64,000 nucleotides of DNA from NCBI GenBank assembly GCA_963971305.1, contig CAXARO010001811.1:1-64000 (forward strand), in the 5' to 3' direction. Positions 1 to 64,000 of the stretch are shown piece by piece. Below the pieces are notes generated by a model that saw nothing but the letters and a program-made list of their open reading frames with translations, was not told where the DNA came from and made no database searches. The position numbers and the translations under genes were made by a program. Each line of letters opens with the position of its first letter. The stretch's first letter is position 1. This DNA comes from Arcuatula senhousia (lineage: Eukaryota > Mollusca > Bivalvia > Mytilida > Mytilidae).

Positions 1-1686
1 CTTCACTACCTCTGTATGACCATTCTGGCTAGCAATGTTCAGAGGTGATGTTCCTGTTTCGTCACACTTGTTCATGTCTGCCTTGTTCTGTAGCAAAATC
101 TTCACTATCTCTGTATGACCATTCTGACTAGCAATAAACAGTGGTGATGTGTCATCATATCTACACTTGTTTATGTCTGCATTGTTGTATAGTAAAATTT
201 TTACTACCTCTGTGTAACCTTCCTGGCAGGCTATATAAACTGGTGAGCTTTTATCATTTCTACATACATTGACATCTACATTATTTTCAATACTCCATTT
301 TATGAAGGGTGTAACACCGTGAAAACAACATAGTAGTATAACACTATCACCTCTCTCAGAATCTTTCTTGGTGGCTAACTGTTTCTGTATTGATGGATCT
401 TGCTGTCGTAGAAAAGATAGAAATACCTCACGGAAAGTGTTTGAGTTCATGTTGATGTTATTGAAGACATCTACAACGTTACCCTTGGACCAATCTGATA
501 TCATTCTTTCTAGATACATGTCACGATAAGTTGATGGTATCACTATAACAAGTTCTATTTTAGTGGTGTTGTCTGTATCCTCAAACAGGAATCTCTCGCT
601 GATAAATCTGCTAGTTGCATTTTTTATAAACGTTTTCATCATCTTTTTTCCATAATAAAAGGACAAAAAATCAAATATTCTGTCATGAACTGCTTTAAAG
701 ACACCATGTTCTTTCTTTACAAACATTTGTTTTAATGAACTCAACTCGTCCAACAACTGAAGTCTGGGCGTTCCCCTGTTCAGTTTACAGGCTTCACAAG
801 TCCTCTCAATGGTATCCATAATGCCCTTTTCTATATCATCTCTATCATCTGTCAACCAGTCTTCTTTTACATGATTGTTGAAGACTACAACCAAAGCTAG
901 AACACAATACTTACCATAGTGGCCTTCAGAATATAACTTGTCAATCTCGCTCTCATATACTGCATATGGCTTTTCAAAAAGCTCTTTAATTTTAAGTGCT
1001 GGGTTTAAATTGTACATTTTACAAAGAAGTGGAAAACAATAATGGGTGTCTAAGTAACTTAGGACCTCAAGGGACTCTTCTTTGAGGTAAAAAATTGCTA
1101 AATCTACCTTCTCTTTGTTTGATAGACTAAACTCTTCTGACAACAAATTACATTCACATCTTTGAAATAATGAAATTGATTTAAATAAGTCATCCTGATA
1201 AATTTGTAACCTACATGCTATCAAAAATTTTACTGACTTATCCTTTTCAATCATGTTATCTATTTTATCAATATAGGTTTTCCATTTATCTACATAAGTA
1301 GGATTTATAGAATATCTTCCACAAAAATCATCAATAACAAACAATGTCTTACGCTTTTGTCTATAAAACTGTACTACATCATTGGGTTCTAATATAGGAA
1401 GCACGTCATACCCCTTCTTTTTCATCACCAAGGCTATACTGCGGAGAGTAGCTGTCTTCCCTACACCTGAAGGGCCAGTGATTGTCACACAGCTGTTTGT
1501 GTCCAATATTTTTATTATCGTCTCCGATGCTGTTGTCTGAATGAAAGTTTCATCATTGTCTTCCCATTCTTTCAGGTCATGCTCAATTTTTTCTATTTCA
1601 TAAAAAAATGTCTGCATTTTCATAATTAAATCATATAAAAATATAAAAAGAGAATTAAAACTAAATGCACGACTTTTAATTTCCAT
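1..1686 (-). CDS. nSTAND3 P-loop NTPase with C-terminal ankyrin repeats (partial)
   Basis: Open from an ATG at 1684-1686 (in-frame TAA directly upstream) to the left edge, 562 codons, C-terminus missing. Seen: residues ~30-45 read EKIEHDLKEWEDNDETF, followed by a Walker A GPSGVGKT at residues 71-78, a hydrophobic strand ending in the Walker B acidic pair (FVIDD, D119-D120), a sensor-like stretch FLIACRLQIY and a helical region containing FPLLCKMYNL. From about residue 455 to the edge there are ankyrin repeats (SPLFIASQNGHTEIVKILLQ and similar). Known: this order matches the nSTAND3 family, a STAND-type ATPase common in bivalves, where ankyrin repeats serve as the ligand-sensing or scaffold part; a role in innate sensing is inference. 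Start is uncertain: an AG at 1661-1662 could be a splice acceptor, making the exon begin near 1660 with upstream domains in other exons. A second ATG lies at 1621-1623. No frameshift seen. Confidence 0.85.
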   Translation of the reverse strand, partial: MEIKSRAFSFNSLFIFLYDLIMKMQTFFYEIEKIEHDLKEWEDNDETFIQTTASETIIKILDTNSCVTITGPSGVGKTATLRSIALVMKKKGYDVLPILEPNDVVQFYRQKRKTLFVIDDFCGRYSINPTYVDKWKTYIDKIDNMIEKDKSVKFLIACRLQIYQDDLFKSISLFQRCECNLLSEEFSLSNKEKVDLAIFYLKEESLEVLSYLDTHYCFPLLCKMYNLNPALKIKELFEKPYAVYESEIDKLYSEGHYGKYCVLALVVVFNNHVKEDWLTDDRDDIEKGIMDTIERTCEACKLNRGTPRLQLLDELSSLKQMFVKKEHGVFKAVHDRIFDFLSFYYGKKMMKTFIKNATSRFISERFLFEDTDNTTKIELVIVIPSTYRDMYLERMISDWSKGNVVDVFNNINMNSNTFREVFLSFLRQQDPSIQKQLATKKDSERGDSVILLCCFHGVTPFIKWSIENNVDVNVCRNDKSSPVYIACQEGYTEVVKILLYNNADINKCRYDDTSPLFIASQNGHTEIVKILLQNKADMNKCDETGTSPLNIASQNGHTEVVK

Positions 1687-1689
1687 TTA

Positions 1690-3000
1690 TTGTGTAAAGT
1701 ATGTACCTGTAGACGTTGTCAACTATATTACTTCAATCTAGATGTAGTCTCATTTAAGTCCCAAAGTATTTGATTTGCTTAACAACATTTGTTTTGCCGT
1801 TTAATGTATACTTTGAAAAATGCAAAAATTTAAGAGTTGTTGATGCTAAACATGATTTATAAATCACGTTTTAAACAGATATTGAGGTTTTTACATCAAG
1901 TTAATGCTAACACATTGGTTTTGTACTTTATCATTTCAAGTGTAAATGTGCCCCTACTTATGGCTAGCGACAGTAACAAAAACCTGATAAACCGAGTTTA
2001 TCGCTAGCAAACTTTAGTTTCCAAACGCTTATGATAATTTCGGTTACTTGTTAATTGTTATTAGTCTCAACATATTTATTTATTCTCGATTAAGGAAAGA
2101 AGCTTTACAATGCTTCCATAAATCCCTCTTAAGTTTGCAGTTTGCGGGTGATACATTTGTAAACGGCCCCCATTGAGCCTACTCTAATCGAACAAAAAGG
2201 TCTTTAACGTGCATAGGGTATTGCTTTACCCATACACGGGACAACATTTTTACGTCCTATCCGAAGGACTCGAATAGTTTTTTGAGACCATCCGCTTAAA
2301 ATGGTATGAAGGGAAAGCCAGAAAATCGATTCATGAAATTTTTACCCCTGACGAAGATCGAACCACACATAATTATAATTGTGAAAAAAAAAATGTTCAT
2401 TCAATATTTTTCTTCTAAATGTTGTTTTTGAGATGAAATTGTTCATTTATTTGCATTGTTGTAATAAAAATGCATATTCTTTGATATTAGGAAATGGTTT
2501 GACTTTTGGATAATTCAACACCAAGAGAACGTTAAAAATGTCTCAATGCATCATTATTGGTACCTCGAGGATACATGTAGTACCAAAAAAAACAACAAAA
2601 AATGTAACGTATGTATCACATGCTTATCAAAGTATTGCCTTACGCGTACACTTATAAGCTCCGAATTCTGTAATGAAATCCTGGCCCTTTTCAATTGATA
2701 ATAAAAATTTTATCAGGGGTTGATAGAATTTGCATAGTTATGTTATTTAAAGTATAGATTCATTTTCTATAAAACATGTACATGTACATTTATAGAAATG
2801 TATTTTATTATTTACCATGATAAATTATTTGAATGATAAGATGATAGCACAAACATGTGCATGTACATTTTGATTTTCCTACAAATTTATTTATTTTAAT
2901 ATATGAGCATGGTTAAAATACTAATAATTAAATAATTATCTGCTCAAACATGAAAAGAAAGTTTGAATTAGATATAGCAATATTATATTAAACATAGTAA
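1690..3000. other. AT-rich non-coding stretch (upstream or intron of the STAND gene)
   Basis: No credible coding region. Apart from the dispersed repeat listed at 2165-2300, I see AT-rich sequence and a short inverted pair (GCTAGCGA near 1961 and TCGCTAGC near 2000). It may be an intron or the 5' flank of the minus-strand gene. Confidence 0.5.
2165..2300 (-). repeat. dispersed repeat fragment, possibly conserved-core SINE
   Basis: On the minus strand the stretch reads GTCCTTCGGATAGGACG, then a TTGTCCCGTGTATGG block and GCACGTTAAAGACC. I recall very similar sequence dispersed in many mollusc genomes and possibly in the conserved domain of ancient metazoan SINEs (Nin-DC type). The family assignment is from memory and unverified; no poly-A tail or target duplication was found. 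Confidence 0.35.
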
Positions 3001-3219
3001 AGACAAACTTGAAAATATAAACTGGTGTACCAAACCAATTAAATGTTCAAGTGTCTACTTTGGATATGACAGTGAAGAATGCAATAAACTGAACTTTGAT
3101 CGACAATTCTCAAAGTGTGAAAAAATAATTTCGAACTGGAAAAAAAGAAATCTAAGTATTTTGGGTAGAATAACAGTTTTTAAATCACTTATACTCCCGA
3201 AACTATGTGATAAATCAAC
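3001..3219 (+). pseudogene. L1/Tx1-like LINE relic, left part (end of reverse transcriptase)
   Basis: One plus-strand frame reads IKCSSVYFGYDSEECNKLNF and then ISNWKKRNLSILGRITVFKS LILPKL (split here). The W..RNLSILGRI..FK.L.LPKL pattern is the region just after the polymerase core of L1/Tx1-type LINE proteins. The reading stops at the 3,557-bp inverted-repeat element at 3220, and LINE-like coding resumes after 6781, so the insertion split it. No intact product is possible. Confidence 0.7.
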
Positions 3220-3731
3220 CACGGCTGGTCATCTCCTCACTCATAATATTTTCTTATGAAAAGAATTCCGTGAGAAAAACTTCCGGTTATGAGAGAGAAG
3301 AGGAAATACGTCCACTTCAAACTGTACATGTGTCACATTTGGAATGTTTTATAACATAGTTGTAGTGTATATGGAAAAAAGGGGAATGTAATGCAGTGTA
3401 AAAATGATTTTTACAATAACTTTAAGTCATCGGAATGTCAGTGGTAGCACTATCCGTTCTAATTTCATATTCCCGTGACTGAAGGAGTGGAAAATTTTGG
3501 ACAAAAACTATTTCACGAGTCTTGTTTCGATGCTTTCCGTCAATTTGTAGCTGTTATTATTGGTACACTTACACCAGATATTGCCCTAAACTGTTTCAAA
3601 AGAGGTAAAGTGTCTAAATTTGCCGTTTGGGGATAATATGACGAAAACATGTGAATATTATGAGAGAGAGGAATGGTTGTGCGGGAGAAAATGCACTATG
3701 AGTGAGAAAACTACTTGTGAATGAATGAATG
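3220..3731 (+). repeat. left terminal inverted repeat (512 bp)
   Basis: Pairs with the reverse complement of 6265-6776 base for base over most of its length, including the block around the CCTCTTCT site and the inner end ATGAATGAATG. A few dozen scattered differences show the copies have aged. Confidence 0.88.
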
Positions 3732-3859
3732 TGGTTTAGTCAAAAATGTTTAAATATAATATAAAATGATGTGAGTGCATTTCAAGGAACAACTTCTCAT
3801 TATCAAACGAGACGTTCTCAATTTTTTACTAGAAAAACGTAAATACCAGTAGAAATATA

Positions 3860-5640
3860 GCCAGAGTAGTGCCAGTGGTCAAGAAGGATGACAAACCAAA
3901 TCTTCAAACAACCGCCCTATTTCTTTTTTAAGCTGTGAAGGAAGGTTTTAATAATGAAACCTCTTTATCCCCATTGTGTCTCACAACTTTGATGTGTTTT
4001 GTGTAACCAGACCCTTAGATCGCAATGGAAGAGGGAGGTTTGGCGCCATAAAACTTGGTTCAACCCACCATTTCTTTTGAAATGTCTGTACCAAGTCAGG
4101 ACTGTTGCGCTCTTCAATTTCTCTGGTATGTCTTGGCCTTTTCTTCTTTGGTATATGAGATTGAGCATCCCAGTTTGGTAATTTTCTTATTTCCTTTATT
4201 TTACATACACATATTATAATATAACCATATTATAAATAACTCTCTGTTCTATCCATACCAATCGGGATTTCTCCAGCGTCACTCTGCTATATTTCAGATA
4301 ACAAACTATCAAATATTTTAATTTTCTGTGACTTTTCTAAGGCATTTATAGAGTAAGGCATCGGGGTTAAATAGCAAAACTAAAATCATATGGAATATAT
4401 GGTCCTGAGTTTCACTGGATAAAATATTATATAACAAATAGGGAACAGTTTGTTGCCCTAAATCAGACTTCTTTTTCCTTTGGTACAGTAACAGCAGGTT
4501 CCACCCTTGGTCCTTTATTATTTCTATTATATATCAATGATATAATTGACAATTTGGGGATAATCGCACGACTGTTCGCAGACGACACCTCCCCCCAATT
4601 TGCTGGAAATAATGAAAACATGATAAATGATATTTTGAAGATATTACACGACTGGTCGTAAGATTGGCTTGTTGGCATTAATCATAAGAAAACAAAAGCA
4701 TTTATTATTTCAATAGTGCTTTAATATGTTGAAACAAACATTCTAATGATGAGGTGGTAGAAATTGTAGACCGTCACGAACATTTAAGTGAAACATGTAT
4801 GTGATGAAAATTGGACAAATCATATATTTCATGTATTTTGTTAAATTTTCCTTGAATTAAGCAGCTTAATGCTCTAAGAAAATAAAAATATGTTCTTTGA
4901 CGTATAGATTGTATCGACTATTTATTTGACATTTATTCGAAATTTGCTTGAATATACGAGTGAGATCTCCGATGGTTGCCTTGAACTTGAAATTGACAAA
5001 CTGGAAAAAGTCCAACTTTAAGCTGCCAAAATTGTAACTGATCTGACTAAATTTGCTAGAAAAAGAGCTCTTCACTTTGAAACTGGTTGGGATACTTTGA
5101 CTTACAGGCGTAAAATTAAAAGAACAATGTTGACTTTTTATAGAATACACAATTGAATTTGCCCTAAATATCTGTGACTGTTTTTGCCACCTTTGGTCCC
5201 GAATGTTACTTGATAAAATCTACAAAACAAAGAAGATTATGTTCCTGTTCATTCTATACTAAATGTTTATGCGAAATGATTTCTTCCGTCTACAGTATCC
5301 CTATGTAACAATCTCTTTTAGGAATACCCCAATACCGGTATTCGAAAGTTTCAAATTAAACTTTAAAAAACCTCTTCTTAATATAAGCCATAAAATATTT
5401 ACTTCAGCGGAGGGCCAAGAAAGTTAGATATTATCCATTGTAGAATACGCCACAGATGCAGCTCTTTGAATTATGATTTAAATATAGAATACACGTAATT
5501 GAAAACTCCATGTGCATTTGTTGGGCTGCATATGAAGAGGCATATCATTTTTCCCCAAAGTGTCCTTTATATGAAATTCAAAGATATTCAGTTTTGGATG
5601 TACAAGGTTTAATGAGATTACTGCACACGACCTGTAACAT
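3860..5640 (+). pseudogene. degenerate non-LTR retrotransposon (jockey/CR1-like) inside the inverted-repeat element
   Basis: Plus-strand fragments in shifting frames line up in order with a LINE reverse transcriptase. They are VVPVVKKDDKPN (~3865), the block AGSTLGPLLFLLYINDII then RLFADDTS (~4490-4590, with the catalytic FADD motif), WLVGINHKKTKA (~4668), LEKVQLQAAKIVTGLTKFAR without the frameshift (~5005), GWDTLTYRRKIKRTMLTFYR (~5090) and the C-terminal RIRHRCSSLNYDLN (~5440). Many stops and frameshifts make it dead. An unrelated repeat fragment interrupts it near 4030-4170. Confidence 0.8.
4030..4170 (+). repeat. dispersed mussel repeat fragment ('tail' family)
   Basis: Contains GGCGCCATAAAACTTGGTTC, AACCCACCATTT and TGTACCAAGTCAGGACTGTT. 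Related or inverted copies recur in this window near 25336-25400, 53790 and 56780. I recognise it as very abundant in mussel sequences; its parent element is not known to me. Confidence 0.55.
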
Positions 5641-6264
5641 GACCTCTGACTTTGACATTTTTGGATGCAAGAAAAGTCACCTAGAATGATTGATATCGAA
5701 TATATTCTTTTACAAAATGAAAATGAAAATGCAACAGTTGAGGTAAATTATGTCGTATGTGCGTATATATAGGCCGAATAGATTTCCAACAGGTCAATAA
5801 AGTCTATACCACGAAAAATGTCCTGCTTTTTATGTAACATGCATGTCGTTGTCATATTTTTGTATTGTACATTCATGGAAAGGACAATTTAATATAATGT
5901 CCAACCCATTTGCTATATTTGCAATGAAATATTATTAAACTTAACTCAAGAAACAAAAGAAAAGACAAGCTAGTGTATAATGATGATGGAGGAACCAGTG
6001 TTTCTTCATGAAAACGTCTTGCAGAACGTCCAACCATAGCCATTACCCGGGATGAATCTTGCGTTTTTTCAATTTGAAAATAAAAAAAAATGTCAAAAGC
6101 CTAATTATTGCTTATTTGCATTTAATTTGTATTGTTGTTGCTGCTGTTTATATATATATTTGGTTTTCGGTGTTTGTTTGATTCTGTTTCTATTGTTTGT
6201 TTATATTTTTATTTGATACATCTTTTTAGGACTATACGAAAAAATAAACTCCACATTGTAGTAC

Positions 6265-6776
6265 CATTCATTCATTCACAAGTATTTTTCTCACTCATAG
6301 CGCATTTTCTCCCGCATTGCCATTCCTCTCTCTCATAATATTCACAATTTTTCGTCATTTTATCCCCAAACGGCAAATTTAGACACTTTAATTCTTTTGA
6401 AACAGTTTAAGGCAACATCTGGTGTTAGTTCACAAATAATAACAACTTCAAATTGACGGAAAGCATCGGAACAAGACTCGTGAAACAGTTTTTGTCCAAA
6501 ATTTTCCACTCCTTTAGTCACGGGAAAATGAAATTAGAACGGATAGTGCTACCACTGACATTCCGATGACTTAAAGTTATTGTAAAAATCATTTTTACAC
6601 TGCATGACATTCCCCTTTTATCGATATACACTACAACTATGTAATAAAACATTCCAAATGTGACACATGTACAATTTGAAGTGGACGTATTTCCTCTTCT
6701 CTCTCATAACCGGAAGTTTTTCTCACGGAATTCCTTTCATAAGAAAATATTATGAGTGAGGAGATGACCAGCCGTG
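6265..6776 (-). repeat. right terminal inverted repeat (512 bp)
   Basis: Inverted copy of 3220-3731, from CATTCATTCAT at the inner end to CCAGCCGTG at the outer end, immediately followed by the TCAAC target duplication. The short reading frames inside it have no coding merit. Confidence 0.88.
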
Positions 6777-6781
6777 TCAAC

Positions 6782-7650
6782 GGGAAACTGGAAAGTTATA
6801 CCTGAATTTTATCTAAATCAACTAGCCCATAAATTCTCAATTTTCTAAATGAACTTAGGTTCACACAAGAATTTAGATAAAAAGATATTTGAGAAGTTGC
6901 CTGTGTTCTACCAAGAAATTATAAAAGCTTGGATTAAAGCTAATGGAGGTGAAACATAAAGCCAAAACAGCTTTTTGGAGATCCGTTAACAAGTTATATG
7001 GGAAAATCAATTTATAAAATTTAATGGACAATGCTTATTCTTTTTAAAAACTGGATCAAAAGTAAATTCATGTACATGAATGATATCCTAAATGAACATG
7101 ATCAAATTTCCGAGGATACCATATTATCTTAACTAATGCAAAAACAAGATTGGATAAGAGAAATTGAAACACTGAAGAAATTAATTCCTAAAGCATTGTT
7201 AAAAACTCTTAAGTCAGAATCTTCTACTAAAACCAAAGTAAATATTCAAAAGATCCCACCATTGAAAATTCTGTTTAAACATCAAATTAACAGAACAATC
7301 AAAGTAAAGGAAATTTATAATCTGCTCATTGGGTATAAAAACTACACTGAAAAAAACATAAGGTTTCTTCAAATGGAATACAATTTTCAACAGCTCAATA
7401 GATTTCTCATTGACGTTGAAATTTATATTTTCATGTCTGCCAGACAACCGCCATAAAATGTTTAAATGTTTAAATGTTTAAACTCTAACACTTTATACTA
7501 CCTAATAATGACCTACTATGTCAATGGAAAGTTAAGAATGACCATATCTGCAATAGATGCAAAATCAAAGAAGACTACGAACACTTCTGCTTAAAATGTC
7601 AATATGTACAAGAGTTTATAACAGCCATACTTGAATTATTGTACAAAATT
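6782..7650 (+). pseudogene. L1/Tx1-like LINE relic, right part (C-terminal region)
   Basis: Resumes the LINE split at 3219. Plus-strand frames read NWKVIPEFYLNQLAHKFS, then KLPVFYQEIIKAWIKANGG (~6895), an open stretch 7136-7456, and finally LCQWKVKNDHICNRCKIKED followed by EHFCLKC (~7520-7600), the Cys/His motif typical of the C-terminus of this LINE class. About 80 residues expected between the two halves are missing, so the relic was also deleted. Frameshifts and stops make it non-functional. Confidence 0.72.
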
Positions 7651-7654
7651 ACAA

Positions 7655-8060
7655 TACCAAAACGCGGGTATAAACGGTTAATTTGGATATGCTATATATC
7701 GATATTTCAAGGAGTAACCTCTCATCAGTAGCATTTGAACCAAAACATTGGAAGATCAAATTCCAAAACAGTTGAAAACGAAAAGTACTCAAAACCAAAA
7801 CGTTCGAACAAGGAAGCCAAATCCAGCACCGAGGATATCGACCATGTGCATTACAAGGAAAGAAACCTGGTGTTTTCATCAATTTTGAATTTAACAATCG
7901 GAAATTTCAGCGACAATATATTAGAAATTTTATGGTAATTCGTGTCAGACAAGTTTGACTACCAGGCTTGTGATTACCCTCGGGGACCTCTGGTCCACCA
8001 GCAGCGGTTATCGCCCAGTGGTTTCAAAATTACAAATACCAAAACGCGGGTATAAACGGT
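7655..8060 (-). repeat. family B hammerhead repeat, one ~373-bp unit plus start of the next
   Basis: The block CAAAACGCGGGTATAAACGG occurs at ~7663 and again at ~8040, so one complete unit and the beginning of a second are present. The same unit occurs twice in tandem at 15098-15690. Each unit holds a hammerhead fold on the minus strand. Near the end of the unit is a box (CCCTCGGGGA, then TCCACCAGCAG) shared with the 358-bp array units. A dispersed insertion of slightly more than one unit is what a circular or tandem RNA intermediate would leave. Confidence 0.7.
7689..7734 (-). ncRNA. type I hammerhead ribozyme motif, family B (complete)
   Basis: Minus strand, 5' to 3': stem I ATGCTA, core CTGATGA, stem II GAGG with loop TTACT and CCTT, core GAA, stem III ATATCGATAT, residue 17 = A, stem I TAGCAT. 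Stem I pairs over 6 bp, stem II over 4 bp including a G-U pair next to the core, and stem III is a palindrome that folds on itself. All invariant core positions are present. Predicted cleavage lies between 7695 and 7694. The layout matches the family A ribozyme with different stem sequences. Confidence 0.75.
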
Positions 8061-8672
8061 TTATACAACCTAGGTTTTGCAAAACATGTTTTAAGTATGA
8101 AAAGTCTAGTAACAGGGTATAAAATGAGGGCAGTTCTTACAAGGAAATCAATATTTTGTAAACATTAATTTTCTTTAGCATTTATAAATCTTACTATGTG
8201 ACAAATGAAAGAAATAAACCTGTAAATATCCAAAAAATATTTCAAAAGGAAATTTTATGGTACAATGTTTATTCACATTCAAACAATAGTGTGTGTGTTA
8301 AAGCAGCAGAGTTGCTCCAAAATATGGGAAACATTTGAGTCCTTTTTTTATTCCCCTTTTCAAAGAAATTTATATTTCACTGTAAATATATTTTGTTCAA
8401 TGTAATGTAAACACTTCAACTGGAACTTATATATTTATTTGTGAGGGGTTTTACCTGTTCAAATTCAGATATTTGACAATAATTTCATGGAAAATATAGA
8501 GCTAAATCCTCATTTACAGACAAACATATTGGATAATTGCCGTATCCACATGGCCAATCTTTTACTTTTACTTTCAGTTTAACCGGAAATAGCACGTGTC
8601 CTATCTAATAATAGTTAAATTAAAACACATCGTTTTTGGAGCACCACTGAACGTTATTGTTATATGTAGCCT
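8061..8672. other. non-coding, no recognised feature
   Basis: AT-rich sequence with no gene, RNA or repeat that I can support. Confidence 0.4.
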
Positions 8673-9451
8673 CAGTGTTCTCCTTTTTTCAAAAAGGTAA
8701 GGTGGGTGTTTTGAAAAACCACTTATCAACCGGGTTTTTTTTTCTACTGCGTAGCCATTATCAACCAGGTATTTTTCAGAGGCCAATCTAGAGGGAAGTT
8801 CAGGGGGTCTGGGATCCTTTTTTTTGTTGCAAAATTTATGATTTCATGCAAACTGTTGGCAAAGTTTGTCAAATAAGATTTGGACCCCCCTGAGGACCTT
8901 TTTTAACCCAAAATTCTGGTTGTGCCCTTTACAACTCAAATGTAAACAACCACACTTGATCCTTCGTTAGCATTGCAGTAGTTCTGTCAGCAAATATTCA
9001 AATTTTATTGTATGTTTTATGTTCTTGCTTTGGATTTAACTGTTTCTTAGTTGAAGGTAAATATCAATATTCTTTTTCTTTCAATAAAACTTTTTAATAA
9101 ACCACATGAATGCATGTCGTTCTTGACACGTGCCAACCATTTTTATTTACATTTTCTCCATTTTTGATTGGATGATAAGAAATTTACATATAATACATTA
9201 TTCTTAGCGCCTCCTGTTTTACTTTGTCGGCAATTTTCTTTTATGTTTGCTGATCACCTATCGATCTATGGTTTTAATTGGCTAGGGTTATAAAAGTGTC
9301 ACTCAATGTCTTCATTTAATTAGTAATAAAAGACCTAATTAAACATGGATTTCTTTGATAATTGCCGATCACCTTACCAAAAGGAAAGGTGGTCGGCTCT
9401 GGAAAAAAGGTGGGCGGCACACCCGGCTTAAATGGCGAATGGAGAACACTA
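8673..9451. mobile_element. hAT-like non-autonomous DNA element (~780 bp)
   Basis: Ends are inverted copies: CAGTGTTCTCC at 8673-8683 and GGAGAACACTA at 9441-9451, 10 of 11 pairing. CAGTG-type termini are usual for the hAT superfamily. A clear 8-bp target duplication was not found, and inside the ends the similarity is weak. No transposase frame. G-rich stretches with AAGGTGGGTG near one end and GGTGGGCGGC near the other may be subterminal repeats. Confidence 0.5.
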
Positions 9452-10045
9452 CTAGGAAAACATGTGTTGTATAAAGCTATGCATTATTTACTGAACACTA
9501 ACATAATAATATAATATTTATTGAAAAATTCCTTAAATGTTCAGTAATTAATATAAAGGGAGTACTAAGCAGAAGCTGTACGCTTCGTACTAGTTGTTAT
9601 CAGCTGGCAATAATAAAGTGATATGATTATAAAAAAAATATATTATATTAAACAATTTTTTATAATTTTAATTTTCCTTTCAGGCTTGTTATAATATGTT
9701 CATTAAGAAACTATCGCAAAAGATCTGAAATGTTAAATGCATGAGAAAAATTAGAAGTTCTTACAGCACAAAACATCTGCCAGACAAAAGAAAAGTTTAC
9801 AGATTATTTTTGCATTCAGAGTTCATGTTAGGATCAACGATAAAGTATTTTGTTGCTCTTAATAGCAATATTTTGTAAATTTACAAATGACACAAGAGTT
9901 TTAAACTAAAAACAAAGGATTTACAATTTGTACAAGTACATTTTGTATATGTATGAATAGTAAATACTACTCTTTGCACTTTATTTATCCCTTTCTTACA
10001 ACACATACAGTGAAGGCTATAAACATGATAAAGTAGCAAAAGTAA
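9452..10045. other. non-coding AT-rich stretch
   Basis: No gene or recognisable repeat; contains simple A/T runs. Small frames here lack any family signature. Confidence 0.4.
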
Positions 10046-11376
10046 ATTAAAACTAGGTATGATTGTGTTTGGAGGCATACACGAATGTCTTCCAATTAAA
10101 CTCCCATTGCCACTATTTCTTCAGCATGTAAAAAAACCCTTAAATATCAATTTTATGTAAATCGGAACACTTTGAAATTTTGGCATTCAAAATGGCCGCC
10201 ATTGTCAAATTTTAATATTAGTTATAGAATATTTCTCGCAATATCATTATTCGTCAATCCATCAATTTTTATGTAAATCGGAGCACTTTGAAATTTTGGC
10301 GGCCATCTTGGATTCAAAACGGCTGCCATTGTCAAATTTTCATTTAATATATAGAATATTTCTATACATTATTTTTGAAAATTTTAAAAGTCGTATGCAA
10401 AACTTCAGGTCACCCTCAATATATTCTTACAGTTTCATATTGATTGGGCATTGCATCTCTTAGAAAACGAGTGGACAAAGTAGCACGGAAAGAAAAAAAA
10501 GAAGGAAGAAAAAAAAGAACTAGGTATAATTGTGTTGGGATGCCAACACAGAAGTCGCCCAAAATTGCCATTGATAGTATTGCATTCAATTCAGTTTAAC
10601 AAATTAATCAAATTTGGTTGACATCGGACACAGTTCAATTTTTAACTTGGCGGGAGTGTAGTAAAATGGCCGGAATTTCGAAACCGGAAGTTGTATCAAA
10701 ATTCTGATTATTCCATTTACCCAGATAACCCATTTTCATGACAATCAGACAAACTTGATTTTTTTTGTCTTTATTAAGTAACGGGCCGCCATTTTGAAAC
10801 GGCGGCCAATTTGAAAATTCTGAAAACTTCCTGCAAAACTTCAAATGAAGTTTAACCACTGTGTAAAGTTTCATTATCTTTGGTTAAAGCATATCTGACA
10901 AGTTAGCTGGACAAAATTACCAGTTTTTCATAGGGGGTGGGGGTATAAAAATGGCCGCCATTTAAAAACGGTTAATCCCATCTTAAATCCGATTTCATAT
11001 TTGAACTCAAGATACACCATAAACCCGTAGAACTAATTTTCAAAATGTTCCGATAAGTATTAGTCGATGTTGCTATTTTTAGAACGGCGGCCATTTTGAA
11101 TTTTTAAACATTACGTTGCATAACTCCTTTTGGTGTTCTACTACCCTGCCAAATTTCATAGACCTCCTACAAAGCACTTACGAGCAATTCTTTCGGAAAA
11201 GTTCATGGATAAGAGGAATAATAATAATAAAAAAATAATAATAAGAATAATAAGAAACGGGGCAAAAACAATAAGTCGCCAAAACTTTGTTTTAAAACTT
11301 AAAAATTACGTTTCCCGAAACGCGGGATGTCCCCTCCCGTTCTCATTAAATGTCTGTCCTCTTCAACAGAATTCAG

Positions 11377-11757
11377 ACAATGCGCCGTGAGTTGCCATCA
11401 CCCATATACCCTGTATACCAAGTTTCGTTAAAATAGGACAATGTTTATATCTTTCTTGATTTTTGGCGGCCATCTTGAAAAAGGCGGCCATTATGAATAT
11501 TTTAACAATGCGCCGTGAGTCGCCATCACCAATATACCCTGTACACCAAGTTTCGTTGAAATCGGACAATGTTTACATTTTTCGCCATTTTCGGCAGCCA
11601 TCTTGAAAATGGCGCCCAATAAGGAAATTCTGACAATGCGCCGTGAGGCGCCATCACCCATATACCCTGTATACCAAGTTTTGTTGAAATCGGACAATGT
11701 TTACATTTTTCTGCGTTTTTCGGCCATTTTTCAAAATGGCTTCCACTCGCGAAATTT
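11377..11757 (+). repeat. tandem repeat, ~127 bp, three copies
   Basis: ACAATGCGCCGTGAG recurs at 11377, 11505 and 11632, each followed by CATCACC, ATATACCCTGTA, CCAAGTTT and a mirrored GGCGGCCAT block. The reading frames on the minus strand are a by-product of this repetition. Confidence 0.85.
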
Positions 11758-12109
11758 TTTTTAGCCAAAAAATTTTCAATCATGTTCCTAAACATGTATA
11801 CTAAGTTTCGTTGAATATCATTAAGTGGTTTTCGAGAAAATAGAGGTAATAGTTTTTCGGTTTTTGGCGGCCATCTTGGAAATGGCGGCCATTTAGAAAT
11901 TTTAGACGCAAAAACATTCAGTAGAACCTTGAGACCTATCACCCCTCCAAGTTTCAGATCGATCGGTCCACCCATTTCCGGGAACATCTCCGGACAAGTT
12001 CGTGTATCAGGTTGACGGAAGAAAAAGAAAAAAAAAATAATAACTAGATGTGATTGTGTCGGGATGCCAACACAGAAGTCACCTCCCGTTTGAACTGCAT
12101 GTATTTGGA

Positions 12110-12800
12110 AGGGACGTATTGAACTTCATCACCATATGAAATTGTGTTGAAATCTGTCAAATAGTTCCCGAGATCCCCCCTTTTTCAATTGTCGATGGCA
12201 GCCATTTTGAAAATGGCGGCCATCTTGATTTTTTTAATTGGCCATTCAACTTCCTTTACTCCCGTCTACCTGAAAACCAAATTTCGTTGCAATCCATCAA
12301 GTAGTTTTAGAAATATCCCATTTTACAATTTTCAATGGCGGCCATTTTCAAAATGGCGGCCATCTTGATTTTTTTCGATGTGGCCATTCAACTTTACTTA
12401 CTCCCATCCACCTAAATACCAAATTTCGTAGCAATCCGTTAAGTAGTTTTAGAAATATCCCATTTTACAATTTTCGATGTCGGCATTTTGAAAATGACCA
12501 TTTTGAAAATGGCCGACGCGCGAAATTTTTTCTTGTTAAAAAAAACATCAACATATGATGGTCTAATAATATACCAAATTTCATGCAAATCCATCAAGGT
12601 TTAGATAGAAAAATTTAGCGGACAAAATTTCGGTCAATTTTTGACGGCGGCCATTTTGAAAACAGCAGCCATCTTGAATTTTTCGTATCCACCATTCAAC
12701 TTCCCTTATTTGCCTCTACCTTCATACCAAATGTCGTCAAAATCCATCCAGTGGTTTCTGAGATAATTTTTTGGTACCCTAATTTGAGGGCGGTCATTTT
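12110..12800 (+). repeat. tandem ~125-170 bp modules with mirrored GGCGGCCAT blocks
   Basis: Modules restart at roughly 12240, 12385 and 12665 with CATTCAACTT..., then ACCAAATTTCGT, AATCCATCAAG, TTTTAGAAATATCCCATTTT and GGCGGCCATTTTGAAAATGG. Copies are more diverged than the three at 11377. Confidence 0.65.
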
Positions 12801-12937
12801 GATGGCGGCCATTTTAAAAATTTTAAAACCATGAAGCCCACCTACATATGCGACCCTATATATATTCCAAGTTTCATGAGAATCGTTTCAGACACTTTTC
12901 CGTAATCTTGCGAACAAAGCTGCGTCAGAGAAAAAAA

Positions 12938-13125
12938 AATAATAAAAAGAAACGGTGCAAAAAACAATAAGTCTCCGACACTTTGTGGTCGGTGACTTAA
13001 TAAGAAGAAAAATAAGAAACGGAGTAAAAACAATATGTCCCCGACGACAGTTCGTGGTCGGGGGACATAATAAGAAACCGTACAAAAGTAATATGTCTCC
13101 CAAAACTTTGTTTGGGAGACATAAC
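12938..13125 (+). repeat. three tandem hairpin modules (~60 bp) with matched stem changes
   Basis: Each module is AATAAnAAGAAACGGnGnAAAA, ACAATA(A/T)G and then a hairpin. Stems: AAGTCTCCGAC with GTCGGTGACTT (12969-12979/12988-12998), TATGTCCCCGAC with GTCGGGGGACATA (13034-13045/13057-13069), and TATGTCTCCCAAA with TTTGGGAGACATA (13092-13104/13111-13123). The stem sequences differ but pairing is kept. A related module start without a clear hairpin is at ~11262. It forms the 3' boundary of the ATGGCGGCC cluster. Confidence 0.7.
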
Positions 13126-15097
13126 TATCATCTTGTACAGGCCAATTCAATTCAATAATAAAGTACATGTATGTGTTGTCGGCATTGTATAATACATATA
13201 TAAGAACTAAGGAGTATCAGTATGGCAATTGAATATTGTAAATCATCAACATACATTGTAACTTACATGTGAAATACAAAAATATCTAGAATGTGTATAG
13301 CAATGTAAACTTAAGTTCAAAGATAATTACATGAGGATTGTGTAGCCAAACGAACTCGAATTTATTTTATTTGTAACCATTTTACTTGATAATAATACAG
13401 TGTTTGAATGTAATAAAGCGTTCTATCTAATTTATTTATCTATTTATAGTGCTTGTGATTTTTTAACAAAATATGTCATTCATCATGGAATATAGATTTT
13501 TCTTTTTCTTTCATTTTACATTTGTAGCCATTTTATATGATTATTGTACTAAATAAGAATAACAAAATCCTTTGTATTAAATTTCGGTATTTTCATTTAT
13601 GTGTAACTGTTACTAAGAAGAATTTGCTACTTCAACAAAAAAAAATAAATAAAAAAACAAAAACAAATGTGGTTGTTTTAAGTCTTTTGAAAGAGATGTT
13701 AATTAGATGTGGAAAAAGTGTATGCGACAAAAATTACATTCTACAGCAACAACTGGCAATTTTAAAAATCCACAATGGAAGACATTTTTGAATTACTAGT
13801 AGTTACTTTATCATAACCCCATCAAGCTTTATAAAGACCCTGTCTTTAAGCAGAGTTATAACATCATTACTGAAATATAAAAGAATGTTTTTAAAAACCT
13901 TTTTCCTAAAGTGTAGCTCTTTGGAGTTATTGTTTCCAGTTTATTAGATTATTCTTATTATAAAGAACTTTTAATTTCAAAAATATTCAGGCTCGTACTC
14001 CCTTTAATAAGTAACTGCATTACAAATAATTACTGAAAATAAGTAAATCTTTTACTAAGTAAAAAAGTAATTGAATTACTAGGCAATTACTAAGTGATAT
14101 AATTAATTAGTGATACATTTACTTATTATTACTGAAAGGCATTGCTATTACTTGTTTTTTTGACAACTTTAATTACTAGTACTATTACTAGAATTAAGCA
14201 ATTATTAACTTAATTTAAGTATTATCTTTTTAGAATGCAGTTGGTTTTTTTAATAACTTTGCATCTAAATTTATACTCAACTGCTTCTCGACGGTATGGG
14301 TTTTCTGTTTTTCGTGCCCTTATTATATTAAAATATATTTTTTAAAATGTGTTCCAAATTTTAATACATATTTTTATACACAATATTATGGTAGTGGCGG
14401 GAACATGATATAAAATAAGTGAATGTGTATTTGGTTTTATAAATGCACATATTTGGCCTACATCGAAACTGCCTACCGTTGCAAATTAGGACGATTAAGT
14501 GGTCCATTCTCACAAAAAGGTGTGACGAGCCTGTTAAAAAATTATCAGACTAAACAGGAACGAGGGATATGAAAGGCCTACAGTTTTACATTGGATATCT
14601 GAAGACAGTCACAAAATCATATCTGTGCATGATTTTAAACAAAGCAAAGGGTAATAGGAGAAAATAGAAGACAATAGTATATTTCTAACTTCTTGACTAC
14701 TACTACCATTTTCTCTTAAATACTATTAATTATTAATAAACAGGTCATAAAATGAACAGTTCTTATTTCTTTAAATATTTAAACTGCTTTCTCGTCGTAT
14801 TCTATCAAATTAAATGTCGGCGTAACTTCGTTAAACGTATAAATTCTTCATGTCCCAATATCCACTTTATTACATGTGGTCCGAATCACTTCCCGCTGTT
14901 CAATATCTCTTATCGTTTTTTGTCGTTTTTTTTAAGAAATAAGGGGTCAAAGCGGCCAAAAATATATAGTCAATTAAATATCTAATACAGCAAATTATAA
15001 TATTCTTATTTCGACCAAAATTAACTTGTGTTACTTTTAACTCACACACTCCTTGTTAATAATCGATTGAGACGAATATATTACAATTTATGATTAT
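13126..15097. other. non-coding AT-rich stretch with minor repeats
   Basis: Two things stand out. At 13690-13795 there is a fragment (GATGTGGAAAAAGTGTATGC ... ATCCACAATGG) related to the repeats at 53537 and 56505. At 13995-14230 there is low-complexity sequence built from GTAATTACT/AGTAATT words on both strands. The small frames near 14752-14985 carry no family signature. Confidence 0.45.
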
Positions 15098-15132
15098 GAA
15101 TACCAAAACGTGGGTATAAACGGTAAACTTGG

Positions 15133-15177
15133 ATGCTATATATCGATATTTCAAGGAGTATATCTAACCAGTAGCAT
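15133..15177 (-). ncRNA. degenerate family B hammerhead (core destroyed)
   Basis: Stem I strands ATGCTA and TAGCAT, stem III ATATCGATAT and GAA are kept, but the core reads CTGGTTA instead of CTGATGA and one base is lost in the stem II region. Self-cleavage is not expected. Confidence 0.6.
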
Positions 15178-15504
15178 TTTAATCAAAACATTGGAAGGTC
15201 AAATTGCAAAACTGTTGAAAACGAAAAGTACTCAAAACCAAAACGCGCGAACCAGAAAGTCAATTCCAGCACCGAGTATTTAGACCATTACAAGGAAAAA
15301 ACCTGGTATTTTAACCAATTTTGAATTTAAAAATCGGAAATTTCAGCCATAAAATTATTAGAAATTTTATGGTTAATCATGTCAGACAAGTCTGACGACC
15401 TGGCTTGTGATTGCATTCGAGGACCTCTGGTTAACCAGCAGTTACCGCCCAGTTGTTTCAAGATTACAAATACCAAAACGCAGGTATAAACGGTTAATTT
15501 GGAT

Positions 15505-15550
15505 ATGCTATATATCGATATTTCAAGGAGTAACCTCGCATCAGTAGCAT
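15505..15550 (-). ncRNA. family B hammerhead with A9 changed to C
   Basis: All stems match the copy at 7689-7734, but the core reads CTGATGC: the invariant A9 is C. Activity should be strongly reduced or absent by what is known of hammerhead cores. Confidence 0.65.
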
Positions 15551-15690
15551 TTAAATCAAAACATTGGAAGGTCAAATTCAAAAACTGTTGAAAACGAAAA
15601 GTACTCAAAACCAAAACGTTCGAACAAGGAAGCCAAATTTAGCACCAAGGATATCGATCATGTGCATTAACAAGGAGAGAAACCTTTTAG

Positions 15691-15968
15691 ATTATAATTT
15701 TAATCATAACAGCTAGTCTTCATAGGCCCGTTAATCATTCATGTTGAATTTAAGATCCATTTTAGGGCCTTTGTGGCTTCCATTATGTTTATCTTTTGGC
15801 AGCTAAACCATAGACACATAGACCCGTATATTAAACAAAATACAAACCTATGGCTATACCATGTTTTTTTCATAGTTCTTACCTGTTCCGTAAGGAGCAG
15901 TCAAGTATACGCAAGTAAAGTATGAATTGGTTAAAAAAGAACTAACAGATAAGTCGGGGCTCTTGATA
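15691..15968. other. spacer between family B units and the family A array
   Basis: No gene or known repeat seen. It ends directly at the first 358-bp unit. Confidence 0.4.
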
Positions 15969-18900
15969 CACAAATGACAACAAAGTTCCAGACAATAAAT
16001 TTTGCTACGCCTGACGCGCGTTTCGTCTATTCAAGACTCATCAGAGGCGCTCTACCAAAAATATTGAAAATGCCAAACACTGTATAAATATGAAGAGCAT
16101 AGAACAGTATAACAAAAATACCAAACTGGGCAACCAAATTATTACTAAGATAATCAACCTATGTCTGGGGTAGGAAAAACCTTAGGGTTTAGACAATTTT
16201 GAAATTTAGACGGATAATTTAAAGCTTTGATGTATTCTCCAACTCAAAAAGTGTTGGTGCCGGAGCGGGCTAACCTCGGGGAATTTACACTCCACCAGCA
16301 GTGCTAACCTTCACGTGTGTTCGAAATACAAATGACAACAAAGTTCCAGACAATAAATTTTGCTACGCCTGACGCGCGTTTCGTCTATTCAAGACTCATC
16401 AGAGGCGCTCTACCAAAAATATTGAAAATGCCAAACACTGTATAAATATGAAGAGCATAGAACAGTATAACAAAAATACCAAACTGGGCAACCAAATTAT
16501 TACTAAGATAATCAACCTATGTCTGGGGTAGGAAGAACCTTAGGGTTTAGACAATTTTGAAATTTAGACGGATAATTTAAAGCTTTGATGTATTCTCCAA
16601 CTCAAAAAGTGTTGGTGCCGGAGCGGGCTAACCTCGGGGAATTTACACTCCACCAGCAGTGCTAACCTTCACGTGTGTTCGAAATACAAATGACAACAAA
16701 GTTCCAGACAATAAATTTTGCTACGCCTGACGCGCGTTTCGTCTATTCAAGACTCATCAGAGGCGCTCTACCAAAAATATTGAAAATGCCAAACACTGTA
16801 TAAATATGAAGAGCATAGAACAGTATAACAAAAATACCAAACTGGGCAACCAAATTATTACTAAGATAATCAACCTATGTCTGGGGTAGGAAGAACCTTA
16901 GGGTTTAGACAATTTTGAAATTTAGACGGATAATTTAAAGCTTTGATGTATTCTCCAACTCAAAAAGTGTTGGTGCCGGAGCGGGCTAACCTCGGGGAAT
17001 TTACACTCCACCAGCAGTGCTAACCTTCACGTGTGTTCGAAATACAAATGACAACAAAGTTCCAGACAATAAATTTTGCTACGCCTGACGCGCGTTTCGT
17101 CTATTCAAGACTCATCAGAGGCGCTCTACCAAAAATATTGAAAATGCCAAACACTGTATAAATATGAAGAGCATAGAACAGTATAACAAAAATACCAAAC
17201 TGGGCAACCAAATTATTACTAAGATAATCAACCTATGTCTGGGGTAGGAAGAACCTTAGGGTTTAGACAATTTTGAAATTTAGACGGATAATTTAAAGCT
17301 TTGATGTATTCTCCAACTCAAAAAGTGTTGGTGCCGGAGCGGGCTAACCTCGGGGAATTTACACTCCACCAGCAGTGCTAACCTTCACGTGTGTTCGAAA
17401 TACAAATGACAACAAAGTTCCAGACAATAAATTTTGCTACGCCTGACGCGCGTTTCGTCTATTCAAGACTCATCAGAGGCGCTCTACCAAAAATATTGAA
17501 AATGCCAAACACTGTATAAATATGAAGAGCATAGAACAATATAACAAAAATACCAAACTGGGCAACCAAATTATTACTAAGATAATCAACCTATGTCTGG
17601 GGTAGGAAGAACCTTAGGGTTTAGACAATTTTGAAATTTAGACGGATAATTTAAAGCTTTGATGTATTCTCCAACTCAAAAAGTGTTGGTGCCGGAGCGG
17701 GCTAACCTCGGGGAATTTACACTCCACCAGCAGTGCTAACCTTCACGTGTGTTCGAAATACAAATGACAACAAAGTTCCAGACAATAAATTTTGCTACGC
17801 CTGACGCGCGTTTCGTCTATTCAAGACTCATCAGAGGCGCTCTACCAAAAATATTGAAAATGCCAAACACTGTATAAATATGAAGAGCATAGAACAGTAT
17901 AACAAAAATACCAAACTGGGCAACCAAATTATTACTAAGATAATCAACCTATGTCTGGGGTAGGAAGAACCTTAGGGTTTAGACAATTTTGAAATTTAGA
18001 CGGATAATTTAAAGCTTTGATGTATTCTCCAACTCAAAAAGTGTTGGTGCCGGAGCGGGCTAACCTCGGGGAATTTACACTCCACCAGCAGTGCTAACCT
18101 TCACGTGTGTTCGAAATACAAATGACAACAAAGTTCCAGACAATAAATTTTGCTACGCCTGACGCGCGTTTCGTCTATTCAAGACTCATCAGAAGCGCTC
18201 TACCAAAAATATTGAAAATGCCAAACACTGTATAAATATGAAGAGCATAGAACAGTATAACAAAAATACCAAACTGGGCAACCAAATTATTACTAAGATA
18301 ATCAACCTATGTCTGGGGTAGGAAGAACCTTAGGGTTTAGACAATTTTGAAATTTAGACGGATAATTTAAAGCTTTGATGTATTCTCCAACTCAAAAAGT
18401 GTTGGTGCCGGAGCGGGCTAACCTCGGGGAATTTACACTCCACCAGCAGTGCTAACCTTCACGTGTGTTCGAAATACAAATGACAACAAAGTTCCAGACA
18501 ATAAATTTTGCTACGCCTGACGCGCGTTTCGTCTATTCAAGACTCATCAGAGGCGCTCTACCAAAAATATTGAAAATGCCAAACACTGTATAAATATGAA
18601 GAGCATAGAACAGTATAACAAAAATACCAAACTGGGCAACCAAATTATTACTAAGATAATCAACCTATGTCTGGGGTAGGAAGAACCTTAGGGTTTAGAC
18701 AATTTTGAAATTTAGACGGATAATTTAAAGCTTTGATGTATTCTCCAACTCAAAAAGTGTTGGTGCCGGAGCGGGCTAACCTCGGGGAATTTACACTCCA
18801 CCAGCAGTGCTAACCTTCACGTGTGTTCGAAATACAAATGACAACAAAGTTCCAGACAATAAATTTTGCTACGCCTGACGCGCGTTTCGTCTATTCAAGA

Positions 18901-21900
18901 CTCATCAGAGGCGCTCTACCAAAAATATTGAAAATGCCAAACACTGTATAAATATGAAGAGCATAGAACAGTATAACAAAAATACCAAACTGGGCAACCA
19001 AATTATTACTAAGATAATCAACCTATGTCTGGGGTAGGAAGAACCTTAGGGTTTAGACAATTTTGAAATTTAGACGGATAATTTAAAGCTTTGATGTATT
19101 CTCCAACTCAAAAAGTGTTGGTGCCGGAGCGGGCTAACCTCGGGGAATTTACACTCCACCAGCAGTGCTAACCTTCACGTGTGTTCGAAATACAAATGAC
19201 AACAAAGTTCCAGACAATAAATTTTGCTACGCCTGACGCGCGTTTCGTCTATTCAAGACTCATCAGAGGCGCTCTACCAAAAATATTAAAAATGCCAAAC
19301 ACTGTATAAATATGAAGAGCATAGAACAGTATAACAAAAATACCAAACTGGGCAACCAAATTATTACTAAGATAATCAACCTATGTCTGGGGTAGGAAGA
19401 ACCTTAGGGTTTAGACAATTTTGAAATTTAGACGGATAATTTAAAGCTTTGATGTATTCTCCAACTCAAAAAGTGTTGGTGCCGGAGCGGGCTAACCTCG
19501 GGGAATTTACACTCCACCAGCAGTGCTAACCTTCACGTGTGTTCGAAATACAAATGACAACAAAGTTCCAGACAATAAATTTTGCTACGCCTGACGCGCG
19601 TTTCGTCTATTCAAGACTCATCAGAGGCGCTCTACCAAAAATATTGAAAATGCCAAACACTGTATAAATATGAAGAGCATAGAACAGTATAACAAAAATA
19701 CCAAACTGGGCAACCAAATTATTACTAAGATAATCAACCTATGTCTGGGGTAGGAAGAACCTTAGGGTTTAGACAATTTTGAAATTTAGACGGATAATTT
19801 AAAGCTTTGATGTATTCTCCAACTCAAAAAGTGTTGGTGCCGGAGCGGGCTAACCTCGGGGAATTTACACTCCACCAGCAGTGCTAACCTTCACGTGTGT
19901 TCGAAATACAAATGACAACAAAGTTCCAGACAATAAATTTTGCTACGCCTGACGCGCGTTTCGTCTATTCAAGACTCATCAGAGGCGCTCTACCAAAAAT
20001 ATTGAAAATGCCAAACACTGTATAAATATGAAGAGCATAGAACAATATAACAAAAATACCAAACTGGGCAACCAAATTATTACTAAGATAATCAACCTAT
20101 GTCTGGGGTAGGAAGAACCTTAGGGTTTAGACAATTTTGAAATTTAGACGGATAATTTAAAGCTTTGATGTATTCTCCAACTCAAAAAGTGTTGGTGCCG
20201 GAGCGGGCTAACCTCGGGGAATTTACACTCCACCAGCAGTGCTAACCTTCACGTGTGTTCGAAATACAAATGACAACAAAGTTCCAGACAATAAATTTTG
20301 CTACGCCTGACGCGCGTTTCGTCTATTCAAGACTCATCAGAGGCGCTCTACCAAAAATATTGAAAATGCCAAACACTGTATAAATATGAAGAGCATAGAA
20401 CAGTATAACAAAAATACCAAACTGGGCAACCAAATTATTACTAAGATAATCAACCTATGTCTGGGGTAGGAAGAACCTTAGGGTTTAGACAATTTTGAAA
20501 TTTAGACGGATAATTTAAAGCTTTGATGTATTCTCCAACTCAAAAAGTGTTGGTGCCGGAGCGGGCTAACCTCGGGGAATTTACACTCCACCAGCAGTGC
20601 TAACCTTCACGTGTGTTCGAAATACAAATGACAACAAAGTTCCAGACAATAAATTTTGCTACGCCTGACGCGCGTTTCGTCTATTCAAGACTCATCAGAA
20701 GCGCTCTACCAAAAATATTGAAAATGCCAAACACTGTATAAATATGAAGAGCATAGAACAGTATAACAAAAATACCAAACTGGGCAACCAAATTATTACT
20801 AAGATAATCAACCTATGTCTGGGGTAGGAAGAACCTTAGGGTTTAGACAATTTTGAAATTTAGACGGATAATTTAAAGCTTTGATGTATTCTCCAACTCA
20901 AAAAGTGTTGGTGCCGGAGCGGGCTAACCTCGGGGAATTTACACTCCACCAGCAGTGCTAACCTTCACGTGTGTTCGAAATACAAATGACAACAAAGTTC
21001 CAGACAATAAATTTTGCTACGCCTGACGCGCGTTTCGTCTATTCAAGACTCATTAGAGGCGCTCTACCAAAAATATTGAAAATGCCAAACACTGTATAAA
21101 TATGAAGAGCATAGAACAGTATAACAAAAATACCAAACTGGGCAACCAAATTATTACTAAGATAATCAACCTATGTCTGGGGTAGGAAGAACCTTAGGGT
21201 TTAGACAATTTTGAAATTTAGACGGATAATTTAAAGCTTTGATGTATTCTCCAACTCAAAAAATGTTGGTGCCGGAGCGGGCTAACCTCGGGGAATTTAC
21301 ACTCCACCAGCAGTGCTAACCTTCACGTGTGTTCGAAATACAAATGACAACAAAGTTCCAGACAATAAATTTTGCTACGCCTGACGCGCGTTTCGTCTAT
21401 TCAAGACTCATCAGAGGCGCTCTACCAAAAATATTGAAAATGCCAAACACTGTATAAATATGAAGAGCATAGAACAATATAACAAAAATACCAAACTGGG
21501 CAACCAAATTATTACTAAGATAATCAACCTATGTCTGGGGTAGGAAGAACCTTAGGGTTTAGACAATTTTGAAATTTAGACGGATAATTTAAAGCTTTGA
21601 TGTATTCTCCAACTCAAAAAGTGTTGGTGCCGGAGCGGGCTAACCTCGGGGAATTTACACTCCACCAGCAGTGCTAACCTTCACGTGTGTTCGAAATACA
21701 AATGACAACAAAGTTCCAGACAATAAATTTTGCTACGCCTGACGCGCGTTTCGTCTATTCAAGACTCATCAGAGGCGCTCTACCAAAAATATTGAAAATG
21801 CCAAACACTGTATAAATATGAAGAGCATAGAACAGTATAACAAAAATACCAAACTGGGCAACCAAATTATTACTAAGATAATCAACCTATGTCTGGGGTA

Positions 21901-24501
21901 GGAAGAACCTTAGGGTTTAGACAATTTTGAAATTTAGACGGATAATTTAAAGCTTTGATGTATTCTCCAACTCAAAAAGTGTTGGTGCCGGAGCGGGCTA
22001 ACCTCGGGGAATTTACACTCCACCAGCAGTGCTAACCTTCACGTGTGTTCGAAATACAAATGACAACAAAGTTCCAGACAATAAATTTTGCTACGCCTGA
22101 CGCGCGTTTCGTCTATTCAAGACTCATCAGAAGCGCTCTACCAAAAATATTGAAAATGCCAAACACTGTATAAATATGAAGAGCATAGAACAGTATAACA
22201 AAAATACCAAACTGGGCAACCAAATTATTACTAAGATAATCAACCTATGTCTGGGGTAGGAAGAACCTTAGGGTTTAGACAATTTTGAAATTTAGACGGA
22301 TAATTTAAAGCTTTGATGTATTCTCCAACTCAAAAAGTGTTGGTGCCGGAGCGGGCTAACCTCGGGGAATTTACACTCCACCAGCAGTGCTAACCTTCAC
22401 GTGTGTTCGAAATACAAATGACAACAAAGTTCCAGACAATAAATTTTGCTACGCCTGACGCGCGTTTCGTCTATTCAAGACTCATCAGAGGCGCTCTACC
22501 AAAAATATTGAAAATGCCAAACACTGTATAAATATGAAGAGCATAGAACAGTATAACAAAAATACCAAACTGGGCAACCAAATTATTACTAAGATAATCA
22601 ACCTATGTCTGGGGTAGGAAGAACCTTAGGGTTTAGACAATTTTGAAATTTAGACGGATAATTTAAAGCTTTGATGTATTCTCCAACTCAAAAAGTGTTG
22701 GTGCCGGAGCGGGCTAACCTCGGGGAATTTACACTCCACCAGCAGTGCTAACCTTCACGTGTGTTCGAAATACAAATGACAACAAAGTTCCAGACAATAA
22801 ATTTTGCTACGCCTGACGCGCGTTTCGTCTATTCAAGACTCATCAGAGGCGCTCTACCAAAAATATTGAAAATGCCAAACACTGTATAAATATGAAGAGC
22901 ATAGAACAGTATAACAAAAATACCAAACTGGGCAACCAAATTATTACTAAGATAATCAACCTATGTCTGGGGTAGGAAGAACCTTAGGGTTTAGACAATT
23001 TTAAAATTTAGACGGATAATTTAAAGCTTTGATGTATTCTCCAACTCAAAAAGTGTTGGTGCCGGAGCGGGCTAACCTCGGGGAATTTACACTCCACCAG
23101 CAGTGCTAACCTTCACGTGTGTTCGAAATACAAATGACAACAAAGTTCCAGACAATAAATTTTGCTACGCCTGACGCGCGTTTCGTCTATTCAAGACTCA
23201 TCAGAGGCGCTCTACCAAAAATATTGAAAATGCCAAACACTGTATAAATATGAAGAGCATAGAACAGTATAACAAAAATACCAAACTGGGCAACCAAATT
23301 ATTACTAAGATAATCAACCTATGTCTGGGGTAGGAAGAACCTTAGGGTTTAGACAATTTTGAAATTTAGACGGATAATTTAAAGCTTTGATGTATTCTCC
23401 AACTCAAAAAGTGTTGGTGCCGGAGCGGGCTAACCTCGGGGAATTTACACTCCACCAGCAGTGCTAACCTTCACGTGTGTTCGAAATACAAATGACAACA
23501 AAGTTCCAGACAATAAATTTTGCTACGCCTGACGCGCGTTTCGTCTATTCAAGACTCATCAGAGGCGCTCTACCAAAAATATTGAAAATGCCAAACACTG
23601 TATAAATATGAAGAGCATAGAACAGTATAACAAAAATACCAAACTGGGCAACCAAATTATTACTAAGATAATCAACCTATGTCTGGGGTAGGAAGAACCT
23701 TAGGGTTTAGACAATTTTAAAATTTAGACGGATAATTTAAAGCTTTGATGTATTCTCCAACTCAAAAAGTGTTGGTGCCGGAGCGGGCTAACCTCGGGGA
23801 ATTTACACTCCACCAGCAGTGCTAACCTTCACGTGTGTTCGAAATACAAATGACAACAAAGTTCCAGACAATAAATTTTGCTACGCCTGACGCGCGTTTC
23901 GTCTATTCAAGACTCATCAGAGGCGCTCTACCAAAAATATTGAAAATGCCAAACACTGTATAAATATGAAGAGCATAGAACAGTATAACAAAAATACCAA
24001 ACTGGGCAACCAAATTATTACTAAGATAATCAACCTATGTCTGGGGTAGGAAGAACCTTAGGGTTTAGACAATTTTGAAATTTAGACGGATAATTTAAAG
24101 CTTTGATGTATTCTCCAACTCAAAAAGTGTTGGTGCCGGAGCGGGCTAACCTCGGGGAATTTACACTCCACCAGCAGTGCTAACCTTCACGTGTGTTCGA
24201 AATACAAATGACAACAAAGTTCCAGACAATAAATTTTGCTACGCCTGACGCGCGTTTCGTCTATTCAAGACTCATCAGAGGCGCTCTACCAAAAATATTG
24301 AAAATGCCAAACACTGTATAAATATGAAGAGCATAGAACAGTATAACAAAAATACCAAACTGGGCAACCAAATTATTACTAAGATAATCAACCTATGTCT
24401 GGGGTAGGAAGAACCTTAGGGTTTAGACAATTTTGAAATTTAGACGGATAATTTAAAGCTTTGATGTATTCTCCAACTCAAAAAGTGTTGGTGCCGGAGC
24501 G
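15969..24501 (-). repeat. 358-bp hammerhead-ribozyme satellite array, 23.8 units (family A)
   Basis: CAAATGACAAC recurs at 15971 and every 358 bases exactly, up to 24205, with no insertion or deletion; the last unit stops at ~24501. Units are almost identical: differences are single substitutions shared by few copies. Each unit contains, on the minus strand, a complete hammerhead ribozyme and, about 70-100 bases upstream on the plus strand, a box CCTCGGGGA ... TCCACCAGCAG shared with family B. The period is not a multiple of 3 and no protein is encoded. Known: animal retrozymes are tandem units of a few hundred bases with type I hammerheads that give small circular RNAs; assignment to them is inference. 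Homogeneity implies recent amplification or conversion. Assembly collapse could alter copy number. Confidence 0.95.
16366..16407 (-). ncRNA. type I hammerhead ribozyme, family A (copy 2 shown; 24 in array)
   Basis: Minus strand, 5' to 3': stem I CGCCT (16407-16403), core CTGATGA (16402-16396), stem II GTCT, loop TGAAT, AGAC (16395-16383), core GAA (16382-16380), stem III ACGCGCGT (16379-16372), C17 (16371), stem I AGGCG (16370-16366). Stem I extends outward by GTTTT/CAAAA-type pairing beyond an internal loop, the place where type I ribozymes make loop contacts. Cleavage is predicted just 3' of C17. The C17 positions are 16013 + 358(n-1), for n = 1 to 24, ending at 24247. Copies 7, 14 and 18 have a G-U pair in stem I; copy 15 has core position G5 changed to A (21052-21056 region) and should be inactive. 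Confidence 0.92.
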
Positions 24502-24509
24502 AACGATAT

Positions 24510-25040
24510 CCTTTTAAGGTGGCGATGACAATTCCAACAATATAGTTTTCGTATGTAAAGCACATTACTACATCTGTCTGATGAAAGAGCCAGAGATTGA
24601 TGGTAATACTGCTAGTGCTACATACACTTGGACTTCATTTGACAAATACGAGATCATAGCCAACCATAACTCTTTCATGTTCTCTTAAAATATTCATTTG
24701 AAGAAGGACATGAAAAGTTACCATATTTGTATCGGATACCTTTACTCCACAAGAATCCATACAAAAAAGGTATATACCTGGATTTTCATAATGTTCAACA
24801 ACAGAGCTGTCTGTTCAACAAACCAAGATTTTGTCTGCTCTCAAAAAGGGCAACGAGCATACTGTGACACTATTTATAATCGTAGTGGAATCAACCACAT
24901 GTGAATTTTGATGAACTCAAATGATTTGTTAGATAGTGTAAAATCTAGGTCATTTTCAGAGGTTCATTCTTTAAAAACTTTCGAGTTTTAAACTTTGTGC
25001 ACCACTTTGCCTTAAAAACACTTCCCGAAGAACTGTTTTT
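24510..25040 (+). pseudogene. Penelope-like reverse transcriptase relic abutting the array
   Basis: Directly after the array end, broken plus-strand frames read NSNNIVFVCKAHYYICLMKE, DGNTASATYTWTSFDKYEII, ANHNSFMFS, then LPYLYRIPLLHKNPYKK (~24718-24768), CDTIYNRSGINHM (~24860-24900) and SLKTFEF*TLCTTLP (~24970-25010, * = stop). The order matches the N-terminal part of a reverse transcriptase widespread in mussel genomes; the IP.LHKNPYK block corresponds to the RT1 motif and F.F.TLYTT to the first catalytic motif region. Assignment to the Penelope-like class is from memory and moderately sure. Several frameshifts and stops: not functional. Confidence 0.65.
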
Positions 25041-25329
25041 TTTTCTAATTCTAGGAACTTTGTTGTTATAGGTTACAATTCTACATATTTTTCCAAAACA
25101 TCTTATAAAGATTAAATATGTAACGCATTGAATCCAGTTTGCAGCATATTTGATTTGTTTTACATCAGTCGATTGATGCTTCTTAGCTAGCTGTCAGTAA
25201 CTTCGAGTGTTCTCAAGAGAGTATCTCTACGTCCCGTAAGTAAATTGTTGTCCTTTTGTCTCAGATACTCTCTTGTTGAATTGAACTTCTATCGATTTGC
25301 TTTTACTGTGTGTTAGTTTGTGCTTTTTT
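25041..25329. other. non-coding stretch downstream of the RT relic
   Basis: Nothing I can name. It contains ATACTCTC/GAGAGTAT inverted words around 25215-25275 (weak hairpin). Confidence 0.35.
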
Positions 25330-25405
25330 ATTTTTTATCAATAGGGGAAGGTTGGCGTCTAAAAACTAGTTTAACCCCGCCACATTTTTGATGTGTTTTA
25401 TATTG
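25330..25405 (-). repeat. dispersed 'tail' repeat fragment
   Basis: ATCAATAGGGGAAGGTTGGC and ACTAGTTTAACCCCGCCACA are the inverse of the block at ~56800-56870 (TGTGGCGGGGTTAAACTAGT). It belongs to the same dispersed family as 53537-53825. Confidence 0.65.
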
Positions 25406-25546
25406 AAATCTAAGACCTATTCACAATCTGTCCATCCATATATGACCTACCAATGTGTTTCGGGTACCTATTTGTCTAGCACATCTCGATATAGAAACAG
25501 CCAAAAGCGTACAGATCTGTACTGCTATATATTAAAAGCATCTATA

Positions 25547-27162
25547 CACCTCGCAAAAATTTAAGCAACACCAACTTTTTTAAACCATAATCATTTTCTT
25601 GCTTGAAATATTCGCAATATTATACAAAATGATGGAAAATCAAAAAGGTAATCACTTCAATGTATTGACTCTAATTGTGTAATGGACTAAAGATGTTTAA
25701 TCAGAAATGTTTGCAAGTCATCAAAATCAAACTTTTCGAAAATGGTGTAAAAACTAAGATAAAAAAGCGTTTAAAAAGTTTAATTTTCAATATCAATTGT
25801 AGACTTATAACAACTTATCAATGCATATAATGTTTGCAAACATGACAAATTGCAACTATACAAACAAAAATAATTGTTTCAAGCTCAAGTTGCATCCACT
25901 GTGGTCAACAAAGGGACCTAATCAGTTATGACCATAAAAAGTATGAAAAATGCTAAAAGGCAAAATTTTTGCAAACGTGTAAGATTTTTTGTCTAAAACA
26001 AATTCATTGTTTTTCCTAACCATAAAATACATGTTTGGACCTAGAAGATGTCACTAAAGCATTTGAATTCCTACCAGAACATATCCGTAAAAAAGGGGCG
26101 TTGGATACTTAAAATCTGTTATTGGCATAAAAATATGCAATTCTTATGTTTTTGTGGAAGGCAAAGAAGCAAAGGTGTACCAAAGGAGTAATCAGTATCA
26201 TAAAACCGTAAAGACAGACAAAAACGGCAGACAAAAAATCATCACAACAAAACAAACCACATAACAACATAAAACACACACACATAACAACAAAACCGCA
26301 TTCAGCAGCGCAAACTCAGGTCGAAACGAGAGTGAACTCAGGTGCTCCGGAAGAGTAAGCAGTTCCTGCTTGCTATAGCAAACCCGTCACGTTGCCATAG
26401 ATCGGTTAAGTGTTGGTCAAATCCGGAAAAAATGACATTACAAAACTCTATGTCAAACCAACATCTGTGCTCATCTGAGAGATAGAAATCCCGTATTTGT
26501 ATACAAGCACATGATGTCGTCCTTAAAAGCAAAGCTTTACCATTGGTGTAAGTGACCACATCCATATTGATAAAATGTCAAACTTAACTTCAACTTCCGG
26601 CAATAGAGGCAAACCCTAAAAAAGTCACAATAATGCCTTTAAACGAAAATATAAAAAAAAACCTGAAAAGTATCCATTAAATATTTGCAACTATGAGATT
26701 TTCATTTGTAATGAGTACCAAAATGTCACCTTTAAAATCAATAAATGTAAAAAAGCTAAATTAAGCATTTTGTACCATGCAAAAGCCATGAAAAAGTAAG
26801 CTTTCATTTCTTTACAATGTTTAGGTCTAAAACCGGACAAAAACAATCCAAAAATACTGGAGGTGATATGTTAACATTATTTTAACATCCTAATTGGTAC
26901 AACAGAGCAAAAAACATATGGTTTTAATCATCAAAACTCTCAATTTACTCATCCCAAAAGTTGTAACTGAAACAGCACTTTTTGGATTGCTTGATTTGTT
27001 TGCCAATATTGAATATTCTACAAAAGCCGAAAATTGTACGATGATTGATTAGAATCAGAAAATGTTGTAAATGTGTGGAAGAAAATATAGGCCAAGTTTC
27101 AGGATATTGATTAGAGAATTATGGACGCTGAGTACAGGTGTTGCTTAACTTATGGCGAGGTG
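25547..27162. mobile_element. Tc1/mariner-like element, 1,616 bp, no intact transposase
   Basis: Ends are inverted copies: CACCTCGC, eight bases, AAGCAACACC at the left; the right end read inward is CACCTCGC, eight bases, AAGCAACACC with 3 differences in 26 bases. Both ends are flanked by TA (25545-25546 and 27163-27164), the target duplication of the Tc1/mariner/IS630 group. The length would suit a single-gene transposon, but every frame is broken and I cannot recognise a transposase. A foreign repeat fragment lies inside at ~26280-26600. Confidence 0.78.
26280..26600. repeat. mussel dispersed repeat fragment inserted in the mariner-like element
   Basis: Sequence around GGTGCTCCGGAAGAGTAAGC, AGTTCCTGCTTGCTATAGC and CCCGTCACGTTGCC resembles a very abundant mussel retroelement-associated repeat that I recall. 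Its base composition is richer in G+C than the flanks. The reading frame at 26338-26565 (minus) is not supported as a gene. Confidence 0.5.
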
Positions 27163-27229
27163 TATAAAATAGTTGCATTAAAATAGAGAATTACTGAGTT
27201 CTTAAGAATAATATGGCTAAAAATTCAGT

Positions 27230-27960
27230 AAAGAACTGAAAAAGAAAGAAAAGTTTATCAGAAAAGAAAAAAACTTATATCAAAGTCGAAAGAAATTAAA
27301 TCGGCAAAAGTAGCCAAGAAAGTACAAGATGCAAAGAAATATGTCAGAAATATCTCGTCTCATCGTTTACATGATGACGAAATCATAATCTTATCAAAAG
27401 GTGTAAAATCTATACCCACACATAAGTCTTAAAAATGCAACATTGCACTAATGAGAGATTTTTTTAATTTTGAACGCAGGATGCTTTGTACATATTTATT
27501 TACTAAAGAAGATAACGAACAAATGCATCCATTTTATATAAAGACTGGATTTAATCCAGCCTATTCATGCAAAGCATTAGAAAACTACTTGTTCTCAACT
27601 AGATATGATATCAGTAAAATCAAACCTGAAAAACAGATTTGCAATATTTCAATGTCAGAATGGAATGCAGTAAAAAATCAAAGGTCAAAAATGACATCGT
27701 AAGTAAAAAAGCAGATAAAAATTCCACAATCTGTGTAATTGATAAACAAATTTACAATGCTTCAGGATTAAGACAGCTAGAAAACGACACGTATTACGAA
27801 AATGTAATGAATTTACAAATGCAGATATTGATACCATAGAGAATGTCTTTAAATCATAACAAATTGATGACACGAGCTATAAGTACCTTTGTCAGGATCT
27901 AGATAGTAGAAAATTAGGACATTTCTTTATGTTATCAAAAAAACATAAGATCCTAACTGA
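27230..27960 (+). pseudogene. Penelope-like element relic (N-terminal part up to first RT motif)
   Basis: Plus-strand pieces in order: SSHRLHDDEIIILSKGVKS then IPTHK (~27355-27425), MRDFFNFERRMLCTYLF (27451 on), HPFYIKTGFNPAYSCKALEN, an ADKNSTICVIDKQIYNASGL block then LRQLENDTYYENV (~27712-27805) and GHFFMLSKKHK (~27918-27950). These correspond to conserved Penelope-like landmarks: LSKGL.F.PTP, F.R.LR, DKG...V..D...Y....QL.D...Y and FY.LPKIHK. A frameshift near 27700 and stops near 27430 and 27858 break it. The catalytic domain and GIY-YIG endonuclease are missing. Confidence 0.75.
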
Positions 27961-28288
27961 TATATTGAAAGAAATGGAAGAAGAAAAGCCGGATTGGAAG
28001 GTTATTTTACAAATTTCTCTGGCAAAAGAGCGTGTGCAACTGTCCCAGGGCCACTGTCCTCTATCAAGCAGGAGTACCAGAGTCAGATATATGACAAAGA
28101 ACCGACAATCGCTCAGTAGAAAGCGTCAGAAAATATAAACGTCCATCTGTTCGGTTTTCTGTCATGCCATCACTTAGCATCCATTGTTCAATTTCTTCTT
28201 TCGGGTACAAGCGTCTCTTACAAATCTTATATTGGTGAAACTGTAGCACTTAGTAGTGTGGTTACGTGGTTGCTGGTTGATAAACTAA

Positions 28289-28508
28289 GGCAACGACCAT
28301 TTGATTTTCTGGGGGCGGGGGCTGGAATTTTCACCCGAGCCGGTTTTTTTTCAGAAAATCTATTTTTTTCTAATGCGCAAAATGAGGGCCAGATTATTTT
28401 TACGTCCTATAAGCTGGCCAGACTATTTTTTTTGGCCAAAAATCAGAGCCAGAATATATATATATTTTTAAATTCCTGCCCCCCCAAGAAAATCAATTGG
28501 TCGGTGCC
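28289..28508. mobile_element. PIF/Harbinger-type MITE (220 bp)
   Basis: Inverted ends GGCAACGACCA, TTGATTTTCT and a G-run at the left match GGCACCGACCA, TTGATTTTCTT and a G-run read inward from the right. Both sides are flanked by TAA (28286-28288 and 28509-28511), the 3-bp target duplication usual for Harbinger elements. No coding capacity. Confidence 0.8.
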
Positions 28509-28699
28509 TAATCAAATGTGTCGAAATTCTTTCATGGGCTATATACAGATTTGTATAGAAATTAAATTTATATATGGTATATGGACACCACCTTGAAATA
28601 GAAGGTCTTTTTGTCAGCTGTAAACGTTTGTTATACTACTATCCCGGACGGAAAAAAATTAAATCGACTAAGTAGGAAATTACGGTCCGCCTATTTACC

Positions 28700-28760
28700 G
28701 ACAAGAACTACCAAGAGAAGCGACAAGAGGCGTCAAGAAGCGCCAAGTAGGCGCCAAGAA
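28700..28760 (+). repeat. short degenerate ~10-bp tandem (AAGAAGCGCC)
   Basis: Words AGAAGCGACA, AGAGGCGTCA, AGAAGCGCCA, AGTAGGCGCCA, AGAAGCGCAA follow one another. It is small and may be a slippage product. Confidence 0.6.
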
Positions 28761-30510
28761 GCGCAAAGAGAATATTTTTTACCTTCAGAAAAGATAATTT
28801 ATGTAAACAATAAAAAAAATATCATGTGTGTATGTGAAAGAAAATTTGGTCAGGGCTGGAGGTGCAATAGATCGCAATTATAAAAAATTTGTGACTACAT
28901 GTAATAAAAATTCATATTTATCGTTTATATTTTCAGAAATATGTTTTACAATTCAATCAATTTATGCAAATAATTAAATAAACAAATTGATATGAGAAAC
29001 ATTTAACGTATGTTTTAGACATTGGTTTTTGTTTTGTCCTTTTTTACTGCTGGATATACATGTAATAATAATAATGACTTTCTGAAACATGGTCTTATCA
29101 AAGGCAATTAGATTTTCATAATAACAGTTTTATAAATGGAGGGGTGTATATATGTGAATGTACCAAGAAGTCTGAAATGCTTAAGTGAATAAAAAAAAAA
29201 ACATAACAAAATATCTGAAATTATTTTATAGGTCTTTCAAATACGTCTATTATCATGATCATTTAGCCGACAAAAATCTAGTCAGAGGGTAATTTATAAC
29301 TAAGAGACTAGAAAACGATGCAATTTTACAGCAGTAATTTTATTGCAACTTATATCATCGTCATCATTTACTCCATATATCTATTACATTATTAAATATT
29401 ATTGTCAGATTTAGTCTTTATGCATGCTTTGAATTTATCCGCCTTGTTGATCAGACAGCCTGACAAGTTATTTCTTTTAACAATTTTCAATGCACGGAAA
29501 AGGTTGTGTTGGTTTATTTGATGTAATTTATATACATGTATTTCCATCTAGCCACCATTATAAAACAATTTTACTAAAACGCAACAAAGGTCATTGACAA
29601 CCCCAAAAACAAAACGTGCGCTTATCACCAAAACAAGGACATGAAATACCAGTAAACATATAACAATCTATAAGCCAGGCGAGTTTATCTTCTCAATTAC
29701 ATGTATTGTGTGTATACTGTGATTCCAAATTTGCACTAATAAATTTTTGAATTGAATATCAATATCAGCACGAAATGTCATAAAATATAAAATAGAGGTT
29801 ACCGTACCAAAAGAACAAGTTATCAAGAAATTATTTTACAACATCATAGAAAATAAAAACAAAAGGTATAATAATTGTCTTAAATTAATGGATTTTCAAA
29901 TAATGTAAATCAGATCAAGTATTGCTAAACTACAACGTACATTATTTTGCATTTGATACAATTCATATTTCGCTTTTTTTTAATTTTTTTTTATCATTTT
30001 ATTATTTGTCCCCATATTTTAAAATTGCTCATTCCTTTATAGATATATGTTTTGAGTTCTTTTTTTTTATCAAATTTCGCATAGATTTACAAAATTGCAA
30101 ATAGATAATCGCTTTGCTTCCGCTAATATGCGAACACTGTCGAGTATTCAGTTGCATGGTAAATTAAGAAACTGTGACACATTTAATGCTGTCTTAGGAG
30201 CCGAGAAACTACAGGAATTTCTCTGACACTTAAATTAATGATGGCCTCTACATTCCAACAGTAGTATGATACTGGACAATTATTTACCTAACACATAGGT
30301 GTCAAATAGTAAGTAAGATTGCAAAACAATAAACAAAAACTTTGTGGCACTGAATTATGGTCAAGACTGGTTTGTAGGATATTAAAATAGTCTGAGAAAT
30401 CGGAACTAGTATTGGTTTGGCACTTTTACTTGTACATTGATTGCTGAAAATTTCCAATGAATAATTCTCCTGGAAGAATTTCCCAAAATGCCCAAATGAC
30501 CGCCCAAATA
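28761..30510. other. non-coding AT-rich stretch upstream of the secreted-protein gene
   Basis: No gene, RNA or element recognised. The small frame at 29922-30104 is a T-rich run and not credible. Confidence 0.4.
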
Positions 30511-30516
30511 TAAGGG

Positions 30517-30524
30517 TATATAAA
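30517..30524 (+). promoter_or_regulatory. TATA box
   Basis: TATATAAA preceded by GGG, 57 bases before the ATG at 30581. Transcription would be expected to start near 30545-30550, giving a 5' UTR of ~30 bases, common for highly expressed small secreted proteins. Confidence 0.55.
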
Positions 30525-30636
30525 CAGAAATTTGCTCTTAAATAAAACATATTTTCTACCTTCAAAGTTGATAATTTAAAATGAAATTGCTTATGCTTAT
30601 TGTGTTGTGCACTGTGTTATCCTGCCATGCCATTAA

Positions 30637-31026
30637 GGATGGTCACTGTTCATGTTTCAGAATATCAGTCAAAATTTGGAACTCCTCTAGACTTTACCTT
30701 TAATTACTGAAGAAAAATTTTGCACACTGACCCCTAATTTTTATGACATTTTCTTATTATATAGACCGTAAAAACAACTGCATTAAATATTTCGAAATTC
30801 TTAATACAACTTCATGGTATTTAAGGTCAAAAACTTCACAATGTGAAAGTAATGTAAAATCTAGAGGAGTCTAATTTCCCGCCAAATTTTTGACGTCATA
30901 TATCTCGGACCCGAGCACACGGACCTATGGTTTACTTTTTGTCATTTGATAAAGTGGACAACTATTAATCATTTACACAACAAATTGTAAAAAGTTTGAT
31001 ATAAAAAAGTTCAGGAGTGATCATCC
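30637..31026. mobile_element. TTAA-flanked MITE (390 bp) in exon 1
   Basis: TTAA at 30633-30636 and 31027-31030 flank inverted ends GGATGGTCACT and, read inward from the right, GGATGATCACT. Inside, CTCCTCTAGA (~30683) and TCTAGAGGAG (~30862) form a second inverted pair. TTAA duplications are typical of piggyBac and Kolobok elements; the ends do not decide between them. No transposase. Confidence 0.8.
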
Positions 31027-31082
31027 TTAAAGACCAGAAAGAAAAAACAGAAAAAGGAGAGCAAGAAAGATCAAGAAAAGGT

Positions 31083-31720
31083 AAAAACTCTTATAAGAAT
31101 ATATGTATATTCATTTTGATTAATATGTAAATTAAGAAGTAACTAGTGAAGCTAATGTGAAAAGTTGTAATGCCAAAATAAACTAAAATACCAAGAAAAT
31201 GAAATAAGAAATATATTGATTCATTATTGAATTATTTTTTTGTGAAATGTGGTTAAAATTTTTAAATTTAAACAAAACATGGTTAGAAAATATATATCTG
31301 AATAGTTAAAGAGAACTCATTTAGCAAATAAAGGTAAGATCTTTAAATGTCTAAAGCATAGGATAGCGGTGACGTTGAAGATTGCAATGGTATCGACTTT
31401 GTACAGTCATTAAGGAAATGATTGCTTAAATAAGTTTTCATACGATCGTTTATTACTGCTAACATATTAAAAATGGGAGACATGAGCGGGTTACCAATTC
31501 AATATATCTGGTAAATTAGAACTAGTACAACGACAACTTTGGTTTTATTTAATAGTATTTCGTAAGTTAGATCCAGTTACAATTCAACATCATACATTAA
31601 TTTATGGAATGCCCTCCTCATGCCTTAGTAACAGTCACATAAATTTAAAGACGTGTACATTAAAATAAATACATTGATTAAAAATGATAAAGCTTATTTT
31701 ATATGGATTATAGTTTGATT
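31083..31720 (+). other. predicted intron of the secreted-protein gene
   Basis: Bounded by GTAAAA at 31081 and a TTAACAG acceptor at ~31721. AT-rich, no other feature seen. Confidence 0.45.
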
Positions 31721-31912
31721 TAACAGAGGTGTGTGGCGACAGAAACTGTGAAATATTCGCCAATCTCAATAAATTATCTCCCGTTGACCACGATTATGCT
31801 ATGATATGTACGGGTTGATTGAAATTGCTTACTTAATGTCCGTTTTTTTTTATGTTGTTGTTTTTTTTTGCGATGATCATTTGAATATGTATCTGAACTT
31901 TTCGCAAATTTT

Positions 31913-31918
31913 AATAAA
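31913..31918 (+). terminator. poly(A) signal of the secreted-protein gene
   Basis: AATAAA about 95 bases past the predicted TGA. The position suits a short 3' UTR. Confidence 0.5.
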
Positions 31919-31919
31919 G

Positions 31920-32724
31920 CCGTCTTAACTTAATATACTTATGTAAAACTTTTTAAATAGCCACCTTTATGCCGTTATGAACTAACAATCCGTATTAATA
32001 CAACGTGTCGTTCAGTCGCTTGCAGTTTTGTGCAAATTCAATTAAATTTCGCAATAATTGTGGTAATATTACGATGATTTTTTTGATGCGCATGAAGTCG
32101 TTAAAAGATAAAAGGCAGGAGGGGGGTTTAAACTTATATAAAGTTTATGATTTTGCACGAAAATAGATGATACATGTACACGAGCTAGACTTAGTTTTTA
32201 TAAATCTGATTGATCACGTTTTGAAAAATGGCCTCTTATTTCTTTTAATAGTCATTTTTAAAAAATGTGGTAAATATTTAAGAAGCTCTCTTAATCGGTC
32301 TTACAAGATATTGTAAGATATATGTTATATTTTGTTATAATAGGACTCAACGAGCAAATAAAGAATTCATTGATTGATTCAAATAAAAAAAAATAAAATT
32401 GTTAGGCAATTGCAATCCTGTCCCGAATTGAAAAGGTGGAAAATTCCAGGGTTTAGAAAAAAGAAATGCTTCCGGGTCGGCATCCTGAAAAGAAGCTTTA
32501 ATTTCAACTATACCTATCCCACTGCACATTATAATTCAAATCTAACAAATGTTTGCACTTTTATATATCAAATTAGCCTAAAGTAATCAATACGACATAT
32601 CTTCACGTATTTTTCATATTTTTTAATCATTACATGGTAATATTTTTTACACCAATTATACGCCAGATTTATAACAATACAACTAAAACTATTCAATCCC
32701 GAGAATGTCAACCATCGGGCCTTT
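31920..32724. other. non-coding, no recognised feature
   Basis: AT-rich sequence up to the first satellite unit. Frames at 32347-32586 overlap on both strands and have no family signature. Confidence 0.4.
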
Positions 32725-34804
32725 TGCAAAACGAAGCAAAGACTGGTCCATATAAAAAATAAAGACCACTGAGATTGTGTAGTTTGGTCCTTGCCCTGTC
32801 GTACCCTAGAGTGAAAGGGTCCACACGCTAGGGGTCTACCATTTCCTAAAGGGGTCCAAATATAAGACGTTACATGTCAGTATAATAAAGTTTGGTCCCT
32901 TTTGAAGCCAAGACTGGTCCATGTAAAAAAAAGACCACTGAGATTGTGTAGTTCGGTCTTTGCCCTGTCGTATCCTAGAGTGAGGGGGTCCACACGCTAG
33001 GGGTCTACCATTTCCTAAAGGGGTCCAAATATAACACGTTACATGTCAGTATAATAAAGTTTGGTCCCCTTAGAAGCCAAGACTGGTCCATATAAAAAAT
33101 AAAGACCACTGAGATTGTGTAGTTCGGTCCTTGCCCTGTCGTATTTTAGAGTGAGGGGGTCCACACGCTAGGGGTCTTCCATTTCCTAAAGGGGTCCAAA
33201 TATAAGACGTTACATGTCAGTATAATAAAGTTTGGTCCCCTTAGAAGCCAAGACTGGTCCATATAAAAAATAAAGACCACTGAGATTGTGTAGTTTGGTC
33301 CTTGCCCTGTCGTTCCCTAGAGTGAAGGGGTCCACTCGCTAGGGGTCTACCATTTCCTAAATGGGTCCAAAAGTAAGACGTTACATGTCAGTATAATAAA
33401 GTTTGGTCCCTTTTGAAGCCAAGACTGGTCCATGTAAAAAATAGACCACTGAGATTGTGTAGTTTGGTCCTTGCCCTGTCGTACCCGAGAGTGAGGGGGT
33501 CCACACGCTAGGGATCTACCATTTCCTAAAGCGGTTCAAAATAAAGACGTTACATGTCAGTATAATAAAGTTTGGTCCCTTTTGAAGCCAAGACTGGTCC
33601 ATGTAAAAAAAAGACCACTGAGATTGTGAAGTTTGGTCCTTGCTCTGTCGTACCCGAGAGTGAGGGGGTCCACACGCTAGGGATCTACCATTTCCTAAAG
33701 GGGTCCAAAAGTAAGACGTTACATGCCAGTATAGTAAATTTTGGTCCCTTTTGAAGGCAAGACTGGTCCATGTAAAAAAAAGACCACTGAGATTGTGTAG
33801 TTTGGTCCTTGCCCTGTCGTACCCTTAAGTGAGGGGGTCCACACGCTAGGGGTCTACCATTTACTAAAGCGGTCCAAAGTAAGACGTTACATGTCAGAAT
33901 AATAAGGTTTGGTCCCCTTAGAAGCCAAGACTGTCCATAAAAAATAAAGACCACTGAGATTGTGTAGTTTGGTCCTTGCTCTGTCGTACCCTAGATTGAG
34001 GGGTCCACACGTTAGGGGTCTACAATTTCCTAAAGAGGTCCAAATGTAAGACGTAACATGTCAGTATAGTAAAGTTTGGTCCCTTTAGAAGCCAATACTG
34101 TTCCATGAAAAAAATAAAGACCACTGAGATTGTGTAGTTCGGTCTTTGCCCTGTCGTATCCTAGAGTGAGGGGGTCCACACGCTAGGGGTCTACCATTTC
34201 CTAAAGGGGTCCAAAAGTAATACGTTACATGTCAGTATAGTAACATTTGGTCCCCATAGAAGCCAAGACTGGTCCATGAAAAAATAAAGACCACTGAGAT
34301 TGTGTAGTTTGGTCCTTGCCCAGTCGTTCCCTAGAGTGAAGGGGTCCACACGCTAGGGGTCTATCATTTCCTAAAGGGGTCCAAAAGTAAGACGTTACAT
34401 GTCAGTATAGTAAAGTTTGGTCCCCTTAGAAGCCAAGACTGGTCCATGAAAAAAACAAAGACCACTGAGATTGTGTAGTTTAGGCCTTGCCCTGTTGTAC
34501 CCTAGAGTGAGGGGGTCTACACGCTAGGGGTCTACCATTTCCTAAAGGGGTCCAAAAGTAAGACGTTACATGTCAGTATAGTAAAGTTTGGTCCCCTTAG
34601 AAGCCAAGACTGGTCCATGAAAAAAAAACAAAGACCACTGAGATTGTGTAGTTTAGTCCTTGCCCTGTCGTACCCTAGAGTGAGGGGGTCCACACGCTAG
34701 GGGTCTACCATTTCCTAAAGGGGTCCAAAAGTAAGACGTTACATGTCAGTATAGTAAAGTTTGGTCACCTAAGAAGCCCAGACTGGTCCATGAAAAAAAT
34801 AAAG

Positions 34805-35068
34805 GATTAAAATACCACGTGATGTTCTTCGAGTCAATTTTATGTCATTCTGTCCTCGTCAGTCGATGTGTGAACATCTTTTTACTTTTTAGCCCCTGAA
34901 GAAGGATTTTATGTCCGAAAATTTGGGCATTCTTGTTTTATTTGTTTTAAAGGTTTTATTTCTTTATATTTCTTATTTAGTTTTTACCTTTTAAATGTGG
35001 CTTTACCATCCATTTATTTATCTATTTTATTAATACACAAGCCACAGTGCAACATACTTTATTTATTT
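34805..35068 (+). mobile_element. 264-bp insertion in the satellite with 12-bp target duplication (copy 1)
   Basis: Foreign sequence starting GATTAAAATACC and ending ACTTTATTTATTT interrupts a satellite unit. AAAAAAATAAAG stands on both sides (34793-34804 and 35069-35080), read as a target duplication. It contains a hammerhead-like motif of the kind seen at the ends of Penelope-like elements. No protein. Confidence 0.75.
34892..34928 (+). ncRNA. hammerhead-like motif in the satellite insertion (copy 1)
   Basis: Order: stem I GCCC, CTGAAGA, an extra A, stem II GGA with loop TTTTATG and TCC, GAA, AATT, T17, stem I GGGC. Core position 7 (variable in natural ribozymes) is A. The extra A before stem II is not canonical, and stem III is only a 4-base palindrome without loop, so activity as a monomer is doubtful. 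Confidence 0.5.
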
Positions 35069-36610
35069 AAAAAAATAAAGACCACTGAGATTGTGTAGTG
35101 TGGTCTTTGCCTTGTTGTAACCTAGAGTGAGGGGGTTCACACGCTAGGGGTCTACCATTTCCTAAAGGGGTCCAAAAGTAAGACGTTACATGTCAGTATA
35201 ATAAAGTTTGGTCCCTTTTGAAGCCAAGACTGGTCCATGTAAAAAATTGACCACTGAGATTGTGTAGTTTGGTCCTTGCCCTGTCGTACCCGAGAGTTAG
35301 GGGGTCCACACGCTAGGGATCTACCATTTCCTAAAGCGGTTCAAAATTAAGACGTTACATGTCAGTATAATAAAGTTTGGTCCCTTTTGAAGCCAAGACT
35401 GGTCCATGTAAAAAAAAGACCACTGAGATTGTGAAGTTTGGTCCTTGCTCTGTCGTACCCGAGAGTGAGGGGGTCCACACGCTAGGGATCTACAATTTCC
35501 TAAAGGGGTCCAAAAGTAAGACGTTACATGCCAGTATAGTAAATTTTGGTTCCTTTTGAAGCCAAGACTGGTCCATGTAAAAAAAAAGACCACTGAGATT
35601 GTGTAGTTTGGTCCTTGCCCTGTCTTACCCTTAAGTGAGGGGGTCCACACGCTAGGGGTCTACCATTTACTGAAGGGGTCCAAAGTAAGACGTTACATGT
35701 CAGAATAGTAAGGTTTGGTCCCCTTAGAAGCCAAGACTGTCCATAAAAAATAAAGACCACTGAGATTGTGTAGTTTGGTCCTTGCTCTGTCGTACCCTAG
35801 ATTGAGGGGGTCCACACGTTAGGGGTCTACAATTTCCTAAAGAGGTCCAAATGTAAGACGTAACATGTCAGTATAGTAAAGTTTGGTCCCTTTAGAAGCC
35901 AAGACTGTTCCATGAAAAAAATAAAGACCACTGAGATTGTGTAGTTCGGTCTTTGCCCTGTCGTATCCTAAAGTGAGGGGGTCAACACGATAGGGGTCTA
36001 CCATTTCCTAAAGGGGTCCAAAAGTAATACGTTACATGTCAGTATAGTAACATTTGGTCCCCATAGAAGCCAAGACTGGTCCATGAAAAAAATAAAGACC
36101 ACTGAGATTGTGTAGTTTGGTCCTTGCCCAGTCGTTCCCTAGAGTGAAGGGGTCCACACGCTAGGGGTCTACCATTTCTTAAAGGGGTCCAAAATTAAGA
36201 CGTTACATGTCAGTATAGTAAAGTTTGGTCCCCTTAGAAGCCAAGACTGGTCCATGAAAAAAACAAAGACCACTGAGATTGTTGTTTAGTCCTTGCCCTG
36301 TTGTACCCTAGAGTGAGGGGGTCCACACGCTAGGGGTCTACCATTTCCTAAAGGGGTCCAAAAGTAACACGTTACATGTCAGTATAGTAAACTTTGGTCC
36401 CCTTAGAAGCCAAGACTGGTCCATGAAAAAAAAACAAAGACCACTGAGATTGTGTAGTTTAGTCCTTGCCCTGTCGTACTCTAGAGTGAGGGGGTCCACA
36501 CGCTAGGGGTCTACCATTTCCTAAAGGGGTCCAAAAGTAAGACGTTACATGTCAGTATAGTAAAGTTTGGTCACCTAAGAAGCCCAGACTGGTCCATGAA
36601 AAAAATAAAG

Positions 36611-36874
36611 GATTAAAATACCACGTGATGTTCTTCGAGTCAATTTTATGTCATTCTGTCCTCGTCAGTCGATGTGTGAACATCTTTTTACTTTTTAGCC
36701 CCTGAAGAAGGATTTTATGTCCGAAAATTTGGGCATTCTTGTTTTATTTGTTTTAAAGGTTTTATTTCTTTATATTTCTTATTTAGTTTTTACCTTTTAA
36801 ATGTGGCTTTACCATCCATTTATTTATCTATTTTATTAATACACAAGCCACAGTGCAACATACTTTATTTATTT
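36611..36874 (+). mobile_element. 264-bp insertion in the satellite (copy 2)
   Basis: Same as 34805-35068, exactly 1,806 bases further on, with the same flanking satellite units. It was copied as part of a larger satellite duplication, not by a second transposition. Confidence 0.8.
36698..36734 (+). ncRNA. hammerhead-like motif in the satellite insertion (copy 2)
   Basis: Identical to the motif at 34892-34928. Confidence 0.5.
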
Positions 36875-39800
36875 AAAAAAATAAAGACCACTGAGATTGT
36901 GTAGTTCGGTCCTTGCCCTGTCGTACCCTAGAGTGAGGGGTCCACACGTTAGGGGTCTACCATTTCCTAAAGGGGTCCAAAAGTAAGACGTTACATGTCA
37001 GTATAATAAAGTTTGGTCCCCTTAGAAGCCAAGACTGGTCCATATAAAAATAAAGACCACTGAGATTGTGTAGTTTGGTCCTTGCCCTGTCGTACCCTAG
37101 TGTGAAGGGGTCCTCACGCTAGGGGTCTACCATTTCCAAAAGGGGTCCAAAATTAAGACGTTACATGTCAGTATAATAAAGTTTGGTCCCCTTCGAAGCC
37201 AAGACTGGTCTATGTAAAAAATAAACACCACTGAGATTGTGTAGTTTGGTCCTTGCCCTGTCGTACCCTAGAGTGAGGGGGTCCACACGCTAGGGGTCTA
37301 CCATTTACTAAAGGGGTCCAAAAGTAAGACGTAACATGTCAGTATAGTAAAGTTTGGTCCCCTTAGAAGCCAAGACTGGTCCATATAAAAAATAAAGACC
37401 ACTGAGATTGTGTAGTTTGGTCCTTGCCCTGTCGTACCCTAGTGTGAAGGGGTCCTCACGCTAGGGGTCTACCATTTCCAAAAGGGGTCCAAAATTAAGA
37501 CGTTACATGTCAGTATAATAAAGTTTGGTCCCCTTCGAAGCCAAGACTGGTCTATGTAAAAAATAAACACCACTGAGATTGTGTAGTTTGGTCCTTGCCC
37601 TGTCGTACCCTAGAGTGAGGGGGTCCACACGCTAGGGGTCTACCATTTCCTAAAGGGGTCCAAATGTAAGACGTAACATGTCAGTATAGTAAAGTTTGGT
37701 CCCCTTAGAAGCCAAGACTGTTCCATGAAAAAAAAAGATAACTGAGATTGTGTAGTTCGGTCTTTGCCCTCTCGTATCCTAGAGTGAGGGGGTCCACACG
37801 CTAGGGGTCTACCATTTCCTAAAGGGGTCCAAAAGTAAGACGTTACATGTCAGTATAATAAAGTTTGGTCCCCTTAGAAGCCAAGACTGGTCCATATAAA
37901 AATAAAGACCACTGAGATTGTGTAGTTTGGTCCTTGCCCTGTCGTACCCTAGTGTGAAGGGGTCCACACGCTAGGGGTCTACCATTTCCAAAAGGGGTCC
38001 AAAATTAAGACGTTACATGTCAGTATAATAAAGTTTGGTCCCCTTCGAAGCCAAGACTGGTCCATGTAAACAATAAAGACCACTGAGATTGTGTAGTTTG
38101 GTCCTTGCCCTGTCGTACCCTAGAGTGAGGGGGTCCACACGCTAGGGGTCTACCATTTACTAAAGGGGGTCCAAAAGTAAGACATTACATGTCAGTATAG
38201 TAAAGTTTGGTCCCCTTAGAAGCCAAGACTGGTCCATAAAAAATAAAGGCCACTGAGATTGTATAGTTTGGTCCTTGCCCTGTCGTACCCTAGAGTGAGG
38301 GGCCCACACGTTAGGGGTCTACCATTTCCTAAAGGGGTCCAAATGTAAGACGTAACATGTCAGTATAGTAAAAATTGGTCCCCTTAGAAGCCAAGACTGT
38401 TCCATGAAAAAAATAAAGACCACTGAGATTGTGTAGTTTGGTCCTTGCCCTGTCGTATCCTAGAGTGAGGGGGTCCACACGCTAGGGGTCTACCATTTCC
38501 TAAAGGGGTCCAAATATAAGACGTTACATGTCAGTATAATAAAGTTTGGTCCCCTTAGAAGCTAAGACTGGTCCATATAAAAAATAAAGACCAATGAGAT
38601 TGTGTAGTTTGGTTCTTGTCCTGTCGTACCCTAGAGTGAAGGGGTCCAAACGCTAGGGGTCTACCATTTCCTAAAGGGGTCCAAAAGTAAGACGTTACAT
38701 GTCAGTATAATAAAGTTTGGTCCCCTTCGAAGCTAAAACTGGTCCATGTAAATAATAAAGACCACTGAGATTGTGTAGTTTGGTCCTTGCCCTGCCGTAC
38801 CCTAGAGTGAAGGGGTCCACACGCTAGGGGTCTACCATTTCCTAAAGGGGACCAAAAGTAAGACGTAACATGTCAGTATAGTAAAGTTTGGTCCCCTTTG
38901 AAGCCAAGACTTGTCCATGTAAAAAAAAAAGACCACTGAGATTGTGTAGTTTGGTCCTTGCTCTGTCGTACCATAGAGTGAGGGGGTCCACACGTTAGGG
39001 GTCTACAATTTCCTAAAGGGGTCCAAATGTAAGACGTAACATGTCAGTATAGTAAAGTTTGGTCCCCTTAGTAGCCAAGACTGTTCCATGAAAAAAATAA
39101 AGACCACTGAGATTGTGTAGTTCGGTCTTTGCCCTGTTGTATCCTAGAGTGAGGGGGTCCACACGCTAGGGGTCTACCATTTCCTAAAGGGGTCCAAATG
39201 TAAGACGTAACATGTCAGTATAGTAAAGTTTGGTCCCCTTAGAAGCCAAGACTGTTCCATGAAAAAAATAAAGACCACTGAGATTGTGTAGTTCGGTCCT
39301 TGCCCTGTCGTATCCTAGAGTGAGGGGGTCCACACGCTAGGGGTCTACCATTTCCTAAAGGGGTCCAAAAGTAAGACGTTGCATGTCAGTATAATAAAGT
39401 TTGGTCCCCTTAGAAGCCAAGACTGGTCCATATAAAAAATAAAGACCACTGAGATTGTGTAGTTTGGTCCTTGCCCTGTCGTACCCTAGAGTGAAGGGGT
39501 CCACACGTTAGGGGTCTACCATTTCCAAAAGGGGTCCAAAAGTAAGACGTTACATGTCAGTATATTTAAGTTTGGTCCCCTTAGAAGCCAAGACTGGTTC
39601 ATGAAAAAAATTAAGACCACTGAAATTGTGTAGTTTTGTCCTTTCCCTGTCGTACCCTAGAGTGAGGGGGTCCACAAGCTAGGGGTCTACCATTTCCTAA
39701 AGAGGTTCACAGGTAAGACGTTACATGTCAGTAAGGTAAAGTTTGGTCCCCTTAGAAGCCAAGACTGGTCCATATAAAAAATAAAGACCACTGAGATTGT

Positions 39801-42800
39801 GTAGTTTGATCCTTGCCCTGTCGTACCCTAGAGTGAGGGGTCCACACATTAGGGGTCTACCATTTCCTTAAGGGGTCCAAATGTAAGACGTAACATATCA
39901 GTATAGTAAAGTTTGGTCCCCTTAGAAGCCAAGACTGTTCCATGAAAAAAAAGACCACTAAGATTGTGTAGTTCGGTCCTTGCCCTGTCGTACCCTAGAT
40001 TGAGGGGGTCCACACGTTAGGGGTCTACCATTTCCTAAAGGGGTCCAAATGTAAGACGTAACATGTCAGTATAGTAAAGTTTGGTCCCCTTAGAAGCCAA
40101 GACTAGTCCATGAAAAAAATAAAGACCACTGAGATTGTGTAGTTCGGTCCTTGCCCTGTCGTATCCTAGAGTGAGGGGGTCCACACGCTAGGGGTCTACC
40201 ATTTCCTAAAGGGGTCCAAAAGTAAGACGTTGCATGTCAGTATAATAAAGTTTGGTCCCCTTAGAAGCCAAGACTGGTCCATATAAAAAATAAAGACCAC
40301 TGAGATTGTGTAGTTTGGTCCTTGCCCTGTCGTACCCTAGAGTGAAGGGGTCCACACGTTAGGGGTCTACCATTTCCAAAAGGGGTCCAAAATTAAGACG
40401 TTAAATGTCAGTATAATAAAGTTTGGTCCCCTTCGAGGCCAAGACTTGTCCATGTAAAAATAAAGACCACTGAGATTGTGTAGTTTGGTCCTTGCCCTGT
40501 TGTACCCTAGAGTGAGGGGGTCCACACGCTAGGGGTCTACCATTTACTAAAGGGGTCCAAAAGTAAGACATTACATGTCAGTATAGTAAAGTTTGGTCCC
40601 CTTAGAAGCCAAGACTGGTCCATAAAAAAGAAAGACCACTGAGATTGTGTAGTTTGGTCCTTGCCCTGTCGTACCTTAGAGTAAGGGGTCCACACGTTAG
40701 GGGTCTACCATTTCCTAAAGGGGTCCAAAAGTAAGACGTTACATGTCAGTATAGTAAAGTTTGGTCCCCCTAGAAGCCAAGACTGGTCCTTGTTAAAATA
40801 AGGACCACTGAGATTGTGTAGTTCGGTCTTTGCCCTGTCGTACCCTGGAGTGAGGGGGTCCACACGTTAGGGGTCTACCATTTCCTAAAGGGGTCCAAAT
40901 GTAAGACGTAACATGTCAGTATAGTAAAGTTTGGTCCCCTTAGAAGCCAAGACTGTTCCATGAAAAAAATAAAGACCACTGAGATTGTGTAGTTCCGTCC
41001 TTGCTCTGTCGTATCCTAGAGTGATGGGGTCCACACGCAAGGGGTCTACCATTTCCTAAAGGGGTCCAAAAGTAAGACGTTACATGTCAGTATGATAAAG
41101 TTTGATCCCCTTAGAAGCCAAGACTGGTCCATATAAAAAATAAAGACCACTGAGATTGTGTAGTTTGGTCCTTGCCCTGTCGTACCCTAGAGTGAAGGGT
41201 TCCACACGTTAGGGGTCTACCATTTCCAAAAGGGGTCCAAAATTAAGACGTTAAATGTCAGTATAATAAAGTTTGGTCCCCTTCGAGGCCAAGACTTGTC
41301 CATGTAAAATAAAGACCACTGAGATTGTGTAGTTTGGTCCTTGCCCTGTTGTACCCTAGAGTGAGGGGGTCCACACGCTAGGGGTCTACCATTTACTAAA
41401 GGGGTCCAAAAGTAAGACATTACATGTCAGTATAGTAAAGTTTGGTCCCCTTAGAAGCCAAGACTGGTCCATAAAAAAGAAAGACCACTGAGATTGTGTA
41501 GTTTGGTCCTTGCCCTGTCGTACCTTAGAGTAAGGGGTCCACACGTTAGGGGTCTACCATTTCCTAAAGGGGTCCAAAAGTAAGACGTTACATGTCAGTA
41601 TAGTAAAGTTTGGTCCCCCTAGAAGCCAAGACTGGTCCTTGTTAAAATAAGGACCACTGAGATTGTGTAGTTCGGTCTTTGCCCTGTCGTACCCTGGAGT
41701 GAGGGGGTCCACACGTTAGGGGTCTACCATTTCCTAAAGGGGTCCAAATGTAAGACGTAACATGTCAGTATAGTAAAGTTTGGTCCCCTTAGAAGCCAAG
41801 ACTGTTCCATGAAAAAAATAAAGACCACTGAGATTGTGTAGTTCCGTCCTTGCTCTGTCGTATCCTAGAGTGATGGGGTCCACACGCAAGGGGTCTACCA
41901 TTTCCTAAAAGGGTCCAAAAGTAAGACGTTACATGTCAGTATGATAAAGTTTGGTCCCCTAAGAAGCCAAGACTGGTCCATATAAAAAATAAAGACCCCT
42001 GAGATTGTGTAGTTTGGTCTTTGCCCTGTCGTACCCTAGAATGAGAGTGTCCACAAACTAGGGGTCTATCATTTCCTAAAGGGGTCCAAAAGTAAGACGT
42101 TACATGTCAGTATAGTAAAGTTTGGTCCCCTTAGAAGCCAAGACTGTTCCATGAAAAAAATAAAGACCACTGAGTTTGTGTAGTTCGGTCCTTACCCTGT
42201 CGTATCCTAGAGTGAGGGGGTCCACACGCTACGGGTCTACCATTTCCTAAAGGGTTCCAAAAGTAAGACGTTACATGTCAGTATGATAAAGTTTGGTCCC
42301 CTTAGAAGCCAAGAATGTTCCATGAAAAAAAATAAAGACCACTGAGATTGTGTAGTTTGGTCCTTGTCCTGTCGTACCCTAGAGTGAAGGGGTCCACACG
42401 CTAGGGGTCTACCATTTCCTAAAGGGGTCGAAAATTAATACGTTACATGTCAGTATAGTAACGTTTGGTCCCCATAGAAGCCAACATTGGTCCATGTAAA
42501 AAATTAAGACCACTGAGATTGTGTAGTTTGGTCCTTTCCCTGTCGTTCCTGAGAGTGAGGGGGTCCACACGCTAGGGGTCTACCATTTCCTAAAGGGGTC
42601 CAAAAGTAAGACGTTACATGTCAGTATAATAAAGTTTGGTCCCCTTAGAAGCCAAGACTGGTCCATATAAAAATAAAGACCACTGAGATTGTGTAGTTTG
42701 GTCCTTGCCCTGTCGTACCCTAGTGTGAAGGGGTCCACACGCTAGGGGTCTACCATTTCCAAAAGGGGTCCAAAATTAAGACGTTACATGTCAGTATAAT

Positions 42801-45800
42801 AAAGTTTGGTCCCCTTCGAAGCCAAGACTGGTCCATGTAAACAATAAAGACCACTGAGATTGTGTAGTTTGGTCCTTGCCCTTTCGTACCCTAGAGTGAG
42901 GGGGTCCACACGCTAGGGGTCTACCATTTACTAAAGGGGTCCAAAAGTAAGACATTACATGTCAGTATAGTAAAGTTTGGTCCCCTTAGAAGCCAAGACT
43001 GGTCCATAAAAAATAAAGGCCACTGAGATTGTATAGTTTGGTCCTTGCCCTGTCGTACCCTAGAGTGAGGGGCCCACACGTTAGGGGTCTACCATTTCCT
43101 AAAGGGGTCCAAATGTAAGACGTAACATGTCAGTATAGTAAAAATTGGTCCCCTTAGAAGCCAAGACTGGCCCATAAAAAAATAAAGACCACTGAGATTG
43201 TGTAGTTTGGTCCTTGCCCTGTCGTACCCTAGATTGAGGGGGTCCACACGTTAGGGGTCTACAATTTCCTAAAGGGGTCCAAATGTAAGACGTAAAATGT
43301 CAGTATAGTAAAGTTTGGTCCCCTTAAAAGCCAAGACTGTTCCATGAAAAAAATAAAGACCACTGAGATTGTGTAGTTCGGTCTTTGCCCTGTCGTATCC
43401 TAGAGTGAGGGGGTCCACACGCTAGGGGTCTACCATTTCCTAAAGGGGTCCAAATATAAGACGTTACATGTCAGTATAATAAAGTTTGGTCCCCTTAGAA
43501 GCTAAGACTGGTCCATATAAAAAATAAAGACCAATGAGATTGTGTAGTTTGGTTCTTGTCCTGTCGTACCCTAGAGTGAAGGGGTCCACACGCTAGGGGT
43601 CTACCATTTCCTAAAGGGGTCCAAAAGTAAGACGTTACATGTCAGTATAATAAAGTTTGGTCCCCTTCGAAGCTAAAACTGGTCCATGTAAATAATAAAG
43701 ACCACTGAGATTGTGTAGTTTGGTCCTTGCCCTGCCGTACCCTAGAGTGAAGGGGTCCACACGCTAGGGGTCTACCATTTCCTAAAGGGGACCAAAAGTA
43801 AGACGTAACATGTCAGTATAGTAAAGTTTGGTCCCCTTTGAAGCCAAGACTGGTCCATGTAAAAAAAAAGACCACTGAGATTGTGTAGTTTGGTCCTTGC
43901 CCTGTCGTACCATAGAGTGAGGGGGTCCACACGTTAGGGGTCTACCATTTCCTAAAGGGGTCCAAATGTAAGACGTAACATGTCAGTATAGTAAAGTGTG
44001 GTCCCCTTAGAAGCCAAGACTAGTCCATGAAAAAAATAAAGACCACTGAGATTGTGTAGTTCGGTCCTTGCCCTGTCGTATCCTAGAGTGAGGGGGTCCA
44101 CACGCTAGGGGTCTACCATTTCCTAAAGGGGTCCAAAAGTAAGACGTTGCATGTCAGTATAATAAAGTTTGGTCCCCTTAGAAGCCAAGACTGGTCCATA
44201 TAAAAAATAAAGACCACTGAGATTGTGTAGTTTGGTCCTTGCCCTGTCGTACCCTAGAGTGAAGGGGTCCACACGTTAGGGGTCTACCATTTCCAAAAGG
44301 GGTCCAAAATTAAGACGTTAAATGTCAGTATAATAAAGTTTGGTCCCCTTCAAGGCCAAGACTTGTCCATGTAAAAATAAAGACCACTGAGATTGTGTAG
44401 TTTGGTCCTTGCCCTGTTGTACCCTAGAGTGAGGGGGTCCACACGCTAGGGGTCTACCATTTACTAAAGGGGTCCAAAAGTAAGACATTACATGTCAGTA
44501 TAGTAAAGTTTGGTCCCCTTAGAAGCCAAGACTGGTCCATAAAAAAGAAAGACCACTGAGATTGTGTAGTTTGGTCCTTGCCCTGTCGTACCTTAGAGTA
44601 AGGGGTCCACACGTTAGGGGTCTACCATTTCCTAAAGGGGTCCAAAAGTAAGACGTTACATGTCAGTATAGTAAAGTTTGGTCCCCCTAGAAGCCAAGAC
44701 TGGTCCTTGTTAAAATAAGGACCACTGAGATTGTGTAGTTCGGTCTTTGCCCTGTCGTACCCTGGAGTGAGGGGGTCCACACGTTAGGGGTCTACCATTT
44801 CCTAAAGGGGTCCAAATGTAAGACGTAACATGTCAGTATAGTAAAGTTTGGTCCCCTTAGAAGCCAAGACTGTTCCATGAAAAAAATAAAGACCACTGAG
44901 ATTGTGTAGTTCCGTCCTTGCTCTGTCGTATCCTAGAGTGATGGGGTCCACACGCAAGGGGTCTACCATTTCCTAAAGGGGTCCAAAAGTAAGACGTTAC
45001 ATGTCAGTATGATAAAGTTTGGTCCCCTTAGAAGCCAAGACTGGTCCATATAAAAAATAAAGACCACTGAGATTGTGTAGTTTGGTCCTTGCCCTGTCGT
45101 ACCCTAGAGTGAAGGGGTCCACACGTTAGGGGTCTACCATTTCCAAAAGGGGTCCAAAATTAAGACGTTAAATGTCAGTATAATAAAGTTTGGTCCCCTT
45201 CGAGGCCAAGACTTGTCCATGTAAAAATAAAGACCACTGAGATTGTGTAGTTTGGTCCTTGCCCTGTTGTACCCTAGAGTGAGGGGGTCCACACGCTAGG
45301 GGTCTACCATTTACTAAAGGGGTCCAAAAGTAAGACATTACATGTCAGTATAGTAAAGTTTGGTCCCCTTAGAAGCCAAGACTGGTCCATAAAAAAGAAA
45401 GACCACTGAGATTGTGTAGTTTGGTCCTTGCCCTGTCGTACCTTAGAGTAAGGGGTCCACACGTTAGGGGTCTACCATTTCCTAAAGGGGTCCAAAAGTA
45501 AGACGTTACATGTCAGTATAGTAAAGTTTGGTCCCCCTAGAAGCCAAGACTGGTCCTTGTTAAAATAAGGACCACTGAGATTGTGTAGTTCGGTCTTTGC
45601 CCTGTCGTACCCTGGAGTGAGGGGGTCCACACGTTAGGGGTCTACCATTTCCTAAAGGGGTCCAAATGTAAGACGTAACATGTCAGTATAGTAAAGTTTG
45701 GTCCCCTTAGAAGCCAAGACTGTTCCATGAAAAAAATAAAGACCACTGAGATTGTGTAGTTCCGTCCTTGCTCTGTCGTATCCTAGAGTGATGGGGTCCA

Positions 45801-48800
45801 CACGCAAGGGGTCTACCATTTCCTAAAAGGGTCCAAAAGTAAGACGTTACATGTCAGTATGATAAAGTTTGGTCCCCTTAGAAGCCAAGACTGGTCCATA
45901 TAAAAAATAAAGACCCCTGAGATTGTGTAGTTTGGTCTTTGCCTTATTGTAACCTAGAGTGAGGGGGTCCACACGCTAGGGGTCTACCATTTCCTAAAGG
46001 GGTCCAAAAATAAGAAGTTACATGTCAGTATAGTAAAGTTTGGTCCCCTAAGAAGCCAAAACTGGTCCATGTAAAAAAACGACAACTGAGATTGTGTAGT
46101 TTGGTCCTTGCCTTCTCGTACCCTAGAGTGAGGGGGTCTACACGCTATGGGTCTACAATTTCCTAAAGGGGTCCAAAAGTAAGACGTTACATGTCAGTAT
46201 AGTAAAGTTTGGTCCCCTAAGAAGCCAAGACTGGTCAATGAAAAAAATAAAGACCACTGAAATTGTGTAGTTTGGTCCTTGCCCGTCGTACCCTAGAGTG
46301 AGGGGGTCCACACGCTAGGGGTCTACTATTTCCTAAAGGGGTCCAAAAGTAAGACGTTACATGTCAGTATATTAAAGTTTGGTCCCCCTAGAAGCCAAGA
46401 CTGGTTCATGAAAAAAATTAAGACCACTGAAATTGTGTAGTTTTGTCCTTTCCCTGTCGTACCCATGAGTGAGGGGGTCCACAAGCTTGGGGTCTACCAT
46501 TTCCTAAAGAGGTTCACAGGTAAGACGTTACATGTCAGTAAGGTAAAGTTTGGTCCCCTTAGAAGCCAAGACTGGTCCATATAAAAATAAAGACCACTGA
46601 GATTGTGTAGTTTGATCCTTGCCCTGTCGTACCCTAGAGTGAGGGGTCCACACATTAGGGGTCTACCATTTCCTTAAGGGGTCCAAATGTAAGACGTAAC
46701 ATATCAGTATAGTAAAGTTTGGTCCCCTTAGAAGCCAAGACTGTTCCATGAAAAAAAAGACCACTAAGATTGTGTAGTTCGGTCCTTGCCCTGTCGTACC
46801 CTAGATTGAGGGGGTCCACACGTTAGGGGTCTACCATTTCCTAAAGGGGTCCAAATGTAAGACGTAACATGTCAGTATAGTAAAGTTTGGTCCCCTTAGA
46901 AGCCAAGACTGTTCCATGAAAAAAATAAAGACCACTGAGATTGTGTAGTTCGGTCCTTGCCCTGTCGTATCCTAGAGTGAGGGGGTCCACACGCTAGGGG
47001 TCTACCATTTCCTAAAGGGGTCCAAAAGTAAGACGTTGCATGTCAGTATAATAAAGTTTGGTCCCCTTAGAAGCCAAGACTGGTCCATATAAAAAATAAA
47101 GACCACTGAGATTGTGTAGTTTGGTCCTTGCCCTGTCGTACCCTAGAGTGAAGGGGTCTATCATTTCCAAAAGGGGTCCAAAAGTAAGACGTTACATGTC
47201 AGTATAGTAAAGTTTGGTCCCCTTAGAAGCCAAGACTGTTCCATGAAAAAAATAAAGACCACTGAGATTGTGTAGTTCGGTTCTTACCCTGTCGTATCCT
47301 AGAGTGAGGGGGTCCACACGCTACGGGTCTACCATTTCCTAAAGGGGTCCAAAAGTAAGACGTTACATGTCAGTATGATAAAGTTTGGTCCCCTTAGAAG
47401 CCAAGACTGTTCCATGAAAAAATAAGACCACTGAGATTGTGTAGTTTGGTCTTTGCCCTGTCGTATCCTAGGGTGAGGGGGTCCACACGCTAGAGGTCAA
47501 CCATTTCCTAAAGGGGTACAAAGGTAAGACGTTACTTGTCAGTATAGTAAAGTTTGGTCCCCATAGAAGCCAAGACTGGTCCATGTAAAAAATAAAGACC
47601 CCTGAGATTGTGTAGTTTGGTCCTTGCCCTGTCGTACCCTAGAGTGAAGGGGTCCACAGGCTAGGGGTCTACCATTTTCTAAAGGGGTCCAAAAGAAATA
47701 CGTTACATGTCAGTATAGTAAAGTTTGGTCCCCTTAGAAGCCAAGACTGGTCCATGTAAAAAATAAAGACCACTGAGATTGTGTAGTTTGGTCCTTGCCC
47801 TGTCGTACCATAGAGTGAGGGGGTCCACACATTAGGGTCCACCATTTCCTAAAGGGGTCCAAATGTAAGACGTAACATGTCAGTATAGTAAAGTTTGGTC
47901 CCCTTAGAAGCCAAGACTGTTCCATGAAAAAAATAAAGACCACTAAGATTGTGTAGTTCGGTCCTTACCCTGTCGTATCCTAGAGTGAGGGGGTCCACAC
48001 GCTACGGGTCTACCATTTCCTAAAGGGGTCCAAAAGTAAGACGTTACATGTCAGTATAGTAACGTTTGGTCCCCATAGAAGCCAACACTGGTCCATGTAA
48101 AAAATTAAGACCACTGAGATTGTGTAGTTTGGTCCTTTCCCTGTCGTTCCTTAGAGTGAGAGGTCCACACGCTAGGGGTCTACCATTTCCTAAAGGGGTC
48201 CAAATGTAAGACGTAACATGTCAGTATAGTAAAGTTTGGTCCCCATAGAAGCCAAGACTGTTCTATGAAAAAAATAAAGACCACTGAGATTGTGTAGTTT
48301 GGTCCTTGCCCTGTCGTACCCTTGAGTGAAGGGGTCAACACGCTAGGGGTCTACCATTTTCTAAAGGGGTCCAAAAGAAATACGTTACATGTCAGTATAG
48401 TAAAGTTTGGTCCCCTTAGAGGCCAAGACTGGTCCATGTAAAAAATAAGGACCACTCAGATTGTGTAGTTTGGTCCTTGTCCTATCGTACCCTAGAGTGA
48501 AGGGGTCCACACGCTAGGGGTCTACCATTTCCTAAAGGGGTCCAAAAGTAAGACGTTACATGTCAGTATAGTAAAGTTTGGTCCCCCTAGAAGCCAAGAC
48601 TGGTCCTTGTTAAAATAAAGACCACTGAGATTGTGTAGTTCGGTCCTTGCCCTGTCGTACCCTGGGGTGAGGGGGTCCACACGTTAGGGGTCTACCATTT
48701 CCTAAAGGGGTCCAAATGTAAGACGTAACATGTCAGTATAGTAAAGTTTGGTCCCCTTAGATGCCAAGACTGTTCCATGAAAAAAATAAAGACCACTGAG

Positions 48801-51800
48801 ATTGTGTAGTTCGGTCCTTGCTCTGTCGTATCCTAGAGTGAGGGGGTCCTCACGCTAGGGGTCTACCATTTTCTAAAGGGGTCCAAAAGAAATACGTTAC
48901 ATGTCAGTATAGTAAAGTTTGGTCCCCTAAGAAGCCAAGACTGGTCCATGTAAAAAATAAAGACCACTGAGATTGTGTAGTTTGGTCCTTGTCCTGTCGT
49001 ACCCTAGAGTGAAGGGGTCCACACGCTAGGGGTCTACCATTTCCTAAAGGGGTCCAAAATTAATACGTTACATGTCAGTATAGTAACGTTTGGTCCCCAT
49101 AGAAGCCAACACTGGTCCATGTAAAAAATTAAGACCACTGAGATTGTGTAGTTCGGTCCTTGCCCTGTCGTATCCTAGAGTGAGGGGGTCCACACGCTAG
49201 GGGTCTACCATTTCCGAAAGGGGTCCAAAAGTAAGACGTTACATGTCAGTATGATAAAGTTTGGTCCCCTTAGAAGCCAAAACTGGTCCATATAAAAAAT
49301 AAAGACCACTGAGATTGTGTAGTTTGGTCCTTGCCCAGTCGTTCCCTAGAGTGAGGGGGTCCACACGCTAGGGGTCTACCATTTCCTAAAGGGGTCCAAA
49401 GGTAAGACGTTACATGTCAGTTTAGTAAAGTTTGGTCCCCTTAGAAGCCAAGACTGGTCCATGTAACAAATAAAGACCACTGAGATTGTGTAGTTTGGTC
49501 ATTGCCCTGTCGTACCCTAGAGTGAGGGGGTCCACACGCTAGGGGTCCACCATTTCCTAAAGGGGTACAAAGGTAAGACGTTACTTGTCAGTATAGTAAA
49601 GTTTGGTCCCCATAGAAGCCAAGACTGGTCCATGTAAAAAATAAAGACCCCTGAGATTGTGTAGTTTGGTCCTTGCCCTGTCGTACCCTAGAGTGAAGGG
49701 GTCCACACGCTAGGGGTCTACCATTTTCTAAAAGGGTCCAAAAGAAATACGTTACATGTCAGTATAGTAAAGTTTGGTCCCCTTAGAAGCCAAGACTGGT
49801 TCATGTAAAAAATAAAGACCACTGAGATTTTGTAGTTTGGTCCTTGTCCTGTCGTACCGTAGAGTGAAGGGGTCCACACGCTAGGGGTCTACAATTTCCT
49901 AAAGGGGTCGAAAATTAATACGTTACATGTCAGTATAGTAACGGTTAGTCCTAATAGAAGCCAACACTGGTCCATGTAAAAAATTAAGACCACTAAGATT
50001 GTGTAGTTTGGTCCTTGCCCTGTCGTATCCTAGAGTGAGGGGGTCCACACGCTAGGGGTCTACCATTTCCTAAAGGGGTCCAAATATAACACGTTACATG
50101 TCAGTATGATAAAGTTTGGTCCCCTTAGAAGCCAAGACTGTTCCATGAAAAAAATAAAGACCACTGAGATTGTGTAGTTCGGTCCTTGCCCTGTCGTATC
50201 CTAGAGTGAGGGGGTCCACACGCTAGGGGTCTACCATTTCCTAAAGGGGTCCAAATATAACACGTTACATGTCAGTATGATAAAGTTTGGTCCCCTTAGA
50301 AGCCAAGACTGGTCCATATAAAAAATAAAGACCACTGAGATTGTGTTGTTTTGTCCTTGCCCTGTCGTACCCTAGAGTAAGAGTGTCCACACGCTAGGGG
50401 TCTACCATTTCCTAAAGGGGTCCAAAAGTAAGACGTTGTATGTCAGTATAGTAAAGTTTGGTCCCCCTAGAAGCCAAGACTGGTCCATGTAAAAAATAAA
50501 GACCCCTGAGATTGTGTAGTTTGGTCCTTGCCCTGTCGTACTCTAGAGTGAAGGGGTCCACACGCTAGGGGTCTACCATTTCCTAAAGGGGTCCAAAATT
50601 AATACGTTACATGTCAGTATAGTAACGTTTGGTCCCAATACAAGCCAACACTGGTCCATGTAAAAAATTAAGACCACTGAGATTGTGTAGTTTGGTCCTT
50701 GCCCTGTCGTTCCCTAGAGTGAGGGGGTCCACACACTAGGGGTCCACCATTTCCTAAAGGGGTCCAAATGTAAGACGTAACATGTCAGTATAGTAAAGTT
50801 TGGTCCCCTTAGAAGCCAAGACTGTTCCATGAAAAAAATAAAGACCACTGAGATTGTGTAGTTCGGTCCTTACCCTGTCGTATCCTAGAGTGAGGTGGTC
50901 CACACGCTACGGGTGTACCATTTCCTAAAGGGGTCCAAAAGTAAGACGTTACATGTCAGTATGATAAAGTTTGGTCCCCCTTAGAAGCCAAGACTGTTCC
51001 ATGAAAAAAATAAAGACCACTGAGATTGTGTAGTTTGGTCCTTGTCCTGTCGTACCCTAGAGTGAAGGGGTCCACACGCTAGGGGTCTACCATTTCCTAA
51101 AGGGGTCGAAAATTAATACGTTACATATCAGTATAGTAACGTTTGGTCCCCATAGAAGCCAACACTGGTCCATGTAAAAAATTAAGACCATTGAGATTGT
51201 GTAGTTTGGTCCTTGCCCTGTCGTTCTTTAGAGTGAGGGGGTCCACACGCTAGGGGTCTACCATTTCCTAAAAGGGTCCAAAATTAATACGTTACATGTC
51301 AGTATAGTAACGTTTGGTCCCCATAGAAGCCAACACTGGTCCATGTAAAAAAATAAGACCACTGAGATTGTGTAGTTCGGTCCTTGCCCTGTCGTATCCT
51401 AGATTGAGGGGGTCCACACGCTAGGGGTCTACCATTTCCGAAAGGGGTCCAAAAGTAAGACGTTACATGTCAGTATGATAAAGTTTGGTCCCCTTAGAAG
51501 CCAAAACTGGTCCATATAAAAAAATAAAGACCACTGAGATTGTGTAGTTTGGTCCTTGCCCAGTCGTTCCCTAGAGTGAGGGGGTCCACACGCTAGGGGT
51601 CTACCATTTCCTAAAGGGGTCCAAAGGTAAGACGTTACATGTCAGTTTAGTAAAGTTTGGTCCCCTTAGAAGCCAAGACTGGACCATGTAACAAATAAAG
51701 ACCACTGAGATTGTGTAGTTTGGTCCTTGCTCTGTCGTAACCTAGAGTGAGGGGGTCCACACGCTAGGGGTCCACCATTTCCTAAAGGGGTACAAAGGTA

Positions 51801-53536
51801 AGACGTTACTTGTCAGTATAGTAAAGTTTGGTCCCCATAGAAGCCAAGACTGGTCCATGTAAAAAATAAAGACCCCTGAGATTGTGTAGTTTGGTCCTTG
51901 CCCTGTCGTACCCTAGAGTAAAGGGGTCCACACGCTAGGGGTCTACCATTTTCTAAAGGGGTCCAAAAGAAATACGTTACATGTCAGTATAGTAAAGTTT
52001 GGTCCCCTTAGAAGCCAAGACTGGTTCATGTAAAAAATAAAGTCCACTGAGATTGTGTAGTTTGGTCCTTGTCCTGTCGTACCCTAGAGTGAAGGGGTCC
52101 ACACGCTAGGGGTCTACCATTTCCTAAAGGGGTCGAAAATTAATACGTGACATGTCAGTATAGTAACATTTAGTCCCAACAGAAGCCAACACTGGTCCAT
52201 GTAAAAAATTAAGACCACTGATATTGTGTAGTTTGGTCCTTGCCCTGTCGTTCCTTAGAATGAGGGGGTCCACACGCTAGGGGTCTTCCATTTCCTAAAG
52301 GGGTCCAAATGTAAGACGTAACATGTCAGTATAGTAAAGTTTGGTCCCCATAGAAGCCAAGACTGTTCCATGAAAAAAATAAAGACCACTGAGATTGTGT
52401 AGTTCGGTCCTTGCCCTGTCGTATCCTAGAGTGAGGGGGTCCACACGCTAGGGGTCTACCATTTCCTAAAGGGGTCCAAAAGTAAGACGTTACATGTCAG
52501 TATGATAAAGTTTGGTCCCCTTAGAAGCCAAGACTGGTCCATATAAAAAATAAAGACCACTGAGATTGTGTTGTTTTGTCCTTGCCCTGTCGTACCCTAG
52601 AGTGAGAGTGTCCACACGCTAGGGGTCTACCATTTCCTAAAGGGGTCCAAAAGTAAGACGTTTCATGTCAGTATAGTAAAGTTTGGTCCCCCTAGAAGCC
52701 AAGACTGGTCCATGTAAAAAATAAAGACCCCTGAGATTGTGTAGTTTGGTCCTTGCCCTGTCGTACCCTAGAGTGAAGGGGTCCACACGCTAGGGGTCTA
52801 CCATTTCCTAAAGGGGTCCAAAATTAATACGTTACATGTCAGTATAGTAACATTTGGTCCCAATAGAAGCCAACACTGGTCCATGTAAAAAATTAAGACC
52901 ACTGAGATTGTGTAGTTTGGTCCTTGCCCTGTCGTTCCCTAGAGTGAGGGGGTCCACACACTAGGGGTCCACCATTTCCTAAAGGGGTCCAAATGTAAGA
53001 CGTAACATGTCAGTATAGTAAAGTTTGGTCCCATTAGAAGCCAAGACTGTTCCATGAAAAAAATAAAGACCACTGAGATTGTGTAGTTCGGTCCTTACCC
53101 TGTCGTATCCTAGAGTGAGGGGGTCCACACGCCTCGGGTCTACCATTTCCTAAAGGGGTCCAAAAGTAGGACGTTACATGTCAGTATGATAAAGTTTGGT
53201 CCCCTTAGAAGCCAACACTGTTCCATGAAAAAAATAAAGACCACTGAGAATGTGTAGTTTGGTCCTTGCCCTGTCGTTCCTTAGAGTGAGGGGGTCCACA
53301 CGCTAGGGGTCTACCATTTTCTAAAGGGGTCCAAATGTAAGACGTAACATGTCAGTATAGTAAAGTTTGGTCCCCATAGAAGCCAAGACTGTTCCATGAA
53401 AAAAATAAAGACCACTGAGATTGTGTAGTTTGGTCCTTGCCCTGTCTTACCCTAGAGTGAAGGGGTCCACACGCTAGGGGTCTACGATTTCCTAAAGGGG
53501 TCCAAAAGGAAGACGTTACATGTCAGTATAGTAAAT

Positions 53537-53825
53537 AGAAAATAAAGAGATGTGGAATAAGTGTACGCGACACAGCCCACAATTAAACGGCAATTTAGAA
53601 AAACCACAATGGACAACCGCAGCCTTCAACGAGGCCATTTGGCACTGCTCGCGGTTATGCAATTGGCCCATGGTCTAAATAAGATGCATATAATTCAAAT
53701 CCAGCCCTGAAATAGTCACAGATAGACCCCCTTCCTAAACAAGGAACAGAAAACATCAAAAAGACAAGTACAAACGAAAGCTTTGTCAAGGATTCCTGGC
53801 TTAGGACAGGTACATGTACACTCCC
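53537..53825. repeat. dispersed mussel repeat, copy at satellite end
   Basis: Begins AGAAAATAAAGAGATGTGGA, AATAAGTGTACGCGAC and ends ATTCCTGGCTTAGGACAGGT. The copy at 56505-56870 follows the same order with substitutions; a partial copy lies at 13690. Its 5' edge coincides with the end of the satellite. Confidence 0.7.
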
Positions 53826-53845
53826 TGAATCATTCAACGTTCCCT

Positions 53846-54040
53846 GGTACACAGTACACGGTACACGATGAGCGGTACACGGTACACGGTACACGGAGCG
53901 AAATGATTGGTACACGGTACACGGTACATGGAGCGCACACGGTACACGGTACAAGGTACACGGAAGGTACACGGTACACGGAGCGGTACACGGTACACGG
54001 AGCGGTACACGGTACACGGTACACGGAACGGTACACGAGG
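53846..54040 (+). repeat. heptamer minisatellite (GGTACAC)n
   Basis: GGTACAC repeats, often in runs of two or three, separated by short words GAGCG, AGCG or AACG. The long frames on both strands here are repeat artefacts. Confidence 0.9.
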
Positions 54041-55026
54041 CGGAATCTGAATATCAAATTAATGAATATTGTAATATTGATAATTATATAAACTACGATT
54101 TCTTATAAAGTATTTTTTTCATTCCTGATTCGTGTTTCTTTGATACTTAATCTATCAAACTTTATTTTCTAATACAATGTTTAATAATCTTCATTATTTT
54201 CTTTATAATAGAAAAGAAAATTTTACGGCTTTGTAGAATTTTGTCTGAAAGGATGTTTGCTAAACAGCTATACTTCAAGCAATTCTCGTTATTGAGGGAT
54301 CAGAAGCGATAAAATACATGCATGTTAAAAATATTTTAATATTTTATAAATAATATAAGTATTTTCAATGTTATGTTTCCTGAGCATAATTTTTTAAACC
54401 TTAACGTGGAAAACTTATCATGCATGTAACAGTCTCATTTATCTTTTATTTTGTATGAACTTGATTATATTTGGCTATGCGAAATACATGTATACGTCAG
54501 CGAAATCGATAATTTTACGCCCGTACACAGGGGATGCAAAGGAGGAGGGGGGACGTTTTCGCTCTCTTGTTTGAGAAAAATCTTACGATTCCAGGGTTTT
54601 TTTTTGTCAAATTTTGTTACCGTGTCACAACGGCATGAAATTATTTTAAAATATATTTTTAAACAATATCAGAGCATACGCAAATAAATAAATCAGTCCT
54701 TTATAGACGCATCAGGACAAGTTTTGCACAATTGTGATAATAATATTTAAATTACATGTTTGACATGTGCCCATGAAACAAGAATACATTTTTAACGTCC
54801 AAAGGATCGACATAATACCCCGTCTTGCAACATTTTTTCCTGCAACCAATTACCCCGTAGTATTATTTCATGATGATTGTGTATGCTCATATCGTGATGT
54901 TTCTATATAAAAAGTTTCATGATAAAAACGATCTTGAAAAATAGTCAACGCTTCTCTCACACAGCGGTAATGGATCGTAAATAAATACAACGTATTTAAA
55001 ACGATACTATACATAAAAAACTAATC
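54041..55026. other. non-coding AT-rich stretch
   Basis: No gene or element recognised. Confidence 0.4.
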
Positions 55027-55078
55027 AATAGGGTCTAGAAAATGTACACAACATTACCAATTGATGTTAAATTTCTCG

Positions 55079-55214
55079 ATTTCTCGTTTTTAATGTTTTA
55101 ATCCAGAAACTTTCCCGAGCTTGCCTTTCATAGGTTGACCACAATCCGTCTTGGTCAACCTATGAAAGGCAAGCTCGGGAAAGTTTCTGGATTAAAACAT
55201 TAGAAACGAGAAAT
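55079..55214. repeat. 63-bp hairpin with 10-base loop
   Basis: Arm 55079-55141 pairs with 55152-55214 with a single mismatch; the loop is CAATCCGTCT. The arm contains CCCGAGCTTGCCTTTCATAG. Such a long near-perfect palindrome is rare and is either a recent snap-back or an inverted duplication. Confidence 0.88.
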
Positions 55215-55496
55215 CCCTACGGAATAAACGAGAAAATCTAGATAGTGGATTGATTTGTATCATTAAATATTCCAGTTTCCATCTCACTTTGAACATCTTC
55301 ATTTTGTATTCATTTTATCATCATTTCTTTTGTTAAACACCTACTCACTCACTATTTATTTGCATTGTACATATGTTCTTATTTTTATGATCATTTACCT
55401 GTCCAGTAAATTTCAGCATGCTCCGATTTTGACTAGTTTGTTTAGAATGACCTGTTTTAAGTAGGGTTATTACGTTATTGTGTTTGAAAATTGTTT

Positions 55497-55540
55497 ATTA
55501 TACTGATGAAGGACATACGAATGTCCGAAATATCTATAAT
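55497..55540 (+). ncRNA. hammerhead-like motif of Penelope type
   Basis: Order: stem I ATTATA, CTGATGA (55503-55509), an extra A, stem II GGACAT with loop ACGA and ATGTCC, GAA (55527-55529), ATAT, C17 (55534), stem I TATAAT (55535-55540). Both stems pair perfectly over 6 bp. The layout, including the extra A and loopless 4-base stem III, is the same as at 34892 with different stems. Cleavage, if it occurs, would be after 55534; the short stem III suggests a dimeric form may be needed. Confidence 0.62.
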
Positions 55541-55595
55541 CTTTAAATTATTTAACATCAATTGGTAATGTTGTGTACATTTTCTAGACCCTATT

Positions 55596-56504
55596 GAAAA
55601 GTTTCATGATGATATATTACTTCTTTCATAAAAAGTAATAAATCTATAGTTAAACCCACATGTAAGTATAACATCCCTTTTTCTGTGATCGACCAAACAT
55701 AAAGTTGATGAGAGAGTAACAATTTCATATAGATTTTTGATTGTTCATATCCTTATGTATATTTATGCGTATAAAGTTTCATGATTGGTCTAATATGGTC
55801 AGTAATCAGACTTTCCGGAATATAGACCTGACAACCCCGCGGACGAGGGCCACCCTATATTCAGCTATTTAGGGACACTCTGTGGGATGAGCACTGACCT
55901 GATGTCAGAATCCTAAGACACTTGGTCTCTTCTACCGACAAGCTCAGCACTGCCGCTTGCCTATTCGCCACCCGGGCCCCACGGGATCCCCTGTCTTAGG
56001 AGAACGTTTTGTATACGTTTTGTTTGTTCAACCCATTTGTGTTATAATACTTTTTAAACTATCTTCTGAAATTGTCAACCTTCATGACCTTCGTTAATAT
56101 TGAATATCTACAGAAAAGTTAAATTGCAATCGTCGACATTTAATTGTATTGTTCGTTGGTATGGTTCCTTGGGTTTGAAAATTGTTATATTTGTGTGGAA
56201 TGTCGACAAAAATGGTTATAAATCTGCTATATATTGTGTGAATATACATTTTACGACACTTTATACATGTACCGGTATCTTGAATTATATCACTCGTGTG
56301 TATTTCCCGTTATTTCTAAAGCTAATTTTGGACTTAAAAAAAATAATAACCATTTAATACATCTAAATGTTGGTATACTGTTTATCAAAGGAGCATTTAA
56401 CTGTCCAGAAAAAAAGTGTTTTGCTTGTATGCCTTTGTTTGAAAAATTCAAGATAACATTTTATGAACTCTAATATTGACCAATTTACAGATTGTAAAAA
56501 GTTA
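55596..56504. other. non-coding stretch with one G+C-rich island
   Basis: Apart from the island listed at 55830-55995, nothing is recognised. Overlapping frames at 56100-56473 lack family signatures. Confidence 0.4.
55830..55995 (-). repeat. G+C-rich island, possible tRNA-derived SINE head
   Basis: Much richer in G+C than its surroundings. On the minus strand GGTGGCGAATAGGCAAGCGG resembles a pol III A box, and AGGATTCTGACATC follows at a distance suited to a weak B box. No tail or target duplication was identified. Confidence 0.3.
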
Positions 56505-56870
56505 AATAGAAAATAATGAGATGTGAAATAAGTGTACGCGGCATAACCTACAATATTACCGATATTTAAGAAAACATCCCCAACAGCCTTAAAAATGACC
56601 ATTGGTCGCTGCTCGCTGATTTGCAATCAGTTGCCCTGGATTAAAAATAAACTACATACATATATGATTCAAGCCCAATCCTAAAGTATAAACGATAGGA
56701 CCTCTTCTTGACAAAAAAAAAAAAAAAAACAATAAACACAAATTCGACGAAAAAAACATCAGTTTTGTATAGATTCCTGGCTTAGTACAGTCACATTTTA
56801 AATGTGGCGGGGTTAAACTAGTTTTCCGTTTAGCGCCAACCTTCCCCCTATTGATAATGAATAACAGAGC
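56505..56870. repeat. dispersed mussel repeat, second copy
   Basis: Begins AGAAAATAATGAGATGTGAA, AATAAGTGTACGCGGC, continues through an A-run to ATTCCTGGCTTAGTACAG and TGTGGCGGGGTTAAACTAGT. Parallel to 53537-53825 and inverse to 25330-25405. Confidence 0.7.
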
Positions 56871-59270
56871 ACAAAGACACGTACAGTAAAAGTCAAATCA
56901 TCCAACAATAGAGAATAAAGTCGTGTTTTAAGAAATATAATTAAGAAGTAGATCTTACAATTATTCATAATTTTACTTTTATAAAGTTTTGGAATCTTAA
57001 ACTGGATCAAATGAATTTTATCTTTTACCCAATCTGGAACGTTATATAATACAAGCTTGCTAGGACGTTCCGCAAAATATGGGTGATACTTGACTTTACG
57101 CTAAAAAGTCGACGTTTATGAAAAAAGGACGTTAAATTAAATGTGGTCGAAAATCGACTGGACATTCAGGCGTGTCTGACTTTTGTAAATTAACAGGGAA
57201 AGCGTAATTTTTATAATATTTTCATGTGCAAGCATGCATGTTAATCTTGCCCATTTTGAATTTTAGTTCAATGTAGCATTCAATTTTGCAATAATGTATG
57301 GAAAACGATCGACAAAATTGTTTACATTACGAAATAAACGTAAAACTTGCCACTGGACATTCGTCTCCAATTTACGTTTTGGTCGAAGTTTTTAAAAAAT
57401 CGCGCGTGTGTATGACTGAAATTGAGACAAATTTGTAAAGTTCAGTAAATGCACACGATGGATTTTAAGTTTTAAACAATTCCTGTCTTCGAGTACAAAT
57501 TTATTTATGTTCAAACTTTCAATTAGACTTTTTAAACAAAAGCGTTACATAAAACGGGATAGAACTATTTGCCGTTTTACTTTCTTTTTACAAGGCTGGA
57601 TTTTTTTTTTCATTTTACTTTATAACATCGTTAAATATAGAATTTAAAGCTTGTATATTCATTTAGTCCAATTTAATTTACGGAAGAGAAATCCATGACA
57701 CTATGCTTAATTTTGTAACGCGTTACACGGGTGTTAATGGTAAAGTATTGTTTTTTAAGATAAATATAAAAGACGAAGAGTCTTTGAAACTTTATTTTGA
57801 TATATAACAATAATGGTTTGGATGTTTGGCTAAATAAGTATCAGTAACAAATACCTAAGGTTACGGCGTTATTTCGAAAGTAACACCAACATCGTGCGAA
57901 ACGTCTATATAAAAATTCCTGTCCAAACCATGAAGTAAGATTTGTTTTTAAATTTAGAATTTGTTTCCACTTTCTTGGCATAGAAACTGGTAGATCTATA
58001 CGAAAAAATTAAAAGAGTATGCTTTAGTGTAGTTTGTAGAAGATGAGTTTCATTTCTTTTCTTATTGTAAAATATATGTAGCTCTAAGATATCAATATTT
58101 CACTTTTTAAATATTTATCTCTACTTTACGAATTATAAAGGCTGAAAAATATCCCACACTAAACACGAAGAAGTCAAAATAATTGTCGCTTTCTTAAAAA
58201 AAAGGCGCATTACAACTACAGAAGACGAACCTTATTATTGATTACTTTCATTTTATTTATTTAATAATTTGAGGCGAAATTGATTAGATAATATTCAAAT
58301 AAAATAATCCCAAAAAAATATTCAAACTAAAATATATTAAAAGCAAAATAAAGGATTAGCAAATAATATTAAGTGAAAATAATAATTTAGAAAAGGAGTG
58401 AGAAAAGAAAAAATAAATAAATGAGAATTAAAAAGACATGTATTTGTTTATTGTAAGTACTCAGGTGCATAGGAGGTCTCTACTATTGTGACATTTTCTT
58501 TTTGTACACCTGGCTGCAAGTTGAGAAAAAGGGCCATAAAATGGCACCACAGAGTGGCATGGAATACACCTGCTGTGACAATACACGAAACCATACCATA
58601 TCCGTTTGACGCTTTGTATAGGTAGTACAGTAGTGGTTTGGTTTTGTTAATTACCTTTAATTGTTTTTCATTAGTCAGTTTACAGTGACCAATTAAAACG
58701 CATTTATATTTTACCTTATGTTAAACATGTAACACATTCTTATCATTTACTCACAATCGTTCGACTCAACAAACACGTTTCTTTCAACAATTATCAACAA
58801 GTTATATATAATTTATTCGAGAAGAAATATTGCTAGAGATTCTAAAGGTCACAGAAAAGAGAAGAAGAATAAGTAAATATGCATTTTTTAATATTAACTT
58901 TTATAACAGATATTTGACATGCACGTTGATTTCAATTAAATATTTAATAGTAACTTATTTTTAAAGAAAATATGTTCTGACACCCGTCCACCTTTTTTTA
59001 ATCTGAGTACGAGTCTACGAATGTCCATTTCTCCAGTTTTCAATTTACACCCCCGTTCCCCCAAGAAAAAAAAATGTAATATGCAGAAGTTATAGATATA
59101 CATACGTTTAATGTTCTTCGTGTTCTAAGTCTTAATATTTATTTTCTTGAAATTTCACAATTAAAGTCCCTTTATTGCCCCATTTCCATGTAGAAAGCAC
59201 ATGTATAAGAGCGTAAATGAAGCAGTTCAAATCCTATCGCCTTATGCATATTATCATGAAAACATCTCTT
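56871..59270. other. non-coding AT-rich stretch
   Basis: No gene, structural RNA or element recognised. It contains several ACGTTT/AAACG-rich passages (57100-57400) without clear order. Confidence 0.4.
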
Positions 59271-59272
59271 CT

Positions 59273-59303
<31 letters not shown>

Positions 59304-59306
59304 TTT

Positions 59307-59389
<83 letters not shown>

Positions 59390-59393
59390 TTTT
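59271..59393 (+). repeat. (TTTA)n microsatellite, ~120 bp
   Basis: Near-perfect ATTT repeats with one early interruption. The IYLF-repeat frames are artefacts of it. Confidence 0.95.
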
Positions 59394-60485
59394 AAACATA
59401 TTTGTTTATCCTGGATTGGGAAACAAGCTTGATATATATATAAGATATAATGTTTGCGTATCAGTCGTGATGTTACTCTATATATAAATTCTAAAAATGC
59501 AACGGGTTAAATAATTTAGTTTTAATTTTCTCAGATTATACGTATGCTACATGTTTAGAGCTTTGGTAGCAAATAATAAAAAATAACCAAGGTACTCTGG
59601 TAGTTATTATAAGAAGAAAAAACTTAACAGTGTCTCTGCTCAAAAGATAATTTTATTTTTACTTACAAAAGAAAATGAGAATTATCCACAATTTCACGAG
59701 AAGGGGGCCGGATCATAACCTTGGCGAGCCTTAGCGATGAATTTTCTATGGAATCTTATCATTATCGAGGAAAATAACAGAAAGTGTAAATATGTTTTTG
59801 TTTTTTGCCCTAATGTTTTGGACATCCCTGTATAAATGTACACTCCAGCATAAATGGTTAGTGATACATACATTCAAATGTTTAGATTTATTTCAAAAAT
59901 GTACATGTATGTTTGTTTTGATGATAATCTTGTTCTGACTAGCCTTTTTATACGGAAGTCATAATCAAATACTTTTCGTTTATTTCTCACACGTAACAAA
60001 AATGTCTTAAATTCCACCCCTCCCAAATATAAAAGTTTGACAAAAAATGTGCAGTCAATATCCTTTAAAATGATAGAACATTTTATCATGGTCTGTGTGT
60101 CCGTTATGGTGAAATAAACGTGAATTCCTTGTCTTTACGTACAAAGTTTTAAAATCATTTTTTGAATCGAACCCTTTGCCAGGATAGATCGTCGTTTTAT
60201 GTTAAAACCCATCTATAGTATTATCGCCCTTGCCTGGCGGCTGGATCAAATGCAAAGAAATCAGACATGTTATAGTGGGATACAGATATGGTTATCATGC
60301 TAAGCTAGTAGTAACAATGATGTATGTTTATTACTGTGTCCATTTCATACATGGAAAAAATGAAAACACAATGATTAAAAGTTAAAATGCATCAACTTTT
60401 CAAAATTTCAGAAATATTATATCATCAATGCTCCCATAAACCCTGGTAAATTAAAGCTAATCTCTCTTGTCAGAACTCTTGGAAA
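59394..60485. other. non-coding, no recognised feature
   Basis: AT-rich; no supported gene or element. Confidence 0.4.
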
Positions 60486-61925
60486 TAATCTTTAAGGTGG
60501 TTCGGGGGTATAAGAAAAAATCCATAAGATTTTTGTTAAATTTTGCAGAATTAAACTTCGATAAATGAACATTTAAAAAATGCAAAAATAATTGGGGGGT
60601 CACGGACTTTCCTACAAATATATGACCTTACGAAATTGATGGCCTAGAGTCCTGTTTTTCAATAGATTATAAAGGGAACAGAGTTAGTTAGCATCAATGT
60701 GAGCTGGAAACCCATCAGATTTTAGTTATATTTCACAAATGTCAAGCTACATATACTATCTACTGAAAAACATGATAAAAACTTGGGGTCATGGACCTTC
60801 TTTTTTTAGATATCTAAGAAAAACTAATTTTTCCTACACTTTTTTATAAAAAAAATTGTCACACAGTTTCCCGCCAATTATCTCCCCTGAAAATAGAACT
60901 TTTCAGAAAAAGCTTAATTTCTTTTTAAATATTGAAGCAGGGATTAAATAAAACTGATGGGATATGTATCTTTAGATAATCACTATTGTTCTATGCCTCC
61001 CCTGTGTACCTGAGATTTTGTCATAATTTTGCATGTTTTCTGTTAAAAATAGGTCAACTTTCTCCTGGGTACAAATGTATGCATTAAAACTACTGAACAG
61101 ATTTTTATGAAATTTATATCAAATGAAAGAGGGGGACAATGGAAATAGCTATTTGGGCATGTGAAGGGAAACAAACTTAAAAAAAAGAAAAATTACATGT
61201 TTAATTTCAGGTGTAGTTTAGGTGTGTTCATTCAATGTCATTTTCAGAAGGTTCATAAGCATGATAAGGGTAAAATTTCTCCAGGGTTGGTTCTGAAAAT
61301 AATAGTTGTATCAAAATGGAAATTATAACCTCTGAAAGACAATTATTTTCTCAAATGCTAATTAAAAACTCTGTATTTCTATATTAAGAAATGCCAAAGA
61401 TATCAAAGAATTCAAAATACCTATCTTCAATAAAACTTTAAAAAAAAAAACATCAAAGTTTGAATTTCTTGTTATTTCATGGGCTTAATTAATAAACACT
61501 TTTATTGTGAATCTAAACAAATTTATATTCAATAAACAGACCAAAGAAAGGGCTTTCATGTGATATAAGTTTTATTACTGTGATATACCATTAAGCCCGC
61601 CAATTAACAGGTAGAAATTTGTCAATTTCACTTAATTCCCCTATATAAGTCTATGGCACTTACTAATAAAAATGTGCAAATATTGATTTTCTTGCTTGTC
61701 AATTTAGCACTTTTATTGAAAATTTTACTTAAGAAATTTGGACCATCTTTACAATATTCAATATAATTTCTATATTTTCAATGTGATTGCCAAATATTTT
61801 ATATATGGAAATTCCTGAATAATTTCTCTTTCCAGTGATATAAATATTGTCATGATTGTGTAACCTCAATTTTTGAAATTTGTGTAAATAAAGAAGAAAG
61901 TTGGGGAGGCATACAAAAATATTGA
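60486..61925. repeat. old mollusc-type repeat beginning TTAAGGTGGTTCGG
   Basis: The start resembles common mollusc repeat ends of the form TTAAGGTGGT. Two diverged ~190-bp passages follow each other (ATCCATAAGATTTTTGTTA... and CCCATCAGATTTTAGTTA..., each leading to GGGGTCA(C/T)GGAC). The opposite end was not found, so extent is uncertain. Confidence 0.4.
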
Positions 61926-61930
61926 CTTTT

Positions 61931-62760
61931 TATACGACCGCAAAAAATTTGCAGTCGTATTATGGTATGATGTTGTCGTTGTCGTCGTCCTTGTCGTCGT
62001 CGTTGTCTGTTAACTTTTTAGTGTTTCCACAATAACCTTAGTTCCAGTTATCTGATTGCTATGAAACTTGACAATGATGTTCCTTACCATACAAGGAGGA
62101 ATGGGATTGATTTTGGGGGTCCCCCTTTTTTTGTTTCGAAATTAGGGGCCCAAAAGTAATCCGATTTTGAAATTTTTTTTGGCAAGTGTATTCTTGTGAG
62201 GTAGCAAATCAAAATTTAAGAAATAATTTTTGAGACCATCCCCTTTTTCACTTGTTTTGTAATTAGGGGCCAAAAGGGTCCGTAATCAAAACTTTTTTTA
62301 TTTCTGGTTTGTTTTTGAATTTTTGTTTGCAAGTTTATTTTTGTCAAGTAGCGAATCCAAATTTGAGTATTTAATTTTGTGACCCCACCCCTTTTTCACC
62401 TGTTACGTAATAAGGGGCCAAAATGGGCCGGAATCGAAACTTTTTTAATTCTTGTCCGATTTTGACAACTTTTTTGCAAGTTTATTCTTGTCAAGTAGCA
62501 GATATATTTTTGTGTCCCCTTTTTTTACTGTTATGTTATTAGGGACCAAAAGGGGCCAAAATCGTAACTTTTTTATTACTTGTCTGATTAAAAAAAAATT
62601 TACAAGTTCATCCTTGCCAAGTAGTGATTACAAATTTAAGAATAAATCTTTGTGACCTCCGACTTTTTTTCGCTCATTACCTAAGGGGCCGTAATCATAA
62701 TTTAAAAAAATTTCTGGTCGATTTTTAATTTTTTCCCCAAACATTATTCTTTTCAAGAGT
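61931..62760 (+). repeat. bivalve 'TACGACCGCAAA' repeat with tandem ~130-bp modules
   Basis: Starts with a hairpin TACGACCGCAAA/TTTGCAGTCGTA (61933-61959), then a GTC/GTT triplet run (61970-62008), then about five diverged modules, each with AATTAGGGGCCAAAA, CCGATTTTGA and TTGTCAAGTAGC-like words (~62140, 62265, 62400, 62535, 62670). I recall this arrangement as frequent in mussel genomes. Confidence 0.65.
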
Positions 62761-64000
62761 AGAATACAAAATTGAAAATGTATATTTTTACCCCCTTGGT
62801 CGAGTATAAATCAAGTGAACAGAAAATACATGTAGACTGTAATATCTCAACATGCTCAATGGCCTGAGTATTTTGATACACATATGGAGTTTCTAATATT
62901 TAACTGATTTTGAAAAAGACAAACATCAAAAACTTATAATTGTTTTCTGATCTGTGAACAACTTTCAATACAAAAACTTTCATCCATAGATAGTTGAAGA
63001 GAGGATAACAATTTTTTCTATGGTACAACTTATGATACATGTAAAACAAAAACTTGAATCACATGAATTACACAATATTTTTATTTATAAATAATAAATT
63101 TTATATTGCAACATATAATATACATCCAAGATATACAACATGGTATGCATACAGCAAAAGTATAAAAAAAATGATAACCAAACATTCGATTTTGATAAAT
63201 AAACTAAAAATAATAACAATGGAGCCTGTTTTACCTACTCCAATTAAAAAACATATTTTCAAATTCCACATAATCATAGCAACTAAAAACGAAAGGTAAC
63301 TGCTTCAGAAAGAAGAAAATATTTTTTTTTTCATTTTAAAAAGTATGAAAATATATGGAATATAGCAATATTTAAAAAACGATTTTTTTCACTTCCTGTG
63401 ATTATCTTTTCACTTCCAGTCAGTCGAAATGTTGTTTCCATAGCTCCTTATGGGCTTTAACTGTGTTAGGGAATTCTAAAAGTATAGAGTTAAGGCACTT
63501 TGGCTGTTGTCAGTAATCAAATATGGGTAAAAATCATTTAAAATGACAGAAAATGACAAAACACTCAAAAGTCAAAATTGAGGTGCATCAACATGCATTC
63601 GTCAAACAATATGAAATTTGGCATTTCGAAAGAAAAAGTGTTCATTAAAAAGGGGAATATAACTTCTTATTTGATCTATTTAAAGATGACCATTAATTTG
63701 AGCAATGAAAAATCAATTAATTAACCGATTTCTTAACACAATCGTTTGTTGAAGTAGCTACATGTTTTACTAAAGTATCAAGGACTTTCAATTCAAAAAG
63801 TTTATTTACATAAAAAGATTATCATAGAAAATGTATCTATAACGCATGTATTTTTCTCTTTGATCCTTTATCAAGTTTATCTTAAATATAAAATATTAAG
63901 TATACATGTACATGATGTAAATAAATATATGTACAGGTAAACATACATGTATTGCAATTATATAATAAGAAATTTATTCACCACTAACAAACATGCAAAT
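62761..64000. other. non-coding AT-rich stretch to window end
   Basis: No gene or element recognised. The frame at 63054-63299 is low-complexity AT-rich sequence without signature. Confidence 0.4.

What the first reader, a model, noticed from the sequence alone, without database searches (positions are those of the whole stretch)
15969..24501. A satellite array in which every one of 24 units carries a hammerhead ribozyme
The 358-bp unit is not plain satellite: its minus strand holds a complete type I hammerhead (CTGATGA, 4-bp stem II, GAA, palindromic stem III, C17, 5-bp stem I). Transcription of the minus strand should yield unit-length RNAs that can circularise, as described for animal retrozymes. 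An 8.5-kb uninterrupted run of active-looking units is a potential source locus.
Basis: partly seen in the sequence, partly recalled or inferred. Interest (0 to 1): 0.88.

Follow-up and report, generated by a model that had tools for sequence, protein, structure and literature searches.

The report
Mussel-type retrozyme array with PLE-like hairpin
The repeat array is a jumping RNA element whose units each carry a self-cutting ribozyme; it seems to have been copied into the genome from one small RNA, starting at a fixed point beside an RNA hairpin that it shares with a particular reverse-transcriptase gene, which suggests which enzyme moves these elements.

Summary
The array is real: 358 bp x 23.8 at 15970-24501, with an Rfam type I hammerhead on the minus strand. 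20 of 24 units pass Rfam's cut-off, 3 miss it narrowly (33.8 vs 34 bits), and 1 (unit 15, 28.9 bits) has a mutated core. It is an animal non-LTR retrozyme, a known kind (mussel retrozymes of 350-390 bp are published).

New here is how such arrays arise. Of 47 copies with a covered 3' end, 45 end at the same RNA site (S, ...TGTATTT|C, about 47 nt 3' of the cleavage site), while 48 5' ends spread uniformly round the unit (KS p 0.66). Private alleles within arrays are mostly in all units or in one, as expected if one monomer was copied repeatedly.

Just 3' of S lies a 17-bp hairpin. It recurs at the same spacing (13-14 nt) in a Penelope-like element (PLE) of this genome with GIY-YIG ahead of RT, whose copies also end at the matching S (14 of 14 found; 6 of 20 places held none). 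It recurs in a second retrozyme-like family in the window. Seven pairs show compensatory changes among the three families.

Best reading: the retrozyme parasitises this PLE's reverse transcriptase. No RNA or enzyme evidence was available.

The parts
15970..24501 (-). Retrozyme array, 23.8 units of 358 bp; RNA sense is the minus strand, so the RNA 5' end of the array is at 24501 and its 3' end (inferred reverse-transcription start) at 15970
16007..16050 (-). Type I hammerhead of unit 1 (repeats every 358 bp to 24241-24284; 20 of 24 at or above the Rfam cut-off); predicted cleavage 3' of the C at 16013
16268..16309 (-). 17-bp hairpin shared with a PLE, first complete copy (23 copies in the array, last 24144-24185; unit 24 is truncated before it)
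15965..15970 (-). 3' junction of the array (site S, RNA ...TTGTTGTCATTTGT then flank); same end, within 12 nt, as in 44 other mapped copies
24501..24502 (-). 5' junction of the array (RNA unit position 61); 5' ends differ from copy to copy
7644..8064 (-). Copy 1 of a second retrozyme-like family (X, about 382-bp period) with the same hairpin and a repeated tail
7972..8012 (-). Hairpin of family X (30.3 bits with a model that was built without it); 13 nt 3' of its ...AATTTT end
7701..7728 (-). Hammerhead-like core of family X (CTGATGA...GAAATATC, flanked by ATGCTA/TAGCAT); below Rfam's cut-off or unmatched, found by pattern
15093..15685 (-). Copy 2 of family X, about 1.6 units, diverged

Best explanation
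The array is one insertion of a non-autonomous retrozyme. Minus-strand RNA is cut by the hammerhead into 358-nt units that close into circles (inferred from the published mussel work). A Penelope-like element of the kind with GIY-YIG ahead of RT binds the RNA at a conserved hairpin and starts cDNA synthesis internally, at a fixed site S 13-14 nt 5' of the hairpin and about 47 nt 3' of the cleavage site, primed at a genomic nick. It runs round the circle until it falls off at random, giving arrays with a fixed 3' end, a random 5' end and identical units. Shown here: the hammerhead motif, the fixed 3' and free 5' ends, arrays whose units share private alleles, and the hairpin and S shared with the PLE. 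Inferred: circle as template, protein binding to the hairpin, nick priming, and that this PLE does it.
For: Fixed end: 45 of 47 covered 3' ends within unit position 0-12 (mode 5); 48 5' ends uniform, KS p 0.66. One monomer: in 11 arrays with 3 or more units, 7 private alleles (6 arrays) are in every unit, 35 in one unit, 4 in two or three units; all 23 full window units have a substitution absent from 86 units of 34 other arrays, and a deletion seen in 1 of those 86. Partner: a blast of the unit against 22 GIY-YIG loci gave one hit below E 0.01 (7e-6). Anchored at their separately mapped S sites, retrozyme and PLE align with score 27 against 8.3 +/- 1.4 (0 of 5000 Markov shuffles; 0 of 2391 other PLE windows). 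PLE 3' ends: 14 of 14 found at the matching site, 6 of 20 predicted places held no PLE. Hairpin: 17/17, 17/17 and 16/17 pairs in retrozyme, PLE and family X, 7 pairs changed on both sides, same bulges. GIY-YIG ahead of RT. Precedent: a PLE enzyme (PAc) starts RT internally in vitro and its minimal RNA reaches beyond the start (PMC11167929, parts 1-2 of 4 read).
Against: The partner PLE shows no Rfam hammerhead. Target-site duplications are absent or unclear at most copies (5 of 45 below p 0.05, about 2 expected by chance). Two of 47 copies end elsewhere (C8a, C8c). Flanks are not fully independent: C5b, C8c and C12b lie in copies of one repeat, and a few other pairs share shorter repeats. L114 was picked because it resembled the unit, so the test is partly conditioned on that hit; the tail 5' of S alone is weaker (16 of 24 identical, 3 of 3725 PLE positions as good). 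The P1 covariation is largely one split between two lineages. The unit as a whole is not unusually structured. Block duplication inside the window array shows that DNA-level amplification also occurs. No RNA data. A linear multimer from an unsampled homogeneous array could be the template.
Confidence: 0.7

Rival explanations
1. The hairpin and S are inherited: the retrozyme arose by deletion from such a PLE, but is now moved by another enzyme (a LINE or another PLE).
For: Shared tail and hairpin are also what descent predicts; this genome holds many other GIY-YIG matches (140, of which few were examined).
Against: Helix P1 keeps pairing while its sequence differs and S-to-hairpin spacing is kept in three families, which suggests ongoing selection for a function in copying. 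Among the 43 sources (window, 8 hammerhead loci, 34 GIY-YIG loci) only copies of the three families scored; nine of those loci span the leader of other GIY-YIG elements by layout (L107-L113, L115, L116) and gave none. LINE partners were not searched for.
Confidence: 0.15
2. Ordinary satellite: arrays grew by unequal crossing-over and were spread by segmental duplication; the hammerhead is a passenger.
For: Block duplication of variant units inside the window array; homogeneous units; three copies lie in one repeat family.
Against: 45 of 47 copies end at one site with free 5' ends and no two mapped copies share both junctions; private alleles are in all units or in one, rarely between.
Confidence: 0.04
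3. Variant of the best reading: the template is unprocessed linear multimeric RNA, with no circle; the hammerhead acts only after or outside transposition.
For: In PAc, hammerhead mutants did not alter insertion in vitro (PMC11167929). The PLE itself occurs in tandem with period about 3385 without an Rfam hammerhead.
Against: Private alleles in every unit of six arrays of 4-23 units need a single-monomer stage somewhere; circles are abundant in mussel RNA (PMC7229834).
Confidence: 0.25
4. The hairpin is an internal promoter or a translation or export signal common to both elements, not an RT-recognition site.
For: In the PLE it ends 25 nt upstream of the first in-frame ATG.
Against: Compensatory base pairs argue for RNA structure; it is anchored 13-14 nt from the inferred RT start in three families.
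Confidence: 0.12

Closest known systems
Animal non-LTR retrozymes, especially Mytilus galloprovincialis (Cervera and de la Pena 2020, PMC7229834)
   Same: Type I hammerhead, tandem units of 350-390 bp, low GC, many copies, PLEs in the same genome
   Different: The parts read there (1-3 of 6 and the discussion) give no fixed RT start, no recognition hairpin and no named partner; PLE mobilisation is proposed from shared hammerheads, tandem layout and co-occurrence
PLE with internal RT initiation, PAc of Anolis (PMC11167929)
   Same: RT starts inside the RNA, genomic copies end at that start, the minimal RNA extends 3' of the start
   Different: PAc is autonomous and has its own hammerhead; its start lies 111-118 nt into the ORF in an AC-rich stem loop; retrozymes are not mentioned (0 occurrences)
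PLEs with permuted domains (Naiad/Chlamys type; Craig et al. 2021, not held, recalled)
   Same: GIY-YIG ahead of a PLE-type RT in one ORF
   Different: Clade assignment not tested by a tree; the name is recalled
SINE-LINE partnerships (recalled)
   Same: Non-autonomous element shares the recognition structure of an autonomous one
   Different: Here the start is internal on a probably circular, ribozyme-made template and yields tandem arrays

Membership tests
Animal non-LTR retrozyme | Type I hammerhead in each unit | tested here: met
   20 of 24 units above the Rfam cut-off, 24 of 24 detected
Animal non-LTR retrozyme | Tandem units of about 150-450 bp, GC under 50%, dispersed copies | tested here: met
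   358 bp, GC 39.1%, copies on many contigs
Animal non-LTR retrozyme | Self-cleavage and circular RNA in tissue | not testable with these tools
   No RNA reads or bench
Animal non-LTR retrozyme | Target-site duplications, when present, longer than 4 bp | tested here: inconclusive
   5 of 45 copies below p 0.05, about 2 expected; a 10-bp one at C6c (p 0.015); most none
Animal non-LTR retrozyme | Autonomous PLEs in the same genome | tested here: met
   140 GIY-YIG matches; RT shown for the two elements tested
Animal non-LTR retrozyme | Mobilised by a PLE reverse transcriptase (proposed in the literature) | tested here: inconclusive
   Shared S and hairpin support it; no enzyme assay
PLE with N-terminal GIY-YIG (proposed partner) | GIY-YIG ahead of a PLE-type RT | tested here: met
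   GIY-YIG at residues 14-106 of the L127 piece, homology to the RT of L107 at 395-860, E 9e-13; RVT_1 itself not significant in this protein but precomputed for some relatives
PLE with N-terminal GIY-YIG (proposed partner) | Hammerhead near the leader (reported for PLEs) | tested here: not met
   No Rfam hammerhead in L114; a degenerate one cannot be excluded

The most novel reading that the evidence does not exclude
Animal retrozymes in general are SINE-like parasites of PLEs with a leading GIY-YIG domain: a conserved bulged hairpin is the ticket by which the PLE protein takes a ribozyme-made RNA circle and starts cDNA at a fixed internal site, so each tandem array is a frozen record of one rolling reverse-transcription event.
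Probability: 0.45. Interest if true: 0.87.

Novelty: new member of a known kind. Interest (0 to 1): 0.72.

Why it matters
Which enzyme moves hammerhead-bearing animal retrozymes, and why they sit in tandem arrays, is open in the papers read, which propose PLEs from co-occurrence and shared hammerheads. A shared hairpin and a shared start site give a concrete enzyme, a 42-nt RNA to test, and a signature that can be looked for in any animal genome. It also reads arrays that could pass for satellite DNA as single reverse-transcription events, which would make template choice and processivity measurable from genome sequence.

Tried and rejected
Rejected: a tRNA-like segment with Pol III boxes at unit positions 289-358, suspected by eye; ARAGORN found no tRNA in the array, one weak box-A match and no box-B match at that place (consensus boxes recalled), and the segment turned out to be the hairpin. 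Rejected: a common 5' end at RNA position 309, suggested by rows; direct mapping showed it to be a cut of that search. Rejected: the unit as unusually structured RNA; fold z-score +0.82. Inconclusive: target-site duplications. The bacterial promoter scan has no bearing on an animal genome. One search ended in a memory error before its alignment; one search did that comparison. Species not determined: the named relatives of the PLE protein include Pinctada imbricata and Mytilus trossulus, so I take it as a bivalve.

Sampling: the close copies are the 39 arrays that I could group from the listed rows of a capped search (40 of 629 candidates scored) plus the window; the diverged ones are 8 of 64 hammerhead hits. 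They are not a random sample and favour copies with a full unit. Dropped before counts: C2b has no covered 3' end (47 of 48 counted); C8a, C8c and C2b were left out of the duplication test (45 of 48). Units of 35 of the 40 close arrays entered; the first unit of C6d includes 6 flank bases and last units of C14a and C5e are overlong, which inflates their differences. The 11 loci taken as relatives of the partner PLE (L114, L117-L126) were chosen by the range of their GIY-YIG match; GIY-YIG ahead of RT was checked only for L114/L127, and a leading GIY-YIG also for L119/L128.

Literature: seen were PMC7229834 (outline, parts 1-3 of 6, discussion), PMC11167929 (parts 1-2 of 4, passages), passages of PMC7761336 and PMC11722881; the rest as search listings. 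That the hairpin or the partner is not in print rests only on those searches of an open-licence library; Craig et al. 2021 was not held.
Full report
OBSERVATION. The array spans 15970-24501 with period 358 and 23.8 copies. Rfam's type I hammerhead model matches the minus strand of 20 of 24 units above its cut-off and all 24 at E <= 0.1. Four units are weakened: units 7, 14 and 18 by one stem I change (33.8 bits) and unit 15 by a core change (28.9 bits). Full units differ by 0-2 bases from their majority. The window lies on C1763 of a 1.036-Gb assembly, in which 62 of 64 listed matches to the hammerhead family exceed the cut-off (74 of 145145 candidates scored, so a lower bound). The 8 best that were cut out all contain relatives of this unit (best segments 81-96% identical; weaker segments down to 75%).

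KNOWN KIND. Cervera and de la Pena 2020 (PMC7229834) describe about 5000 type I hammerheads in Mytilus galloprovincialis, usually in repeats of 350-390 bp, expressed as circular RNA, and name such elements non-LTR retrozymes. The window array fits that description. They propose PLEs as movers because both carry type I hammerheads, occur in tandem and co-exist.

ENDS OF THE ARRAYS. The unit matched loci on many contigs. I mapped ends of 48 copies: 40 close ones including the window, and 8 diverged ones. In RNA sense, 45 of the 47 with a covered 3' end stop at unit position 0-12 (mode 5, that is ...TTGTTGTCATTTGTATTTC|), where part of the spread is chance matching of the flank. The two exceptions are C8a (279) and C8c (228). 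The 5' ends take values from 7 to 353 and fit a uniform distribution (KS p 0.66). Flanks mostly differ: among 150-bp flanks, C5b, C8c and C12b lie in copies of one repeat and a few other pairs share shorter repeats, but no two mapped copies share both junctions. The end is 43-55 nt (mode 48) 3' of the predicted cleavage site, so it is not an end made by the ribozyme. A fixed 3' end and free 5' end is what target-primed reverse transcription leaves; more than one unit needs a circle or a multimer as template. Clear target-site duplications are few (5 of 45 below p 0.05, about 2 expected).

ONE MONOMER PER ARRAY. Among 109 full units of 35 arrays, the mean difference is 3.6 between arrays and 0-2 within most; C14a (3.3), C5e (8) and C6d (10) are higher, at least partly because end units took in flank or are overlong. 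In 11 arrays of three or more units, alleles private among the sampled arrays sit in all units (7 alleles, 6 arrays), in one unit (35), in two (2) or in three (2); five arrays have no private fixed allele. The two at three copies are both in the window array, whose variant order also shows block duplication. All 23 full window units carry a substitution absent from 86 units elsewhere and a deletion found once elsewhere. Gradual homogenisation would leave intermediate frequencies; repeated copying of one circle predicts all-or-one. A linear multimer from an unsampled homogeneous array remains possible.

A PARTNER. A GIY-YIG search gave 140 matches (150 of 1106 candidates scored). A blast of the unit against 22 such loci gave one hit below E 0.01: 28 bases, 93%, E 7e-6, in L114. 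That element has GIY-YIG ahead of a PLE-type RT (RT-like motifs) and an open frame of 1045 aa; relatives of its leader lie in tandem with period about 3385 at several places (40 of 3023 candidates scored). RVT_1 itself was not significant in this protein; RT identity rests on blastp to the PLE L107 (9e-13) and on RVT_1 precomputed for some relatives. The hit marks a hairpin present in 8 of 11 loci fetched as likely relatives: L122 aligns only further into the ORF, L120 and L124 do not align with this region. Downstream copies of the PLE's leader stop at ...TGTTATTACCTTTATTT|AC: of 20 predicted places 14 held the PLE and all 14 end within reference positions 304-310; three more in L127 and L128 end at 307, 308 and 314. 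Two PLE copies (L117, L123) begin a few bases after this site.

SAME START, SAME HAIRPIN. Placing retrozyme and PLE at their separately mapped start sites gives a local alignment score of 27; other PLE windows give 8.1 +/- 1.5 (maximum 20, n 2391) and Markov shuffles 8.3 +/- 1.4 (maximum 16, n 5000). L114 had been picked for its similarity, so this test is partly conditioned; the 24 nt just 5' of S alone agree at 16 positions, as good as 3 of 3725 PLE positions. Each sequence folds on its own into the same bulged hairpin. On 10 sequences 95.3% of pair cells form standard pairs, against 29-61% when the partners are slid, and 5 of 17 pairs change on both sides; the shuffle control is beaten on cells paired, cells with double change and covariation score (0 of 500 each) but not on numbers of such pairs (108 of 500) or pair types (280 of 500). 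The changes mostly reflect one split between two lineages, counted several times. A model built from these found a third family it had not seen: window 7972-8012 (30.3 bits), L106 (27.0), L118 (24.1). Its window hairpin pairs 16 of 17; over the three families 7 of 17 pairs show double changes while the unpaired R, GC and U are kept. The spacer from start site to hairpin is 14, 13 and 13 nt (read from the sequences). Among the 43 sources the only other match at E <= 1 is a weak one in L008 (14.1 bits), itself a retrozyme locus.

MECHANISM. PMC11167929 shows for the PLE PAc that RT begins inside the RNA, that genomic copies end there, and that the minimal RNA reaches 3' of the start. The retrozyme has this layout: hammerhead, about 47 nt, start, 14 nt, hairpin. 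The simplest reading is that the PLE protein recognises the hairpin on retrozyme RNA, primes at a nick and reads round the circle. Binding, priming and the circle are inferred, not shown. The partner PLE has no Rfam hammerhead, which is against a simple shared-ribozyme link. A retrozyme that merely descends from such a PLE is the main rival; LINEs were not examined.

VERDICT. Observation confirmed with a correction (23 of 24 intact cores); interpretation partly supported. The element is a new member of a known kind. The fixed start and the shared hairpin were not met in the searches and papers named in Tried and rejected, and they make the question of the mover directly testable.

Noticed in passing
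window 7644-8064 and 15093-15685, minus strand: A second retrozyme-like family (X) with its own hammerhead-like core and the same hairpin; the second copy lies about 285 bp from the array. Genome-wide search did not complete.
   Followed up: partly
window 15970-24501: All 7 distinct variants inside the array are GC-to-AT transitions, 6 C-to-T and 1 G-to-A in RNA sense, none at CpG; in ten other arrays 4 of 31 are (Fisher p 2.6e-5). Could be deamination, RNA-level change or assembly error.
   Followed up: partly
window 17402-22413: Variants at unit positions 138 and 77 recur in units 5/7, 12/14 and 16/18, a sign of block duplication within the array.
   Followed up: partly
window 55503, plus strand: A PLE-type minimal hammerhead by pattern, CTGATGAAGGACATACGAATGTCCGAAATATC, not an Rfam match at the gathering score.
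   Followed up: no
window 32733-53535: A large 171-bp satellite (about 119 copies in three blocks) with no Rfam match at the gathering score.
   Followed up: no
L114:2969-3063: The leader of the partner PLE holds an inverted repeat (GATCGCAATGG...CCATTGCGATC, read) upstream of S, where other PLEs carry a hammerhead; no Rfam family of weight. Possibly an undescribed structure.
   Followed up: partly
C5b, C8c, C12b (L041, L060, L078): Three retrozyme copies lie in copies of the same repeat, one of them in the other orientation; could be target preference or chance in an abundant repeat.
   Followed up: no
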